Assembly (NCBI RefSeq): GCF_004331035.1
Contig: NZ_SJNT01000007.1
Coordinates: 1 to 64,000, forward strand
Direction of reading: 5' to 3'
Origin: Acinetobacter sp. ANC 4910
GTDB lineage: Bacteria > Pseudomonadota > Gammaproteobacteria > Pseudomonadales > Moraxellaceae
Length of the DNA stretch: 64,000 bases
Part shown: piece after piece, positions 1-64,000 of the stretch
Position numbering within the stretch: the first letter of the stretch is position 1
Layout of the letters: each line of letters starts with the position of its first letter
Notes under the pieces: generated by a model
The model's input: the letters and a program-made list of their open reading frames with translations, nothing else
Databases searched by the model: none
Told to the model about the DNA's origin: nothing
Translations under genes and position numbers: made by a program

Positions 1-205
1 TTTCTCAAATAAACTTCGAGTAATTTCTACCATCAATCAATGAAAATAATTTCGATCAATCAATCAGTAAAAATCCACACAAGTTGTTCTTCATAATCTC
101 TTAATGATCTTTCCAACACCTCGTCAGTGCTAGAAGCTGGACTTCGATAAACTTAACAACTCAGCGCTTCGCGCTTCGTTCGTTTCCGTCTATCTCGTCG
201 GTATG
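1..205 (-). other. rRNA operon leader (partial, 16S beyond left edge)
   Basis: No ORF is supported here. Read on the minus strand, the stretch downstream of the promoter at 212-239 contains a GC-rich hairpin-like stretch near 155-180 and an AACAACTTGTGTGG segment near 75-90. That segment resembles the AACAA...TGTGTGG antitermination (boxA/boxC) region of gammaproteobacterial 16S leaders. The leader then has TGATTGATTGATCG-type short repeats before the edge. I infer the 5' leader of an rRNA operon whose 16S gene starts outside the window; the 16S sequence itself is not seen. Confidence 0.55.
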
Positions 206-211
206 GGGTGC

Positions 212-240
212 ATTCTATACGGTTTTATTACGAGTGCAAG
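212..240 (-). promoter_or_regulatory. Strong sigma-70 promoter, probably rrn P1
   Basis: On the minus strand a -35 TTGCAC (239-234) is followed after 16 bp by TAGAAT (217-212), within TATAGAAT. It is followed by a GC-rich discriminator (GCACCCC). Sixteen-bp spacing and a GC-rich discriminator are typical of stringently controlled rRNA promoters. It points away from the DUF2057 gene and toward the left edge. Confidence 0.6.
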
Positions 241-358
241 CACTTTTAACCAATAATCGTAGAACACACCATCAAGCGACTAGTAATTAATCAAATCGAA
301 CATTTATAACGCTAAATTTAACATCAGAGCGTATTTTTACAGATTGCTATAAAGAAAA

Positions 359-386
359 AACTCAGTACACATACATATACTGAGTT
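359..386 (-). terminator. Intrinsic terminator after DUF2057 gene
   Basis: AACTCAGTA (359-367) pairs with TACTGAGTT (378-386). On the minus strand it is followed by a U-run, from the A-run at 355-360. It lies 20 bp after the stop codon of the upstream gene. Confidence 0.75.
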
Positions 387-406
387 CATTTATAGTGAAA
401 GATAGC

Positions 407-1078
407 TTAGTTTGCTTGTTCTGCTACCCAACCCATAAATTTTTGTCGTTCTACTTTATTTGCTTTTTTCCATAATTCAATTAATTGTTGATCTACAGCG
501 ATAGCATTTGATTTGGTATTTGTCGCAACTTGTAGTGTCGAAGACTGTGGGTTTACCACAGGCTGTGCATATACAGCTGGCGGCTGATTGGCGGGCGTAG
601 AATTCTTTTGTGTTAAATCTAATGCCCCACCAAACATGCTACGGCTTAACCATGGTTTTTGTTCTGTATTTGCACCAGTTTGCTGAACCAAAATTTGTTG
701 CTTTTTATCTAAAAGTGCGATTGTAGGTTGCTGTGCGTATTTTTTTGCATCTTCAAACGTTTTTGGTGCATTGATTAAAGCCAGTTGATAAGTTTCATTG
801 TCTTGAAGGCTGGGTGTTTTTAAAGTAACAACACCCGATTTAACGATATCATGCTCACCAGACATATGTTCAAAATACTGAATGTAGCGAACGCTAATGT
901 CTGAACTACCCGCATCTAATTTATAGGCATTATTTTCTGAACGGAATAAACCTGTATTCACTTCTTGATCATTTACCGCAAGAATCTTGATTGCTTCTGG
1001 AGCAGTGATTGTAACCGCTGAAAATACCGAACTACTTACCATTAATGCCGCTGTAGCAAATGTTAAACGTAAAGCCAT
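407..1078 (-). CDS. DUF2057 (YccT-like) secreted protein
   Basis: 223 residues with a clear signal peptide (MALRLTFATAALM...SSVFSA) and a body resembling the DUF2057/YccT family, whose members are periplasmic proteins of unknown function. The open frame extends 30 codons further upstream. I chose the internal ATG at 1078 because it is preceded by AGAGAAGG and starts exactly at the signal peptide. The C-terminal third (Gln/Asn/Pro-rich, about 140-185) looks like a linker and is followed by a short basic helix. It is monocistronic, with its own terminator at 359-386. The family call is by overall resemblance, without catalytic motifs. Confidence 0.75.
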   Translation of the reverse strand: MALRLTFATAALMVSSSVFSAVTITAPEAIKILAVNDQEVNTGLFRSENNAYKLDAGSSDISVRYIQYFEHMSGEHDIVKSGVVTLKTPSLQDNETYQLALINAPKTFEDAKKYAQQPTIALLDKKQQILVQQTGANTEQKPWLSRSMFGGALDLTQKNSTPANQPPAVYAQPVVNPQSSTLQVATNTKSNAIAVDQQLIELWKKANKVERQKFMGWVAEQAN

Positions 1079-1292
1079 TTTGCCTTCTCTTGATTCATTG
1101 TTAAATTTTAGTTGCACTATGCAAGTTCTAAATGACAATTTTATGACAAAGTCCTTTTTGAAATGCAACCGATATCTTTAACTTATTTTTATATTCTTTA
1201 CAGAATAGATGATATTGGCATTTGGTCGAGAGCAAAGTCCAAATGTACATCGTATATGTACTTAAATATAGAAATTTGATCATTTAACGATA

Positions 1293-1320
1293 CCGCAATC
1301 ATCAATAGAGATGACTGCGG
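1293..1320 (-). terminator. Possible hairpin after first nitroreductase gene
   Basis: CCGCAATCATC (1293-1303) pairs with GATGACTGCGG (1310-1320) with one G-U on the minus-strand transcript. It lies 10 bp past the stop at 1330. The following U-run is poor, so termination would be weak or factor-assisted. Confidence 0.4.
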
Positions 1321-1329
1321 CAAAGACAT

Positions 1330-1923
1330 TTAGCTAAATGTTTTAAAGCGAATATTATCGTCTAGATATGTTTTTTCGCCAGCAGGCACTTCGATTGAAC
1401 CTAATACTAATTGGGCACGTAGTTTCCAATTGCTTGGAATGTCATAAGTTGCTGTAACTTCAGCATCAATTACAGGATTATAGTGCTGCAAGGATGCACC
1501 AATATTATGTTCAGCCAATATTGTCCAAACCGCATATTGAGCGATTGCAGATGAATGCTCCGACCATACCGGGAAGTTATCTGCATAAAGAGCAAATTGT
1601 TCTTGCAATGATTTCACAACATCTTGATCTTCATAAAAAAGAACAGTAGCGTAACCAGCAGCGAAACTGTCTATTTTTTTACTTGTATTTTCGAATGCTT
1701 CCGCTGGAACCATTTTACGCAAGGTTTCGCGTACAATTTCCCAGAACTTATGATGTGATTGACCAAATAAGCTAACAACACGTGAGGTTTGAGAGTTGAA
1801 AGCTGATGGGCTTTCACGTACAGCATCTTTAATAAGCTGTTCAACTTCAGCTTGCTCTAACTTTACATTCTTTCCAATTGCATAAATTGTACGGCGTTTT
1901 TTCATATGATCTAAGAATGCCAT
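1330..1923 (-). CDS. Nitroreductase family protein (paralogue 1)
   Basis: 197 residues of the FMN-dependent nitroreductase fold, closest in style to the short YdgI/Hbn1-like members. It has the N-terminal RRTIYAIG segment that contacts FMN phosphate, SPSAFNSQTSR in the middle, and the C-terminal 'LAEHNIGASLQHYNP' and 'WKLRAQLVLGSIE' segments. Such enzymes reduce nitroaromatics or quinone-like substrates with NAD(P)H; the true substrate is unknown. Start at 1923 is preferred over 1941 because GAGGA sits 6-7 nt upstream of it. It is a tandem paralogue of the next gene upstream on the same strand (2107-2793). Confidence 0.85.
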   Translation of the reverse strand: MAFLDHMKKRRTIYAIGKNVKLEQAEVEQLIKDAVRESPSAFNSQTSRVVSLFGQSHHKFWEIVRETLRKMVPAEAFENTSKKIDSFAAGYATVLFYEDQDVVKSLQEQFALYADNFPVWSEHSSAIAQYAVWTILAEHNIGASLQHYNPVIDAEVTATYDIPSNWKLRAQLVLGSIEVPAGEKTYLDDNIRFKTFS

Positions 1924-2106
1924 TATTTTGTCCTCATTCATTTGTTCGTTTAAATAGAGAGTTATATCTCAATTGACTTTGAGATATCTTAAGCCCTTTG
2001 TAAATTATATAAAGACCTATGATTGTGACAGTCTGTTTTATATTTAGAACGTTCAATGTCTTACAAAATATATCCTATTAAAAATCAAACGAAATTGTTT
2101 ATTCTC

Positions 2107-2793
2107 TTACTTAAAAACCAAGAATTCTGCTTCTTTCTCAGTAACATCAACATACTCTGCATCTTGTTCGATAGAACCAAATACCAGTTGAGTTTTCAAT
2201 TTCCATTTTGGACTTATTTTAAAGTATTGCGCGACTTTGTAATCAATTGACGGACTGTAATAATTAAAGTTCGCACCGATTCCTATTTCTGCCAAAGCCA
2301 TCCAAACTGCATATTGTGCCATTCCTGAACTCTGTTCTGACCACAATGGTAATTCTGCTGAATTTAAGGGTGAATTCTTTTGTGAGTTTTCGATGGCTGT
2401 TTGATCTTCAAAAAATAAAACTGTTCCATAAGCCGCGTTGCATTTCTGAATCTTTATTGCAATTGCTGGAAATAAGTGTTCGGGTATTTGTGTTTTTTGA
2501 ATTTCTTGAACCAAATGCCAAAATTCGGTATGTGCTTTGGAAAATAGAATAACAATACGTGTGGTTTTCATGTTCACTGCCGATGGGCAACTTAAAGCAG
2601 CTGCATGAATCAACTCGGTTAAATATGCTTGATCATATACTAGGTGCTTACCTAATTTCTGTATGGATTGGCGTTGTTGTAATTGTTGAAGATAATCCGA
2701 TTCTTTTGAATCAGTTTCATTTTTTCTATTAAAAATTAAGTCCGTTGTAATTTCAGTTGTTAGCACTTGGCTAAGTTTATCGAATAGTGCCAT
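2107..2793 (-). CDS. Nitroreductase family protein (paralogue 2)
   Basis: 228 residues. It aligns along its length with the neighbour at 1330-1923: shared RQSIQKLG, SCPSAVNMKTTR, LWSEQSS.MAQYAVW, and 'WKLKTQLVFGSIE' near the C-terminus. It carries an extra N-terminal stretch of about 35 residues (MALFDKLSQVL...), polar and without a signal peptide. A GGGGT Shine-Dalgarno precedes the ATG. The gap of about 180 bp to the paralogue allows separate transcription. It is probably a cytosolic FMN oxidoreductase; the substrate cannot be told from sequence. Confidence 0.8.
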   Translation of the reverse strand: MALFDKLSQVLTTEITTDLIFNRKNETDSKESDYLQQLQQRQSIQKLGKHLVYDQAYLTELIHAAALSCPSAVNMKTTRIVILFSKAHTEFWHLVQEIQKTQIPEHLFPAIAIKIQKCNAAYGTVLFFEDQTAIENSQKNSPLNSAELPLWSEQSSGMAQYAVWMALAEIGIGANFNYYSPSIDYKVAQYFKISPKWKLKTQLVFGSIEQDAEYVDVTEKEAEFLVFK

Positions 2794-2923
2794 TGATTAC
2801 CCCGTAGAACCCAAATACACATATTTTTTTTAAGGCTTTTATTCTAACGTCAAATTTCCGGGAAATAATCATTTACTGTGGAAAGGCTGTTCTCTTTTAA
2901 ATCAACTAAATACCCTAAAAAAG

Positions 2924-2950
2924 ATAAACTCCGCATTTTGCGGAGTTTAT
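2924..2950 (-). terminator. Intrinsic terminator after ftsY
   Basis: ATAAACTCCGC (2924-2934) pairs with GCGGAGTTTAT (2940-2950) around an ATTTT loop. A U-rich tail on the minus strand comes from the A-rich stretch near 2917-2922. It lies 18 bp past the ftsY stop. Confidence 0.8.
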
Positions 2951-2967
2951 GTGAAATATACTGCTTT

Positions 2968-4071
2968 TTATTTTTCTGTTTCAAATAAAGCAGCTACAAA
3001 TGATTTTGCCGAGAACGGTCGTAAATCATCAATTTTTTCACCGACGCCAATAAAGCGAATTGGAACATGGGTACGACTTGCTATGTTAAACAGAACACCA
3101 CCTTTTGCTGTTCCATCTAATTTGGTGATCGTAATACCTGTGAGACCAACAGCTTCATCAAACAGTTCTACTTGGTTAATCGCATTTTGACCTGTGCCTG
3201 CATCGACCACCAACATAATTTCGTGTGGTGCTGTAGCATCGATTTTTTGCATAACACGCTTAACTTTCGTCAATTCTTGCATCAAATGACTTTTGTTATG
3301 TAAACGCCCAGCAGTATCGGCAATTAAAACATCTACCCCTTTTGCACGCGCACTTTCAAAAGCATCAAAAATGACAGAAGCACTATCTGCACCATGACCT
3401 TGAGCAACCACGGCGATATTGTTGCGCTCACCCCAAATTTGCAATTGCTCAGTTGCTGCTGCACGGAAAGTATCCCCAGCCGCAAGCATGACTTTTTTAC
3501 CCTCACCTTGCAAACGCTTAGCCAATTTACCAATGGTGGTAGTTTTACCTACACCATTTACACCCACGACCAAAATCACAAATGGGTTTTTGTTTGGATC
3601 GATATGCAAGGGTTTAACCCGCGGAGCCAACAAGTTAACCAATTCTTCTTGCAATGCTTTATATAGTGAATGCGAATAAATTAAATCACCGCGCGCTGTA
3701 CGCTCAGTTAAATTAGCGATAATTGCTTTGGTCGCATCTACACCAATATCTGCAACCAAAAGCTGCTCTTCAACTTCTTCAAGGAGTTCATCATCAATTT
3801 CTTTACCACCGATCAAAATATTGACCATACCATCGGCAAAGTTTTTACGGGTTTTGGTTAACCCTTCTTTCATTCGGTTAAAAAAGCCGCCTGTTGACTT
3901 TTCGATAGTTTGCTCATCGGAAGTTTTTTGAACTGGAGTGTTAATTTCTTCAGCTTTTGGAGTCTCAATAATTGGCACATTTACCGCAGGTAAACTTGGT
4001 AAAGTTACATCATCATCCCCAATATCAGCATCAATCAAAAATTTATTTTGCCCAGTAGATTGTTGTTGCAT
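2968..4071 (-). CDS. ftsY: Signal recognition particle receptor FtsY
   Basis: 367 residues. FtsY is the SRP GTPase receptor that docks ribosome-SRP complexes at the SecYEG translocon. It has an acidic N-terminal A domain (about 1-60), an N domain, and the G domain with P-loop GVNGVGKT (170-177), the SRP-type insertion box DTFRAAATEQL (200-210), DTAGR (252-256) and TKLDGTAKGG near the C-terminus. The open frame extends to 4119, but the ATG at 4071 has AAGGA upstream and gives a normal start. It is divergent from the M16 protease pair, an arrangement also common in pseudomonads. ftsE and ftsX are not nearby. Confidence 0.97.
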   Translation of the reverse strand: MQQQSTGQNKFLIDADIGDDDVTLPSLPAVNVPIIETPKAEEINTPVQKTSDEQTIEKSTGGFFNRMKEGLTKTRKNFADGMVNILIGGKEIDDELLEEVEEQLLVADIGVDATKAIIANLTERTARGDLIYSHSLYKALQEELVNLLAPRVKPLHIDPNKNPFVILVVGVNGVGKTTTIGKLAKRLQGEGKKVMLAAGDTFRAAATEQLQIWGERNNIAVVAQGHGADSASVIFDAFESARAKGVDVLIADTAGRLHNKSHLMQELTKVKRVMQKIDATAPHEIMLVVDAGTGQNAINQVELFDEAVGLTGITITKLDGTAKGGVLFNIASRTHVPIRFIGVGEKIDDLRPFSAKSFVAALFETEK

Positions 4072-4248
4072 GCCGAATCCTTTGAAAAGCAGCGCGTTAA
4101 AAGTTAATAATTTTAGCATAAAAGATAAGGATTTTCCTTATCTTGCCGTATCGTGTAAATCAGCTACAAAAAGCTACACCCTTACCTTGCATTTACAAAT
4201 GATTTTCTTAAGAATGAATTTAAAGACCAAGGTTTGTGAGCCCCCTAA

Positions 4249-5631
4249 GTGTTTGGCAAAAATAATAATAAACGCCTAGAACAACGCACTATACTCTTGG
4301 GTATATTGATCTTCATTTGTCCGATTTATTGCCTTCCAGTTTATGCAAAACCTCAAAACTCCCTAACAAACTCAACCTCAGAATATACTTTAGACAATGG
4401 ACTGAAAGTCATAATCCGCGAAGACCATCGTTCACCTATGGTCATGACACAAATTTGGTATGCTGTTGGCAGCAGTGATGAATCAGGAAACCTTTTAGGT
4501 ATTTCTCATGCTTTAGAACATATGATGTTTAAAGGCACAATCAAAGTGCCCAATGATGAATTTACTCGTTTAAGTCGGCTGTATGGTGGCAGTGTGAACG
4601 CAGCAACTTTTACCAACTACACCTACTACTATCAACTCTACCAAAAAGACTTTTTACCCTTAGCTTTAGAGTTAGAAGCAGATCGTATGAGCAATTTACT
4701 TCTCAGACAGCAAGACTTTGACACTGAAATTAAAGTTGTTATAGAGGAACGGCGGCAAAGAATTGATGATAATCCTCGTGCTCTCGCATCTGAGCGGTTT
4801 AAATGGATTGCTTACCCAACCAGCCACTACAGACAACCTGTAATTGGGTATATGAGGAATTTAAATACTCTTCAATTAGACTCTCTTAAAAAATGGTATC
4901 AAGACTGGTACGCCCCGAATAATGCTATTTTAGTTATTGTTGGTGATGTAGATACCCAGCAAACACTCAATCAAGTAAAACAATTCTTTTCTGCTATTCC
5001 AGCAAAAGTATTAGCTCAAAGAAATGAAGTTCAGGAATATACAAATATTGGCTATCGCTACATGGAGGTTAAACTTCCTGTACAAGTTCCAAATCTCTTT
5101 TTGACTTGGAATGTTCATTCTTTAGCTACCGCACAAAATCCACAAGATGTCTATGCATTGATTATTATCAAAAATATACTAGATAGCGGTATAACTTCAC
5201 GCCTTCAAAACAATTTAGTACGCAATCAAAAGTTAGCGACTTCAATTAGTGCATCTTATGATCCATATAATCGTGGTGATAGCCTTTTTAGTATTACTGC
5301 CTTACCCGTAGAAGGCGTTTCACTGGAGGAGATTGAAAAAGCTGTATTGGTTGAAATAGAAAATTTAAAAAACAGCCCTGTATCTGATGATGAGATAAAT
5401 CGTGTAGTGACAAGATATATGGCCGATTTGATTTACAGCCAAGATGATATTGCGGGACAAGCTCGAATGATTGGAACATTGGAGGTGAATGGTTTGAGTT
5501 ATCAGTTAATTGATCAATTACAGCAACATTATGAAGCTGTTACCCCAGAAGATATCCAGCGCGTAGCCAATACCTATTTCAACCAGACAAATCTAAGCAA
5601 TATGCATATTCTTCCTGAACAACAAAAATAA
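4249..5631 (+). CDS. Periplasmic M16 family zinc protease (catalytic subunit)
   Basis: 460 residues starting from GTG. It has a basic n-region (KNNNKR), a hydrophobic core (ILLGILIFICPIYCL) and a cleavage-like VYA site, so export to the periplasm is expected. The inverted zincin motif HALEH (87-91) and the downstream glutamate in VVIEERR (about 166) form the M16 zinc site. No ATG occurs before residue 64, and the Shine-Dalgarno is weak. The downstream gene begins 15 bp later and encodes a non-catalytic partner, so a heterodimeric M16B peptidase, as in mitochondrial processing peptidase-type pairs, is the likely form. The physiological substrate is unknown. Confidence 0.9.
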   Translation: MFGKNNNKRLEQRTILLGILIFICPIYCLPVYAKPQNSLTNSTSEYTLDNGLKVIIREDHRSPMVMTQIWYAVGSSDESGNLLGISHALEHMMFKGTIKVPNDEFTRLSRLYGGSVNAATFTNYTYYYQLYQKDFLPLALELEADRMSNLLLRQQDFDTEIKVVIEERRQRIDDNPRALASERFKWIAYPTSHYRQPVIGYMRNLNTLQLDSLKKWYQDWYAPNNAILVIVGDVDTQQTLNQVKQFFSAIPAKVLAQRNEVQEYTNIGYRYMEVKLPVQVPNLFLTWNVHSLATAQNPQDVYALIIIKNILDSGITSRLQNNLVRNQKLATSISASYDPYNRGDSLFSITALPVEGVSLEEIEKAVLVEIENLKNSPVSDDEINRVVTRYMADLIYSQDDIAGQARMIGTLEVNGLSYQLIDQLQQHYEAVTPEDIQRVANTYFNQTNLSNMHILPEQQK

Positions 5632-5646
5632 CCAAGGGATAAGTAA

Positions 5647-7275
5647 ATGTGGAAATTTCATTTATGTATCATGACCTCTTTTTTATTTTTACCTGCCAGT
5701 TTCGCAGAGGTTATACAAAATACAGAAACAACAAACGGGTTCAGCTCAATTGCTCATTTACAGAGCATCAAAAATATTCAGGAAAATACTCATCAAAATG
5801 TGCCCTATGTGCATGAACTCAATAATCGCTTTCATGTTCGATCACTCTTTGTGGAATCGCCAACTTTACCAATAATCGACATTCAACTCACATTTAATGC
5901 CGGTTCAGCAAGAGACTCTGAAATTGGCACTAATCTTTATGGTTTATCCAATATGGCCGCACAACTTATGGATGAAGGAACAACCAACTACACAGCGCAG
6001 GAAATTATTTCAACTTTTGAAAGTGTTGGAGCCAAGTTCAGCGTGGCTGCATATCGAGATATGTTTATCATTAAATTAAGAACTTTATCCGATCCTGAAA
6101 AGTTACAACCCGCTTTGGCAATGATGCTTGAAGTATTGAATCACTCTACTTTTAAGACACCAAGTATTGATTTGATGTTAAGTAATACTGCTGTAGGACA
6201 AAAACAATTAAAAGAAAATCCAGATCGTATGAAAAATATTGTGTTTTACCGTACTTTATATGGCAAACACCCTTATGCCGAGCCAATTACCGGAACTCAA
6301 TCCAGTATTAAACGTATAAGCCCTGAAAATTTGATACAGTTTCGCAAACAATTTTTGGTGCGTAATAATTTAAATATTGCAATTACAGGACAATTAACGC
6401 TTAAAGAAGCATTAAAACTGTCTGAAAAAATAGCCAAGCAATTCCCCGCAGGAAACAAGGCTGATCCCCTTCTAGCCCCCAATATTCGTACAGATTTTAA
6501 CATTCGGCATATCCCTTATGCTTCAAGCCAAGCACATATTATTATGGGTGAAATTGGAATGACTCGAGATGATCCAGATTATTTAGCACTTCAAGTGGCT
6601 AATCGCATATTTGGAACAGGAGGATTTAATTCCATCTTGAATCAAGAACTCCGTGTTAAACGAGGTCTTACCTACGGTGCATATAGTAATTTTAATTTCA
6701 TGCAAGTAGCAGGTCCATTTAGCTTAGGCTATTCAACAGAACAAGAACATTTGCTCGAAAGCATTCAGATTGCACATCAAGCCTTGATCAATTTCATTAA
6801 CACACCAATTGACCAACAACAACTTGAAGAGACCAAACTCGGCATGATGCGAGCTTTTCCCAATAACTATAGTAGCAACGCAACGATTAATGCTCAGTTA
6901 GGCGCTATAGGGTTTTATCATTTACCTGCTGATTATTTAAATCACTACGGTGAAAAATTAAATGAATTAACCGCTATTCAAGTACAAAACGCGATCCGAA
7001 AGCATTTACATCCAGATCGACTAACTATTGTAATTTTCAGCAAAAACCTAGATAAATCCACCTTAGAACACATCTTGCAAGAAAATTTAAACACGAGTAA
7101 AAAATTAGCTCCACCCAAAACAACACTTCCTAAAATGGGCGAACAGTATCATCCGCCAAAGGAGGAAGCTCCTTTGCCTGATTCTTCTCTGTATGATATG
7201 CCCTCATCAATTTCAAGTAATGACCTATGGTCACCTGATGCTTATACAAAAGTTGATCTGCCATATCTTGAGTAG
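5647..7275 (+). CDS. M16 family protein, degenerate active site (partner subunit)
   Basis: 542 residues with a signal peptide (MWKFHLCIMTSFLFLPASFA). The position of the HxxEH motif reads NMAAQ (102-106), so the zinc ligands are lost. The C-terminal substrate-binding Arg/Tyr motif typical of M16 non-catalytic halves is kept (RGLTYGAYSNF, around 339-349). It is probably the regulatory or substrate-binding subunit of a heterodimer with the gene just upstream (15 bp gap). The last 55 or so residues form a Pro/Lys-rich tail that is unusual for the family. The DNA for that tail overlaps the 3' end of an antisense gene at 7130-7462. Confidence 0.88.
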   Translation: MWKFHLCIMTSFLFLPASFAEVIQNTETTNGFSSIAHLQSIKNIQENTHQNVPYVHELNNRFHVRSLFVESPTLPIIDIQLTFNAGSARDSEIGTNLYGLSNMAAQLMDEGTTNYTAQEIISTFESVGAKFSVAAYRDMFIIKLRTLSDPEKLQPALAMMLEVLNHSTFKTPSIDLMLSNTAVGQKQLKENPDRMKNIVFYRTLYGKHPYAEPITGTQSSIKRISPENLIQFRKQFLVRNNLNIAITGQLTLKEALKLSEKIAKQFPAGNKADPLLAPNIRTDFNIRHIPYASSQAHIIMGEIGMTRDDPDYLALQVANRIFGTGGFNSILNQELRVKRGLTYGAYSNFNFMQVAGPFSLGYSTEQEHLLESIQIAHQALINFINTPIDQQQLEETKLGMMRAFPNNYSSNATINAQLGAIGFYHLPADYLNHYGEKLNELTAIQVQNAIRKHLHPDRLTIVIFSKNLDKSTLEHILQENLNTSKKLAPPKTTLPKMGEQYHPPKEEAPLPDSSLYDMPSSISSNDLWSPDAYTKVDLPYLE

Positions 7276-7462
7276 AAGGATAATAAGCTTGCCGAGATAA
7301 CTGTTTAATTTGATGATACTGCTCTGGCGTCACAGGTCTAAATAAGGCAAAAGTAGCAAAAAAAAGAATCGCACCAATAATTAACACGACCAAGAAATAA
7401 TATAAATTCTCTAATTTAAACTGATAAAAAAAATGAATAATTTTTTGCTTTGCGCTATGCAT
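7130..7462 (-). CDS. Small single-pass membrane protein, unknown function
   Basis: 110 residues with one strong transmembrane helix (about 20-41, YYFLVVLIIGAILFFATFAL) followed by a soluble tail containing RPVTPEQYHQIKQLSRQAYY. I believe the gene is real because the ATG has a GAGGT Shine-Dalgarno at good spacing and the composition is protein-like throughout. Its last 48 codons lie antisense to the end of the M16 partner gene. No family is recognised. The orientation matches the next small membrane-protein gene upstream (7566-7928), about 100 bp away. Confidence 0.7.
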   Translation of the reverse strand: MHSAKQKIIHFFYQFKLENLYYFLVVLIIGAILFFATFALFRPVTPEQYHQIKQLSRQAYYPSTQDMADQLLYKHQVTIGHYLKLMRAYHTEKNQAKELPPLADDTVRPF

Positions 7463-7565
7463 ACACTACCTCGAATGATTAGGTAGTGTAGGTTGACAAC
7501 AATAGAATCTCAAGTTTATTTGCCCAGTCTTAACTTCAAATGGCTAAAAATGGGCAAATTCTGTC

Positions 7566-7928
7566 TTAAGCGCTTGTAATATTACGAACTACAGCAAAAT
7601 AAAGGATAAAAGCAATTAACGCTAATGCCAGTACAATGGTAAATACACCTACACCATGTTCTGCATCTGCAGGATGCAAGTCCTCATCATCTGCAATTCT
7701 ACGCAGTTCTCCATCATACATTTTATAAAATTCAACACGCTGTTGTGGCTCCAGTGTTCGCGTAAAATCATACACACGCTTACGCTGAGCCAAACAATAT
7801 TCCCCTAAATGAATTTCATTATGAAAAATAGCCTCGTCTAATTGTTGACGATGATAGTGAGCTAATTCAATAATTTTTTCCGCGTTCAGTGGTAAATCAA
7901 AAGTGAAACCATCTATTGTATTTGTCAT
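7566..7928 (-). CDS. Small membrane protein, unknown function
   Basis: 120 residues: an N-terminal soluble helical part with charged residues (AEKIIELAHYHRQQLDEAIFH, EPQQRVEFYKMYDGELRRIADD) and a single C-terminal transmembrane helix (about 92-113). This suggests a tail-anchored inner-membrane protein with its soluble domain in the cytoplasm. AAGGAG sits seven nt before the ATG. No recognisable family; likely an Acinetobacter-lineage conserved protein. It lies upstream of, and in the same direction as, the 110-residue membrane protein, so they could be co-transcribed. Confidence 0.75.
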   Translation of the reverse strand: MTNTIDGFTFDLPLNAEKIIELAHYHRQQLDEAIFHNEIHLGEYCLAQRKRVYDFTRTLEPQQRVEFYKMYDGELRRIADDEDLHPADAEHGVGVFTIVLALALIAFILYFAVVRNITSA

Positions 7929-8147
7929 ATTATTCTCCTTTTAATTACAGTATCCTGTAGATCCATAATAATAAAAAAACTTTTTGACTATTGTTTAATC
8001 ATGTAACTTGAATTTATTCGTACAACCCCCATATGTTATTTGACTTTTCATCTAATCTGTAATATTAGTTTAATAATACTTAGTTAAATTAGTATGAAGA
8101 CTACAAAAGTCTAGCTGTGCAATCATAATTACAATAAGGAGTTATCT

Positions 8148-8381
8148 ATGATTCAACAAATTTCTCATCATGAATTAGAACATGTGTATGCTAACGCGGT
8201 AAACACGATTCAATCGCAAAAAAACTTTGTCGAAGCAGTTCTACAATTGGAAGATGTCGCACGTGCGGGCCATGGTAAAGCTGCAATGTTCTTAGCTGAA
8301 CTTTATTATCAAGGATTCCGTGTAGAGCGAGATTCTCTTAAAGCTCAATACTGGCAGAAAATGGCCACGATGCAAGCGTAA
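8148..8381 (+). CDS. Small Sel1-like repeat protein
   Basis: 77 residues. The second half (GHGKAAMFLAELYYQGF...KAQYWQKMA) fits a single Sel1-like repeat (alpha-helical hairpin: A..LA.LY..G...D..KA..W...A). It is a cytosolic protein without signal or membrane segments. ATAAGGAG precedes the ATG and an intrinsic terminator follows immediately, so it is an independent short transcript. A lone Sel1 unit probably mediates protein contacts; no partner is evident. Confidence 0.8.
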   Translation: MIQQISHHELEHVYANAVNTIQSQKNFVEAVLQLEDVARAGHGKAAMFLAELYYQGFRVERDSLKAQYWQKMATMQA

Positions 8382-8383
8382 TT

Positions 8384-8409
8384 AAACGTCACTTAGGTGG
8401 CGTTTTTTT
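8384..8409 (+). terminator. Intrinsic terminator after Sel1-like gene
   Basis: AAACGTCAC pairs with GTGGCGTTT (one G-U) around TTAG, then a run of seven T. It directly follows the stop codon. Confidence 0.85.
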
Positions 8410-8496
8410 GGGCTTTATTTTTTTAAAAAACATATTTACTTACGATTTTTCGCAAAGCTTACACTGAAGTTTAACCTAATCTTTTTACAATAACTC

Positions 8497-8895
8497 ATGA
8501 CTTCACAACGTTTGTCCAATATGAAACAAATTAGTCAATTACAACCAATCGCAAAAGACTTATTTTTTAAAATTACTGTTCTTAAATCCATGATGTACTG
8601 CGGTGTGTTATGGGGTTTATACAATCAAGGTTGGGCAATCATGTCTGACCAAGATGATTTTATTTTTCCGTTCTGGATGAATAGCGCTCAAGCACATAAA
8701 TATGCAGAAGTTCATTGGCCAAGCTATACGCCCCGTAGGATCACACCTGCTGATTTTCAAAAGTCATTACTACCAACTTTAGCTCGACTCAACGTCATTC
8801 CTGCGCTATGTAATTCTTCTAGCCAAAAACTTAAACTAACCACTCAGCTAATGCGCCATTTTTTCTTTGCTGATTTACAGTTTCAACCAGCATAA
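8497..8895 (+). CDS. DUF2750 domain-containing protein
   Basis: 132 residues matching the DUF2750 pattern: 'LYNQGWAIMSDQDD', 'IFPFWMNSAQAHKYA' and 'FQKSLLPTLARLNVIPAL'. The family is cytosolic and uncharacterised. The Shine-Dalgarno is poor; the ATG at 8521 is an alternative giving 124 residues. It lies between two terminated units and is probably monocistronic. Confidence 0.75.
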   Translation: MTSQRLSNMKQISQLQPIAKDLFFKITVLKSMMYCGVLWGLYNQGWAIMSDQDDFIFPFWMNSAQAHKYAEVHWPSYTPRRITPADFQKSLLPTLARLNVIPALCNSSSQKLKLTTQLMRHFFFADLQFQPA

Positions 8896-9039
8896 GCCCA
8901 ACTTTTAAGCGAAATAAAGTATTTTCTTCAAAGCCCTTATTTCGCTTAAATGCAATTAATGACTCTTCAGGTATTTGCATTTTTATTGTTTCGCGTTAAG
9001 TTAAATATCAAACAATAAACAACATCAGAGATGAATAAT

Positions 9040-9471
9040 ATGACTAAAGTTGCACAAGTCCTTCAAGATAAATCAGAACAGTCAATTTTTACAATTCGTC
9101 CAGATTCTACCGTATTTGAAGCAATTACACTTATGGCAGACAAGGGCATTGGCGCTTTAGTCGTTACACAAGACGAAAAAGTCGTTGGTATTGTTTCTGA
9201 ACGTGATTACACGCGTAAAGTCGCCTTGATGGAGCGAACTTCTGCTTCCACGAGCGTGAATGAAATTATGACAGCGGCTGTACTTACTGTAACAACAAAT
9301 ACGAGTATTGAAGATTGCCTTGAATTAATGACAGTTCGCCACCTTCGTCACCTACCCGTAGTCGAAGATGATCATTTGATTGGATTGATTTCAATTGGTG
9401 ACTTGGTAAAAGCAGCAATGGCAGATCAGAAAAATTTGATTGAACAATTACAACAATATATTTCTGGATAA
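9040..9471 (+). CDS. CBS-domain pair protein
   Basis: 143 residues comprising two tandem CBS domains: first around 10-65 (FTIRPDSTVFEAITLM...GIGALVV...VVGIVSERDYTRKVA), second around 75-130 (VNEIMTAAVLTVTTNTS...LRHLPVVEDDHLIGLISIGDLVKA). Such stand-alone pairs bind adenine nucleotides and act as sensors or regulators of partner enzymes; the ligand here is unknown. The ATG at 9040 is favoured over 9031 because GAG lies at normal distance only for the former. A bidirectional terminator separates it from convergent trpB. Confidence 0.9.
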   Translation: MTKVAQVLQDKSEQSIFTIRPDSTVFEAITLMADKGIGALVVTQDEKVVGIVSERDYTRKVALMERTSASTSVNEIMTAAVLTVTTNTSIEDCLELMTVRHLRHLPVVEDDHLIGLISIGDLVKAAMADQKNLIEQLQQYISG

Positions 9472-9491
9472 TGAAATATAGGTCAATATAA

Positions 9492-9517
9492 AAAAGGTCA
9501 GCGTATGCTGACCTTTT
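9492..9517. terminator. Bidirectional intrinsic terminator, CBS gene / trpB
   Basis: A perfect 11-bp stem, AAAAGGTCAGC (9492-9502) with GCTGACCTTTT (9507-9517), with loop GTAT. It has A-runs and T-runs on the two sides and lies between converging genes. Confidence 0.9.
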
Positions 9518-9529
9518 AAAATTCAAGTT

Positions 9530-10738
9530 TTAATTTAGACCGAGTTTGTCTGCAACATAGTCAGAATCTTTATCACCACGACCAGATAAATTCACCACGA
9601 TTTTCACATCTCTTGGCAATTTGGGTGCTTCACGCAATGCCCATGCGACCGCATGCGAGCTTTCTAATGCTGGCACAATCCCTTCAACACGCGACAAAGT
9701 CATAAACGCATCTAAACACTCTTGATCCGTTGCTGTTGTATATTCAACTCGTCCTAAATCTTTAAGAAAGCTATGTTGTGGTCCCACGCCTGGATAGTCC
9801 AAACCAGAAGCAATTGAATGTACAGGTAATGGTTCACCTTGATCATCTTCCAATACATAACATGCCATACCATGAATTTGACTTGGTTTACCCAATGTTA
9901 AGGTCGCTGAATGCATAGCTGTATCCAAACCATGACCAGCAGGCTCAACACCCACCAATTTTACATCTGTATCATTTAAAAATGCGGTAAACGCACCGAT
10001 TGCATTAGAGCCACCACCGACACAAGCAACAATATAATCGGGATTTTGTCCAAAACGGTCTTGAGTTTGTACTTTAATTTCTTTACCAATAATACTTTGA
10101 AAATCACGCACCATTTTCGGAAATGGATGCGGTCCCACGACAGAACCAATAGCATAAATATAGTTTTTCGGATCGTTCAAGTACTCCTCAAAAGCACTAT
10201 CCACAGCATCTTTTAGGGTTGCTGTACCACGCGTAACCGAAACCAGTTTTGCCCCAAGAATCTTCATTTTCACAACATTTGGATGTTCTTTCTCAATATC
10301 CACTTGCCCCATATGAATTTCACATGGAATTCCAACTAGAGCACAAGCCGTCGCTAAAGCCACACCGTGTTGTCCCGCGCCTGTTTCCGCGATGACTTTG
10401 GTTTTACCCATGTACTTGGCAAGTAATGCCTCACCAAGACAATGATTAATTTTATGTGCGCCAGTATGATTCAGATCTTCGCGCTTTAAATAAATTTGCG
10501 CGCCACCCAATTGCTCAGACAAACGTTTGGCATGAAATAAAGGACTCGGTCGACCAACATAATTTGCAAATAAGTCTGCAAGTTCATTTTGAAATTCTGG
10601 CGTATGACGAATTTCTTCATATGCCACGTTAATTTCATCCATAGCCTCTTTAAGATGCGGAGGAATAAATTGACCACCATAAGGTCCAAAAAAACCTTCA
10701 ACATTAGGTAGGTCAACTCCATTAATTTGATGATTCAT
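9530..10738 (-). CDS. trpB: Tryptophan synthase beta chain, divergent type
   Basis: 402 residues. TrpB condenses indole with serine using PLP. Visible: PLP lysine in HTGAHKINH, the [10 protein letters not shown] motif, the phosphate-binding GGGSNAIG, and a C-terminal SGRGDKD. An AGGGGG Shine-Dalgarno supports the start. The sequence style ([43 protein letters not shown]) differs from the usual gammaproteobacterial TrpB (compare HKINNCIGQ and AETLM in pseudomonads). Neither trpA nor trpF is adjacent, although trpF and trpB are reported as an operon in Acinetobacter calcoaceticus. It may therefore be a second TrpB acting on free indole, or the sole copy moved from its partners. Confidence 0.9.
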
Positions 10739-10815
10739 CTCTTATTCCCCCTAGGCTACATTTATTATTTCTTACTTTATTGAATGCTTAACACGCGTTT
10801 AAAAACATGGTGAAT

Positions 10816-12003
10816 TTAACGTGCCAAGTATTTGGTTAAATCCTCTACCCCTTTTAAGGTCATCGGATACATATGTTGTTCAAAAATCTGTTTGATTGCG
10901 CTAATCGTTTGGGTGTAATGCCAATAATTTTCTTCTTCAGGATTTAGCCATGCTGTTTTATCAAAATGCTGACGTAAACGATGTAGCCACACTTGCCCCG
11001 ATTCATCATTCATATATTCAACAGAACCACCGACTGAATTGAGTTCATAAGGTGCCATACTTGCATCACCCACTACAATTACACGATAGTCACGTGCATA
11101 GGTATTGAATAAATCCCATGTGTTCATGCGGGTGTTGGAACGACGTACATTATCTTTCCAAACATAGTCATATAAACAGTTATGGAAATAGAAATATTCG
11201 AGTGTTTTAAATTCTGTTTTGGCTGCACTAAATAGTTTTTCACATTGTGCAATATGAGAATCCATTGATCCACCCACATCAAACAACATCAATACTTTAA
11301 CGCGGTTACGGCGTTCAGGCACCAATTGAACATCCAAAATGCCCTGTTTGGCAGTTTCTTTAATAGTGCCATCTATATCCAGTTCTTCGGCAGCACCTTG
11401 ACGGGCAAACTTACGCAAACGGCGTAATGCCAATTGCATTTGGCGTGTTCCCAAAATCTGTTCATCATCCAAATTACGGTATTTGCGCTGTTCCCAAACT
11501 TTTACTGCAGAACGCTTCCGCCCTGGCCCACCAATGCGTACACCCTCAGGATGATCTCCGTAAGCACCAAAAGGAGAAGTCCCTCCCGTACCAATCATCT
11601 TGTTTCCACCTTGATGTTTTTTATGCTGTTCGCGTAATCGCTCTTCCAACATTTTCATCAATTCTTCAAGGGAACCTGCTTTTTTCAACTCTTCACGCTG
11701 TTCTGGCGTGAGATGCTTTTCTAATAATTCTAGATCAAACCAATCTTTGGGTAATTGCTGAACTTGATTGAGTAATTCATCCAAATTAAAAGTAGAAATA
11801 CCATCAAAATAGTCTTTCATACCCCGATCAAATTTATCGAAGAAACGCTCATCCTTCACCATGATGGTTTTGGCGAGCTGATAAAACTCTTCTTGATCGG
11901 CAAATACCAAGCCTGATGCCACCGCCTCATTCAGATCGATGAGTTCTCGTGTAGATACAGGCACACCATATTTGCGTAAGGTATAAAACAAGCGCACAAA
12001 CAT
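10816..12003 (-). CDS. VWA/CoxE-like protein, partner of MoxR ATPase
   Basis: 395 residues of the CoxE-like von Willebrand A family. The N-terminal helical part (FVRLFYTLRKYGVPVSTRE...) is typical of CoxE-like proteins. The middle is charged and Gly-rich. The C-terminal VWA domain has a MIDAS-type DVGGSMD motif, with Gly in place of the first Ser of DxSxS, and a second DASMAPYEL segment. Such proteins act with a MoxR AAA ATPase as a chaperone-like or metal-insertion pair. The ATPase gene ends 13 bp upstream on the same strand, so they are co-transcribed and probably form a complex. The client is unknown. Confidence 0.88.
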   Translation of the reverse strand: MFVRLFYTLRKYGVPVSTRELIDLNEAVASGLVFADQEEFYQLAKTIMVKDERFFDKFDRGMKDYFDGISTFNLDELLNQVQQLPKDWFDLELLEKHLTPEQREELKKAGSLEELMKMLEERLREQHKKHQGGNKMIGTGGTSPFGAYGDHPEGVRIGGPGRKRSAVKVWEQRKYRNLDDEQILGTRQMQLALRRLRKFARQGAAEELDIDGTIKETAKQGILDVQLVPERRNRVKVLMLFDVGGSMDSHIAQCEKLFSAAKTEFKTLEYFYFHNCLYDYVWKDNVRRSNTRMNTWDLFNTYARDYRVIVVGDASMAPYELNSVGGSVEYMNDESGQVWLHRLRQHFDKTAWLNPEEENYWHYTQTISAIKQIFEQHMYPMTLKGVEDLTKYLAR

Positions 12004-12016
12004 GCGTGTTTCTCCT

Positions 12017-12868
12017 TTAGCGACGCGACATAAAAGCTAAACGCTCAAGCAACTGTACATCTTGCTCGTTTTTAATCAATGCACCATAGAGTGGTGGAAT
12101 CGCTTTAGATTTATCATGATTACGGAGTACATCTTCTGGCATATCATCTGCCATCAACAAACTTAACCAATCAATCAATTCTGAAGTTGAAGGTGGTTTT
12201 TTAAGACCAGGCACTTGACGTAATTTAAAGAAAACTTGAAGTGCTTCATTCACTAAAGCAGTTGAAACCTGCGGAAAATGCACATCAATAATTTCACGCA
12301 TGGTTGCTTCATCTGGAAACTCAATATAATGAAAGAAACAGCGACGCAAAAATGCATCTGGTAATTCTTTTTCATTATTTGAAGTAATGATGACGATTGG
12401 ACGCTGAGTTGCGGTAATGGTTTCGCCTGTTTCATACACAAAGAAAGACATTTTATCGAGTTCGTGCAATAAATCGTTTGGAAACTCGATATCTGCCTTG
12501 TCAATTTCATCAATCAACAACACACAGCGTTCTTCACTGGTAAATGCTTCCCACAATTTACCTGGTTTAATGTAGTTTTTAATGTCGTAGACACGGTCAT
12601 CACCCAACTGGCTATCACGCAGACGTGAAACCGCATCATATTCATACAAACCTTGCTGTGCCTTGGTTGTAGACTTGATATGCCATGTGATGAGTTTTAG
12701 ACCTAAGCTTTGTGCAACTTGCTCTGCCAGTAAAGTTTTACCTGTTCCCGGTTCCCCTTTAACCAATAATGGCTTTTGCAATGCACGTGCAGCCTTCACT
12801 GCAAGCTTTAAACTATCAGTCGCAATGTACTGACTTGTACCCGTAAATTGTTGAGCATCAACAGACAT
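12017..12868 (-). CDS. MoxR family AAA+ ATPase
   Basis: 283 residues. Walker A GEPGTGKT (about 38-45), Walker B LLIDEIDKAD, sensor-1 IITSNNEKELPDAFLRRC with the arginine-finger segment, and the MoxR-type short lid domain (PPSTSELIDWL). MoxR ATPases, with VWA partners, remodel or activate protein complexes and insert cofactors. The partner VWA gene follows after 13 bp. Upstream, 20 bp away, is a small membrane protein, so the set may work at the inner membrane. AAGG precedes the ATG. Confidence 0.92.
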   Translation of the reverse strand: MSVDAQQFTGTSQYIATDSLKLAVKAARALQKPLLVKGEPGTGKTLLAEQVAQSLGLKLITWHIKSTTKAQQGLYEYDAVSRLRDSQLGDDRVYDIKNYIKPGKLWEAFTSEERCVLLIDEIDKADIEFPNDLLHELDKMSFFVYETGETITATQRPIVIITSNNEKELPDAFLRRCFFHYIEFPDEATMREIIDVHFPQVSTALVNEALQVFFKLRQVPGLKKPPSTSELIDWLSLLMADDMPEDVLRNHDKSKAIPPLYGALIKNEQDVQLLERLAFMSRR

Positions 12869-12888
12869 AAGATAACCTTATTTTTTAT

Positions 12889-13272
12889 TTAAAGTGGTGA
12901 ACTTTTCTTGTTAACTACAGAAATTTCGCGTCTATCACTATATTTAGACCAGCAATACCCCACGATCAACCCTAAACCAAGAACACATAAAATTGCAGAT
13001 AAATTAAACCAGATGAGCGGGTTTTCTTTAGTCAGTATGCCAAACATTAGACCAAAAAATGCAGGTGCAATCGAAGCATTTGTCCCTTCAGAAACCGTTG
13101 GTGTCAACATAACAGCAAAAACAATCACCCAACTAATTCCACCAAACGGTTTTGGTAGGCGTTTCGCGATTGCATACCAGCACCATAAAATAATGATGCT
13201 GCCTAGCAAATACACACTGACTGCAATTGTATCTTCAGGAATTGTGTCTAAAATTGAAAGAAAATTATTCAT
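12889..13272 (-). CDS. Small polytopic membrane protein, unknown function
   Basis: 127 residues with three or four transmembrane segments (about 17-37, 48-62, 68-80, 88-108) and a basic cytoplasmic tail. No family recognised. AGGAG precedes the ATG. It sits between ycgL (20 bp upstream) and the MoxR ATPase gene (20 bp downstream), so it is part of the same transcript. It could be a membrane anchor or unrelated passenger of the MoxR-VWA pair. Confidence 0.75.
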   Translation of the reverse strand: MNNFLSILDTIPEDTIAVSVYLLGSIIILWCWYAIAKRLPKPFGGISWVIVFAVMLTPTVSEGTNASIAPAFFGLMFGILTKENPLIWFNLSAILCVLGLGLIVGYCWSKYSDRREISVVNKKSSPL

Positions 13273-13292
13273 AGTACAACTCCTGAGAAAAA

Positions 13293-13595
13293 TTAAGCGC
13301 CACGTAAGCCTTCTGGGGCTACTGCATTCGGGTTAATTAACCCTTCTGGTGGCATTTGAATAAAGAAACCATTAGTTTCAATCGAATCTATCACGTGTAA
13401 TACATTCACACGCGCTAACTTGCGTGTCTCGGTCAACTCGATATGCATAACAAACGTCGCGCGACCAAAAGCAATACGTAAAGCTTCTGGAACAACGTCT
13501 AATGGATTAGATGCTTCTGCATCATTTTCAGAGGGACGAGCAACATAAAGATACATCTCGTCTTTTTTGCTCGATTTATAGATTGAACAATGCAT
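13293..13595 (-). CDS. YcgL family protein
   Basis: 100 residues matching YcgL: start [18 protein letters not shown], a central [21 protein letters not shown] and C-terminal [12 protein letters not shown]. It is a small cytosolic family of unknown function often found near rnd in pseudomonads; rnd is directly upstream here (132 bp). The frame is open to an ATG at 13637, but family members start at the MHCSIY-type methionine. Neither start has a good Shine-Dalgarno. Confidence 0.88.
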
Positions 13596-13727
13596 GCTTG
13601 GAACATTACTTAACTTAGAAAACACAGCGCCAAGCATACAACAAAAAATAATCTGATTCAGTAATGATTATTAACGCAGCAGTCGTCAATTTGTCTAAGT
13701 GTCAATTCTTTAAACAAATTTGAATGA

Positions 13728-14870
13728 CTATTGTGCAACTTGCATTTGTGTAGATAAATATTGCTGATCTGCATGTAATACTTGAATGAGCGGCTTGGTC
13801 AAAAGCTCATAGCGCCATCCTAGTAAATAATTTGGCAAATCTTGTTCAGCGCGCCCAGACACAACATGCTGATACACAGCATTGAGCCACTTTTTACGCA
13901 GTAAGACTTCCTTAGGAACCATTGTTTCATTCACCACATTTTGAATGACCGCGTCGACCTTATTACCAATTTCTTTAGACGAGTGGCGAATTGGACGTGC
14001 CATGCGTAATGGCCATTCTTCTTGAGCTGGTAAAAACTTCAATAAATCTAAAATGGTTTTCCCGTGCTCACGTAAAATATTCTGACGAATATCTTTGATG
14101 TTGCACAATTGGAAATGATTTTTTGGATTCTTCTCAACCAAATCAATCATGCTTGAATTTTTAAGAATAAAACTACGCGGTTGATTTAGTGCTTTAACCA
14201 TCTGCTCACGCCAAACTGCCAATTGCTGTAATTGCATGAGTTCACGGCGTGAATGTCGATAATTTCCAATATCTTGATAGAGCAAAGCCAGTGGAGTTTC
14301 TTGACCAATTTCATAGGTCAGATTTCGGCAGTCTTCCTGAGCAAAATCTAACAAGTGCTTTTCTTGCAACTCAGATCTAACTTTTTGTGCCAATGCCATA
14401 ATATACAGCACGTCATTCGCAGCATAATTGAGTTGTTCCGGCGACAGCGGACGTGCCAACCAATCTGAACGGGTCTGATCTTTATCAATATCGACATTGA
14501 GCATTTGCTTCAGAGCATTTTGATAACTGACTTGCAAGCCATGACCCAAGAATGACATCCCAATTTGGGTATCAAATACATTACTCAGTGACTTATCTTT
14601 TGCGTAATGATAAATCAAATCAATGTCTTCACCACAAGCATGAAACACATTCAACTGTGCATTAAATATTTTTTTCCAGAACCCACTTAAATCTAAAGTT
14701 GTTCCATCTAACAAGTAGACTTGGTCAGCAACGTTAATTTGGAACACCCCAAGCTTTGGCCACAAGGTATCCACTTTAATAAACTCTGTATCAAGCCCAT
14801 AAATGGAGTTTTCATCCATGATGGACAAAAAGTTATTTAAATCTGTTTGGTGCTGAATAAACTGAAACAT
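13728..14870 (-). CDS. rnd: Ribonuclease D
   Basis: 380 residues. A 3'-5' exoribonuclease of the DEDD superfamily that trims tRNA and other stable RNA precursors. The DEDD exonuclease domain starts with DTEF (27-30), followed by FHACGEDIDLIYHY and, later, LNYAANDVLYI (the DEDDy tyrosine motif). An HRDC-like helical domain follows (around 210-290, LAVWREQMVKALNQPRSFIL). It is followed by ycgL on the same strand. The AT-rich 239 bp upstream (14871-15109) has no gene. Confidence 0.95.
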   Translation of the reverse strand: MFQFIQHQTDLNNFLSIMDENSIYGLDTEFIKVDTLWPKLGVFQINVADQVYLLDGTTLDLSGFWKKIFNAQLNVFHACGEDIDLIYHYAKDKSLSNVFDTQIGMSFLGHGLQVSYQNALKQMLNVDIDKDQTRSDWLARPLSPEQLNYAANDVLYIMALAQKVRSELQEKHLLDFAQEDCRNLTYEIGQETPLALLYQDIGNYRHSRRELMQLQQLAVWREQMVKALNQPRSFILKNSSMIDLVEKNPKNHFQLCNIKDIRQNILREHGKTILDLLKFLPAQEEWPLRMARPIRHSSKEIGNKVDAVIQNVVNETMVPKEVLLRKKWLNAVYQHVVSGRAEQDLPNYLLGWRYELLTKPLIQVLHADQQYLSTQMQVAQ

Positions 14871-15090
14871 ACTGCCGAGTCTAGGAATAGATTCTCTAAA
14901 AAGGTATCTTACCTTATATATAACAATTATCTATAAAAATTTTAATTTTCTACTAAAGAATTAGTTCAATTTTAGTATATAAGCTCTATTTATCTGTTTA
15001 TTGATACTTTTTTTATATCATTGATTTTTATAAAATATACCAAGCGTTAAAATAACATTCAAAAGTTAAAGTACCGCCCCTCTAAAATAA

Positions 15091-15120
15091 GCATGAAACA
15101 AGTATTCACTTATTTCATGC
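15091..15120 (-). terminator. Hairpin overlapping the recR stop
   Basis: GCATGAAACAAGT (15091-15103) pairs with ACTTATTTCATGC (15108-15120) with a G-U on the minus-strand RNA. It includes the recR stop codon. The T-run is weak, so termination is plausible but not certain. Confidence 0.5.
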
Positions 15121-15706
15121 GCATCCGGTTATGTACAGCCTGACTTAAGGTATGGCTGTCGACATACTCAAGCTCCCCCCCTTGTGGCACACCTTGTGCA
15201 ATTCTTGTCATATGCACTGGCAGATGCTTACAGGCTTCAACCAGATAATGTGCGGTTGCTTGACCTTCAACAGTCGCGTTGGTTGCAAGAATCACTTCTG
15301 TAATTTTGCCATCTGTTAAGCGATGTACCAAATGCGGTATACCAATTTCGTCTGGTCCAATACCATCCAGTGGTGACAAATGTCCACCTAAAACATGATA
15401 TTTACCGCGAAAACTTCCGCTTTGCTCAATTGCCATGACATCTGCTGGAGATTCCACTACGCACAATAGCTGGTCATCACGCTCAGTTGATAGGCAAATA
15501 TCACACACTTCTTCCTCTGTGAGTGAATGGCAAACACAACACTCATGAATGTGATTTGTCGCCTCTGTCAAAGCATGGGCCAAGCCCACTGCACCTTCCC
15601 TATTTTTCATAATCAGATGCAATGCCATACGTTGTGCAGACTTTGGTCCAACACTTGGCAAAATTCTTAAAGCTTGAACCAATTGTTCAAATCGATCACT
15701 AAACAC
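15110..15706 (-). CDS. recR: Recombination mediator RecR
   Basis: 198 residues, normal length. RecR works with RecO/RecF to load RecA on gaps. It has an N-terminal helix-hairpin-helix (LRILPSVGPKSAQRMALHL), a four-cysteine zinc motif (CCVCHSLTEEEVCDIC) and a Toprim domain (LLCVVESPADVMAIE...GGHLSPLDGIGP). It follows ybaB, the usual pairing, but a strong hairpin with a T-run lies between them (15726-15747). Start ATG at 15706. Confidence 0.97.
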   Translation of the reverse strand: MFSDRFEQLVQALRILPSVGPKSAQRMALHLIMKNREGAVGLAHALTEATNHIHECCVCHSLTEEEVCDICLSTERDDQLLCVVESPADVMAIEQSGSFRGKYHVLGGHLSPLDGIGPDEIGIPHLVHRLTDGKITEVILATNATVEGQATAHYLVEACKHLPVHMTRIAQGVPQGGELEYVDSHTLSQAVHNRMRMK

Positions 15707-15725
15707 TGTTATTCCTATATAAAAA

Positions 15726-15747
15726 TACCTCCCTAAAAAGGGAGGTA
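15726..15747 (-). terminator. Terminator-like hairpin between ybaB and recR
   Basis: A perfect 9-bp stem, TACCTCCCT (15726-15734) with AGGGAGGTA (15739-15747). On the minus strand it is followed by TTTTTATA. It sits in the 56-bp spacer between two genes normally co-transcribed. Confidence 0.75.
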
Positions 15748-15762
15748 AGCAACCACTTGGGA

Positions 15763-16092
15763 TTAGAACATTCCCGCAAGGCCTGGTGGCAAGCCCATAC
15801 CCGAACTCGCACCTTTTAAGCGCTCTTCAGAAATAACTTCTGCCTGACGTGCAGCATCATTCATTGCAGCCGCAATCAAGTCTTCAATCATATCTGGATC
15901 ATCTTGCAACAATTCAGGATTAATCTCGATGCGTTTTACTACATTACGGCAAGTCATAGTTACCTTAACCAAACCACCGCCTGCTTCTGCATGAACTTCA
16001 GTCTGTGCAAGCTCCTCTTTGGCTTTTTTAAGATTAACTTCCATATCTTTTTGCATGCGTTGTGCTTGTTGCATTAGCATATTAATGTTCAT
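15763..16092 (-). CDS. YbaB/EbfC nucleoid-associated protein
   Basis: 109 residues. It is a small dimeric DNA-binding protein family often linked to recR. The N-terminal helix ([24 protein letters not shown]) and the central strands ([21 protein letters not shown]) are typical, and the Met/Gly-rich C-terminus ends in [10 protein letters not shown]. It lies 27 bp downstream of metZ on the same strand and upstream of recR. Confidence 0.95.
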
Positions 16093-16119
16093 AAAAATCT
16101 CCGAACATAAAATTAAAAA

Positions 16120-17307
16120 TTAGATTAAGTCTAAACCACGTGCGATATCACGAATAATATCATCAATATCTTCTAAACCAACAGAAACACGAATTAAACC
16201 TTCACGAATACCCGCTGCCTGTTTAGCCTCAGCCGACATTCTGCCATGCGACGTAGTCGCAGGATGGGTAATCGTTGATTTAACATCACCCAAATTACTA
16301 GTAATCGATAAGAAGCGAGTGTTGTCGATAACCGTCCAAGCCCCTTCACGCTCGCCTTTCACCACAAAAGAAACCACACCACCAAAACCAGATTGCTGTT
16401 TCTTTGCCAGCTCATGTCCTTCATGGTTTGGTAAACCTGCGTAGTACACTTTTTCAACATTCGGATGTGCATCGAGCCATTCTGCTAATTTCTGTGCACT
16501 GGCACAATGTGCTTTCATGCGTAAACTTAAAGTTTCCAAACCTTTTAAGAAGATCCACGCATTAAACGGGCTCATAGAATTACCGAGTGTACGAATAACA
16601 CCGTTAATTTCTTCAACCAATTTATCCTTACCCACAACCGCACCACCTAAAGCACGACCTTGACCATCAATATATTTCGTTGATGAATAGATAATCAGGT
16701 CTGCGCCGAACTTAATTGGTTGCTGTAAGATTGGGGTACAGAAAGTATTATCGACTGCAAACAAAGCATCATGTGCATGGGCAATATCAGCAATCGCCTG
16801 CATATCACCCACTTGAGCCAATGGGTTCGACGGTGTTTCAATAAATAAAAGACGCGTATTAGGACGAATCGCTTGTTTCCAACCGTCTAAATCTTCCAAG
16901 CCTACAAATGTTACATCGACACCAAATTTGATGACATATTTTTCAAAGAGCGAGATGATCGAACCAAAGACAGCACGTGAACACACGACATGATCACCAG
17001 CTTTTAAATAGGCCAAAGTTACAGCATGAACAGCTGCCATACCTGAACTAGTCGCCACTGCACGTTCAGCACCATCTAATACAGCTAAACGTTTTTCAAA
17101 TGCCTGTACAGTTGGGTTGGTATAACGTGAGTAAGTATTGCCTTCAATTTGTCCTGAAAATTTGGCTGCTGCATCTGCCGCATTTTCACATACGAAAGAA
17201 GATGTTAGAAAAATTGGCTCACTATGCTCACCTTCAAAAGTACGTGTGTGACCGGTACGAATCGCTAAAGTGTCTAATTGATATTCGATGTCGTCGTATT
17301 GGCTCAT
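16120..17307 (-). CDS. metZ: O-succinylhomoserine sulfhydrylase
   Basis: 395 residues of the Cys/Met-metabolism PLP family. MetZ makes homocysteine from O-succinylhomoserine and sulfide. The PLP lysine lies in YSSTKYIDGQGRALGG, and the family signature SNTRFxSxxSNLGD-type segment appears as TRFLSITSNLGD. Cystathionine gamma-synthase is the main alternative; the MetZ-like N-terminus (LAIRTGHTRTFEGEHSEPIFLTSSFV) and the GNSMSPFNAWIFLKGLETL segment favour MetZ. Followed after 27 bp by ybaB. A 15-bp palindrome lies directly upstream of the start. Confidence 0.88.
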   Translation of the reverse strand: MSQYDDIEYQLDTLAIRTGHTRTFEGEHSEPIFLTSSFVCENAADAAAKFSGQIEGNTYSRYTNPTVQAFEKRLAVLDGAERAVATSSGMAAVHAVTLAYLKAGDHVVCSRAVFGSIISLFEKYVIKFGVDVTFVGLEDLDGWKQAIRPNTRLLFIETPSNPLAQVGDMQAIADIAHAHDALFAVDNTFCTPILQQPIKFGADLIIYSSTKYIDGQGRALGGAVVGKDKLVEEINGVIRTLGNSMSPFNAWIFLKGLETLSLRMKAHCASAQKLAEWLDAHPNVEKVYYAGLPNHEGHELAKKQQSGFGGVVSFVVKGEREGAWTVIDNTRFLSITSNLGDVKSTITHPATTSHGRMSAEAKQAAGIREGLIRVSVGLEDIDDIIRDIARGLDLI

Positions 17308-17317
17308 TTCTACGATT

Positions 17318-17332
17318 CAGTTCTCAGAACTG
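17318..17332 (-). promoter_or_regulatory. Perfect 15-bp palindrome in the metZ leader
   Basis: CAGTTCT-C-AGAACTG is a perfect inverted repeat 11-25 bp before the metZ start codon. It covers where a Shine-Dalgarno should be; no other good one is visible. It may be an operator or a translation-blocking hairpin. It does not match the MetJ box (AGACGTCT). Confidence 0.35.
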
Positions 17333-17353
17333 CCTTTGTGAATAATTGCCAAC

Positions 17354-17383
17354 ATTTTGAGCGTCTACGGCATTTCAGGTCAA
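17354..17383 (-). promoter_or_regulatory. Candidate metZ promoter
   Basis: On the minus strand TTGACC (17383-17378) and CAAAAT (17359-17354) are separated by 18 bp, 47 bp upstream of the metZ start. It is a reasonable but imperfect sigma-70 match. Confidence 0.4.
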
Positions 17384-17441
17384 GGTAAAATGTAAAATTA
17401 TCGTTTAGACTTCGAACAAATCTTCATGTAGGTCAATAAAT

Positions 17442-18542
17442 ATGCCCACGATGACAAAACTAAAACAACGGATCGCCAGTCAGAAAGTCCAACTCAAAAA
17501 CTTATCTACCCGCATCTTTAAGCAACATTCACTTATTCTGTCTGAAAGCACACCTTATGAAATTGTCGCCTACAATGATTATGCTAAAGTGCGTTACTAC
17601 CCAGCTATCTCAAAGCATTATCTAGAACCTCTAGTTTTTGTTGCCCCTTTTGCCATTAATATGGCGATATATGATTTGTTTCCTTATCGGTCTTTAGTAA
17701 AGCATTTTCAAAATAAAGGCTTTGATGTGTATTTAGTTGAATGGAAGCAGTTTCGCTTTCGTGACCGACATATTCATTTTCTTACCATCGTCGACTACGC
17801 ACTGCCTGACTGTATTAACAAGATACGCAGTCATGCTCAATCTGAGCAAATTTCACTCCATGGTTGGAGTATGGCGGGCATTTTTGTTCTACTTTATAGT
17901 GCCTTGCAGCAGCCTAATTTTGTTAAAAATTTAATAGTTTTAGGCAGCCCAATCGATAGTTATGCATCAGGATTCATTGGTAAAATTAATCAAAATATGT
18001 ATCAACTTATCCAAAAAAATGCATCACTCAATCAACTCTTGTTTTCAACCAATATTCCAAAAAAATTTACTCATACGCCAGGGCGTTTAAATTCTATTGG
18101 TTTTAAAATTCTAGATCCTAAAGGCTGGTATGCAAGTTATAAGACGCTTTTAAATAACTTGGATGATTTGGAAACCATCAGTGAAAATGCCACAATTAGC
18201 CAATTTCTCAATAATATGATTGATTACCCTGGTGGGATTAACCAAGACATGATTTTTAAGATTTGGCTGAAAAATGAACTAAAAAATGGGGTTATTCAGC
18301 TTAAAGATAAACAAATCAAATTAAATTCAATTACTTCGTCCTTATTGATTGGCGCAGGTCAAACCGATCAACTTGTTACAGAAGCAGCAATAAAACCATT
18401 ATGTGAATTGACAAACAGCCAAGATGTCACGTTTACTCTTATCCCCGGAGGGCATTTGGGTTTAATGTCAAACAAGACAAGCGCTGAACATTTTTGGCCC
18501 AAACTCACTTCGTGGTTAGAACAAAGATCGACAAAGATATAA
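17442..18542 (+). CDS. PhaC-like alpha/beta hydrolase
   Basis: 366 residues resembling class I/III polyhydroxyalkanoate synthases in the core: APFAINMAIYDLFPYRSLV, GFDVYLVEW, then the nucleophile elbow GWSMAG (141-146), an acidic residue in GAGQTDQLV (about 311) and His in PGGHLGLM (about 338). True PHA synthases use Cys in the elbow; here it is Ser143. The enzyme may therefore be a hydrolase or acyltransferase rather than a polymerase. AGGT precedes the ATG. The next gene, a beta-hydroxyacid dehydrogenase, starts 10 bp later, so the two form an operon and may share a hydroxyacyl substrate. Confidence 0.8.
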   Translation: MPTMTKLKQRIASQKVQLKNLSTRIFKQHSLILSESTPYEIVAYNDYAKVRYYPAISKHYLEPLVFVAPFAINMAIYDLFPYRSLVKHFQNKGFDVYLVEWKQFRFRDRHIHFLTIVDYALPDCINKIRSHAQSEQISLHGWSMAGIFVLLYSALQQPNFVKNLIVLGSPIDSYASGFIGKINQNMYQLIQKNASLNQLLFSTNIPKKFTHTPGRLNSIGFKILDPKGWYASYKTLLNNLDDLETISENATISQFLNNMIDYPGGINQDMIFKIWLKNELKNGVIQLKDKQIKLNSITSSLLIGAGQTDQLVTEAAIKPLCELTNSQDVTFTLIPGGHLGLMSNKTSAEHFWPKLTSWLEQRSTKI

Positions 18543-18552
18543 AGGAAAAATT

Positions 18553-19425
18553 ATGATTCATTCAGTTGCTTTTATCGGTTTAGGTGCTATGGGCTATCGC
18601 ATGGCAGCTCATCTCCCTAAACATTTTGAAACCGTGTTTGTTTGGAATCGTAATTTTTCCAAAGCCGAACAACATGCAACTGAATACGGAACCCTTGCCG
18701 TATCTTTACAAGATGCAGTTAAAGCAGACATCATTTTTTCTTGCCTTCCAACCAGCCAAGATGTTGAAGCGCTTATTTCTGGACTAGAATTAAAAGCAGG
18801 TAGTATTTGGATTGATTGCACGAGTGGTGTACCAGAGTCTGCTAAAAATCTGGCAGAAGCTTTACAGACACAACAAGTGACTTTCTTAGATGCTCCTGTC
18901 AGTGGTCAAACCATTGGAGCTGAAAATGCCACACTAACTGTAATGGTGGGTGGTAATGCTGAAGCATTCGAAAAAGCCCTCCCTGCCTTACAAGCGATTG
19001 GAAAACTCATTAAGCATGTGGGCAACTCTGGTGCAGGTTTCGCCGTGAAAGCAGTCAATAATATGCTTCTTGCAGTGAATCTCTGTTCTGTTGCCGAAGG
19101 CTTTACCACGTTAAAAGCACATGGTGTTAATTTGGGTGAAGCACTGGATTGCATTAATGCATCTAGCGGTAAAAGTGGAGTGACTGAAACCGTACTACCT
19201 CAACGCGTTTTAAACCGCAGCTTCCCTCTTACCTTTGCTTTACCGTTGTTAGCAAAAGATACAGGTATCGCTCTAGATTTAGTCCGTGATGCTAAACTTT
19301 CAGCACCTGTAATTGCATTGACACAAAGTCTGATACAAGCAGCAAGTGATCTTTCACCTGTAGAAAGTGATTTTTCTAGTGCTGTAAAATTATATGAATC
19401 TTGGAGCAAAATTACGTTAGAGTAA
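18553..19425 (+). CDS. NAD(P)-dependent beta-hydroxyacid dehydrogenase
   Basis: 290 residues of the 3-hydroxyisobutyrate dehydrogenase superfamily. Rossmann motif FIGLGAMGYRMAAHL (8-22), the substrate-binding DAPVSGQTIGAENATLTVMVGG region (116-137, family signature DAPVSGG), and the catalytic lysine in GAGFAVKAVNNMLL. Likely oxidises a small 3-hydroxyacid or reduces a semialdehyde; the exact substrate is not told by sequence. AAGG precedes the ATG. Its last codons and stop lie inside a 19-bp repeat that recurs 637 bp downstream. Confidence 0.9.
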   Translation: MIHSVAFIGLGAMGYRMAAHLPKHFETVFVWNRNFSKAEQHATEYGTLAVSLQDAVKADIIFSCLPTSQDVEALISGLELKAGSIWIDCTSGVPESAKNLAEALQTQQVTFLDAPVSGQTIGAENATLTVMVGGNAEAFEKALPALQAIGKLIKHVGNSGAGFAVKAVNNMLLAVNLCSVAEGFTTLKAHGVNLGEALDCINASSGKSGVTETVLPQRVLNRSFPLTFALPLLAKDTGIALDLVRDAKLSAPVIALTQSLIQAASDLSPVESDFSSAVKLYESWSKITLE

Positions 19426-19428
19426 TTT
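19410..19428 (+). repeat. Direct repeat copy 1, spanning the dehydrogenase stop
   Basis: AATTACGTTAGAGTAATTT, identical to 20047-20065. Including six upstream bases the match is 23 of 25 (19404-19428 with 20041-20065). Confidence 0.85.
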
Positions 19429-20046
19429 TTCTATTTAAAATAAATAACTTATACTTATTTTTATTCCATATCGTAAAGTATTTTGAGTTCTCTGGAATGC
19501 CTATGAATTTTTAGATTTCACTAGACATTCCAGAGAACCAAATCTTTCACTCTGTTTTTACGTCTTCATTATTGAAAATATTTTAGCAGGCACTCAAGAT
19601 AAACCTACCGAAGATTTAAATGACCGTAAGTTAGCAGATGATTCAAGATTGGTTTGATATTATTGATAATCAGAATTATTGGTGGTGTAAATTTTCTTCT
19701 GTTTGGAATTATTAGCTTCAACTTCTAATTTATTAATATTAAGCAGTTATAAAAATTTTAAATACAAAATTGACCAATTAACCCATTATATTTAAGTCAT
19801 TTTTAAATTTAAAAATGGTAATTTCTCGTGTTAGATCCGATTTACAAATAAGCATAACAACTTGAAATTAATAGTCACTTTACAAACCCCAAATGACTAA
19901 AGAATTTTAGCGCAATTAACTTACAAATAATGCAACATACCGTAGAACGACTAGATATAACTACAACCCCAAAATTAGCCCTTTGTTATCAATTTAACTT
20001 TACAAAACTATTGATACATATAAATTTTACCTATCATGTTGAGTAG
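19429..20046. other. Gene-poor AT-rich segment bounded by direct repeats
   Basis: About 618 bp with no supported gene. It contains a 13-bp inverted repeat (19487-19538). It also has a short stretch of protein-like translation on the plus strand (about 19586-19657, AGTQDKPTEDLNDRKLADD then a stop) without a usable start, which may be a decayed coding remnant. The composition is more AT-rich than the neighbouring genes. Confidence 0.5.
19487..19538. repeat. 13-bp perfect inverted repeat, 26-nt loop
   Basis: GTTCTCTGGAATG (19487-19499) pairs perfectly with CATTCCAGAGAAC (19526-19538). No T-run follows, and the loop is too long for a good terminator. It could be a remnant of a mobile-element end, a protein-binding site or a structured RNA. 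Confidence 0.6.
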
Positions 20047-20065
20047 AATTACGTTAGAGTAATTT
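20047..20065 (+). repeat. Direct repeat copy 2
   Basis: Identical to 19410-19428. It lies 85 bp upstream of the small secreted protein gene, in non-coding DNA. Confidence 0.85.
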
Positions 20066-20149
20066 ATTGCCATTGAAGATGACAAATTAAACCCCAATAT
20101 TGTAATCAGGTATTAAACATATACTGTTACAAACCATGAGGAAACTCTT

Positions 20150-20419
20150 ATGAGTAAGTTGCTTATTGCTTGTCTTGCAGGTTTATCAACTTTTATTAGT
20201 GCGAATTCTTTGGCTGCAACGCCAGAGCAAGAGTGTCAGAAACTTAAAAATGATCATGATGTAATTTATGCATCTAAAGGTTTCTGCTTCAAAGACCCTG
20301 AAGCAAAAGCGAAGTTTGGTAATGACAACTGCTACACCACCAAACCTAAATTTTCAGATAAAGAGCAGCAACGTCTTGACGAAATCAAAGCACGTCAGAA
20401 AGAACTAAATTGTAAATAA
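20150..20419 (+). CDS. Small secreted YARHG-like protein
   Basis: 89 residues: signal peptide (MSKLLIACLAGLSTFISANSLA) and a mature part of about 65 residues. IYASKGFCFKDPEAKAKFG followed by FSDKEQQRLDEIKARQ resembles the YARHG domain (YARHGYxFK...KFxxxE...I), a small extracellular domain of unknown function. Four cysteines in the mature part (C30, C47, C61, C88) could form disulfides in the periplasm. GAGGA sits eight nt before the ATG. The HIT gene follows 44 bp later. Confidence 0.75.
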   Translation: MSKLLIACLAGLSTFISANSLAATPEQECQKLKNDHDVIYASKGFCFKDPEAKAKFGNDNCYTTKPKFSDKEQQRLDEIKARQKELNCK

Positions 20420-20463
20420 CAACTGAATTCCCTCCTTCAATGGAGACTGTTAAAGGAATAATT

Positions 20464-20883
20464 ATGGCTTACGATGATCAAAATATTTTTGCAAGAATCC
20501 TACGTGGAGAGCTTCCTGCAATCAAAGTGTATGAAGATGATCAGGTTCTTGCTTTTATGGATATCATGCCGCAAGCTGAAGGACACACCCTAGTCATTCC
20601 TAAAACTCCAGCAGTAAACTTGCTCGATCTTCCAGCTGAAACCGCTGCTTACACCATTCAGGTCACACAAAAAATTGCACGTGCAATGGAAAAAGCACTT
20701 GGCGTAGATGGCATAATCTTAATGCAATTAAGTGGAGCTGCTGCCGGACAAACTGTTCCGCACATCCACTTTCACCTTATCCCAACCAATGTACATCAGT
20801 TAGGCAAGCATGCTGCACAAATGGGTGATCAAGAAAAGATTAAAGCGCAGGCTGAAAAAATTAAAGCTGCTTTAGAAGCATAA
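20464..20883 (+). CDS. HIT family nucleotide hydrolase/transferase (HinT-like)
   Basis: 139 residues with the histidine triad HIHFHLIP near residue 100 and the typical N-terminus (IFARILRGELPAIKVYEDDQVLAFMDIMPQAEGHTLVIPK). Such proteins hydrolyse adenylated amines or act on dinucleotides. The frame is open from 20440; the ATG at 20464 is chosen because AAAGGA lies directly upstream. It ends in a strong terminator. Confidence 0.92.
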   Translation: MAYDDQNIFARILRGELPAIKVYEDDQVLAFMDIMPQAEGHTLVIPKTPAVNLLDLPAETAAYTIQVTQKIARAMEKALGVDGIILMQLSGAAAGQTVPHIHFHLIPTNVHQLGKHAAQMGDQEKIKAQAEKIKAALEA

Positions 20884-20901
20884 TTTGATTATCTAAACAA
20901 C

Positions 20902-20925
20902 AAATGGAGCCATTCGGCTCCATTT
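20902..20925 (+). terminator. Intrinsic terminator after HIT gene
   Basis: AAATGGAGCC (20902-20911) pairs with GGCTCCATTT (20916-20925), loop ATTC, followed by more T. Confidence 0.92.
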
Positions 20926-20977
20926 TTTTACTTAAGATAAAAAAACAAAATAAAACTGAGAGTTATCCAATCACATC

Positions 20978-21028
20978 GCGTCATCAAACTGTCATTTAGT
21001 TTTCACTTTGCTGTCACAAAGTTTACAG
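20978..21028 (+). promoter_or_regulatory. PhoB-box-like repeat array upstream of porin
   Basis: Seven-bp units at exact 11-bp spacing: GCGTCAT (20978), CTGTCAT (20989), TTTTCAC (21000), CTGTCAC (21011), TTTACAG (21022). The E. coli Pho box is two CTGTCAT-like units 11 bp apart. A -10-like GATACT (21028-21033) starts 10 bp after the 21011 unit, the layout of PhoB-activated promoters where the box replaces the -35. The spacing pattern is seen; PhoB control is inferred. Confidence 0.6.
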
Positions 21029-21135
21029 ATACTGCATAGCAAGTTGGTGAGCTATGTAACGAATTGTACAGAAGCGAGCTGAAAATAAGAGTTTGTAGGC
21101 ACTTGCCATAAAAATCGTGTTTTGGAGAAATCTCA

Positions 21136-22251
21136 ATGAAAAAATTGCTACTTGCTGCAGCAGTCACAACTTTAAGCTTAAACGCAGCACAGGCAGCGCC
21201 AACATTGTACGGTAAACTAAATGTATCGATCGACAATGTTGATAACAAAAGTTTTGATGGCAAGAGTGATGTCACTGAAATCAACTCTAATGCTTCACGC
21301 TTCGGCATTAAAGGTGAAGAAAAGCTAACAGAAAAGTTATCTGCAATCTATTTAGCAGAATGGGCAATCGCAACTGATGGTTCTGGTTCAGATACAGACC
21401 TCAGTGCGCGTAACCGCTTCATCGGTTTAAAAAGTGATGGTATCGGCGCGCTAAAAGTAGGTAAATTTGACTCTTACTTCAAAACTGCTGCTGGCAATAA
21501 TCAAGATATCTTCAATGACCACACAATTTTAGATATTACCAACACCATGTATGGTGAAGAACGCTCAAACAACGTTCTAGGTTTTGAATCTGACCCTAAA
21601 TTACTTGCTGGCTTATCATTCAATGTAATGTTCCAACAAGGTGAAAGTTCTTCTAGTGTAACAGCTGGTTCAACAGGTAATGATGATAAACGTGATGGCT
21701 TTGGTGATGCTGTTTCAGCTTCAGTCAACTATGAAAATAAAGACTTAGGTTTGGCACTAGCTGTAGCAGGTAACTCAGGTATCCAAGGTAAATACAACGC
21801 TTACAGCTTAAAAGATATTTACTCTGATGCTTACCGTGTGACAGGGTCTTATGATTTCAGCACTATTGGTCTTAAAGGTCTTGTACTTGGTGGCTTGTGG
21901 CAACATGCTGAACCTAAAGATGACTTAACTGCTTATAACACGGGTAAAACAGATACTAATGGTAATGCTGTTACTGCAAACTACAAAGGCTTAGAAGAAG
22001 ATTCTTGGATTACAGCAGTAACTTACAAAATCGGTAACACACCTTTTGCTGTAAAAGGACAATACCAATCGGCAAAAACTGCACGTGATGGTCATGACGA
22101 TCGTACGATTGATCAGTATGGTATCGGCTTAGACTACAAAATTAACAAACAAGCACGTTTCTACGGCATCGTAGCACAACAAAAACGTGATTGGTTAAGT
22201 GATGACGACAAACGCACTGTAATCGGCACAGGTATGGAATACAACTTCTAA
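21136..22251 (+). CDS. Outer-membrane porin (Gram-negative general porin type)
   Basis: 371 residues. Signal peptide MKKLLLAAAVTTLSLNAAQA, then the porin start APTLYGKLNVSID, alternating beta-strand sequence throughout, GIKGEEKLTEKLSAIYLAEW, the RNRFIGLKSD...GALKVGKFDS region leading to the constriction loop, and a C-terminal YNF required for outer-membrane assembly. It forms a trimeric 16-strand diffusion channel by family. GGAG precedes the ATG. The PhoB-like array upstream suggests induction at low phosphate and perhaps anion preference, as for PhoE. It is not DcaP, CarO or Omp33-36 by sequence. Confidence 0.9.
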   Translation: MKKLLLAAAVTTLSLNAAQAAPTLYGKLNVSIDNVDNKSFDGKSDVTEINSNASRFGIKGEEKLTEKLSAIYLAEWAIATDGSGSDTDLSARNRFIGLKSDGIGALKVGKFDSYFKTAAGNNQDIFNDHTILDITNTMYGEERSNNVLGFESDPKLLAGLSFNVMFQQGESSSSVTAGSTGNDDKRDGFGDAVSASVNYENKDLGLALAVAGNSGIQGKYNAYSLKDIYSDAYRVTGSYDFSTIGLKGLVLGGLWQHAEPKDDLTAYNTGKTDTNGNAVTANYKGLEEDSWITAVTYKIGNTPFAVKGQYQSAKTARDGHDDRTIDQYGIGLDYKINKQARFYGIVAQQKRDWLSDDDKRTVIGTGMEYNF

Positions 22252-22264
22252 TCCCAATCACTTT

Positions 22265-22290
22265 AAAAAACACGCTTCGGCGTGTTTTTT
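22265..22290. terminator. Intrinsic terminator between porin and MTHFR-like gene
   Basis: AAAAAACACGC (22265-22275) pairs with GCGTGTTTTTT (22280-22290), loop TTCG. It serves both convergent genes; the stop of the minus-strand gene lies at its edge. Confidence 0.92.
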
Positions 22291-23692
22291 ATTTGGGATT
22301 AAACCAATTTACCCAAGAACTCGTTCCTCGCGACTCAATTGGAACAGTATCAATCATGCGCTTTTTAAGCACATCAACTTGATCCACTTGCTGTGCTAAA
22401 CGTGCTTTTACCGAGTGAATACACTCTCGATCTCCAAACTCACAACGATCTAAAGTTGTGCCTCCACAAGGACCATTTGCCAAGCCTTTAGGACAAGTTT
22501 CAGGACAAATATATAAAGTATCCGCAAGGCGACACTGACCACAACTTTCACAGCCTACAACGCCGTGTTTAGATAAGTATTCAGACTTTATAAGTAATTT
22601 ATTGGCAAAATGACCAGACCAAAGCTTAGGATTAAAAAATTTGCTTCCTACGTTCCGTGCAATCTTGGAATCAAACATTGAATCATGCATAAACTGCATA
22701 CTTTTATACTTGAGCACCTGTTCCGTAGATGGTTTTTCTTGAAACACATCAGGCTTAGACTTTAGTTCATCCCCCGACTTCAATTGATGCAGTTCACTCC
22801 AAATCTGCATACATTGATCAAAACTTAAATCCCTAAAACAAGTTAGAGCCTGTTCTAACTTTTGCTGCTCTTCGGGTTTATGGCAGGCAGATAAATGCAC
22901 ACCCGCAAATCCCCAAGAACGGCAAATTAAAATCTGCAAAGCGCAACGTGCATAGACATTTTGTTCTGCAAGCACAGCATCAATGCTCTGTTCTTGTTGA
23001 AGTAACTGCAAAAGATGTGGGGTCAAAACAATTCCTGCAACTTTTTGCTTGAACATAAATTCTGCACGTGCAGCAGTTAATGGCATTACACAAGCAAACA
23101 AATCAATCTTTGAATGCTGATTTGCTAAATATTGCTTCGCTTCTTTTAATGCATCCAAATCAAACCCTAATTGGGTTACAACATAGTCTGCCCCTGCCAA
23201 CACTTTTTTATCCAATTTATAATATTGGGCATCATGCTCAGCTTTCGTATATTTAAATGGATTTAGCGCCACCCCAACTTTTATTTCAGGCGCGAGTTTT
23301 TTGGACTGCATCACAGCATTCACGGATTCTAAATAACGCGTCCGTGAAAAATTTATATCCTGACCATTTTGATGATGCTTTAATTTATCACCTGTTAGCA
23401 ACAACACATTCGAATAACCGTGTACCTGTGCCGCTCGAATAAATTCATTAAAATCAGCTATATCTCGCCCTTTACCAGAAAAATGTAAGATTTTCGGAAT
23501 CTCAGCAGCATAATTTTGAGCAATTACCAATGGCTCAGGATCATCATCGGTACGTACACGATCAGCAATCGTCATTGTGACTGGATAGCCACCTATGCAC
23601 GATGGGACCGGCTGTGTATGCTTGGTCGGTAAGTATTCTAGAAAAATAGAAAATGGCTGATTTTGCAAGGAATCAGTAAGTAAAGGCATCAT
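22289..23692 (-). CDS. Methylenetetrahydrofolate reductase-like protein with Cys-rich MTHFR_C domain
   Basis: 467 residues from ATG 23692 (an upstream TTG at 23719 is possible; no start has a good Shine-Dalgarno). The N-terminal two thirds resemble a MetF TIM barrel: FSIFLEYLP, PVTMTIADRVRTDDD, YSNVLLLTGDK (MetF 'LRGD'-like site) and VGVALNPF. The C-terminus has about eight Cys (CESCGQCR, CPETCPKGLANGPCGG, CEFGDRECIH) matching the MTHFR_C/MetV-type zinc or Fe-S domain known as a separate subunit in acetogens. I infer an atypical folate-linked one-carbon enzyme. It is monocistronic and distinct from the short E. coli MetF. Confidence 0.75.
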   Translation of the reverse strand: MMPLLTDSLQNQPFSIFLEYLPTKHTQPVPSCIGGYPVTMTIADRVRTDDDPEPLVIAQNYAAEIPKILHFSGKGRDIADFNEFIRAAQVHGYSNVLLLTGDKLKHHQNGQDINFSRTRYLESVNAVMQSKKLAPEIKVGVALNPFKYTKAEHDAQYYKLDKKVLAGADYVVTQLGFDLDALKEAKQYLANQHSKIDLFACVMPLTAARAEFMFKQKVAGIVLTPHLLQLLQQEQSIDAVLAEQNVYARCALQILICRSWGFAGVHLSACHKPEEQQKLEQALTCFRDLSFDQCMQIWSELHQLKSGDELKSKPDVFQEKPSTEQVLKYKSMQFMHDSMFDSKIARNVGSKFFNPKLWSGHFANKLLIKSEYLSKHGVVGCESCGQCRLADTLYICPETCPKGLANGPCGGTTLDRCEFGDRECIHSVKARLAQQVDQVDVLKKRMIDTVPIESRGTSSWVNWFNPK

Positions 23693-23837
23693 ATCTGGAA
23701 GATGTGTGACAAATGTCAAAAAAAGGAAAGCAGCTTATTATAAAAGATGAAAATGCTCATTGGCAAAATAAATAATGAGCTTGTACAAACTTAAAAAGTA
23801 CAAACCCATTTTTACAATTCTTTCCCAAATGTAGAAA

Positions 23838-24308
23838 TTACCAGCGAAATTTATTCCAGTTTTCAGGATTCGCCCAATATTTCGAGTTAAACCAATCTGG
23901 GACATGTTTATAATTTAGAATATTGAATTGCCATATTGCCATATCATGACCCTGCGCTGACTTTTCAATGAGCTGAGTAAAACCAAGTGAACGCATTAAT
24001 TTATGATCTTGCTCATTCGTGACCACAACTAACTTTTTCGCCATTAAATCTCGTAACTTTACTAAAAATTGTGCTTTGGTCGTATCTGATAAGCTGCTCA
24101 TCTCTAGGTTATCGAGTACAACAAAACCCAAATCATAACGTTGCGTAAAAGGCAGACTTAGAAACTCAGTTACGTTAAAATAAGTCCAACGAATTGATTG
24201 ATTCTGGTCATATTGCTCTAAATTTTGACCAATACACAATGCAGTTTGAATAGGCTGTTCCTGAGATAAATCGTCTAGCATAGAAGTGATGACATTCTGT
24301 TCAGCCAT
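23838..24308 (-). CDS. DUF6231 family protein
   Basis: 156 residues, cytosolic. It looks like a degenerate Rossmann or methyltransferase-like fold (TALCIGQNL near 23-31, YDLGFVVLDNLE, FLVKLRDLMAKKLVVVTNE). The Trp/Asn-rich end (DWFNSKYWANPENWNKFRW) is typical of DUF6231 proteins. Function unknown. AAGGATG precedes the ATG. It starts 32 bp from the divergent DUF2797 gene, leaving very little room for two promoters. Confidence 0.75.
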   Translation of the reverse strand: MAEQNVITSMLDDLSQEQPIQTALCIGQNLEQYDQNQSIRWTYFNVTEFLSLPFTQRYDLGFVVLDNLEMSSLSDTTKAQFLVKLRDLMAKKLVVVTNEQDHKLMRSLGFTQLIEKSAQGHDMAIWQFNILNYKHVPDWFNSKYWANPENWNKFRW

Positions 24309-24340
24309 AACTGCATCCTTATTATTTGAGTGAGCTTTTC

Positions 24341-25213
24341 ATGGAACTACAAGGCATTTGCCATAAAATGCATGCAGGTCTCAAGGACCTTAGTGTAACT
24401 GATCAACAGACTCGCAAGGCAAATGTTGAATATAAATTTATCCTAGATCGTGCAGAAATTGAGCTTCCATTCAGTCTAGGCCAAGAAATTGAGTTGGAAT
24501 GGACTGGAAATATTTCTTGTGTTTCTTGCGGCAGCAAAACACCGAAATCCTATTCACAAGGGCATTGTTTTAAATGTTTTAAAACTAAAGCTTCTTGCGA
24601 CATGTGTATTATGAAACCTGAGACATGCCATTATCATCTCGGAACTTGCAGGGAAGATAATTTTGCTCACGAAGTCTGTTTTCAACCCCATATTGTATAT
24701 TTAGCCAATTCTAGCGCTTTAAAAGTAGGAATCACTCGTCTTGGACAAATGCCAACACGCTGGTTAGATCAAGGAGCTACCCAAGCCCTTCCAATTATGA
24801 AAGTTGGTTCTCGTCGCTTATCTGGTCAACTCGAAATCATGTTTGGAACTCAAGTTGCCGATAAAACTGACTGGCGCAAACTCCTAAAAGGTGAAGCTGA
24901 ACCTTTAAATTTAATTGAAGTGCGTGAGCAATTGATTGAAGAATTTTCACCTAAAATTCAAACTATACGAGATGAATTTAGCCAAAATCTTGAATTCAAC
25001 GAAACTGTTGAATTGCTTGAAAATGAACAGCCTCGTGAGTTCATTTATCCTGTCGACCAGTATCCTGAAAAGATTAAGTCACACAATTTGGATAAAACCC
25101 CAATCATTCGCGGCAAGCTGCAAGGGATTAAAGGACAATATTTACTGCTAGATACAGGTGTGATTAACATCCGTAAATATACGGGCTATGAAATTATTCT
25201 TCGCGCTGAATAA
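24341..25213 (+). CDS. DUF2797 domain-containing protein
   Basis: 290 residues, matching DUF2797: N-terminal beta part, then a zinc-binding Cys/His cluster (CVSCGSKTPKSYSQGHCFKC, CDMCIMKPETCHYHLGTC), then a GIY-YIG-like core (IVYLANSSALKVGITRLGQMPTRWLDQGA) with RRLSGQLEIMFG. The fold suggests nucleic-acid binding or nuclease-like chemistry; no function is established. The frame is open from a TTG at 24326; the ATG at 24341 has GAG upstream and is preferred. Confidence 0.85.
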   Translation: MELQGICHKMHAGLKDLSVTDQQTRKANVEYKFILDRAEIELPFSLGQEIELEWTGNISCVSCGSKTPKSYSQGHCFKCFKTKASCDMCIMKPETCHYHLGTCREDNFAHEVCFQPHIVYLANSSALKVGITRLGQMPTRWLDQGATQALPIMKVGSRRLSGQLEIMFGTQVADKTDWRKLLKGEAEPLNLIEVREQLIEEFSPKIQTIRDEFSQNLEFNETVELLENEQPREFIYPVDQYPEKIKSHNLDKTPIIRGKLQGIKGQYLLLDTGVINIRKYTGYEIILRAE

Positions 25214-25225
25214 TTTCATAGACAT

Positions 25226-25253
25226 AAAAAAACCAGCCTAGGCTGGTTTTTTT
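25226..25253. terminator. Bidirectional intrinsic terminator, DUF2797 gene / ppiD
   Basis: AAAAAAACCAGC (25226-25237) pairs with GCTGGTTTTTTT (25242-25253), loop CTAG, between converging genes. Confidence 0.92.
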
Positions 25254-25265
25254 ATTACCGTATTT

Positions 25266-27134
25266 TTATTTAATCTTCGCTTGGCTTTTTAAATATTGAG
25301 TATAGTCATCAAGCTCTTGCTGACCACGGAGTTGCTGATAAAGCTTCGCTAACTCAGTCAACTGTTCTGGTGTCAAAGCATTTGCAGCAGTCTTATTCAC
25401 ATTGGAAATTGCAACCACAACAAATTCATTAGGTAAAGATGCAGTTGTTACTGACCACATACCCGCTTTAGGTGCAGGAACACTAAATGCTGCTCGCTCA
25501 ATCTGACGCTTTAAGCCTTGCGAGCGGGTAAACACGCCAGCATCTTCAAAACTTAATTGATTTTTAGCCAAAACCGTTGCAGCAGGTTGAGTTTTAAACT
25601 CATCCAATGCTTTTTGGATCTTCGCTTTTGCAACTGCAGCCGCCTTCACTTCAATCAATTTTGCTTTCACACGTGCGCTTGCTTCAGCTAAAGTTTGTTC
25701 ACCAGCTGCATGATAATCACGTACTTTTACCCAAACCACGTCACCATTAGCCAATTGAATGTTACTCGAAGCATTGCGATCGCCATTTTTCACATCATCA
25801 TTAAAGAGTTTAGCTTTAACATTTGCCTGACTTAAAACTGGATGCTGCATGCCTAAAGTTAAACCTTTAATGGATTGAACCTGCACACCTTTAACCTCTT
25901 GAGCCACAGTATCAAGTGCGTCACTACCCACTACCATTTCATTCAAGTTATTTACAGTATCAGAGAATGCATTCGCCGTTTTTGCCTTTTGCACTTCAGC
26001 AATTAAACGCGGCTTTTCAGTTTCAAAAGATGGCAATTTCATTGCAGGTGCTTCAGCAGAAATAATATGATAACCATATTGGGTCTTCACTGGTGCAGAC
26101 ACTTGACCTGACTTTAATGATGCAACTGCTGTATCAAATGCAGCACCAAATACCCCTTTATCATAGGCAGCAATAACACCACCTTTAGATTTTGAGTCGG
26201 TGTCATCCGAATACTTCTGAGCAGCATCATTAAAGCTCATACCTGCTTTAATCTGTGCAGCCACACTGTCAGCTAATTTTTTCGCATCAGCATCTGAGCG
26301 CGAATCAGCTGTAATAAGAATATGTTTAACTAAAGGCTTAACTGTAGACTTCTGAGATTCAACAAACTTTGTATAAGCTTGTTGTAATTCTGCATCTGAA
26401 ATTTGCACATTCGCCGCAGGTACATTAGTTGGACTTAAAACCACAAAATCAACATCTACACTTGCAACTTGTCTAAATGCATTTTTATGTTTGTTATAAT
26501 AATCAGAAACTTCTTGCTGGCTAACTTGAATGCCTTTTTTATAATCATCAAGCTTGATACTTGCCAAATGAATCGTACGTTGCTCAGTTTGCAAATTCGC
26601 AATTTGTTGAAGATCAACCTTACTCACCAAGGTGTAATCCATCACCATTGATGTCATCATTTTCAATGCATGATCTTGGCGTAAATTTTCAATCAATGCT
26701 TGGCTTGTTAAACCTACTGATTTTAAATAATTTGCATAAAGTGCTTCAGAAAACTTGCCGTTTTCTTGCAAGCTTGGTTGTTGTGCAATCATTTGCTCAA
26801 TTTGAGCATCGCTCAATGAAATGCCCAATTTTTCTGCTTGTTGTAATAATAAGTTACGGGCAATCAACGACTCTAAAGCTTTATCTTTAATAAAAGACTG
26901 ATTCAACAATGTTTCATCGCCATTTACATAAGATAAGTATTGCTGACTATAAGACTTTGTCGCATTTTCCAGCTCTTTATTGCTGATTTCTTGCCCATTC
27001 ACTGTTTTTGCAGTGTCTTTAGAACTACCACTACTAAAATATCCTTCAATACCTACAAGTGCTAAAGGGGTCAAAAACAAAATGAGCAGAACTTTGCCCA
27101 ACCAGCCCTTAATAACTTTACGAAAAGATTCCAT
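25266..27134 (-). CDS. ppiD: Periplasmic folding chaperone PpiD
   Basis: 622 residues, the usual PpiD length. One N-terminal transmembrane anchor (about 13-31, VLLILFLTPLALVGIEGYF), a SurA_N-like domain (TVNGQEISNKELENATKSY), a PpiC/parvulin domain around 265-360 (VKHILITADSRSDADAKKL ... YGYHIISAEAP) and a C-terminal region. PpiD works at the SecYEG exit on nascent outer-membrane and periplasmic proteins. GGAA precedes the ATG. hupB lies just upstream, as in many proteobacteria. Confidence 0.94.
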   Translation of the reverse strand: MESFRKVIKGWLGKVLLILFLTPLALVGIEGYFSSGSSKDTAKTVNGQEISNKELENATKSYSQQYLSYVNGDETLLNQSFIKDKALESLIARNLLLQQAEKLGISLSDAQIEQMIAQQPSLQENGKFSEALYANYLKSVGLTSQALIENLRQDHALKMMTSMVMDYTLVSKVDLQQIANLQTEQRTIHLASIKLDDYKKGIQVSQQEVSDYYNKHKNAFRQVASVDVDFVVLSPTNVPAANVQISDAELQQAYTKFVESQKSTVKPLVKHILITADSRSDADAKKLADSVAAQIKAGMSFNDAAQKYSDDTDSKSKGGVIAAYDKGVFGAAFDTAVASLKSGQVSAPVKTQYGYHIISAEAPAMKLPSFETEKPRLIAEVQKAKTANAFSDTVNNLNEMVVGSDALDTVAQEVKGVQVQSIKGLTLGMQHPVLSQANVKAKLFNDDVKNGDRNASSNIQLANGDVVWVKVRDYHAAGEQTLAEASARVKAKLIEVKAAAVAKAKIQKALDEFKTQPAATVLAKNQLSFEDAGVFTRSQGLKRQIERAAFSVPAPKAGMWSVTTASLPNEFVVVAISNVNKTAANALTPEQLTELAKLYQQLRGQQELDDYTQYLKSQAKIK

Positions 27135-27225
27135 AAGTATTCCAATATTTTATTTGTGCCGCATTTTACCCGAAAACCTGATATGAATGAATGCGTTTAG
27201 CCATCAAATCAGCATTATTAATAAA

Positions 27226-27248
27226 AAACGCGCCGAGAAGGCGCGTTT
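27226..27248 (-). terminator. Intrinsic terminator after hupB
   Basis: AAACGCGCC (27226-27234) pairs with GGCGCGTTT (27240-27248), loop GAGAA, then a U-run on the minus strand. It lies 18 bp past the hupB stop and separates it from ppiD. Confidence 0.92.
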
Positions 27249-27265
27249 GGTAATCTGTTAAAAGA

Positions 27266-27538
27266 TTAAGCTACAGAATCTTTTAAACCTTTACCTGCTT
27301 TAAAGCTAGGAACTTTGCTGGCTTTAATTTCAAGAGTCGCACCAGTTTGTGGATTACGACCTGTACGTGCAGCACGTTCTTTTACATTAAAAGTACCGAA
27401 GCCCACAAGTGTAACTGTATCACCTGATTTAAGCGCTTCTGTGATTGAAGCAATTGTCGCGTCTAAGGCTTTACCTGCATCAGTCTTAGACAATCCCCCT
27501 TTTTCTGCAATTGCATCAATTAATTCTGATTTATTCAT
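27266..27538 (-). CDS. hupB: DNA-binding protein HU-beta
   Basis: 90 residues with the HU/IHF signature [21 protein letters not shown] and an N-terminal [18 protein letters not shown] helix. It is a nucleoid protein that bends DNA non-specifically. The length and the absence of IHF-specific features favour HU. AGGAC upstream of the ATG. Followed by its own terminator, then ppiD. Confidence 0.96.
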
Positions 27539-27706
27539 GAAGATGAAGTCCTCTAATATCGTTTATTTAAGGTTCAAGGATATAGTTTAAATTACCATAA
27601 CGCCTTTATAGCAATGCTTTAGGGGAGAACGCAATACTCCTCTTAAGCTTTTCTATAAATTTAATCGTAAATTAGACTGGAAAAAATAGGAAACTCTCCA
27701 AATCTG

Positions 27707-28171
27707 TCACTTTTTTTCAATTTTTGCTTTCAATTGTTCATTTTCTAGAATTAACGCATCTACTTTGCTATGTAATTGTAAAATCAAATTTTCCAAATGT
27801 TGAATATCTTTTACTGTGACCAAACCAATTCGATTTAGCGAATGGTGCACACTATGATCAATTAATTTTTCCACCTTATCCTTAGTATCAACAACAGACT
27901 CTTTAGCTTTTTCAGAAACTTTTTCGACCGTTTGGTCAGCAATTTCCGTTGTTTTGGACTCAAGCTCTTCACCAACTTTAACCAAAGAGTCAAATAGCTT
28001 ATTTCCCTCTTCTTCCGCTCTTGAAAAAGCACCCAAACCTGCCAGCCAAATTTGTTTGGTATATTTTCTAAAATCCAAACCTGACTTCGAGCGCTGCCTT
28101 AAAGCTGTTTTATTCAGAGTTTCCGTAGGAATACCAAGATCATCTTCGTCTATTTTTGTCGTTTTATTCAT
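27707..28171 (-). CDS. Phasin family protein
   Basis: 154 residues. The segment YTKQIWLAGLGAFSRAEEEG followed by LFDSLVKVGEELE is the PhaF/PhaI-type phasin domain, and the rest is a long amphipathic helix with a heptad C-terminus (HLENLILQLHSKVDALILE). Phasins coat polyhydroxyalkanoate granules and can link them to DNA or chaperones. ATG at 28171 has AGGAG at good spacing, whereas the GTG nine bases upstream overlaps that site. No PHA biosynthesis genes flank it; a PhaC-like hydrolase lies 10 kb away. Confidence 0.82.
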   Translation of the reverse strand: MNKTTKIDEDDLGIPTETLNKTALRQRSKSGLDFRKYTKQIWLAGLGAFSRAEEEGNKLFDSLVKVGEELESKTTEIADQTVEKVSEKAKESVVDTKDKVEKLIDHSVHHSLNRIGLVTVKDIQHLENLILQLHSKVDALILENEQLKAKIEKK

Positions 28172-28359
28172 TTGAGCCACTCCTGCCTACTTTATGTCCT
28201 GTTCAACACTGTATTTATATAAATAGACTCATCATAGCAAACTTAACACTTGATCGATTTGCAAAACTGTTCTACAAAGCAGGTTTAATATGCAATTTAT
28301 TTCAGTCCTCAAACACATACAATGAGATAGGACTTTTTTACCCGCAAGGATTAGGTTTT

Positions 28360-29007
28360 ATGAGCGATTCGCAACAAAGACAAAATCAACCACATTTGTT
28401 GCTGACAACATCCATGATTGTTTTAGAAACGATTTTTACTTTTGTGGTTAAGCGTGATGCTGTGGTTGCACTTCAAGCCAAAAAATTCGTAGATCAAAAA
28501 ATCGCAATTAAAATTAATAGCTACGTCCCTTATTTCGACTTTTATGTACAATTTAACGAACATGGTATTTTGTTTGACACTAAAGCTCCTGAAAAAGCTG
28601 TAGATCTAGATGTTAGAACTACGCTAATGGATTTAATTAAGATATTTGTCTTTGCCAACAGACGCAGCATTAAAACCATGCGTATAGATGGTGACATTAC
28701 ACTTAAAGATGAATTTCGCGATTTAGTACTACTTTTCAGTGCACCTAAAGTACTAGCCGACTGGAAACAATGGTTTTTAGAGCCTGTTGACGAAGAAAAT
28801 ATTACATCGTCAAATAAACGGGTTGCCCCACTCTTAGAAAAGATTGATCAGCAACGTTCTAAAATCAACTCACTCCAAGTTGAAGTAAAACAATATAAAA
28901 ATCGCATACGTCGCTTAGAACAAAAACAAAAGCGCATTAACATTGCTTTTTTTGTAATCACAGTACTCCTGATTAGTTTATTTGTGTATAATATTTGGCT
29001 TCCATAA
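28360..29007 (+). CDS. Tail-anchored protein with UbiJ/SCP2-like N-terminus
   Basis: 215 residues. N-terminal ~130 residues have the order seen in SCP2/UbiJ lipid-binding domains (hydrophobic helix LLLTTSMIVLETIFTFVV, strands KIAIKINSYVPYFDFYVQF, then a helix and MRIDGDITLKDEFRDLVLLF). Next a coiled coil (about 155-190, EKIDQQRSKINSLQVEVKQY) and a single C-terminal transmembrane helix (192-210). I infer a lipid- or isoprenoid-handling protein anchored in the inner membrane. The frame extends upstream to 28156, but ATG 28360 has AAGGA and no other start fits. The family call is tentative. Confidence 0.65.
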   Translation: MSDSQQRQNQPHLLLTTSMIVLETIFTFVVKRDAVVALQAKKFVDQKIAIKINSYVPYFDFYVQFNEHGILFDTKAPEKAVDLDVRTTLMDLIKIFVFANRRSIKTMRIDGDITLKDEFRDLVLLFSAPKVLADWKQWFLEPVDEENITSSNKRVAPLLEKIDQQRSKINSLQVEVKQYKNRIRRLEQKQKRINIAFFVITVLLISLFVYNIWLP

Positions 29008-29053
29008 ATCACTATTTTTAATATTAATTAAAAGAAAAGAATTGGTCTTAAAA

Positions 29054-29086
29054 AAACTTGACTATTTTAGTCAGGATTCATAGAAT
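29054..29086 (+). promoter_or_regulatory. isc promoter with overlapping IscR type-1 box
   Basis: TTGACT (29058-29063) and TAGAAT (29081-29086) are spaced 17 bp. The 25 bp at 29054-29078 fit the type-1 IscR consensus closely: core TTGACTATTTTAGTCAGG matches YYGACTRWWWYAGTCRRS. Binding of [2Fe-2S]-IscR over the -35 and spacer would repress the operon, as in E. coli. Confidence 0.85.
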
Positions 29087-29119
29087 CTACACATCTAGTC
29101 TAAACATGTGTATCGAATC

Positions 29120-29596
29120 ATGCGCTTAACAACTCGCGGTCGCTACGCGGTGACTGCTCTACTTGATCTAGCTTTGCAGCCTACTGAACAAACGATCACA
29201 CTAGCCGAAATTGCAGCTCGCCAAACTATTTCCGTTGCATATCTTGAACAACTTTTTGCCAAGTTAAAACGCCATGGATTAGTTTCTAGTGTTCGTGGTG
29301 CGAATGGTGGTTATCACCTAGCTCGCAGCGCTGAAGACATCACTGTGTTAGAAATTATTGAAGCTGTAAATGAAACTGTAGATGCAACACGTTGTGACCA
29401 CAAAGGCAACTGTCAAAATGGTGCAATGTGTTTAACACATGATTTATGGCAAGAACTCTCTCACCACATTGCCGATTATCTCGCTAAAATCACACTTGCT
29501 GATCTTGTAGCTCGTGACAACGTACAAACCGTTGCTATTCGTCAAAACACAGCATCTTTTGATTCAGCCCTTTTATCGGTTACAGGTAGTATTTGA
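29120..29596 (+). CDS. iscR: Fe-S cluster regulator IscR
   Basis: 158 residues, Rrf2 family. Winged helix in [19 protein letters not shown] ... LRRHG-like recognition region, and cluster ligands Cys92, Cys98, Cys104 with His107 at the same positions as E. coli IscR. It represses the isc operon when holding a [2Fe-2S] cluster. A GTG 12 bases upstream is also open; the ATG matches the family start. Its promoter carries a type-1 IscR box, and iscS starts one base after its stop. Confidence 0.97.
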
Positions 29597-29597
29597 A

Positions 29598-30815
29598 ATG
29601 AAACGTCCAATTTATCTTGATTATGCAGCAACCACCCCTGTAGACCCTCAAGTTGCAGAACGCATGATGGAATGTTTAACTTTCGATGGTACTTTTGGTA
29701 ATGCGGCTTCACGTTCTCATGCATACGGTTGGCAAGCTGAAGAAAAAGTTGAATATGCACGTGAACAAGTTGCGAATTTAATCAAAGCAGATCCTCGCGA
29801 AATCGTTTGGACTTCTGGTGCAACTGAGTCTGACAACCTAGCATTAAAAGGTGTAGCTCAGTTTTATGCTTCTAAAGGCAAGCATATCATCACCAGTAAA
29901 ATCGAACACAAAGCAATTTTAGACACTTGCCGCGAACTAGAAGCTGAAGGTTTTGAAATTACTTATCTTGAACCATTACCACAAACAGGTTTAATTACCC
30001 CTGAAATGGTACAAGAAGCGATTCGTCCAGATACCATTCTTGTTTCACTGATGATGGTGAACAACGAAATTGGCACCGTGACTGATGTTGCTGCTATTGG
30101 TGAAATTACTCGCGCTAACAAGATTTTCTTCCATGTTGATGCTGCTCAAGCTGCGGGTAAAGTTGAAATTGATTTGTCTACCTTAAAAGTAGATTTAATG
30201 AGTTTCTCGGCACACAAAATTTATGGCCCTAAAGGCATCGGCGCATTGTTTGTTCGTCGTAGCCCTCGTGTACGCCTAAAAGCACAAATGCATGGTGGTG
30301 GTCATGAGCGTGGTATGCGTTCTGGTACTTTACCAACACACCAAATTGTAGGTATGGGTGAAGCATTTGAACTTGCAGGCAAAAACTTGGTTGCAGAACA
30401 AACTCGCTTACGTGTGTTGCGTGACAAACTTTGGAATGGTTTACAAGATCTTGAACAAGTATTCCTTAATGGTCACCCAACTCAAAACGTTGCCAACTAT
30501 TTAAATGTGAGCTTCAATTTTGTTGAAGGTGAATCATTAATGATGTCACTCAAAGATGCTGCGGTTTCTTCGGGTTCTGCATGTACATCTGCAACTTTAG
30601 AACCATCTTATGTACTTCGTGCATTAGGTCTTTCTGATGAGTTGGCTCACAGTTCAATTCGCTTCAGCTTTGGTAAATACACCACAGAAGAAGATATTGA
30701 TCATGTGTTAAGCGTGACCCGAGCTGCTGTTGATAAGTTACGTGAACTGTCTCCGCTTTGGGATATGTATAAAGAAGGTATAGATCTTTCTACAGTCGAA
30801 TGGGCTGAACACTAA
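29598..30815 (+). CDS. iscS: Cysteine desulfurase IscS
   Basis: 405 residues. PLP enzyme that takes sulfur from cysteine and passes it as persulfide to IscU, and to tRNA thiolation proteins. Visible: [12 protein letters not shown] at the N-terminus, PLP Lys207 in [12 protein letters not shown] and active Cys329 in SSGSACTSA. The open frame begins earlier inside iscR; ATG 29598, one base after the iscR stop, matches the family start and suggests translational coupling. Confidence 0.98.
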
Positions 30816-30916
30816 TTCTACTCTTTCAATGAGATCATCTCGCATGAACTCATTGATTAAACCGAATTTAACCCCATATTAATATTAACGCTGACCCCGA
30901 GGTTTGGAGAAGCATC

Positions 30917-31303
30917 ATGGCATATAGTGAAAAAGTAATTGATCATTACGAAAACCCCCGTAATGTTGGTGTTTTAGATAAAAACGCTGAAAATGTTGGT
31001 ACTGGTATGGTTGGCGCACCAGCTTGTGGCGACGTTATGCGTCTTCAAATCCAAGTTAACGACGAAGGTGTAATTGAAGAAGCTCGCTTTAAAACTTATG
31101 GTTGCGGTTCTGCAATTGCATCAAGTTCTTTAGTGACTGAATGGTTAAAAGGTAAAACTTTAGACCAAGCTCAAGCCATCAAAAACATTGATATTGCAAC
31201 TGAGCTTGCACTTCCACCAGTAAAAGTTCACTGCTCTGTACTTGCGGAAGATGCAATTAAAGCTGCTGTTGAAGACTATCGCAACAAGCAAGCCAAAGCT
31301 TAA
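30917..31303 (+). CDS. iscU: Fe-S cluster scaffold IscU
   Basis: 128 residues, same length as E. coli IscU. Cluster ligands Cys37 (PACGD), Cys63 (YGCGSA) and Cys106 (KVHCS), plus the HscA recognition motif LPPVK (99-103). Builds [2Fe-2S] and [4Fe-4S] clusters from IscS sulfur. Third gene of the isc operon. GGAG precedes the ATG. Confidence 0.98.
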   Translation: MAYSEKVIDHYENPRNVGVLDKNAENVGTGMVGAPACGDVMRLQIQVNDEGVIEEARFKTYGCGSAIASSSLVTEWLKGKTLDQAQAIKNIDIATELALPPVKVHCSVLAEDAIKAAVEDYRNKQAKA

Positions 31304-31339
31304 TTGTTTCAAAATCAGTGAAAGAATAATGGAGTTTTC

Positions 31340-31660
31340 ATGATCAATTTAACTGAAAATGCTGCAACTCATATCAGCAATTACTTAAAGAATCGCGGTA
31401 AGGGTGAAGGTATTCGCGTTGGTGTGAAAACTTCTGGCTGTTCAGGCTTAGCATATGTACTTGAATTCGTTGATGAAGTTGATACACATGATGAAATGTT
31501 TGTACAGTTCGGTGTTAAAGTCTTTGTAGATCCAAAAAGCCTAGTCTATCTCGATGGTATGGAAATGGACTATGTTAAAAATGGTCTAAATGAAGGCTTC
31601 GAATTTAACAACCCGAATAAAAAAGGTGAATGCGGTTGCGGTGAATCTTTCACGGTTTAA
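31340..31660 (+). CDS. iscA: Fe-S carrier IscA
   Basis: 106 residues, A-type carrier. Conserved cysteines in [12 protein letters not shown] (Cys34) and C-terminal ECGCGESF (Cys98, Cys100). It transfers clusters from IscU to apo-targets. ATGGAG upstream of the ATG. Position between iscU and hscB supports IscA over ErpA or SufA. Confidence 0.96.
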
Positions 31661-31747
31661 CCTCCTATTACCTTCTTCCTTAAAACAGTGTCTTTACACT
31701 GTTTTAATTCTATTTATTTACATGAAATTATTGCGGATCCATCTTCC

Positions 31748-32263
31748 ATGAATCATTTTGAGTTGTTTAACCTCCCAGTAGCGCTCGATATTGATTTAGC
31801 AAGTTTAAAAAGTGAATTTTTAAAACTGCAGCAACAATATCACCCTGATAAAGCTGAAGATAAAGATCAAGCTTTGATTAAATCAAGTGAAATCAATCAA
31901 GCATTCAAAGTTTTATCTCATGTGGATAGCCGTGCTGGTTACTTGTTAGCGCTCAAAAAACAAGATCACCATTTAGATCAGTCGATTAGTGATTTTGAAT
32001 TTCTTCAATCTGCGTTAGAAATACGTGAGCAACTTGATGAAGCATCATCAACTGAAGATCTCAGCTCTCTTAAAAAAGAAGTTTTTCAATGGATTGATGG
32101 TTTAATTCGAGAATTCAAAATCGATTACACGGATGAAGATTGGTCCGAAGCACGTGACACCGTCAGAAAATTACGTTTCTTTCAAAAAGTCATGCTCGAC
32201 ATAGACAGAGCTGAAGATCGTTTCTTGGAAGATGATAGTTTCGATCTTGATGATGATTTCTAA
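31748..32263 (+). CDS. hscB: Co-chaperone HscB
   Basis: 171 residues. J domain at the N-terminus (MNHFELFNLPVALDIDL) with HPD at 32-34, and the C-terminal helical IscU-binding domain. It delivers IscU to HscA. The frame opens at 31688, but the ATG at 31748 gives the normal HscB start; the Shine-Dalgarno is weak. Directly followed by hscA. Confidence 0.95.
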   Translation: MNHFELFNLPVALDIDLASLKSEFLKLQQQYHPDKAEDKDQALIKSSEINQAFKVLSHVDSRAGYLLALKKQDHHLDQSISDFEFLQSALEIREQLDEASSTEDLSSLKKEVFQWIDGLIREFKIDYTDEDWSEARDTVRKLRFFQKVMLDIDRAEDRFLEDDSFDLDDDF

Positions 32264-32297
32264 TTTTTTAAATTTTGCTGCTCAAAGGATGTAACGC

Positions 32298-34157
32298 ATG
32301 GCACTCTTGCAAATTGCAGAACCGGGGCAATCAAGTGCACCTCATGAACACCGTATCGCGATTGGAATTGACCTAGGCACAACCCACTCTTTAGTCGCAA
32401 CTGTGCTTTCAGGAAAAGCCAAAGTTCTTAACGATGAACAAGGTCGAGTGTTACTTCCTTCTATCGTTCATTACACCCAGCATCAAGCCCATTATGGCGA
32501 TGATGCAAAACCGTTTATTACCACAGATCCTAAAAATACCATTGTTTCTGTTAAACGGTTTATGGGACGATCTAAAGCTGACATCAAATTTCAACACCCC
32601 TACACACTTGTGGGTGAAGACCATCAAATGCCAGCATTTGAAACTGCACTAGGTCGTAAGACTCCTGTTGAAATTTCTGCTGAAATTTTAAAACAACTGA
32701 AAGACCGCGCTGAAGAAAGTCTCAAAAATCCAGTTAATGGTGCTGTTATCACGGTTCCTGCTTATTTTGATGAAGCTCAACGCCAAGCAACACGTGATGC
32801 TGCCCAACTTGCAGGCTTAAATGTTCTTCGTTTATTGAATGAACCAACAGCTGCGGCCGTTGCTTACGGTTTGGATCAAGAAACCAATTTAGCAACTGAT
32901 CGCAACTATGTGATTTACGATCTGGGGGGCGGTACATTTGATGTTTCTATTCTTCGTTTTTCGCAAGGCGTATTCGAAGTTTTAGCAACAGGTGGACATA
33001 CCGCATTAGGTGGTGATGATCTTGATCGTCTGATTGTGAAATGGGCAAAAAAACAACTCAACATCGAACTTCTTAATGATGCTGAATATGCACATTTTGT
33101 TGTAGCAGCACGTAAAGCAAAAGAAGCCTTATCAGATGCAAATGAAGTTGAACTTAAACTTCTTGATCAATCATTACAACTTGATCGCCCTACTTTTGAA
33201 TCGATTATTCAAGTTGCACTTGATAAAACCATCAGCGTTTGTAAACGTGTCATGCGTGATGCTAAATTAGAACTCAATGACATTCAAAACGTGGTTTTAG
33301 TGGGTGGTTCTACGCGTTCTTATGCTGTTAAAAAAGCAGTTCAGAGCGTATTCAATCAAGAACCTCTATGCACCATTAACCCCGATGAAGTGGTCGCAAT
33401 TGGCGCATCCATTACAGCCAACCAATTAATTGGCAACTCAACTGATGGCTCATTACTCTTAGACGTTACCCCACTTTCACTTGGCTTAGAAACCATGGGT
33501 GGCTTAGTTGAACGCCTGATTTCTCGTAATACTGCAATTCCTGTTGCACGTCGTCAAGAATTCACCACCTATCAAGATGGTCAAACCGCCATGTTGATTC
33601 ATGTGGTACAAGGCGAACGTGATTTGGTCGAACATTGCCGTAGCTTAGGTCGTTTTGTATTGCACGGCATTCCACCAATGACAGCAGGACAAGCGCGCAT
33701 TGAAGTAACCTTCCAAGTCGATGCAGATGGTTTACTCACTGTAGCTGCAAAAGAAACTACTTCTGGTGTACACGCACAAATTGATATTAAGCCATCATAT
33801 GGTTTATCTGAATCAGACACTGAGCGACTATTACTTGATGGCTTTAAGTATGCTGAAGAAGACAAAAATCTTCGCCACCTTCAAGAAACTAAAGTAGAAG
33901 CACAGCGTGAACTTGAAGCTTTGGTTCAAGCCTTGAAAGTTGATACGCATCTTCTAAGCACCGAACAGCTTGACCTACTGAATACAGCAAAGACTCAGCT
34001 AGAGACTCAGCTACAAGGTGAAGATATCAAAGCAATTGAACAAGCAATTGAACAGCTTAAAATACACAGTGATAATTTTGCCGCATTACGCATGAATCAA
34101 CATATTGATGCTGCATTAAAAGGCACTAAACTCGAAGACTGGTCAAACTCAAACTAA
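32298..34157 (+). CDS. hscA: Fe-S chaperone HscA
   Basis: 619 residues of the Hsp70 family: [13 protein letters not shown], the connect segment [43 protein letters not shown] and the substrate-binding region after [14 protein letters not shown]. HscA acts on IscU through its LPPVK motif to speed cluster transfer. AAAGGATG precedes the ATG. Context and length distinguish it from DnaK, which is slightly longer with an acidic tail. Confidence 0.97.
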
Positions 34158-34171
34158 TTAAGGTAAAGATT

Positions 34172-34510
34172 ATGCCACGTATTAAAGTACTTCCACATGC
34201 GCAATTCTGTCCAGAAGGTGCTGAGTTTGAAGTTGAGCAAAATGCAAACTTATGTGAAAGCTTACTCAAGAACAATATCCGAATTGAACATGCCTGTGAC
34301 ATGTCATGCGCATGTACGACTTGCCACGTTATTGTTCGTAAAGGTTTTGATAGTCTTGAAGAAATGAATGATGTTGAAGCCGACTTGCTAGACCGTGCTT
34401 GGGGCTTAGAACCTGACTCACGCCTGTCATGCCAAGTCGAAATTGTTGATGAAGATTTAGAAATTGAGATTCCTAAATACACCATCAACCATGCTTCAGA
34501 AAATCACTGA
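34172..34510 (+). CDS. fdx: ISC-type [2Fe-2S] ferredoxin
   Basis: 112 residues. Adrenodoxin-type ferredoxin with cluster ligands Cys42, Cys48, Cys51 in HACDMSCACTTCHVIV and a fourth in RLSCQ. It supplies electrons for cluster assembly. It is the last gene of the isc operon, 14 bp after hscA; a terminator follows. No iscX is present. Confidence 0.97.
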   Translation: MPRIKVLPHAQFCPEGAEFEVEQNANLCESLLKNNIRIEHACDMSCACTTCHVIVRKGFDSLEEMNDVEADLLDRAWGLEPDSRLSCQVEIVDEDLEIEIPKYTINHASENH

Positions 34511-34523
34511 TCCTTTCTTATGT

Positions 34524-34551
34524 AAAAAACCACGCGAATGCGTGGTTTTTT
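34524..34551. terminator. Bidirectional terminator, fdx / cyclase gene
   Basis: AAAAAACCACGC (34524-34535) pairs with GCGTGGTTTTTT (34540-34551), loop GAAT. It lies between converging genes. Confidence 0.92.
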
Positions 34552-34607
34552 ATTATTCAACTTTTTTATTTTATATAAAAATGATATTAATTCTGCATCA
34601 TTTAGAT

Positions 34608-36074
34608 TTAATGAGTATGTGTATTTTCAATAGACTGAATCACTTCATCTTCAAGCTTTAGCTTCACAACACCCTGTGAATTAGTTAATTTTTGCTGAGT
34701 TTGAATACGCTTAATCATTTTATCTAACACAGTGATCAATTCAGGATACTCGAAGTTTTGCACTTCATCCAAGTTTAACAATAAGTGAAAACCTTTGTAT
34801 TCATAATCAAACCAACGCTGGTAATCTGTTTTTTGAGAAGTATACTTCTCCATCACCTGCCAAGTTCTCACAGGACCCTGAATCCCTTTCAAATAAATGG
34901 GTGATTTAGGCGCACACAAATAATCATTTTTAATCAGGTTGTAGGTATCATCAGAAATTAAAATTTCATCAACTGCTGCGGCACTCTGTAATCGAGCTGC
35001 CAAATTCGCATCACGACCCACAATCGTATAAGCCATACGATGTGCAGCACCATAATTCCCTACGTGACAATAACCAGTACTGATTCCCATACGAATATGC
35101 AACGGAGGATAACCCATTTTAATCCAGCGTTCACGAAGCAATTTCATTTGCTGACGCATAACCATTGCCATTTCTACACAGGTTTTTGCATCTTGCTCTA
35201 CACCTTGTGTATTTGGATCACCAAAGAAAATTAAAATAGCATCGCCCATGAATTTATCAACAGTACCTTCATATTGCTTGGCAATTTCGGTCATGTGACT
35301 TAAATAATCATTAAGTAAGTAGGCAAGATCATCTGGAATTAGCGTTTCAGATAGCTCAGTAAAACCCTGAATATCGGAAAAAAAAACTGTCATTTTTTTA
35401 CGCTTGTATTCAATTTTGGCCTCCGACTCTCCTTTCATGATCGATTGCCATAGCTGTAGCGGCGCATAACGACTGAGTTGATTTGCGAACTCCATATAGC
35501 GATTCATTTGATTATAATAATATTCACGCTTGGTATGGATATAGCGAATGCGGCGGCTTTGATAAATAATTCCAACACCAAAATAGGTGATTAAACATAA
35601 AAATGAAAGAACCGTCAGTTCTGACGATGTATGTTCGAAATACTCACCAAACCCAAAAATAAAAATATTACCAAAATAAAAGACAGCAACGCCAAACACA
35701 CAAGTGAGCATGGCCGAGAAAAAAGAAACTTTTGTATTAATAGATGAGAATAAAATTGCAAAAATTGCAGTAAAAGTCAGCACTAAACTTAAATGCACGG
35801 CCGACAACATAATTGCAATAACCACTACATCAATCGCAAATAATGTATTGCGCTTGGTATGATAACCAAACTTGAAGTCTAACCAATTCGAAAGCTTAGG
35901 AAGAATTAATGCCACAATTCCAAGCAGAATTGGTACATAAATTTGATATTTGGTTTCTGGGGATGTGTAGTGATAAACAACTAAAAGTAGAGATAGCATT
36001 GCATATCCCATCACACGATGAAGATATTCAAAATGCTTAGGGTCTCTATCTATCCAATTGCTTAATGATAGCAC
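34608..36074 (-). CDS. Membrane-bound class III adenylate/guanylate cyclase
   Basis: 488 residues: six predicted transmembrane helices in the first ~170, a short linker, then a class III cyclase catalytic domain. Metal-binding aspartates lie in FFSDIQGFTELS and GDAILIFFGDP; VDKFMGDA carries the lysine used for adenine recognition; VGRDANLAARLQ holds the transition-state Asn and Arg. All catalytic positions look intact, so it should be active, most likely making cAMP. It starts at GTG with GGAG six nt upstream. It resembles CyaB-type membrane cyclases of pseudomonads. Confidence 0.88.
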   Translation of the reverse strand: MLSLSNWIDRDPKHFEYLHRVMGYAMLSLLLVVYHYTSPETKYQIYVPILLGIVALILPKLSNWLDFKFGYHTKRNTLFAIDVVVIAIMLSAVHLSLVLTFTAIFAILFSSINTKVSFFSAMLTCVFGVAVFYFGNIFIFGFGEYFEHTSSELTVLSFLCLITYFGVGIIYQSRRIRYIHTKREYYYNQMNRYMEFANQLSRYAPLQLWQSIMKGESEAKIEYKRKKMTVFFSDIQGFTELSETLIPDDLAYLLNDYLSHMTEIAKQYEGTVDKFMGDAILIFFGDPNTQGVEQDAKTCVEMAMVMRQQMKLLRERWIKMGYPPLHIRMGISTGYCHVGNYGAAHRMAYTIVGRDANLAARLQSAAAVDEILISDDTYNLIKNDYLCAPKSPIYLKGIQGPVRTWQVMEKYTSQKTDYQRWFDYEYKGFHLLLNLDEVQNFEYPELITVLDKMIKRIQTQQKLTNSQGVVKLKLEDEVIQSIENTHTH

Positions 36075-36133
36075 TACCTACTCCAGAACCCGAATCTAAT
36101 CACAATTCATCCATAAACAAAGATTTTCTGGGA

Positions 36134-36568
36134 TCAATCCATGCGCCAGTCAAATGGCATGTCACCTTGACCACGTAGAGCAAGCATTAATGTTTGACGC
36201 ATATGCGCAAGAACTTCATTGGTATATGGAACTGCTGGTGTACCCCAAACTGGTTTAGGCCAAACCACGTCATTTTGATAACGGACAACATGATGAAAGT
36301 GCAACTGAGGAACCATGTTACCTAATGCTGCAACATTCATTTTATCAGCGCGAAATACACGTGAAAGTTGACTAGATAACCAACTTGATTCGCGCAAGAA
36401 CTGCTCTTGATCTGCTTGACTCAATTCATATAGCTCAGTTATTCCAGGTACACGTGGAATAAGAATCAGCCAAGGAAACTGCATATCATTCATTAAACGA
36501 CATGTAGAAAGCGGAAAATCGCCTACCAAAAACGTATCTTGAGCAAGTTGTGGATGCAAACTAAACAT
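36134..36568 (-). CDS. HIT-like protein with QLHFH triad
   Basis: 144 residues of the HIT superfamily: IPRVPGITELYELSQADQ and the motif VPQLHFHHVVR near residue 90, where the first His of the triad is Gln. Such QxHxH members are common in gammaproteobacteria and probably hydrolyse or bind nucleotides; substrate unknown. It lies 59 bp upstream of the cyclase gene on the same strand, so they could be co-transcribed. Confidence 0.82.
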   Translation of the reverse strand: MFSLHPQLAQDTFLVGDFPLSTCRLMNDMQFPWLILIPRVPGITELYELSQADQEQFLRESSWLSSQLSRVFRADKMNVAALGNMVPQLHFHHVVRYQNDVVWPKPVWGTPAVPYTNEVLAHMRQTLMLALRGQGDMPFDWRMD

Positions 36569-36791
36569 ATCTTTATAAATGATGGAAAATTAGAATGATG
36601 GTTAATACTATCACATCAAACTAGAGCTGAGTATTCTATAAAAGGTGTTTCATTACAAATAAAGCACTATTTTATATGATATTGATCACATTTAACACTT
36701 TAATAATTTTTCTAAATAAATCAATTGCTTCTTCGGCTATCATTCCAATCTTACTTTTAGAAAGTCAAGCCAAAGAAGCGCGTTCTAGAGA

Positions 36792-39700
36792 CTAATTTAA
36801 CTCTTTAATCAAACTCTCAAGTAACTCATTAATAAATTGGATTCTTTTTTGAAAATCTTCCAACATCACCATGACTTTTAGGCGCTGACCACCTTCCATT
36901 CTGAAGAAGGTCGGATGTTTTTGCATCATACTAATGATACTCATCGCCTGCACAGGTGTATCTTGTGAAAATTCAATATAGCCACCATTGGTATTAATAT
37001 CGATTTTAGTAATACCAAGGTGTTCGGCTTTCAGACGCAACTGATGCACAGCAAACAATTGCTTGACAGGTTGTGGTGGAATACCAAAACGATCAATCAA
37101 TTCCATACGAATATTATCGAGTTTTTCTTGATGATCTGTATTACTAATACGCTTATAAAAAAGGAGTCGTTGATGAACATCCCCCAAATAATCATCTGGA
37201 ATTAATGCAGGCATATGTAAATTGATCTCAGCCGTTAATGACAACGGTGCATCAAAGTTTGGTGTTTTACCCTTCTGAATGGCTTTGGTCGCTTTTTCAA
37301 GCATTTCCATATACAAGCTATAACCAATTGCTTGCATAGAACCACTTTGCTGCTCACCGAGTAATTCACCCGCACCACGAATTTCAAGATCTTCCGTCGC
37401 CAACATGAAACCCGCACCCAAGGTTGCAGCACGTTGAATGGCATCGAGTCGTTTTTCTGCATCACCTTTTAGTCCTTTAATGGAAGGCACTAACAAATAG
37501 GCATAAGCTTGGTGATGCGAACGTCCAACACGTCCACGCAATTGATGCAATTGTGCCAATCCCAACTTATCGGCACGTTCAATTAAGATTGTGTTGGCAT
37601 TTGGGACATCAATCCCTGTTTCAATAATGGTTGAACAAACCAAGACATTATATTCTTTATGGTAAAACTGCTGCATGACTTGTTCAAGTTCACGCTCTCG
37701 CATTTGCCCGTGCGCTACAGCAACGCGTGCTTCGGGCACAAGTTCACGAAGATTTTCTGCCGCTCTTTCGATGGTCTCAACTTCATTATGCAAGAAGTAA
37801 ACTTGTCCACCGCGTAGCAGTTCACGCAGAATGGCTTCTTTCACTGATTCGGACGTATGCTCCTGCACAAAAGTTTTTACAGCTAAGCGGCGTGCAGGTG
37901 GTGTAGCAATAATCGATAAATCACGCATACCACTAAATGCCATATTCAAAGTCCGCGGAATTGGCGTTGCGGTAAGAGTCAGCATATCCACATCGGCACG
38001 CATCGCTTTGATTCTTTCTTTATCACGCACACCAAAACGATGTTCTTCATCTACAATCATTAGACCGAGATTCTTAAACTGGACATTCTCTTGCAGAATC
38101 TTGTGGGTACCCACCACAATATCGACTTTACCTTCGGCTAAATCTTCAATGATTTTGAGATGAGTTTTACTAGAACCAAAACGCGACAATACTTCTATAC
38201 GAATTGGCCAATCCGCAAAACGGTCTTTGAATGACTCAAAGTGCTGCTGAGCCAATAAGGTGGTCGGAACCAACACAGCAACTTGCTTATTATTTTGGAC
38301 TGCTAAAAATGCTGCACGCATAGCAACTTCAGTTTTACCAAAGCCAACATCACCACAGACCAGTCGATCCATAGGTTTGGCAAGCTGCATATCATGCAAC
38401 GTTGCTTCAATGGCATTCGCTTGATCTAAAGTTTCTTCGTATGCGAATCCACTCGCAAATTGCATATATAAGCTTTGATCTAATTCAAAACTGATCCCTG
38501 GTTTAGATTGACGACGTGCCTGTATATGTAGCAGTTCTGCTGCCACATCATGAATTTGTTCTAAGGCTTTACGTTTTGCCTTATTCCAAGCATCTGTACC
38601 CAGTTTATGTAATGGCGCTAAATCAGGATCACCACCACTATATCTACTGATTAAATGCAGATTCGTTACAGGAACATAGACTTTGGCCGCATCTGCATAA
38701 TCAAGTTGCAAAAACTCATGTTCTTGCTCATCGATACTTAGCGTAATTAAACCTGCATAACGCCCAACGCCATAATCAATATGTACTACTGGTGCACCAA
38801 TACTCAGTTCAGTCAAACTTTTAATTAAGAACTCTTCTGAAACTTCTTGCTGACGTTTACGTCGGCGCTGTACTACACGATGCTCATAGAGTTGATTTTC
38901 CGAAATTACACTCAGTTGACCTCGTACAACCAGACCACGATCAAGTGGTGCGTTGGTAATTGCAATTGCTTGTAAAGATTGCTGGAAATCAGCAAAGCTT
39001 TCGACACTTGGAATATCACCCAAAAAAGGGCGCAAAGCATCTTTTAAAGTTTCGCGCCGACCTGCACTTTCTGCGACAAGCAATACTGGATGGTTCACTG
39101 CATCTAAATATTGCTTTACAGCAGCAAAAGGTTTTTCTTGCTTAGGGTCAACCGCTAAACGTGGTGGAGTTTCAGTATCTAAATTGATTGCACCTGCGCG
39201 TTCTTCTACCGCTTCGGCAGACGCAATGACACGGGAAAACTTATTTAATTGTTCTATGACCACGTTTGGCGAAAGAAATAACTCTTCGGGTGGCAAGATA
39301 GGATGATCAACATTGTGCCGACGGTCTTCATAACGGCGTAAAACTTCTTTCCAGAAGCTCGATATCCCCTCGTCTAAGCCATTATCCGTAATGACAGTGC
39401 CATTCCGTGGTAAATACGCCATAAGCGTACTTTGGCTTTGCATCAAAGACTTATCAAAAAACAGCGGTAAATAAAACTCAATACCTGGCGAAGCAATCCC
39501 TTCGAGTACATCTTGATAAATTGGGTTCTTTTTCGGATTTGCCGTTGGAAAACTTTCCGCGTAACGGTCTCTAAATAAAGAACGTGCTTCTTTTAATGGA
39601 AATTCCTTGGCTGGGAGTACACTAAATTTTTCTAAATTTTGCGTGGTACGTTGGGTTTCAGGATCAAAAAATTTTAAGCTTTCAATTTCGTCATCAAAAA

Positions 39701-40250
39701 GGTCGATTCGTATAGGTGAATTTTGACCCGATGAAAAAATATCCATAATACTGCCGCGAACAGCAAATTCACCATGATCATATACCGTATCGACCAGATG
39801 ATAGCCTGCCTGAATCAAGCGCAGTTTTTGCTTTTCAATATCAAATTTTTGTCCAATCTGAATATCAAAATGCTCCCCTAACACCCAAGACGTTGGCGCA
39901 ACCCGCTGTGCCAAAGTCGAGGCGGAAACCAACAATACCCCTTGCTGCGGCATGTTGGATAAAATAGCCAAACGTTCCGAAACAATATCCTGATGAGGAG
40001 ATAAGCGGTCATAAGGTAAAATTTCCCAATCTGGAAAAATAGTGGGTTTTAGCCCATAAAATTCAAGTTCACTTTCCAACTGCGCTAAGTGCTGACTATT
40101 TCGTGCAACAAGAATAAAAAGTTGCTGATGTTTTTTTGAGATTTCTTTAAATAATAGTGCAGCAGCTGAACCTTGTAATTGTCCAATCCAGCGTTTGTCA
40201 CCTGCTTTCAACTTAGACAGATTGAGTTGAGCAATTTCTTGTTCGAACAT
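36792..40250 (-). CDS. mfd: Transcription-repair coupling factor Mfd
   Basis: 1152 residues. It removes stalled RNA polymerase and recruits UvrA. The N-terminal UvrB-like module is at 1-360. The RNA polymerase-interaction domain comes around 480-560 (IGAPVVHIDYGVGRYAGL). The RecG-like translocase has Walker A-type GDVGFGKTEVAMRAAF, DEEHRFGV, TATPIPRTLN and the C-terminal helicase motif QLRGRVGR, followed by the TRCF domain. Full length and intact. A gene-poor 222 bp separates it from the HIT-like gene. Confidence 0.98.
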   Translation of the reverse strand: MFEQEIAQLNLSKLKAGDKRWIGQLQGSAAALLFKEISKKHQQLFILVARNSQHLAQLESELEFYGLKPTIFPDWEILPYDRLSPHQDIVSERLAILSNMPQQGVLLVSASTLAQRVAPTSWVLGEHFDIQIGQKFDIEKQKLRLIQAGYHLVDTVYDHGEFAVRGSIMDIFSSGQNSPIRIDLFDDEIESLKFFDPETQRTTQNLEKFSVLPAKEFPLKEARSLFRDRYAESFPTANPKKNPIYQDVLEGIASPGIEFYLPLFFDKSLMQSQSTLMAYLPRNGTVITDNGLDEGISSFWKEVLRRYEDRRHNVDHPILPPEELFLSPNVVIEQLNKFSRVIASAEAVEERAGAINLDTETPPRLAVDPKQEKPFAAVKQYLDAVNHPVLLVAESAGRRETLKDALRPFLGDIPSVESFADFQQSLQAIAITNAPLDRGLVVRGQLSVISENQLYEHRVVQRRRKRQQEVSEEFLIKSLTELSIGAPVVHIDYGVGRYAGLITLSIDEQEHEFLQLDYADAAKVYVPVTNLHLISRYSGGDPDLAPLHKLGTDAWNKAKRKALEQIHDVAAELLHIQARRQSKPGISFELDQSLYMQFASGFAYEETLDQANAIEATLHDMQLAKPMDRLVCGDVGFGKTEVAMRAAFLAVQNNKQVAVLVPTTLLAQQHFESFKDRFADWPIRIEVLSRFGSSKTHLKIIEDLAEGKVDIVVGTHKILQENVQFKNLGLMIVDEEHRFGVRDKERIKAMRADVDMLTLTATPIPRTLNMAFSGMRDLSIIATPPARRLAVKTFVQEHTSESVKEAILRELLRGGQVYFLHNEVETIERAAENLRELVPEARVAVAHGQMRERELEQVMQQFYHKEYNVLVCSTIIETGIDVPNANTILIERADKLGLAQLHQLRGRVGRSHHQAYAYLLVPSIKGLKGDAEKRLDAIQRAATLGAGFMLATEDLEIRGAGELLGEQQSGSMQAIGYSLYMEMLEKATKAIQKGKTPNFDAPLSLTAEINLHMPALIPDDYLGDVHQRLLFYKRISNTDHQEKLDNIRMELIDRFGIPPQPVKQLFAVHQLRLKAEHLGITKIDINTNGGYIEFSQDTPVQAMSIISMMQKHPTFFRMEGGQRLKVMVMLEDFQKRIQFINELLESLIKELN

Positions 40251-40431
40251 GTAGATCGCTTTTTAGAGATAAGTCACTTAATTACAATCTTATCATGCAG
40301 CTAAAAGTACATAAAATTTTTATGCAGTTATATAGTCACTGAATTCAACCGAGCGATGACAACATACATGGCGATTACATTGAAAAATTGCATGCTTGAG
40401 GTAGAAAATTCTCCTTACTCATGTTCGACGC

Positions 40432-40788
40432 CTATTTATCTCGAATAAAATTACGATAGTAATCATTCAGCTTTTTCACAATACTCTTAAACTGGAGTAA
40501 ATTTTCTTCAGTATTGCCTAAACGTACGACAAATTTCTGCTGTGTAATTTCCAAATCAATCTTTTCATTAATCAACATGGCTGCGTAATAAAGTGCTTGC
40601 AGATCATCAAACTTATTTAAACGACGGTTAGAAAAATATTCTAGCCGTTCGGACAATTCCTGATTTAGAACAATTTCGCCTACAATATAGCCCTGCTGTG
40701 GATCAAACTGAATCGCGTGTTCTAACAAGTAAGCTTCTTCTTCTTTCACTTTAGAACTTTTAAATACATCTTTAAGCTTGTTCAGCAT
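40432..40788 (-). CDS. Conserved small protein, unknown function
   Basis: 118 residues, soluble and charged, with no signal or membrane segment. It is mixed alpha/beta (HAIQFDPQQGYIVGEIVLNQEL, LQALYYAAMLINEKIDLEITQQKFVVRLG). The frame is open to 40806; the ATG at 40788 has GGGATG at moderate distance. It shares direction with mfd, 180 bp away. No family is recognised. Confidence 0.65.
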   Translation of the reverse strand: MLNKLKDVFKSSKVKEEEAYLLEHAIQFDPQQGYIVGEIVLNQELSERLEYFSNRRLNKFDDLQALYYAAMLINEKIDLEITQQKFVVRLGNTEENLLQFKSIVKKLNDYYRNFIRDK

Positions 40789-41529
40789 CTCAGCACATCC
40801 CGCCAACCTTTTGAATGACTATTATATAGTGCAAATACTTAAGTCTTTCGTTCGGCACGATTTAAGAGCTAGTTTTTATTCACTTAGACCATCAATGCGC
40901 TATAGTCGTACCATGCAAATATTGTGTTCAATCTAATTTTCACCACTATAAATGGAAATAAGACGGGTACTTTTACCCTCCCAGTCTCTTCACTATTTTG
41001 AAGTAAAAAAATCATTGGTAAACTATAGAATAACTATACAAATGTAGAGTATAGAAGTGTAAAATCAAACTTGGCAAAATTTAATTGAAAAATATAGCAA
41101 TATCAAAATTGCTCTAAAAAAGCTTAATTTTTAAGTTTCATGGCTTGATTGCTGCAAAAGAAAAAGTCAATTAAAGGTATCTAACTAATATTTCTTGCAA
41201 ATAATGACAAATCTTATTGTTATTTTATGTAAACAAAATCATTTTTTTAAAGAAATCCCATCTTTATAGGCTAAATTACCATCAAATATGGTGAATAATC
41301 ATCTTTTCAAAGCATTCATTCTTAAAAAAAGCCTTTTTACATATGCTCAGTATAATTTTTTGTCATTTTTAGTTTTGTAACTAAAATTACATTTCGCTAC
41401 ACAAAATGACTATAAACACCCTAGAAATGTAACAGTAAGTAATTTTGCTTTTATGATTGAATCACCTCCTCGCTATTGCAGCTCAAAAAATCATCTTGGA
41501 TTGATGGTTTTAGTACAAAGGATGGGCAT
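40789..41529. other. Long gene-free region upstream of putP
   Basis: About 740 bp, very AT-rich. Besides a 9-bp inverted repeat at 41387-41432 and several A/T tracts, no gene is supported. It lies between divergent transcription units and probably carries the putP promoter and regulatory sites. Confidence 0.6.
41387..41432. promoter_or_regulatory. Inverted repeat upstream of putP
   Basis: TTACATTTC (41387-41395) and GAAATGTAA (41424-41432) are perfect inverted copies whose centres are 37 bp apart, about 100 bp before putP. A dimeric or looping regulator could bind; the identity is unknown. Confidence 0.4.
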
Positions 41530-43041
41530 ATGAGTCAAGTGAACCCTACATTAATCACCTTTATTTTTTACATTATCGCAATGGTCGGTATTGGCCTATA
41601 TGCCTATAAGGCAACTTCAGATTTCTCTGACTACATTTTGGGTGGACGTAGTCTTGGAAGCGTTGTAACTGCACTTTCTGCAGGTGCATCGGACATGAGC
41701 GGCTGGTTGCTCATGGGTTTACCAGGAGCAATTTACCTCTCTGGTCTCTCTGAAGCGTGGATTGCTATTGGTCTAATTATCGGCGCATGGCTAAACTGGC
41801 TTTTAGTGGCAGGACGTTTACGTGTTCACACTGAATTTCAGAATAATGCACTGACCTTACCAGATTTTTTCACTGGTCGTTTTGGTGATAAAAAGCGTGT
41901 ATTACGTATTATTTCAGCATTCGTTATTTTAATCTTCTTTGCTATTTACTGTGCTTCGGGCATGGTTGCTGGCGCACGTTTATTCGAAAGCTTATTCGGA
42001 TGGAACTACTCTACTGCCCTTTGGATTGGTGCACTCGCAACAATTTCATATGTATGTATTGGTGGTTTCCTTGCAGTAAGTTGGACGGATACATTCCAAG
42101 CAGGCTTAATGATTTTTGCCTTGTTGTTGATGCCAATGATTGCTTATCTTTCTATTGATAACCATAGTCAACAGTTTGGTGTATTGCTTGAAACTGCTCG
42201 TCCACAAGCGTGGAATATGCTTGAAGGACTGAGTACCGTTGCCATTCTATCATCAATGGCGTGGGGCTTAGGCTATTTTGGTCAACCACATATCCTTGTA
42301 CGCTTTATGGCAGCCGATTCTGTGAAGACGATTCCAGCTGCACGTCGTATTGGTATGGCTTGGATGATTTTATGTCTTGGTGGTGCAGTAGGTACAGGCT
42401 TTATTGGTATTGCTTACTTCCAACAACACCCAGAACTCGCAGCCGTTGTTTCTCAGAACCCTGAAACAATTTTTATGGAATTGAATAAAATTTTATTTAA
42501 TCCATGGGTGGCTGGTATTATCCTTGCTGCAATTCTTTCAGCTGTTATGAGTACTTTAAGCTGTCAGCTTCTAGTTTGCTCAAGTACCCTAACTGAAGAT
42601 TTGTACAAAGCATTTATCCGTAAAAATGCAACGCAAAAAGAATTGGTTTGGGTTGGTCGTTTGATGGTTATCAGTATTTCTATCCTTGCGATTACTCTTG
42701 CTCAAAACCCAGACAGTAAAGTTTTAGGTTTGGTGGCTTATGCTTGGGCTGGTTTCGGTGCTGCATTTGGTCCATTGATTATCTTGTCTTTGTTCTGGAA
42801 GCGTATGACACTGAATGGTGCAATCGTGGGTATTCTTGTCGGTGCAATTACCGTGATCGTATGGAAAAATACGATGGGTTATACTGGCTTGTATGAAATT
42901 ATTCCAGGCTTCATTCTATCGTTCATCAGCATTATTGTTGTGAGCCTTCTTGGTAAAGCGCCAGAGAAAGAAGTTATTGACCGTTTTGAACAAGCAGATG
43001 CTTTTTACAAACGTGAAATGGCTGAATTGAAGAATAAATAA
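41530..43041 (+). CDS. putP: Sodium/proline symporter PutP
   Basis: 503 residues of the solute:sodium symporter family with about 13 transmembrane helices. FSDYILGGRSLGSVVTALSAGASDMSGWLLMGLPGAIY contains the Na+/proline-binding region of helices 1-2 typical of PutP (quoted in parts: FSDYILGGR; ASDMSGWLLMGLPG). The frame opens earlier at 41476; the ATG at 41530 has AAGGATGG and is chosen. It supplies proline to PutA, encoded divergently past the regulator. Confidence 0.95.
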   Translation: MSQVNPTLITFIFYIIAMVGIGLYAYKATSDFSDYILGGRSLGSVVTALSAGASDMSGWLLMGLPGAIYLSGLSEAWIAIGLIIGAWLNWLLVAGRLRVHTEFQNNALTLPDFFTGRFGDKKRVLRIISAFVILIFFAIYCASGMVAGARLFESLFGWNYSTALWIGALATISYVCIGGFLAVSWTDTFQAGLMIFALLLMPMIAYLSIDNHSQQFGVLLETARPQAWNMLEGLSTVAILSSMAWGLGYFGQPHILVRFMAADSVKTIPAARRIGMAWMILCLGGAVGTGFIGIAYFQQHPELAAVVSQNPETIFMELNKILFNPWVAGIILAAILSAVMSTLSCQLLVCSSTLTEDLYKAFIRKNATQKELVWVGRLMVISISILAITLAQNPDSKVLGLVAYAWAGFGAAFGPLIILSLFWKRMTLNGAIVGILVGAITVIVWKNTMGYTGLYEIIPGFILSFISIIVVSLLGKAPEKEVIDRFEQADAFYKREMAELKNK

Positions 43042-43059
43042 TTCTTCGTACAGTTAAAA

Positions 43060-43085
43060 AATAAAGGGGCTAATGCCCCTTTATT
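43060..43085. terminator. Bidirectional terminator, putP / Lrp-family gene
   Basis: AATAAAGGGGC (43060-43070) pairs with GCCCCTTTATT (43075-43085), loop TAAT, between converging genes. Confidence 0.92.
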
Positions 43086-43086
43086 T

Positions 43087-43578
43087 TTATCTACTCTTTT
43101 TAACTTTAAGGTTTAACTTCGCACTTTCTTTAATCACTTCCATAACAGGATAGCTTCGGGTTTCTTTAATACCGGGTAACTGCCAAAGCACCTGCCCTGA
43201 TATTTTACGAAACTCTTCCATACTGGCGCAGCGGATCTTTATAACAAAATCAAATCCACCACTGGTCATGTGACATTCGACAATTTCTGGATACTGCATC
43301 ACTGCCTCACAGAACTCATCTAATACATTTGGTGTAGTTTTATCGAGTAAAATCTCTACAAAGACCACAAAATTTGAGTTCAACATCGCAGCGTTTAACT
43401 TAGCTTCATAACCAAGAATAAACCCATCTTTACTGAGCTTCTGTACCCTTGCCAATACTGCCGTTGGTGACAAGTTCACTTCTTCTGCCAATTTAATATT
43501 CGATATTCGACCATCATTTTGCAGAATATCTAAAATTTTAATATCCGTTCGATCAAGCGATAAAATTTGGCTAGACAT
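43087..43578 (-). CDS. Lrp/AsnC family regulator, probably of put genes
   Basis: 163 residues. N-terminal winged helix (LDRTDIKILDILQNDGRISNIKLAEEVNLSPTAVLARVQKL, read in parts) and a C-terminal RAM ligand-binding domain (CHMTSGGFDFVIKIRCASMEEF). It is transcribed divergently from putA with 118 bp between, and next to putP. This matches Lrp-type PutR regulators that activate putA on proline in bacteria whose PutA lacks a DNA-binding domain. The role is inferred from context. Confidence 0.85.
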   Translation of the reverse strand: MSSQILSLDRTDIKILDILQNDGRISNIKLAEEVNLSPTAVLARVQKLSKDGFILGYEAKLNAAMLNSNFVVFVEILLDKTTPNVLDEFCEAVMQYPEIVECHMTSGGFDFVIKIRCASMEEFRKISGQVLWQLPGIKETRSYPVMEVIKESAKLNLKVKKSR

Positions 43579-43696
43579 CTGAATTAATCTCTAAAAATAA
43601 GGGAAACTATAGTGAGTTATTCGGGTTTATTTCTGTGATCATTAATTATATACGGCAATTTGCTTAACTCAATCTTTTCAGTCACAGGAAGTTGGC

Positions 43697-46600
43697 ATGA
43701 ATACGATCATCTCCCCAATTGATGGAACAAAGCCTCATCAAGACTATATTACGCTTTTCAAAGAAAAGACTGCTTATGAAACAGAGATAAACACTGCGTG
43801 GCGCCGTGCCGAATCTGAATGTGTTGAAAATCTACTTGAGCATAGCAAAATTTCAGATGAATTGAATACGCGTATTCAAGACTTAGCGTTTAACCTTGCA
43901 CACACTTTACGTGAACGTAAAAGTTCTGCGGGTAAAGCAGGTATTGTACAAGGTTTATTACAAGAGTTCTCTTTATCTTCTCAAGAAGGTATTGCGCTCA
44001 TGTGTCTTGCTGAAGCGTTATTACGTATTCCTGATACTGCCACACGTGATTTACTCATCCGTGACAAAATTAACCAAGGTAACTGGAAAGATCACATTGG
44101 TCAAAGCAACCTAATGTTCGTTAATGCCGCTGCGTGGGGCTTAATGTTAACAGGTATGCTGATGGAAACACCGAAGCAAGCTAGTCTTTCGAGTATGCTG
44201 ACTGGCTTAATTGCACGTAGTGGTCGTGGCGTAATCCGTAAAGCTGTAGACGTTGCTATGCGTATGATGGGCGAACAATTCGTTACTGGCGAAACCATCA
44301 AAGAAGCATTAAGCAACGCTGAACGTCTGGAAGATAAAGGTTTCCGTTATTCATACGATATGCTGGGTGAAGCTGCATTAACAGATCACGATGCAGAACG
44401 TTATTTCGATGACTACACCAACGCAATTCATGCAATTGGTCAAGCATCAACAGATAAAGATGTTTATAGCGGCCCGGGTATCTCTATTAAGCTTTCTGCT
44501 TTACACCCGCGTTACCAACGTTCACAGACTGAACGTGTACATAACGAACTTTATAGCAAAGTTTTGGAATTGGCTCGTTTAGCGAAAAACTACAACATTG
44601 GTTTAAACATTGATGCTGAAGAGTCTGAGCGTTTAGAACTTTCTCTTGAACTCTTAGAGCGTCTTTGCTTCGAACCAGAATTGGCGGATTGGAAAGGTAT
44701 CGGCTTTGTTATTCAAGCGTACCAAAAGCGTTGCTTCTACGTTGTAGACTATGTGGTTGATCTTGCTAAGCGTAGCAACAAGCGTCTAATGATCCGTTTG
44801 GTGAAAGGTGCTTACTGGGACAGCGAAATCAAGAAAGCACAAATCGAAGGCATGACTGACTATCCTGTATTTACGCGTAAAGTACATACTGACTTGTCTT
44901 ATATTGCTTGTGCGAGAAAATTACTGGCTGCACCAGATCAAATTTACCCACAATTTGCGACGCATAATGCTCAAACTGTTGCCACTATTTATGAATTGGC
45001 AAAACCTGAACAATATTATGTCGGTCAATACGAATTCCAATGCTTACACGGCATGGGTGAACCTTTATACGAGCAAGTCGTTGGTCCAAAATCTGAAAAG
45101 AAATTAGATGTTCCTTGCCGTATTTACGCACCAGTGGGTACGCATGAAACTTTATTGGCTTACTTAGTACGTCGTTTACTTGAAAATGGTGCTAACACCT
45201 CTTTCGTAAACCGTATTGCCGATAAGAGCTTGAAGATTCAAGACTTGATCGAAAATCCACGCGAAGCAATCTTAACTGCTGCGAAACAAGAACAAGCGGT
45301 TGGCTTAAAACACCCTGCTATTCCATTACCAAAGAATTTATATGGTGCATTGCGTCACAACTCTTCAGGTGTCGACTTAGCTAACGACAGCGAATTATTG
45401 AGTTTAGACACGACAGTTCAAAACTTAATGTCTCAGCAATGGGCTGCTCAATCAATGGGTCCTGGTTTAGCTGAAATTAACGCAGCAGCAGAAGTCGCTG
45501 TAATCAACCCTGCTGTCCATACAGACAAAGTTGGTAGCGTAAAAGAAGCTTCTGCTGAACATGTGAATCTTGCGCTGACTAATGCTGCGAATGCACAAGC
45601 TGCTTGGGTCAATACGTCGAAAAATGAACGTGCTGCATGTTTAAACCGTGCTGCTGACCTAATGGAAAGCCGTATTCAAGAGCTGATGGTTCTGTTATGC
45701 CGTGAAAGTGGTAAAACGTATGCCAATGCGATTGCCGAAGTACGTGAAGCGATAGACTTCCTTCGTTACTACGCTGCACAAAGTATGAACTTAGCTGCAA
45801 ATGCACAAATTGAGTCATTAGGCACAGTATTGTGTATTAGTCCATGGAACTTCCCTCTTGCAATCTTTAGTGGTCAAATTTCTGCTGCGCTTGTTGCAGG
45901 TAATACAGTTATTGCCAAACCTGCTGAACAAACGCCACTTATTGCTGCTTTAGCCATTCAAATGCTTTGGGAAGCAGGTGTACCAGAAGCGGTTGTACAG
46001 TTAATTCCTGGTCGCGGTGAAACTGTTGGCGCACAACTCAGTGCCGATCCACGCATTCAGGGCATCATGTTCACTGGTTCTACTGAAGTTGCGAAAATTC
46101 TTCAGAAAACAGTTGCGAAGCGTTTAGCTACAAATGGTCAACCGATTCCGTTAATTGCGGAAACAGGTGGTCAAAATGCCATGATCGTTGATTCATCTGC
46201 TTTAACTGAACAAGTTATTTTAGATGTTGTGAACTCTGCTTATGACAGTGCTGGTCAACGTTGTTCTGCATTACGTATTTTATGCGTACAAGAAGACAAT
46301 GCTGAAAGTGTAATTCGCATGCTGAAAGGTGCCATGAAACAGTTAACTGTAGGTAATCCTGCATTGTTAAAAACTGATATTGGTCCAGTCATTGATGCCG
46401 AAGCACAAACCAATATCCAAAACCACATTCAAAAAATGCGTGGTAAAGGTTATGCGGTTCATCAGTTCATGCATAACGACAATGCTGATGCGAGCCTGAC
46501 TCAAGGTACATTCATTCCACCTACGTTGATTGAATTGCCAAACTTAAACGACCTTGAGCGCGAAGTCTTTGGTCCAGTATTACACGTAATCCGTTACCCA

Positions 46601-47446
46601 CAAGGTAATGTGAAAGCTGTAGTCGATCAAATCAATGCGAAAGGCTACGGTTTAACCATGGGTCTACATACACGTATTGATGAAACCATCAACACTGTCA
46701 TTAGCAACTCAGAAGTGGGTAACTTGTATATCAACCGCAACATCGTTGGTGCTGTTGTTGGCGTACAACCTTTCGGTGGTGAAGGCTTATCTGGTACTGG
46801 TCCTAAAGCGGGTGGTCCACTCTACTTGTACCGTTTAATGCAAGAATGCAGCGCGAAACAGTTAAGTACACCATTTGCAGTAGGTAAAGTATTACAGCCT
46901 GCACCGAAAAATGAAGTACATGAACAGTTCTGTGCATGGGTTAAACAGCAATTCCCACAAGTGAAATTGCCTGAAGTCCCTGCGCTTGCTTCTGGTCAAG
47001 TGTATGAACTGAACGGCCCTACAGGCGAAAGCAACCAATATACGATTGTTGCACGTCACTGTGTATTGTCTCTTGCAGAGCAAGAACAAGACCAATTGGT
47101 TCAATTAAATGCAATTTTTGCAGTGGGTAGCCAAGCTGCTGTACTTGCAGACAATGTATTTGCATTAAAACATATGTCTTCTATGCCTAAAGCTGTTGCT
47201 CAACAATTCAAAGTAATCCAAAGCATTGCAACGGGTGATTTTGATGCGGTTCTACACCATGGCACAACAACTCAGGTACTTGAGTTACAAGCAACCATCG
47301 CTCAACGTTCAGGTGCGATTGTGGGGATTACCCATTTACAGCCTGCGGAACAAAACATTCCAGTTGAACGTCTTGTGATTGAACGTGCAATCAGCATTAA
47401 CACTGCTGCTGCGGGTGGTAATGCAAGCTTAATGACCTTGAACTAA
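43697..47446 (+). CDS. putA: Bifunctional proline dehydrogenase / P5C dehydrogenase PutA (type B)
   Basis: 1249 residues. It oxidises proline to glutamate in two steps, with FAD in the proline dehydrogenase domain (about 160-470; KGAYWDSEIKKAQIEG, GMGEPLYEQV) and NAD+ in the aldehyde dehydrogenase domain (about 580-1050; SPWNFPLAIF, ETGGQNAMIVDSSAL, catalytic Cys in DSAGQRCSAL). The C-terminal ~180 residues match the extra inactive ALDH-like module of type-B PutA. There is no N-terminal ribbon-helix-helix, so it cannot repress its own gene; the divergent Lrp-type gene probably does the regulation. AGGAAG precedes the ATG. Confidence 0.96.
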   Translation: MNTIISPIDGTKPHQDYITLFKEKTAYETEINTAWRRAESECVENLLEHSKISDELNTRIQDLAFNLAHTLRERKSSAGKAGIVQGLLQEFSLSSQEGIALMCLAEALLRIPDTATRDLLIRDKINQGNWKDHIGQSNLMFVNAAAWGLMLTGMLMETPKQASLSSMLTGLIARSGRGVIRKAVDVAMRMMGEQFVTGETIKEALSNAERLEDKGFRYSYDMLGEAALTDHDAERYFDDYTNAIHAIGQASTDKDVYSGPGISIKLSALHPRYQRSQTERVHNELYSKVLELARLAKNYNIGLNIDAEESERLELSLELLERLCFEPELADWKGIGFVIQAYQKRCFYVVDYVVDLAKRSNKRLMIRLVKGAYWDSEIKKAQIEGMTDYPVFTRKVHTDLSYIACARKLLAAPDQIYPQFATHNAQTVATIYELAKPEQYYVGQYEFQCLHGMGEPLYEQVVGPKSEKKLDVPCRIYAPVGTHETLLAYLVRRLLENGANTSFVNRIADKSLKIQDLIENPREAILTAAKQEQAVGLKHPAIPLPKNLYGALRHNSSGVDLANDSELLSLDTTVQNLMSQQWAAQSMGPGLAEINAAAEVAVINPAVHTDKVGSVKEASAEHVNLALTNAANAQAAWVNTSKNERAACLNRAADLMESRIQELMVLLCRESGKTYANAIAEVREAIDFLRYYAAQSMNLAANAQIESLGTVLCISPWNFPLAIFSGQISAALVAGNTVIAKPAEQTPLIAALAIQMLWEAGVPEAVVQLIPGRGETVGAQLSADPRIQGIMFTGSTEVAKILQKTVAKRLATNGQPIPLIAETGGQNAMIVDSSALTEQVILDVVNSAYDSAGQRCSALRILCVQEDNAESVIRMLKGAMKQLTVGNPALLKTDIGPVIDAEAQTNIQNHIQKMRGKGYAVHQFMHNDNADASLTQGTFIPPTLIELPNLNDLEREVFGPVLHVIRYPQGNVKAVVDQINAKGYGLTMGLHTRIDETINTVISNSEVGNLYINRNIVGAVVGVQPFGGEGLSGTGPKAGGPLYLYRLMQECSAKQLSTPFAVGKVLQPAPKNEVHEQFCAWVKQQFPQVKLPEVPALASGQVYELNGPTGESNQYTIVARHCVLSLAEQEQDQLVQLNAIFAVGSQAAVLADNVFALKHMSSMPKAVAQQFKVIQSIATGDFDAVLHHGTTTQVLELQATIAQRSGAIVGITHLQPAEQNIPVERLVIERAISINTAAAGGNASLMTLN

Positions 47447-47483
47447 GGTTTAAAGCATCCTGTTAAAGGGTTATCTTTCCCTT

Positions 47484-47513
47484 ACCAAGCCATTACTGGT
47501 CTAATGGCTTGGT
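47484..47513 (+). terminator. Intrinsic terminator after putA
   Basis: ACCAAGCCATTA (47484-47495) pairs with TAATGGCTTGGT (47502-47513), loop CTGGTC, then T-rich sequence. Confidence 0.92.
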
Positions 47514-47668
47514 TTCTTTTTATTTGAGAAAAGCATATTTTCTCCATATTCATCTAACCGTTACCCAGTTCTTTAGATTTTCATTCGAAGTTGCCGAATT
47601 CGCTTAGTCTTCTTCAGTAAACTTTGTTACCATCCCTGTTTTCTACGTTTTATAATTTTTGACTGCAT

Positions 47669-48751
47669 ATGACTTCATCTTATCAGCAACAACTTGATGC
47701 CAAAGTTGAACGTATTTCTGCACAATTTGCCGAATTCAATCCTCCTTCACTTGCTGTATTTGCATCTCCAGAACAACATTTTCGTATGCGTGCAGAATTT
47801 CGTATTTGGCATACAGATGAAGATATGTTCTATGCGATGTTTGAGCGCGACGAACAACAACAAAAACAAGTCATTCGTATTGATGAATTCCCAATTGCTG
47901 ATGCCAGCATTAATCAACTGATGCCAGTGCTTTTGGCAGAACTAAAAAGTCATGATGCCCTTTCAAAACGCTTATTTGAAGTTCATTTTTTAGCGACTTT
48001 AAAAGGTGAAATGCTTGTTTCACTGATTTATCGCTGCCCACTTGACGAACAATGGCAAGTTTTAGCTAAACAGCTTGCGGAAAAACTCAATATTAAAATT
48101 ATTGGTCGTAGTCGTGGTCAAAAGGTTGTGCTTTCTGATGAATTTGTGGTCGAGGAACTGCAAGTTTTTGAGCGTAAATACAAGTACAAACAAATTGAAA
48201 GCAGTTTTACTCAACCCAATGCTCAAGTCTGCCAAAAGATGTTGGAATGGGCATGTAATGCAGCAAAACACACGAACAAAGACTTATTAGAACTGTATTG
48301 TGGTAATGGCAACTTTACACTACCGCTTTCAATGCATTTTAACCGTGTTTTAGCTACTGAATTAGCAAAATCATCTGTCTACGCAGCGCAATGGAATATT
48401 GAACAAAATCAGATTGATAACATTCAAGTAGCACGACTATCTGCTGAAGAGTTTACCCAAGCCTATAATGGCGAACGTGAATTTAGACGCCTACAAGAAG
48501 CACAAATTGATATCAGCAGTTATGATTTTGATACGGTGTTTGTCGATCCACCTCGTGCAGGTATTGATGATGAAACATTGAAACTGTTGCAGCGTTTTGA
48601 ACGCATCATCTATATTTCCTGCAACCCAGACACTTTACATGACAATTTGAAGCAACTGACTCAAACCCACAAAGTGACTCAATTTGCCTTATTTGACCAA
48701 TTCCCTTATACACATCATGTAGAATCGGGTGTGTTACTAGAAAAATTGTAA
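47669..48751 (+). CDS. trmA: tRNA (uracil-5-)-methyltransferase TrmA
   Basis: 360 residues. Makes m5U54 in tRNA from SAM. SAM site [25 protein letters not shown] and the catalytic nucleophile region YISCNPDTL. The length without an N-terminal TRAM or Fe-S domain indicates TrmA rather than RlmC/RlmD. Monocistronic, with its own terminator. Confidence 0.95.
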
Positions 48752-48776
48752 AAATTAATTTTACTAAAACATCATA

Positions 48777-48808
48777 TCCTCAAGTCATTTAAAACAATAA
48801 CTTGAGGA
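48777..48808 (+). terminator. Intrinsic terminator after trmA
   Basis: TCCTCAAGT (48777-48785) pairs with ACTTGAGGA (48800-48808), 14-nt loop, then TTTTTATTT. Confidence 0.85.
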
Positions 48809-48990
48809 TTTTTATTTGAAATAAAGTAGTTAATTTCACCATACATTTAGACCTGTCATAAAACCGTTAAATCTTGCCATTATGATTGAAATTTTGCGTG
48901 TTCAACTGCTGCTTTTATCACTTAGACCATCTTGCATTATTTATAAAATTGGCTATATTTCGTTCTATGTTATTCATGAATGAAGGCTCT

Positions 48991-49218
48991 ATGAGTTTTT
49001 GGCAAAAATTGTTTGCTGCACCGCAGCAGTTGAATGAGCATAAAAATCAAATCGCGTGTGTCGAAAATGATTGCTCATGCAAAACAGATGAACAACTGTT
49101 AAAGGCTCTTGCTCAAGCCACAGATGACGATGTCATCATTGGCATTAAACGCGTTTTAGCCTCTCGAGGTTATAGCCGCAAAGAGCTAAACGAAATCACC
49201 CGCTCACCATTACAGTGA
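48991..49218 (+). CDS. Small conserved protein with Cys motif, unknown function
   Basis: 75 residues: an N-terminal segment MSFWQKLFAAPQQLNEHKNQ, a CVENDCSCK cluster of three Cys, and an amphipathic C-terminal helix (IIGIKRVLASRGYSRKELNEI). The frame opens at 48886; the ATG at 48991 has GAAGG at seven nt and starts a soluble protein. Ends in a terminator. No family recognised; the Cys trio could bind a metal. Confidence 0.7.
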   Translation: MSFWQKLFAAPQQLNEHKNQIACVENDCSCKTDEQLLKALAQATDDDVIIGIKRVLASRGYSRKELNEITRSPLQ

Positions 49219-49234
49219 TGCCGATTTCGTCATT

Positions 49235-49263
49235 AAAAAGCATTGGTTAAACCAATGCTTTTT
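49235..49263. terminator. Bidirectional terminator, small protein / glycosidase gene
   Basis: AAAAAGCATTGGT (49235-49247) pairs with ACCAATGCTTTTT (49251-49263), loop TAA, between converging genes. Confidence 0.9.
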
Positions 49264-49284
49264 TATTTTCAACTTCAAAATTTT

Positions 49285-50043
49285 CTAGCGGCAAGTCTGA
49301 TCTTCAATATAGGCCAGCATCGGCCCAGACGGACTACTCTGAGTATTGATATCCTTCTCAGCCAGATACATCGCTGAAATTGAACCATCTAAATATAAAG
49401 CTTGCTCTAACTTGAGCTCGTTTTGCATAAAACTCGCCAAAGTATAAAAATTCACAGCTTGCTCAGTCAGCACAAAATACAATACTTGATCTTTTATCCC
49501 CACGGCGTTACGTATTTTCAAGGATGTGCTTTCTGCCATGAAAATTGGATTGATTCGTCGATTAAGCACCAACATCGGTCCAGACTGCGTCGCATAATCA
49601 GCGTTGAATTTCTTCTTGGTATATTGCGAACTACTTAAAATGATCGCCTGTTTACTGTTCCATGCCAGAACACCGTTTGGCTTTAAATAAAAATTTCCCC
49701 AACCTCGATGCAGATTCAATGGATATTGCGCCTGCCTTTTTTCAAGGTATAAACCAACAGGATTGAAATTCGAATGAAACATACCTGCATTCATTGCAAA
49801 TAGCATGCCCTCACATGGTGCTAGTTGCATTGGTATATTGGTGAAATAATTAATGGGCGTTTTACGCTCCTGTTGATTTAAAAATAAACGTAGCTTTGCC
49901 AGATCATGCACTTCGACCACTGTAAAATTGAGATCATTATATTCACGCGTATAACTTTTAACTTGTGCCTCAGATTGTACCGATAACAAACTGAATAGGA
50001 GTATGAACACAAGCTGAATCCTTTGCCTGAATTTTGTATACAT
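49285..50043 (-). CDS. Secreted phosphodiester glycosidase family protein (DUF2233/NAGPA)
   Basis: 252 residues from ATG 50043 (a GTG 12 bases upstream is also open). Signal peptide MYTKFRQRIQLVFILLFSLLSVQSEA. The family core is clear: FAMNAGMFHSNFNPVGLYLE, RGWGNFYLKPNGVLAW, NADYATQSGPMLVLNRRIN, RNAVGI and LYLDGSISAMYL. The eukaryotic member removes GlcNAc from phosphodiesters, and bacterial ones are thought to act on similar sugar-1-phosphate diesters in the envelope; substrate unknown. Divergent from the LRAT-type gene. Confidence 0.88.
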   Translation of the reverse strand: MYTKFRQRIQLVFILLFSLLSVQSEAQVKSYTREYNDLNFTVVEVHDLAKLRLFLNQQERKTPINYFTNIPMQLAPCEGMLFAMNAGMFHSNFNPVGLYLEKRQAQYPLNLHRGWGNFYLKPNGVLAWNSKQAIILSSSQYTKKKFNADYATQSGPMLVLNRRINPIFMAESTSLKIRNAVGIKDQVLYFVLTEQAVNFYTLASFMQNELKLEQALYLDGSISAMYLAEKDINTQSSPSGPMLAYIEDQTCR

Positions 50044-50181
50044 ACCATCAAACACTCTTTAGCCGCTTATTTTTATTTTATTGCTTTTTGTAGCATTCAT
50101 ATTCAACTATTCACCTATCTCCATCATTCCAAGTAAACTACATGCTAATATACAGCCGTAGTTTATTCGTTTAGTGTAGCA

Positions 50182-50718
50182 ATGCATCAACAGAAAAAAC
50201 CGTTTCCTATTGGGGCACATTTGGTGGTAAAACACTTCGCCTACTCCCATCATGGGATTTATATTGGGCGTGGACGTGTTATCCATTATTCAGGTTTTGC
50301 CCACTTCTATAAAAAAAGACCGATTGAAATTACGACTCTGGCAGAATTCTGTCATGGTAAAAAAATTGATGTCGTCCAATACCAACAACCTAAATATTCA
50401 GGTCGCAACGTCGTGCGCCGTATGCGCTCACGTATGAAAGAAAACCACTATCACCTGATTATGAACAATTGTGAACATCTTTGCACTTGGGCAATTACTG
50501 GGGTAGAAAGCAGCCCTCAAGTGGTTCGTATGATGAACCGATTAACCACGATTGGTTATGTCAGTTCAATTATGAGTTATATGAACAGTATGCTGCTGAC
50601 CATTACCACGACTTGTTTTGCACTTGCGCTTTACATTAAAAAGAAGCTGCGTGATAAAGCAAAAATGCAAACAAAAACCTATTTATTCCTTAAAGATCAG
50701 GAACACAAAAATCGTTAA
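50182..50718 (+). CDS. LRAT-domain (NlpC/P60-like) protein with C-terminal membrane segment
   Basis: 178 residues. Permuted papain fold of the LRAT type: GAHLVVKHFAYSHHGIYIGRGRVIHYSG supplies the catalytic His (quoted in parts: SHHGIYIGRGRVIHYSG), and NNCEHLCTWAITG supplies the nucleophilic Cys in the NCEH motif. A hydrophobic helix at about 143-164 and a basic tail make it membrane-attached. LRAT-fold enzymes are acyltransferases or amidohydrolases/lipases. There is no signal peptide and no clear Shine-Dalgarno. The 5'-divergent neighbour is a secreted phosphodiester glycosidase. Confidence 0.85.
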   Translation: MHQQKKPFPIGAHLVVKHFAYSHHGIYIGRGRVIHYSGFAHFYKKRPIEITTLAEFCHGKKIDVVQYQQPKYSGRNVVRRMRSRMKENHYHLIMNNCEHLCTWAITGVESSPQVVRMMNRLTTIGYVSSIMSYMNSMLLTITTTCFALALYIKKKLRDKAKMQTKTYLFLKDQEHKNR

Positions 50719-50814
50719 GTTGATGTTTAAAAGTACCATTTTCTCGTTTCAAGCTATTTATCATATTTAATCCAATCTTTTGCAATCTCTATTCCCAAAA
50801 GCAATTGACATTAA

Positions 50815-50846
50815 AAAAGCCCCTCAACTCAGGTTCAGGGGCTTTT
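50815..50846 (-). terminator. Intrinsic terminator after glnS
   Basis: AAAAGCCCCT (50815-50824) pairs with AGGGGCTTTT (50837-50846), extended inside by AAC/GTT after a C-C mismatch. U-run on the minus strand from the A-run at 50813-50818. Confidence 0.9.
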
Positions 50847-50863
50847 ATATTTCAAATCAGGTT

Positions 50864-52588
50864 TTATTTGCCTGGTTTAAAACTGTCTTTTAAATCTAAG
50901 ATACGGTTAAACACTGGCTTTTCAACTGTATGGTCATAACGATCTGCCACAAAATAACCTTCACGTTCAAATTGGAAACGTTGTTCAGGCTCTGCTTGTG
51001 CCAATGCAGGCTCAATGACTGCTTGTACAACTTGTAATGATTCTGGGTTTAGATTCGCCAAGAAATCATCGGTTGCGTCAGGTGCAGATTCAGTGAATAA
51101 ACGGTCATAAATACGCACTTCAGCAGGAACACCTTTGCTTGCAGATACCCAGTGAATGACCCCTTTCACTTTACGACCTTCAGGATTTTTCCCTAAAGTT
51201 TCAGGATCAATTGAACATTTCAGTTCAACTACTTCACCATTTTCATCCTTAACCACTTCGTCACACTTGATCACATAAGCATGACGTAAACGTACTTCAC
51301 CCTCAGGCACCAAACGCTTAAAGCCTTTTGGTGGAATTTCTTCAAAATCTTTACGATCAATATAGATTTCAGAAGTCAAAGGAATAACGCGCTCACCCAT
51401 ATCTACATTTGGATGACGTGCATGCACCAAGTCCAAAGCTTCAGGTAAATTCGTTAAAGTGACTTTTAGTGGATTCAAGACTGCCATACCACGACCAGCC
51501 GCATTTTCAAGCGATTGACGGATACAGAACTCAAGCATTGCAACATCGACAATACCGTCAGTCTTAGTCACACCTACACGCTTACAGAAATCACGTAAGC
51601 CCTCAGGTGTAAACCCACGACGACGCATACCGACGACTGTTGGCATACGAGGATCATCCCAACCATTGACATAACCGCCTTCAACCAATTTACGTAATTT
51701 ACGTTTTGAAGTAATAGTGTAATCAATGTTTAAACGGCTAGATTCGTACTGACGTGGCACTGCGGCTGAATGTACTTTCTCAATCACCCAGTCATAGAAT
51801 GGGCGGTGATCTTGGAACTCCAATGTACATAAAGAATGAGTAATGCCTTCAATTGCATCTGACAATGGATGAGCGTAGTCATACATTGGATACATTTTCC
51901 ATTTGTCACCCGTTTGATGGTGCTCAGAATGCAAAACACGGTAAAGAATTGGGTCACGCATATGGACATTTGGAGATGTCATGTCGATTTTGGCACGTAA
52001 AACCGCTTCACCCTCTTTCGTTTCACCATTACGCATTTTTTCAAAACGCTCAAGGTTCTCTGCAACAGTAGCATCACGGTAAGGAGAGTTTTTACCCGGT
52101 TCAATAAAGCTGCCACGATTTAATTTAATTTCTTCTGGCGATTGCAAATCCACATAAGCATCACCTTGTTCAATCAATTGCACCGCCCATGCATATAACT
52201 GATCAAAATAACCCGACGCATAACGTGGTTCATCTTTCCATTCAAAACCTAACCATTTTACATCGTTGGCAATACCATCAACATATTCTTGTTCTTCGGC
52301 ATCAGGGTTCGTATCATCAAAACGAAGATTACAATAACCATCAAATTCTTGTGCGATACCAAAGTTTAGGCAAATCGCTTTTACATGACCAATATGTAAA
52401 TAACCATTCGGCTCTGGCGGGAAACGCGTTACAACGGTTTGTGTACGCCCAGATGATAAATCGTCAGTAATGACCTGACGTACAAAATCCAAGCCAGGCT
52501 GTTGTTCTTGCTGCGCAGCATCGACAGAGGCATGATTACTTGGTGTCGGGTTATTTGGCAGAGATGCAACAACATCATTTGGCTTCAT
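50864..52588 (-). CDS. glnS: Glutamine-tRNA ligase
   Basis: 574 residues. Class I synthetase charging tRNA-Gln. HIGH motif in [20 protein letters not shown], the KMSKS equivalent [10 protein letters not shown], and C-terminal beta-barrel anticodon domains (DRFTVEKPVF-like end, [13 protein letters not shown]). The N-terminal ~40 residues (Asn/Pro/Gln-rich) are an extension compared with the E. coli enzyme. Single gene with terminator. Confidence 0.97.
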
Positions 52589-52755
52589 AGTAGATAGATC
52601 ACTTCTAAAAATAAAAAACAGGATATTTTAAACGCAATTTCAGTATTTTTAACAAAGAAATGTACGTTTTTACTTGCCTTGTAGTTTACAGTTTGCTTAT
52701 GCTTCTCTCAACCAAAAACCCATGGCTTTTATGTCCATGTTAAGGAGATTACACA

Positions 52756-53265
52756 ATGAGTTTTCCTCAAGTCGAATTAAATACCAATAAAGGTCGTATT
52801 GTTCTAGAGCTTAACGCTGAAAAAGCACCTAAAACAGTTGCTAACTTTTTAGAATATGTTCGTGACGGTTTCTATGACGGCGTAATTTTCCACCGTGTGA
52901 TTGATGGTTTCATGATCCAAGGTGGCGGCATGGACGAAAACTTCAAAGAAAAAGCAACGCGTGACTCAATTGAGAACGAAGCTGACAATGGTTTAAGCAA
53001 TGATGCTGGTACGATTGCAATGGCGCGTACCCAAGCACCTCACTCTGCATCTGCTCAGTTCTTCATTAACGTGAAAAACAACTCTTTCCTTAACCACACT
53101 GGTAAAACAGCACAAGGTTGGGGCTATGCAGTATTTGGTAAAGTGACTGAAGGTCTAGATATTGTCGATGCAATCAAAAATGTACGTACTGGTAACCGTG
53201 GTTACCATGCAGATGTTCCTTTAGAAAACGTTGTAATCGAATCTGCAAAAATCATTTCTGAGTAA
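52756..53265 (+). CDS. ppiB: Cytosolic cyclophilin-type peptidyl-prolyl isomerase
   Basis: 169 residues, no signal peptide. Cyclophilin core [17 protein letters not shown] (catalytic Arg), [17 protein letters not shown] and [27 protein letters not shown] precedes the ATG. Followed by a palindromic intergenic repeat and then lpxH, which may be co-transcribed (as ppiB-lpxH is in enterobacteria). Confidence 0.96.
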
Positions 53266-53267
53266 TT

Positions 53268-53335
53268 AATCTCCCTAAATCCCTCTTTACAAAAGAGGGA
53301 CTTCCTCCCTTTGTAAAGGGAGGTTAGGAGGGATT
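53268..53335. repeat. Compound palindromic intergenic element
   Basis: Two tight hairpins, CCCTCTTT/AAAGAGGG (53281-53299) and CCTCCCTTT/AAAGGGAGG (53304-53323). They are nested within an outer pair (AATCTCCCTAA at 53268-53278 with TTAGGAGGGATT at 53324-53335, one bulge). It looks like a REP/BIME-type miniature repeat between ppiB and lpxH. No other copy was noticed in this window. Confidence 0.75.
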
Positions 53336-53352
53336 ATTTAAAGGATAAAAGC

Positions 53353-54072
53353 GTGACCTATCTGTTTATATCAGATTTACATTTGTCACCCGATCACCCT
53401 CGACTCGTTCGAGGGTTTTTCGCTTTGCTCAAAGAATATCAACACCAGCAAACCCAGCTCTATATTTTAGGAGATTGGTTCAATGCTTGGATTGGTGATG
53501 ACTATACCGCCCCATGGTTAGATGAAATCGTTACGGCTTTACAACATTTTCACGCCGCAGGTAATCAAGTCTATTTCCAAGTGGGTAATCGTGATTTTGC
53601 CTTAGGTCAAAAATTTCTCGATCAGTTTCAGGGTATTTTGTTACCAGACAGCCATGTCTTAGAGATTAACCAACTTAAGCTCCGACTTGAACATGGCGAT
53701 GCCTTATGTACCGATGACATCGGCTATCAACGCTTTAAAAAGGTCATTCGCAATCCTCTTGTTCTTGGCTTTCTGCGAAAAACCCCTCTCAGTTTCCGTA
53801 CCAAACTTGCCAATGGCTTCCGAAAGAAAAGTCATGCTGCTCAGCAGTTTAAAAGCTACGAAGTCATGGATGTCAATCCGCAAGCAGTTACTCAGGCTTT
53901 GGCAAATGTGGATATCTTAATTCATGGGCATACTCATCGTGCTGCCATTCATGAGCAAGACGGTAAAAAGCGCATTGTGCTCGGTGATTGGAGAGAAGCT
54001 TCAGCACAAATTCTGGTTATTGATCCTAAACAACAAGACTTAATATTAAAGTTAAGTCCATTTAACTACTAA
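53353..54072 (+). CDS. lpxH: UDP-2,3-diacylglucosamine diphosphatase LpxH
   Basis: 239 residues, calcineurin-like metallophosphoesterase. Metal motifs ISDLHLSP, GDWFNAWIGDD, VGNRDF, LEHGD and HGHTHRA. LpxH removes UMP from UDP-diacylglucosamine in lipid A synthesis. GTG start with AAAGGA nine nt upstream. Confidence 0.95.
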   Translation: MTYLFISDLHLSPDHPRLVRGFFALLKEYQHQQTQLYILGDWFNAWIGDDYTAPWLDEIVTALQHFHAAGNQVYFQVGNRDFALGQKFLDQFQGILLPDSHVLEINQLKLRLEHGDALCTDDIGYQRFKKVIRNPLVLGFLRKTPLSFRTKLANGFRKKSHAAQQFKSYEVMDVNPQAVTQALANVDILIHGHTHRAAIHEQDGKKRIVLGDWREASAQILVIDPKQQDLILKLSPFNY

Positions 54073-54136
54073 GTATTTAAAACTCTTATTTTTCGATGCC
54101 TTACCTGAACACTATTTTTGCGATACATCCTCAGGC

Positions 54137-54937
54137 TTAATAGCCACCGTCTACTCGCATTTTCTCACTGCCCTTTTTATACTTCGCCAACAGCGCTCTT
54201 AATCCATTCATCAAGACACTGGTATCTACGCCCACAGCAACAAACTCTGTTCCTAATTCGATGTATTTCTGCGTGACTTCATCTGTAGTAGATAAAATCC
54301 CTGCGGCTTTTCCTGCTGCACGTATTTTCTGTATTGCTGAAATGACTGCTTTTTTCACCTCTGGATGGTTCGGATCACCTTGATAACCCATCGTTGCAGA
54401 TAAATCGACTGCTCCAATAAAGACCCCATCAATCCCTTCAACTTTAAGAATTTCATCTAAATGACTTAAGCCTTGTACTGACTCAATTTGAATCAACAAA
54501 CAAATTTGTTCATGCGCGTGTGCATAATAATCTGAAATACTGTTCCAACGCGTTGCTCGAGCCAATGCTGCCCCTACGCCGCGAATTCCTTCTGGTGGAT
54601 AACGTACGGCTTTTACCATAAGCTCTGCCTGCTCAACGGTTTCCACCATCGGAATTAATAAGGTTTGTGCCCCAATATCTAATAATTGCTTAATTAGTTG
54701 CACACTGCCAACGGGTGGACGTACCACAGCTTGTGAAGAATAGGCAGCCATACTTTGCAGTTGTAATAGTGTGGTCCTTAAATCACTAGGGGCATGTTCA
54801 CCATCAATTAAAAGCCAATCGTAACCCGCATTTGCAACAATCTCGGTTGCATAGGCATCTGCTAAACCGACCCAAAGTCCAATTTGCTGTTGGCTTTTTA
54901 ATCTTTGCTTAAAATGGTTAATGGTGTCAGGCATCAT
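54137..54937 (-). CDS. HpcH/HpaI family aldolase
   Basis: 266 residues. TIM-barrel class II aldolase of the HpaI type: GLWVGLADAYATEIVANAGYDWLLIDGEHAP (read in parts: WLLIDGEHAP), PPVGSVQLIKQLLDIGAQTLLIPMV, PPEGIRGVG, QIESVQGLSHLDEI and FIGAVDLSATMG. It cleaves 4-hydroxy-2-oxoacids such as 4-hydroxy-2-oxoheptanedioate into pyruvate and an aldehyde. No hpa catabolic genes are adjacent, so the native substrate is open. The start has two adjacent ATGs and a weak Shine-Dalgarno. Confidence 0.88.
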   Translation of the reverse strand: MMPDTINHFKQRLKSQQQIGLWVGLADAYATEIVANAGYDWLLIDGEHAPSDLRTTLLQLQSMAAYSSQAVVRPPVGSVQLIKQLLDIGAQTLLIPMVETVEQAELMVKAVRYPPEGIRGVGAALARATRWNSISDYYAHAHEQICLLIQIESVQGLSHLDEILKVEGIDGVFIGAVDLSATMGYQGDPNHPEVKKAVISAIQKIRAAGKAAGILSTTDEVTQKYIELGTEFVAVGVDTSVLMNGLRALLAKYKKGSEKMRVDGGY

Positions 54938-55179
54938 GATGAGCTAGGTTTAAATGGCGTGATGATAATAAGTAAATCGATTTACAGCGTAAAATGCCAA
55001 TATTGATTTTCTATCTGATGATCATATTCAACACTTAATCATGCATAATTCTGCGCTTATCTTATAATTGAACAAGCTTTGATAGAACATATATGAACGA
55101 TGCTTGAATCTGATACATGAAACGATTAATGTGAATATTCCGCTAATAACAGCATCGATTTGACCTCGGAGTGATTTTC

Positions 55180-55833
55180 ATGGATCTTTTGAATATTTCA
55201 AAAACTCGTTATACCACTAAGGCTTACGACCCTTCCAAGAAAATTCCACAAGAACAATTTGAACACTTACTCGAAATTTTACGTTTAACACCTTCTTCAA
55301 TTAATATTCAACCTTGGCATTTCTTTATTGCAGATAACCAAGCAGCCAAAGAACGCATTGCTAAAGCTTTAGTGGGTAAATATGCCTACAACGCACCAAA
55401 AGTATTAGATTCATCACATACCATTTTATTTTGCACCAAAGCAGATATTACTGAAGAGCATTTAGAAAATTTATTGGCACAAGATGATGTCAGTGGTCGT
55501 TTTAAAGATGCCACTGCAAAGCAAGGTCAAAAGGATAGTCGTACAGGTTATGTCGATTATTACCGCAATGAAAAAGGTGATATTCAACGTTGGGCAGAAA
55601 ATCAAACCTTTATCGCGCTCGGTCAAATTTTACTCGCAGCAGGGATTGAGCATATTGATGCTACCCCTATTGGTGGTTTTGATGAGGATTTATTAACTGA
55701 AGAATTACAACTTACTGAAAAGGGCTTAATTCCTTCTGTGCTATTAACATTAGGTTATCGCAGTGAGACAGATTTTAACGCCAAGCTACCAAAATCTCGT
55801 TTAAATAAAGAAGACGTTTTCACCAAGCTGTAA
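55180..55833 (+). CDS. nfsB: Oxygen-insensitive NAD(P)H nitroreductase NfsB-like
   Basis: 217 residues, exactly the E. coli NfsB length. FMN-binding N-terminus SKTRYTTKAYDPSKKI, SSINIQPWHFFIAD, and the C-terminal DFNAKLPKSRLNKEDVFTKL that matches the NfsB end. Two-electron reduction of nitroaromatics and quinones. ATG 55180 has GGAGTG at eight nt. Distinct from the short nitroreductase pair at 1.3-2.8 kb. Confidence 0.92.
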   Translation: MDLLNISKTRYTTKAYDPSKKIPQEQFEHLLEILRLTPSSINIQPWHFFIADNQAAKERIAKALVGKYAYNAPKVLDSSHTILFCTKADITEEHLENLLAQDDVSGRFKDATAKQGQKDSRTGYVDYYRNEKGDIQRWAENQTFIALGQILLAAGIEHIDATPIGGFDEDLLTEELQLTEKGLIPSVLLTLGYRSETDFNAKLPKSRLNKEDVFTKL

Positions 55834-55850
55834 AATTTTCTTGTAATAAT

Positions 55851-55873
55851 AAGGGACAATTGATTTGTCCCTT
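55851..55873 (+). terminator. Intrinsic terminator after nfsB
   Basis: AAGGGACAA (55851-55859) pairs with TTGTCCCTT (55865-55873), loop TTGAT, then TTCC. Short T-tract. Confidence 0.75.
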
Positions 55874-55936
55874 TCCGAATAAAGGAACAAATCTTGCTTA
55901 ATTTAGATACATATTCTACCTAAGCAGAGGTCAGCA

Positions 55937-56167
55937 ATGTCTTTATTTGTTCAGCTTCCAATCAAATTTGAATGTAAACACTGTCAACTCACCTATTTTC
56001 ATGCCTATGCGCCATCTGCATTACATAAACCACTCTGCCCAGAATGTCATCGTACGGGTTTACTCATGGGTGTTGCGGAAAAAACCGATTTACTTCGTTA
56101 TCCAATAACTTGGGTTACCAAATTTATGAAACAGTCATGGCATAGGCTAAACAAAGCACACTCATAA
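55937..56167 (+). CDS. Small zinc-ribbon protein, unknown function
   Basis: 76 residues with two CxxC-type pairs (CKHCQ at 14-17 and CPECH at 34-37), a zinc-ribbon arrangement, followed by a basic C-terminal helix. AGAGGT precedes the ATG. Its last 14 codons overlap the 3' end of the convergent DMT transporter gene by 44 bp. No family recognised. Confidence 0.7.
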   Translation: MSLFVQLPIKFECKHCQLTYFHAYAPSALHKPLCPECHRTGLLMGVAEKTDLLRYPITWVTKFMKQSWHRLNKAHS

Positions 56168-56990
56168 TTCCTAAGCCCAATCCTAGACTGGTACTGGTTT
56201 TAAGTTTTTCTTTAAAGAAAATAAACCCACTCAACACCCCTAATGACACCACCAAAATATTCATCCCTGCAAATACAATTGCGGGGCTATCTTTTAGCAA
56301 CATGTGTGCTTTAACGTATAGCGCGATATTGGCAAAATTAAGCACGCCCAAACACAAACCAAACAAAATATTTGTAGCTGATCCAATCTGCTTTGTAGTT
56401 AATACGACATATAAAAGTGAAAATACAAAGGCACATATAAACATTAAGTTTAAAGCCACAGAGAACTGCACCCCCAAACCTGTCGTGTATTTCAGCAAGA
56501 TATCCACCAAGGCATAACCCACCCATACACTTGCCAAATAAAACATCCCCGAAGTACCAACGCTAGAATGGCTATTCGTTACTCGATGCGAGTAGATAAT
56601 ACATAAAACCGCAATGACACCTAGCCCAATCCCAATAAGTTTGAGTGTGCCAAACTGCTCATTAAAGATAAAATAGGCTGCCGTAAGTGACAAAACCACT
56701 GAAAGACGTTGTGCAACTTCAGTTTTGACAATACCTGCCGTTTGTAATGACTTCGATAAGCATAAAAACACACTTGGCAATAACATGCCTAGACTGAGAA
56801 TAAGCCACCACGGTGTATTACTCGGAGAAACATGGCTTAAATCTAGTTTGAACCAGTAGAAACATAAAAGACTCGCAATCGCATAATTCCAGCAAATCAT
56901 ATGTATAGGATTCAAGCCTTTAGCCTTACAAACTTTCAGTAATATTGATACTAAAACGCTGCAAAATGCTGCTGCAAAGATCAGTTCCAT
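56124..56990 (-). CDS. DMT superfamily (EamA-like) transporter
   Basis: 288 residues with about 10 hydrophobic helices in two repeats, typical of drug/metabolite transporters (AAYFIFNEQFGTLKLIGIGLGVIAVL is the conserved end of the first half, read in parts: FIFNEQFGTLKLIGIGLG; the second-half match is GFIFFKEKLKTSTSLGLGLG). The frame is open to 57023; ATG 56990 has GGGGGATGG and is preferred. Substrate unknown. It overlaps a small convergent gene at its 3' end. Confidence 0.85.
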   Translation of the reverse strand: MELIFAAAFCSVLVSILLKVCKAKGLNPIHMICWNYAIASLLCFYWFKLDLSHVSPSNTPWWLILSLGMLLPSVFLCLSKSLQTAGIVKTEVAQRLSVVLSLTAAYFIFNEQFGTLKLIGIGLGVIAVLCIIYSHRVTNSHSSVGTSGMFYLASVWVGYALVDILLKYTTGLGVQFSVALNLMFICAFVFSLLYVVLTTKQIGSATNILFGLCLGVLNFANIALYVKAHMLLKDSPAIVFAGMNILVVSLGVLSGFIFFKEKLKTSTSLGLGLGIMSVLCLAYAMTVS

Positions 56991-57029
56991 TAAATACCAT
57001 CCCCCAAGTTTTCCGCCAATCATATAAAA

Positions 57030-57054
57030 AAGCCCACATAAGTTATGTGGGCTT
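57030..57054 (-). terminator. Intrinsic terminator after fba
   Basis: AAGCCCACAT (57030-57039) pairs with ATGTGGGCTT (57045-57054). U-run on the minus strand from the A-run 57026-57031. It lies within the 5' leader of the DMT transporter gene. Confidence 0.9.
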
Positions 57055-57080
57055 CAATTTATAAATAATTTGTGGAGCGA

Positions 57081-58118
57081 TTATTTATAACGTTCAACCA
57101 TTTTCTCTAAAGAAATTGGACGAATTTTGTCAGCATTGCCCGCTGTACCAAATGCTTCGTAACGATCAACACAGATCTGTTTCATTGCATCAACAGTTTT
57201 AGCAAAGAATTTACGTGGATCGAATTCGCTTGGTTGTTCTGCCATCATACGGCGCATTGCACCAGTCGATGCTAAACGTAAGTCCGTATCGATGTTGATT
57301 TTACGCACACCATGTTTGATTGCTTCAACCAATTGCTCAACAGGAACACCGTAAGTTTCTTTGATGTCGCCGCCATATTGGTTAATTACAGCCAACCATT
57401 CTTGTGGTACAGAGCTTGAACCGTGCATTACAAGATGTGTATTTGGAAGTGCCGCATGAATTTCTTTAATACGGTCAATTGCCAAAATGTCGCCTGTAGG
57501 TGGACGCGTAAATTTGTACGCACCGTGTGAAGTACCTACCGCAATTGCAAGTGCATCGACATTGGTATCTGCAACAAACTGACGTGCTTCTTCAACTGAA
57601 GTTAAAAGTTGAGAATGATCGAGAACACCTTCAGCGCCCACACCATCTTCTTCACCCGCCATACCTGTTTCTAGGCTACCTAAACAACCAATTTCACCTT
57701 CTACAGAAACACCGCATGCATGCGCCATTTGTACTGTACGACGTGTTACATCAACGTTGTATTCATAAGTCGTCGGTGTTTTACCGTCTGCACCTAATGA
57801 ACCATCCATCATTACTGATGAGAAGCCCAATTGAATTGAACGTTGGCAAACATCTGGATCTGTACCATGGTCTTGATGCATTACCACTGGAATATGTGGC
57901 CATTCTTCAATTGCAGCCAAGATAAGGTGACGTAAGAATGGAGCACCTGCATATTTACGCGCACCCGCTGATGCTTGTACGATAACAGGTGAGTTTGTCG
58001 CATCTGCTGCAAGCATGATTGCGCGCATTTGTTCTAAGTTGTTTACGTTGAATGCTGGTACGCCGTAAGCATGTTCGCCGGCGTGATCCAAGAGCTGGCG
58101 CAATGAAATAAGAGCCAT
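57081..58118 (-). CDS. fba: Class II fructose-bisphosphate aldolase
   Basis: 345 residues. Zinc-dependent aldolase of glycolysis/gluconeogenesis. [11 protein letters not shown] (zinc His and catalytic Asp region), [30 protein letters not shown] and [10 protein letters not shown]. Calvin-type subfamily length. Downstream of pgk and a lipoprotein gene on the same strand. A terminator at 57030-57054 follows. Confidence 0.96.
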
Positions 58119-58198
58119 AATGTCCTCCCAGGTAATGCGACATATTCTACATGCTCATTAATTTCAATTCAGCAATAAATAACACTATTTAAAAAAAA

Positions 58199-58216
58199 TC
58201 CCCGCAATTGCAGGGA
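58199..58216 (-). terminator. Intrinsic terminator after lipoprotein gene
   Basis: Seven-bp stem (58199-58205 with 58210-58216, one G-U on the transcript) with loop AATT. Eight U follow on the minus strand, from the A-run at 58191-58198. Confidence 0.8.
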
Positions 58217-58238
58217 CCTTCACAGAAAATACGATAAT

Positions 58239-58499
58239 TTATTGAGCAGTGGCCTTTGAAGCTTCAGCTTCTGTTGCAGGAGTCGCAGCATCGGCATCTA
58301 CATTGGCAACTTCTGCTGGCACATCAGTATTCTTTTCATCCATAACTGGCTTATCTAATGAATCAATTGCAGCTTGTTGCTCTGGGGTAACTTTTTCTTC
58401 TACTGCTGCATCTGTTTTCGGTGCTTCATCTTTTTTTGCACAAGCAGTTAAAGCCAATGGTGCGATTAATAAAGCAGCAAGCGTTAATTTTAGGTTCAT
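58239..58499 (-). CDS. Small Ala/Glu-rich lipoprotein
   Basis: 86 residues. Lipoprotein signal with lipobox LTAC (about 16-19), then KKDEAPK and a low-complexity Ala/Glu/Asp/Thr-rich mature part. No family. ATG 58499 with AGGA upstream is preferred over a GTG just before. It lies between pgk and fba, with its own terminator. Confidence 0.75.
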   Translation of the reverse strand: MNLKLTLAALLIAPLALTACAKKDEAPKTDAAVEEKVTPEQQAAIDSLDKPVMDEKNTDVPAEVANVDADAATPATEAEASKATAQ

Positions 58500-58586
58500 C
58501 ACATTATTCCTACAACAGGTGATTTAATAGGCGTGATTTTATTTCAAAGATGTGACAGTTTGATGACCTAAAGATGAATGCAATAA

Positions 58587-58612
58587 AAAAGGCTGACCGA
58601 AGTCAACCTTTT
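58587..58612 (-). terminator. Intrinsic terminator after pgk
   Basis: AAAAGGCTGAC (58587-58597) pairs with GTCAACCTTTT (58602-58612) with one G-U on the transcript, loop CGAA, U-tail from the upstream A-run. Confidence 0.85.
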
Positions 58613-58641
58613 CTAATTCATCTCATTCGATGAATTATTTT

Positions 58642-59829
58642 TTAAGCACGTTCTAAAAGAACAGCGACTGCTGGAAGTGTTTTACCTTCAACAAATTCAA
58701 GGAAAGCACCACCACCCGTTGAAATATAACCAATTTTGTCAGCAACTTCATATTTGTCGATCGCAGCTAAAGTATCACCGCCACCTGCAATTGAGAAACC
58801 AGCCGATTCAGCAATCGCAAGAGAAAGTGTTTTCGTGCCTTCACCAAATTGATCAACTTCAAATACACCTACTGGACCATTCCAGAGAATTGTTTTTGAC
58901 GTTTTTAAAATTTCTGCAAACGCTTGCGCTGTTTCTGGGCCAACGTCCAAAATCATGTCGTTATCTGTAACATCTTCAACTTTTTTCACCACTGCTTTTG
59001 CAGCAGCCAATGAACCCAAGAAATCATCAAAGTTAATTTCAGATGCGTCTGCAACAACAACGTCTGTTGGAAGTGGAACAGATACTTTTGCTGCAATCGC
59101 TTTTGCTGTATCGATTAAATCATTTTCACACAATGATTTGCCAACATTGAAGCCTGCTGCTGCCAAGAAAGTATTGGCAATACCGCCACCTACGATCAAT
59201 TGATCACAAATATCTGACAATGAAGTTAAAACATCAAGTTTAGTCGATACTTTAGAACCTGCAACAATTGCGACCATTGGTTTTTCAGGGGTTTGTAATG
59301 CACGACCTAATGCATCAAGTTCAGCCGCAAGAAGTGGGCCCGCAGCTGCAACAGGTGCTAAACGAGCAACACCTTCAGTTGATGCTTCAGCACGATGTGC
59401 TGTACCAAACGCATCCATCACAAACACATCACAAAGTGCTGCATATTTTTGTGCAAGTTCTGGGTTGTTTTTCTTTTCACCGTGGTTGAAACGGCAGTTT
59501 TCTAACAGGACCACTTGACCCGCTTGAACATCAACACCATCAAGATAGTCAGTAACTAACTGAACGTCTTGACCTAGAGCTTCGGTTAAGTATGCTGCAA
59601 CTGGAGCTAATGATTGTTCAGCTTTTGGCTCACCTTCTACAGGACGACCAAGATGTGAATACACCATGACTGCTGCGCCTTTATCTAATGCAGCTTTGAT
59701 TGTCGGTAATGCAGCACGTAAACGTGCATCACTGGTAATCACACCATTTTTAACAGGAACGTTTAAGTCTTCACGAATAAGGACTCGTTTACCTGTTAAA
59801 TCAAGGTCAGTCATACGCTGAAAATTCAT
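58642..59829 (-). CDS. pgk: Phosphoglycerate kinase
   Basis: 395 residues. Converts 1,3-bisphosphoglycerate and ADP to 3-phosphoglycerate and [32 protein letters not shown], the [11 protein letters not shown] hinge region and C-terminal [12 protein letters not shown]. The frame opens 123 bases upstream; ATG 59829 has AGAGAG and matches the family start. Terminated separately from the lipoprotein gene and fba downstream. Confidence 0.96.
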
Positions 59830-59966
59830 GTATAGCTCTCTGAATATATAAAATCGGCACGATTTTAAATGATTATGCAGAAAAAGGTTAGCTTCTTTTG
59901 TATAAAAGCTGCCGAAAGCGTTAGTTTTGATTATGATATTGAAAAGCCACAAATTGATTCACTGCT

Positions 59967-60350
59967 ATGTCATTTCATCCAGATCCTAAAATTAACCGCT
60001 TAAATGTATTTGGCGAACCCTTAGCCAGTTGTTGTTTTGACCCAATTACAGGTTATTTCCGCAATGGATTTTGCCATACCGCAACAACCGATTTAGGGCA
60101 GCACACCATGTGTGCACAAATGACTTCAGAGTTTCTAAATTTTTCACAGAAAGTTGGCAATGACTTAATCACCCCTGTACCCGAAGTTGGTTTTTCTGGT
60201 TTACAACCTGGCGATTTCTGGTGTATTTGTGTGACACGTTGGGTGGAAGCTTATCAGGCGGGTCAAGCCCCTCCTGTTAAAATCCATGCCTGCCATCAAG
60301 CCGTTCTTTCTTATGTTCCACTGAATGTATTAATGGATTATGCCATCTGA
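59967..60350 (+). CDS. DUF2237 family protein
   Basis: 127 residues matching DUF2237: NVFGEPLASCCFDPITGYFRNG, HTMCAQMTSEFLNFS, GLQPGDFWCICVTRWVEA (read in parts), and HQAVLSYVPLNVLMDYA. Cytosolic, with conserved Cys/His positions that may bind metal; function unknown. The stop codon overlaps the start of the maf gene (TGATG), so the two are translationally coupled. Confidence 0.85.
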   Translation: MSFHPDPKINRLNVFGEPLASCCFDPITGYFRNGFCHTATTDLGQHTMCAQMTSEFLNFSQKVGNDLITPVPEVGFSGLQPGDFWCICVTRWVEAYQAGQAPPVKIHACHQAVLSYVPLNVLMDYAI

Positions 60351-60940
60351 TGAATACCCAAATCATTCTGGCTTCAAGCAGTCAGACACGCAAAGATTTA
60401 ATGGATCGCTTAAAGATCCAATATGATTGTGTTGTACCAGATATTGATGAATCACCCCGTGGTGAATTACATGCAGATGATTTGGCTCGTCGTTTAGCCT
60501 TTGAAAAAGCCAATGCCATTGCACAGAAACATCCTGACTCGATTGTCATTGGTTCAGACCAAGTGGCTTGGCGTGAAGGTGCCCCAGATATTTTTATTGG
60601 TAAACCGCTCTCGGCAGATAAAGCCATTCGTCAGTTACAAGCCAATTCTGACAAAATCGTCTATTTCAGCACTGCACTGAGCGTACAACAACATTCAACT
60701 GGCTTTGAACAAACACTGGTAGAACACTACAAAGTAAAATTTAGAAAACTGAGTTTGGCAGAGATTGAACGTTATGTCGCCATAGAGCAACCGCTACATT
60801 GTGCGGGTAGCTTTAAATGTGAGAGTTTGGGTATTAGTTTATTCGAACAAATGATCGGACACGATCAAACCACATTAATGGGCATGCCGATGATCCAACT
60901 GTGCCAAATTCTTCGTCAATTAAATATTTTAGTTCCTTAA
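60350..60940 (+). CDS. Maf/YceF-type nucleotide pyrophosphatase
   Basis: 196 residues. Maf-family house-cleaning enzyme that hydrolyses modified NTPs. N-terminal IILASSSQTRKDLMDRL, IGSDQVAWREG and the C-terminal CAGSFKCESLGISLFE. The CAGSFK rather than CAGSYK-type, plus CESLG, point to the YceF (m7GTP) subgroup. Start overlaps the DUF2237 stop by one base; roxA-type gene follows 15 bp after. Confidence 0.9.
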   Translation: MNTQIILASSSQTRKDLMDRLKIQYDCVVPDIDESPRGELHADDLARRLAFEKANAIAQKHPDSIVIGSDQVAWREGAPDIFIGKPLSADKAIRQLQANSDKIVYFSTALSVQQHSTGFEQTLVEHYKVKFRKLSLAEIERYVAIEQPLHCAGSFKCESLGISLFEQMIGHDQTTLMGMPMIQLCQILRQLNILVP

Positions 60941-60955
60941 TTTAGGCTGTAATTT

Positions 60956-62122
60956 ATGTCCCAACCTTTAGATGTTTTAGGCGGCATCACCGCTGAACAG
61001 TTTCTTCGCGAATATTGGCAAAAGAAACCTTTACTTGTACGCAATGCTTTACCTGAGATCATCAACATCTTAGAACCGAATGATGTGATGGAACTGGCTT
61101 TAGAAGAGCATGTGACTGCACGTTTAATTAAGCAAAAAGATAAAGACCCAAATCAATGGACAGTGAAATCTTCACCTTTAATTAAAGGCGATTTCCAAAA
61201 GATGCCAAAACTTTGGACATTACTGGTTCAAGCCGTCGATCACTACTCGTTTGATTTGGCTGAATTGTGGAAAAAGTTTCCATTTATTCCGCAATGGCGC
61301 CGTGATGACATTATGGTGTCATATGCCCCGAAAGGCGGTTCTGTTGGAAAACACTTTGACTTTTATGATGTGTTCCTTGTGCAAGGTTATGGGCATCGTC
61401 GTTGGCAGCTTGGGCAAATGTGTGATGCCAATACCGAATTTGTTGCAGGCCAACCTTTAAAATTACTGCCAGAAATGCAGATTGATTTTGATGAAGTACT
61501 CGCACCTGGCGATTTACTCTATGTCCCACCGGGTTTATCTCATTACGGTGTCGCGGAAGATGACTGTCTCACCTTCTCATTTGGTTTCCGTATGCCAAAT
61601 ATGGCAGATGTGATGGATCGAGTTAGTGACAAGTTTGCTGATAATACTTTCTTAAAAAATCCATTAATTGATATTCAAAGACAACAAGCCAATTCAATTG
61701 GGCAAATCACCCAATCAGAATTGGATTATTTAAAAGCTCTGTTACTCGAACGCTTACAAAACTCATCCGAACTGGATAATGCCATTATCAGTTTAATGTC
61801 AGAACCCAAATATCCAGACAATATTCCTGAACCTGATGAAATTGAAGCAGATGACTTACGTGAAATTCTAGATACAGGTTATGAAATTTTACTCGAACCT
61901 GCGTCACGTTTATTGTATGCCGAACAAGAGCAAGCATTATTGTTCTGGGCGAATGGCGAGCAAATTTGTATTTCTGAAGATTCTAACAATCTGTTAAAGC
62001 AAATTGCAGATGGTCAAATATTAGCCTTTGATCAACAATTTAATCATGACGAAATTTTAGAAGATTTCGCTCACCTGATGAATGATTCAATTCTGATGCT
62101 ACTCCCACCAGCTGAAGAATAA
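60956..62122 (+). CDS. roxA: Ribosomal-protein arginine hydroxylase RoxA-like (YcfD)
   Basis: 388 residues. JmjC/cupin 2-oxoglutarate-iron oxygenase: GGITAEQFLREYWQKKPLLV, metal ligands His and Asp in KHFDFYDVFLVQG and His in PPGLSHYGVAEDD, then the C-terminal winged-helix region. YcfD hydroxylates an Arg of ribosomal protein L16. The usual length is about 375-390. Last gene of the DUF2237-maf-roxA operon; a terminator follows. Confidence 0.9.
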   Translation: MSQPLDVLGGITAEQFLREYWQKKPLLVRNALPEIINILEPNDVMELALEEHVTARLIKQKDKDPNQWTVKSSPLIKGDFQKMPKLWTLLVQAVDHYSFDLAELWKKFPFIPQWRRDDIMVSYAPKGGSVGKHFDFYDVFLVQGYGHRRWQLGQMCDANTEFVAGQPLKLLPEMQIDFDEVLAPGDLLYVPPGLSHYGVAEDDCLTFSFGFRMPNMADVMDRVSDKFADNTFLKNPLIDIQRQQANSIGQITQSELDYLKALLLERLQNSSELDNAIISLMSEPKYPDNIPEPDEIEADDLREILDTGYEILLEPASRLLYAEQEQALLFWANGEQICISEDSNNLLKQIADGQILAFDQQFNHDEILEDFAHLMNDSILMLLPPAEE

Positions 62123-62133
62123 GTCAAAGTTAC

Positions 62134-62164
62134 AAAGGCATTCAATCTCGTTTTGAATGCCTTT
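62134..62164. terminator. Bidirectional terminator, roxA / histidine kinase gene
   Basis: AAAGGCATTCAA (62134-62145) pairs with TTGAATGCCTTT (62153-62164), loop TCTCGTT, between converging genes. Confidence 0.88.
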
Positions 62165-62169
62165 CCTGA

Positions 62170-64000
62170 TTATTTATCTTCCTTAATTTCTAATAATGCT
62201 TGAACCACAGTTTTGCCCTTTTCAGAGCTGACTTGTAATTCAGCACCTACACGTTCTAAACGCATTTTCATACTTCGAATTCCAATGCTCATCCCATTTT
62301 GAAAATTACTCTTCACATCAAAACCCACACCATCATCCTCAATGGTTAAAATCAGTTGGCGTTCATAGGGAAATACCATAGAAACAAAGACATGTTTCGC
62401 CTGACTATGTTTCACAATATTGGTCAGACTTTCCTCCAAAACCCGAATAAGGGTCAAACACTGTAAAGCATTCGGTACATAGCCCCAGTTTTGTGGAAAA
62501 GACCATTTCGATTCTATGTCCAATTCATCCATAAGCTGACTAAAACGGTGTCGAACTGGTGCTACCCATAAAATGGGATTTTCAGGAACGCGTGAATCCA
62601 GACTTGACCCACTATCAATGATTTGTCTTAAATCATCCCGCAACAACTTTAAAATAGACAAAAATTGCTGATTACTCATATTGTGTTCCGCCTGATCGAC
62701 AATAATCATGGAACGCACCAACGATGAACCTAACCCATCATGTAAATCATGTGAAAGATGAATTCGCTCTTGTAAACGAACATTCTCCAATTCAAGCTTA
62801 TGTTTTTCATTCATACTGGCATATAAATCTTGACTGACCTGATGCATTTTTTCTTCTAGTCTTACATTGAACTTCTCTACACGGCGAGTATTTCTGGCTA
62901 ATTTCACCCCTAAAATAAGCACGACAAAGATCGTAATGATTGGAGATGTATAAGGAGAAAGTGGTTTTATATTTTTATGTAAATCCGAACCCAGAAGTAA
63001 GCTATCAAATAATGCACAAATTAAAATACCAGTAAGACAGAGCAACAGAAAAATATACTCTCTCTTTTTTGTTTTAAATGTAATGTAACCTAAATAAAGA
63101 TAAGTTGCTAAAAACAATAAAATATAGAGGATAAAAATATTAATAAAAACAGGTGTTATCCATTCTACTGATGTAAAAAATATCACAATTAATGCTACAA
63201 AAGTAACAACCCAAATACTGCGCTCTAAACGTGGTAACTCAAGACGAATAAATCTAAGCAAATATGTACAAAAGCACACCATATAAAGAATAAAAAAGCT
63301 GATATTGGCTTGTGCAGAAATCACATTATTCGGAAAAGGTTTAGTTTCTGTCACTAGAATATTGGAAATAAATAAAACCCAAAGTATGCAACTGAGTGCG
63401 AACCATGCAAAAGTTGTTTCTGAACGCCTAAAAATCCATATTGAAAAACATAACAGACCTAACACGAGTGAAATGATGATATTGATTTCAAATAAAGTTC
63501 GTCTATTCCAAACTTGTTGCTGATGTTGATCATTAGCCACTTGCACATTATGGAAAGAAATCCCTCCAAGTCCTGCTCTTTGAAAGGCATAACCATTTAC
63601 ATAAATTAAAAATTCATTCTCTCCAGTTTTAAAACTAGATGGTGTTAATACCCAATATCTAGGCATATTCCAGCTTTTCGATAAGGGTTCAACCAAATTT
63701 TTATCACGCCAAAGCACATTACGATTAAAATAAACTGCACCCGCAGAATTAATATATTCAATCGAAAATGCAAAAGATTCACTAAGTGTTCCTGAAGAAC
63801 AATCAGGTTTCCAAAGTATTTTATACCACGCACCACCATTATAATTTGGCTCATGGATAGCCCAATTATCAGGTAACTCTACCTCTTTCCAACCCGATGT
63901 AGGAATATGGTGAATCGAATCCGTTTTTACAAACTGAATCGGTTGTACTTGAATCGTACAATGCTCATCTACGGAATAATAAGATGATGCTGCGTAAGTC
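62170..64000 (-). CDS. Sensor histidine kinase (NarX-type core), 5' part beyond right edge
   Basis: At least 610 residues. The frame stays open without a stop from 63717 to the window edge, so the ATG at 63717 is internal and the true start is outside. Order: an extracellular beta-sandwich region with WKEVELPDNWAIHE, GGAWYKILW and YVNGYAFQRAG (like 7TMR-DISM extracellular or sugar-binding jelly-roll domains); about seven transmembrane helices; a coiled-coil linker; then a HisKA_3 dimerisation helix with HDLHDGLGSSLVRS and a HATPase domain with ESLTNIVKHSQA and DDGVGFD. This core usually pairs with a NarL/LuxR-type response regulator; none is in the window. Confidence 0.85.
   Translation of the reverse strand, partial: TYAASSYYSVDEHCTIQVQPIQFVKTDSIHHIPTSGWKEVELPDNWAIHEPNYNGGAWYKILWKPDCSSGTLSESFAFSIEYINSAGAVYFNRNVLWRDKNLVEPLSKSWNMPRYWVLTPSSFKTGENEFLIYVNGYAFQRAGLGGISFHNVQVANDQHQQQVWNRRTLFEINIIISLVLGLLCFSIWIFRRSETTFAWFALSCILWVLFISNILVTETKPFPNNVISAQANISFFILYMVCFCTYLLRFIRLELPRLERSIWVVTFVALIVIFFTSVEWITPVFINIFILYILLFLATYLYLGYITFKTKKREYIFLLLCLTGILICALFDSLLLGSDLHKNIKPLSPYTSPIITIFVVLILGVKLARNTRRVEKFNVRLEEKMHQVSQDLYASMNEKHKLELENVRLQERIHLSHDLHDGLGSSLVRSMIIVDQAEHNMSNQQFLSILKLLRDDLRQIIDSGSSLDSRVPENPILWVAPVRHRFSQLMDELDIESKWSFPQNWGYVPNALQCLTLIRVLEESLTNIVKHSQAKHVFVSMVFPYERQLILTIEDDGVGFDVKSNFQNGMSIGIRSMKMRLERVGAELQVSSEKGKTVVQALLEIKEDK

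Follow-up and report, generated by a model that had tools for sequence, protein, structure and literature searches.

A conserved array of Pho-box half-sites upstream of an Acinetobacter porin gene: a predicted PhoB-activated promoter of the pstS type

Genes and promoter elements at the porin locus

The window considered here, a contiguous stretch of 64,000 nucleotides from Acinetobacter sp. ANC 4910, harbors a porin gene (positions 21136 to 22251, plus strand) that encodes a beta-barrel protein of 371 amino acids with, as judged by eye, a signal-like N-terminus. The upstream neighbor, which marks the locus, is a gene for a HIT-domain protein (PF01230, 20467 to 20883, plus strand; the start codon was chosen by us, the mechanical reading frame starts at 20440). 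Behind the HIT gene, and hence between both genes, lies a stem-loop resembling an intrinsic terminator (20902 to 20925, plus strand). A consensus promoter search finds no canonical −35/−10 pair in the HIT-porin intergenic region, and the gene downstream of the porin is encoded on the opposite strand. Because of the terminator-like stem, the missing consensus −35 promoter and the orientation of the downstream gene, the porin probably forms its own transcription unit with a promoter of the activator type.

Within the intergenic region, positions 20978 to 21017 can be read directly as four heptamers in exact 11-bp steps, GCGTCAT, CTGTCAT, TTTTCAC and CTGTCAC, which we annotate as predicted PhoB half-sites, all on the plus strand. 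Scored with a unit matrix derived from pstS promoters, half-site 1 (GCGTCAT, 20978 to 20984) obtains 9.0 bits, half-site 2 (CTGTCAT, 20989 to 20995) 9.4 bits, the degenerate half-site 3 (TTTTCAC, 21000 to 21006) 2.4 bits, and half-site 4 (CTGTCAC, 21011 to 21017), which adjoins the promoter, 9.3 bits. Half-site 4 is separated by a 10-nt spacer (21018 to 21027, plus strand), AAAGTTTACA, from the −10 element GATACT (21028 to 21033, plus strand). All 61 orthologue promoters examined keep the length of the spacer, and in each of them GATACT stands exactly 10 nt past half-site 4, the distance that the preliminary description of this DNA had given. The same description proposed five units in 11-bp steps, of which four stand with exact spacing. 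The fifth, TTTACAG (21022 to 21028), has six of its seven bases in the spacer, scores −11.0 bits with the pstS-derived matrix and shares one base with the −10 element, and we therefore treat it as spacer, not as a unit. Nor is the number of repeats above the norm, as had been suggested: the promoter of pstS in E. coli K-12 shows the same four-unit plan.

The protein itself is a general porin. It matches PF13609 (Porin_4, 99.6 bits) and PF00267 (Porin_1, 50.1 bits), both above cut-off, and these two are the only Pfam matches at E ≤ 0.001, with no OprP-type domain among them. The closest named match is a porin of A. tandoii with 96% protein identity, equaled by another Acinetobacter strain. An AlphaFold2 model (mean pLDDT 82.9) has 19 strand segments, some of them short; 16 strands is the count expected from the porin family. 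The best Foldseek matches of the model are Omp38 and Omp32 of Burkholderia and PorB of Neisseria, while 1pho, which we take to be E. coli PhoE, is match 35 and OprP does not occur within the best 50 of 283 matches with E ≤ 0.001. The models for PorB and OmpC match the porin weakly, far under their cut-offs. OprP belongs to the Porin_O_P family and is under phosphate-starvation control, and the analogy to PhoE and OprP that was drawn originally therefore has to be divided: it holds for the predicted regulation but not for the protein, and membership in the OprP/OprO family is ruled out by the lack of a Porin_O_P domain match. Net charge was considered as a mark of anion selectivity and discarded, the values being −11 for the porin and −10 for a paralogue (signal cut assumed).

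Likeness to pstS promoters and conservation in the genus

A search of the window with the 18-bp two-unit consensus, allowing up to three mismatches, yields 10 matches versus 6.2 expected, a number reached in 12 of 100 shuffles. Since this is not decisive, a unit matrix was built from 21 distinct Acinetobacter pstS arrays, which were located by their likeness to CTGTCAT and stem from 28 of 30 pstS loci; the remaining two loci are shorter than the others, with no array seen in the stretch taken. No porin sequence entered the matrix. When four units are scored together in a fixed register, the array before the porin obtains 30.1 bits and is the top site in the window on both strands, as against 11.8 bits for the next non-overlapping four-unit site (58580, minus strand), so that the array also ranks first in the weight-matrix scan by which its reading as a PhoB site could be examined. 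A score of 30.1 bits is reached at none of 2,558,440 positions of Markov sequence with the composition of the window and at none of 1,279,220 positions with intergenic composition (together 3.84 million).

The array also corresponds in its layout to that of pstS. The own-genome pstS promoter reads TTATCAT-AAAA-GCGTCAT-ATTG-CTGTAAC-TTAT-TTGTCAT, followed by ten bases and CAAAAT; the pstS promoter of E. coli K-12 reads CTGTCAT-AAAA-CTGTCAT-ATTC-CTTACAT-ATAA-CTGTCAC, followed by ten bases and TATTTT (the −10 label was assigned in this analysis). The latter likewise has four half-sites that recur every 11 bp, the third of which (CTTACAT) is degenerate, and then 10 nt and a −10 element, although it drives the gene of a phosphate-binding protein, whereas the Acinetobacter array drives that of a porin. 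The plan being the same as in both pstS promoters, the porin promoter is of the pstS type. The promoter of phoE in E. coli K-12 has, in contrast, only two AT-rich half-sites, CTGTAAT and CTTTAAC, the last of which again lies ten bases before the −10 element (TAAAAA, label assigned here); it scores 6.7 bits with the pstS matrix. Both E. coli promoters, pstS and phoE, are activated by PhoB. With PhoE the Acinetobacter porin shares the general porin family (Porin_1 also matches), although it is nearer to PorB and beta-proteobacterial porins. OprP and OprO of Pseudomonas resemble it in phosphate-starvation control, established for OprP and predicted for the Acinetobacter porin, but belong to another porin family.

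Two further systems offer partial likenesses. In the available text of PMC3405095, Klebsiella KpnO is a porin with a PhoB site and reported PhoB-dependent expression; unlike the porin considered here, it is an OmpC-type protein with one predicted site and comes from another bacterial order. The Pho box upstream of olsB in A. baumannii, as described in the portion of PMC11828411 at hand, stems from the same genus and has the consensus CTGTCATNNNNCTGTCAT in common, but consists of one box that precedes a gene of lipid synthesis.

Matches to the porin are found in 88 of 99 genus genomes searched, own genome included. Among the matches listed, 62 places with 49–100% protein identity were taken as orthologues, of which 61 were used (in G030 the contig begins 94 bases upstream); one of the 61 is that of G025, whose contig is probably mis-binned, as discussed below. 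In all 61 promoters (59 distinct) GATACT is found exactly ten bases past unit 4 of the best four-unit site. The site is picked by its units alone, and the hexamer is therefore an independent check. Comparison of the orthologous upstream regions thus shows that the spaced repeats proposed at the outset are kept throughout. The four-unit scores have a median of 29.3 bits and range from 12.3 to 31.0 bits, so that the weakest array barely exceeds the 11.8 bits of the runner-up site in the window. Information per column across the 59 distinct promoters amounts to 1.60 bits in the units, 1.07 bits in the spacers between them and 0.54 bits in the 30 bases upstream. Within the same set, conservation reaches 80–100% at positions 2 to 7 of half-site 1, 80–100% per position in half-site 2, 98–100% for TTCAC in half-site 3, and 56–100% per position in half-site 4. 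Ten further porin loci, including those of A. nosocomialis and A. seifertii, all carry the array together with GATACT (27.3–30.5 bits), some of these loci being from genomes already in the 99-genome search. Ten paralogous porin promoters, which are part of the paralogue matches listed in the genus search, carry no such array (four-unit scores −19.7 to −6.2, two-unit scores 2.5 to 8.4).

We note that other Pho-like boxes occur as well. The window contains a second one on the minus strand (1132 to 1149), TTGTCATAAAATTGTCAT, whose two units (19.8 bits) are followed by ten bases and CATAGT and which precedes a DUF2057 gene (about 410 to 1078, minus strand). Elsewhere in the own genome (G000, 3.48 Mb in 24 contigs), a four-unit array of 24.9 bits, one unit of which reads ATGAAAT, is located 53 bases before a membrane-protein-like reading frame of 321 amino acids without Pfam match (L228, G000:C6:74295). 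Two to three units (19.8 and 20.7 bits) precede a phosphate transporter of the PHO4 family (L231, G000:C18:34590), and a two-unit box (19.8 bits) precedes a gene of the thermostable-hemolysin family, PF12261, the next reading frame after which looks AMP-ligase-like by eye (L235/L057, G000:C22:166817). Finally, three units (21.7 bits) stand before a short reading frame that enters a long tandem repeat of the CTTCAAAT type, where a clear gene is not seen (L047/L224, G000:C20:84595).

A second porin type behind the HIT gene

The matches listed also include 19 divergent porins (32–40% identity, partial cover) outside the paralogue set. In the fetched DNA, the HIT gene stands beside 58 of the 61 orthologues, 18 of the 19 divergent porins and none of the ten paralogues. 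Moreover, three of the 11 genomes without a porin match (G002, G069 and G088) have this same second porin following the HIT gene, and the other eight show no porin reading frame within 1.5 kb behind it. The 19 and the three form a second-type set of 22 loci (L098–L116, L237, L238 and L241), whose porin is unrelated to the first. The HIT loci of G031, G032, G061, G066, G067, G076 and G089 lie outside the comparison, the matches of these genomes belonging to neither set. A tree was computed for 44 porins, comprising 24 of the 61 porins of the first type, 18 of the 22 of the second type and two paralogues. In it the second type forms a single cluster with full support on a branch of length 3.07, and its distance from the first type exceeds that of the two paralogues. 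On account of this branch and this distance, we read the second porin as a putative gene replacement and not as a fast-evolving orthologue.

For 21 of the 22 second-type loci it is possible to lay out an array whose register is unchanged and which is followed by ten bases and an ATACT-type −10 element; at L113 (G022) it could not be placed. In 20 of the 22 loci most units resemble TTTAAT, TGAAAT, CTTAAT or TGACTT, with unit 4 keeping TGTC in eight, while at one locus (L114, G001) the units in front of the second porin are PhoB-like (15.4 bits). Since most half-sites of the 20 arrays lack the TGTCA motif, not every member of the genus has a strong Pho array at the HIT locus. With the pstS matrix, 18 of 19 second-type arrays remain under 5 bits; the phoE box of E. 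coli itself scores 6.7 bits, however, and a low score with this matrix does not therefore exclude PhoB. A search of eight genomes for the second-type four-unit array gives a single match each in five, located before the porin, and no match in G000, G007 and G001. The pstS promoters of sampled second-type genomes, G023, G009 and G022 among them, retain PhoB-type units, and hence the specificity of PhoB shows no visible change. The second-type array could reflect, as far as the sequences tell, either control by a different response regulator that has taken over from PhoB, or weak control by PhoB itself, as the AT-rich phoE box suggests. That the slot behind the HIT gene acts as a constant regulatory socket which can receive different porins, with the spacing kept while the half-sites pass from TGTCA to TTAAT, GAAAT or GACTT types, is a speculative and rather doubtful suggestion. 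Two porin families behind one array geometry constitute a natural experiment, in which the half-sites change and the spacing stays.

One genome gives the appearance of an exchange. A midpoint-rooted pstS tree places the five sampled genomes of the second type in a single group that also contains G002 and G025 (support 90/78), although G025 carries a porin of the first type (L077, G025:C64). The HIT-porin contig of G025 is 91% identical to the locus of G081 over 789 bases, compared to 70–78% for six second-type loci. We therefore reject a porin exchange event in G025; the simplest reading is that the contig is probably mis-binned.

The regulator and its implications

The own genome encodes a PhoB candidate that exceeds the cut-off of TIGR02154 (335.7 versus 296.2 bits), and the adjoining gene encodes PhoR (TIGR02966, 416.6 versus 334.2 bits); two other PhoB and PhoR models, NF007546 (PRK10161, 309 of 471 bits) and NF008235 (PRK11006, 369 of 390 bits), stay under cut-off. 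The upstream region of phoB carries a two-unit box of 17.0 bits. Given the rank of the array in the matrix scan, the pstS plan, its conservation in 61 of 61 orthologue promoters, the paralogues without array, and the presence of phoB and phoR, activation of the porin by PhoB is very likely. The initial recognition of a PhoB-activated promoter geometry agrees with the pstS-derived matrix, with the plan of own and E. coli K-12 pstS, and with all orthologue promoters examined.

Other regulators of the OmpR/PhoB family that use 11-bp direct repeats have to be considered, CreB being the likeliest among them. The CreB box, TTCAC-N6-TTCAC, has an 11-bp period and resembles half-sites 3 and 4, whose final C is present in 98% and 88%, respectively, of the distinct orthologue promoters. 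The own genome shows 21 PhoB-model matches, of which nine span nearly the entire model. However, the array agrees with pstS both in its matrix score and in its plan, and of four regulators scanned (at least five more of full length exist) only the PhoB candidate reaches the TIGR02154 cut-off, while none of the four attains the 273 bits required for CreB, their highest score being 221. We regard use of the array by such a regulator as very improbable.

Alternatively, PhoB might bind to the array but repress, or merely modulate, a porin gene transcribed from another promoter, given that PhoB acts either way at different genes. Against this, the array is located ten bases upstream of a −10 element without a −35 element, which is the position found in the PhoB-activated promoters of E. 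coli pstS and phoE, and we hold this reading to be slightly less probable still. Where PMC3978041 deals with starvation for phosphate and the inactivation of phoB, a table row for phoE lists values of 40.39 and 11.72, the column heads lying outside the available text. The view that the repeats are a chance occurrence or a functionless relic could appeal to the frequency of two-unit matches in an AT-rich genome (10 versus 6.2 expected in the window), but deserves next to no credence in view of four units and a −10 element that share one register in all 61 orthologue promoters examined and that have no equal in 3.84 million simulated positions.

We therefore return to activation by PhoB. It is highly probable, as judged from the sequence comparisons above, that PhoB activates this promoter, which is built like that of E. 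coli pstS, and so raises the porin at low phosphate. When phosphate is scarce, PhoR would phosphorylate PhoB, which would fill the four tandem 11-bp half-sites, equivalent to two Pho boxes, with half-site 4 ending ten bases short of the −10 element. PhoB would then recruit RNA polymerase with sigma-70, substituting for the −35 element. The level of the porin would rise and more small solutes, perhaps phosphate or other anions, would reach PstS in the periplasm. The array, its geometry, its conservation and its likeness to pstS can be seen in the sequences, as can phoB and phoR; binding of PhoB, activation at low phosphate and what the pore may carry are inferred, and a role of the porin in the uptake of phosphate or anions is plausible.

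Individual elements of this arrangement have been described. For A. baumannii, the available text of PMC11828411 gives the Pho box upstream of olsB together with phosphate-responsive transcription, the word 'porin' being absent from its main text, and a PhoR-PhoB gene set is reported in the accessible portion of PMC10878099. A PhoB-controlled porin is known in Klebsiella (PMC3405095, as excerpted), and the review PMC4415409, in the part available, describes a repeat unit of 11 nt as well as a promoter in which several boxes occur. No report of a phosphate-controlled porin in Acinetobacter was found in the literature searched, whose coverage is partial, so that this absence is not proven. The array is thus a known kind of arrangement at a place for which no report was found.

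The porin is a concrete candidate member of the Pho regulon, with the context of A. baumannii infection provided by PMC12604733, in its available part. If the predicted regulation is true, phosphate starvation would raise a porin in Acinetobacter, a genus whose permeability is much studied on account of drug resistance, and the uptake of small solutes and drugs could shift in low-phosphate niches.
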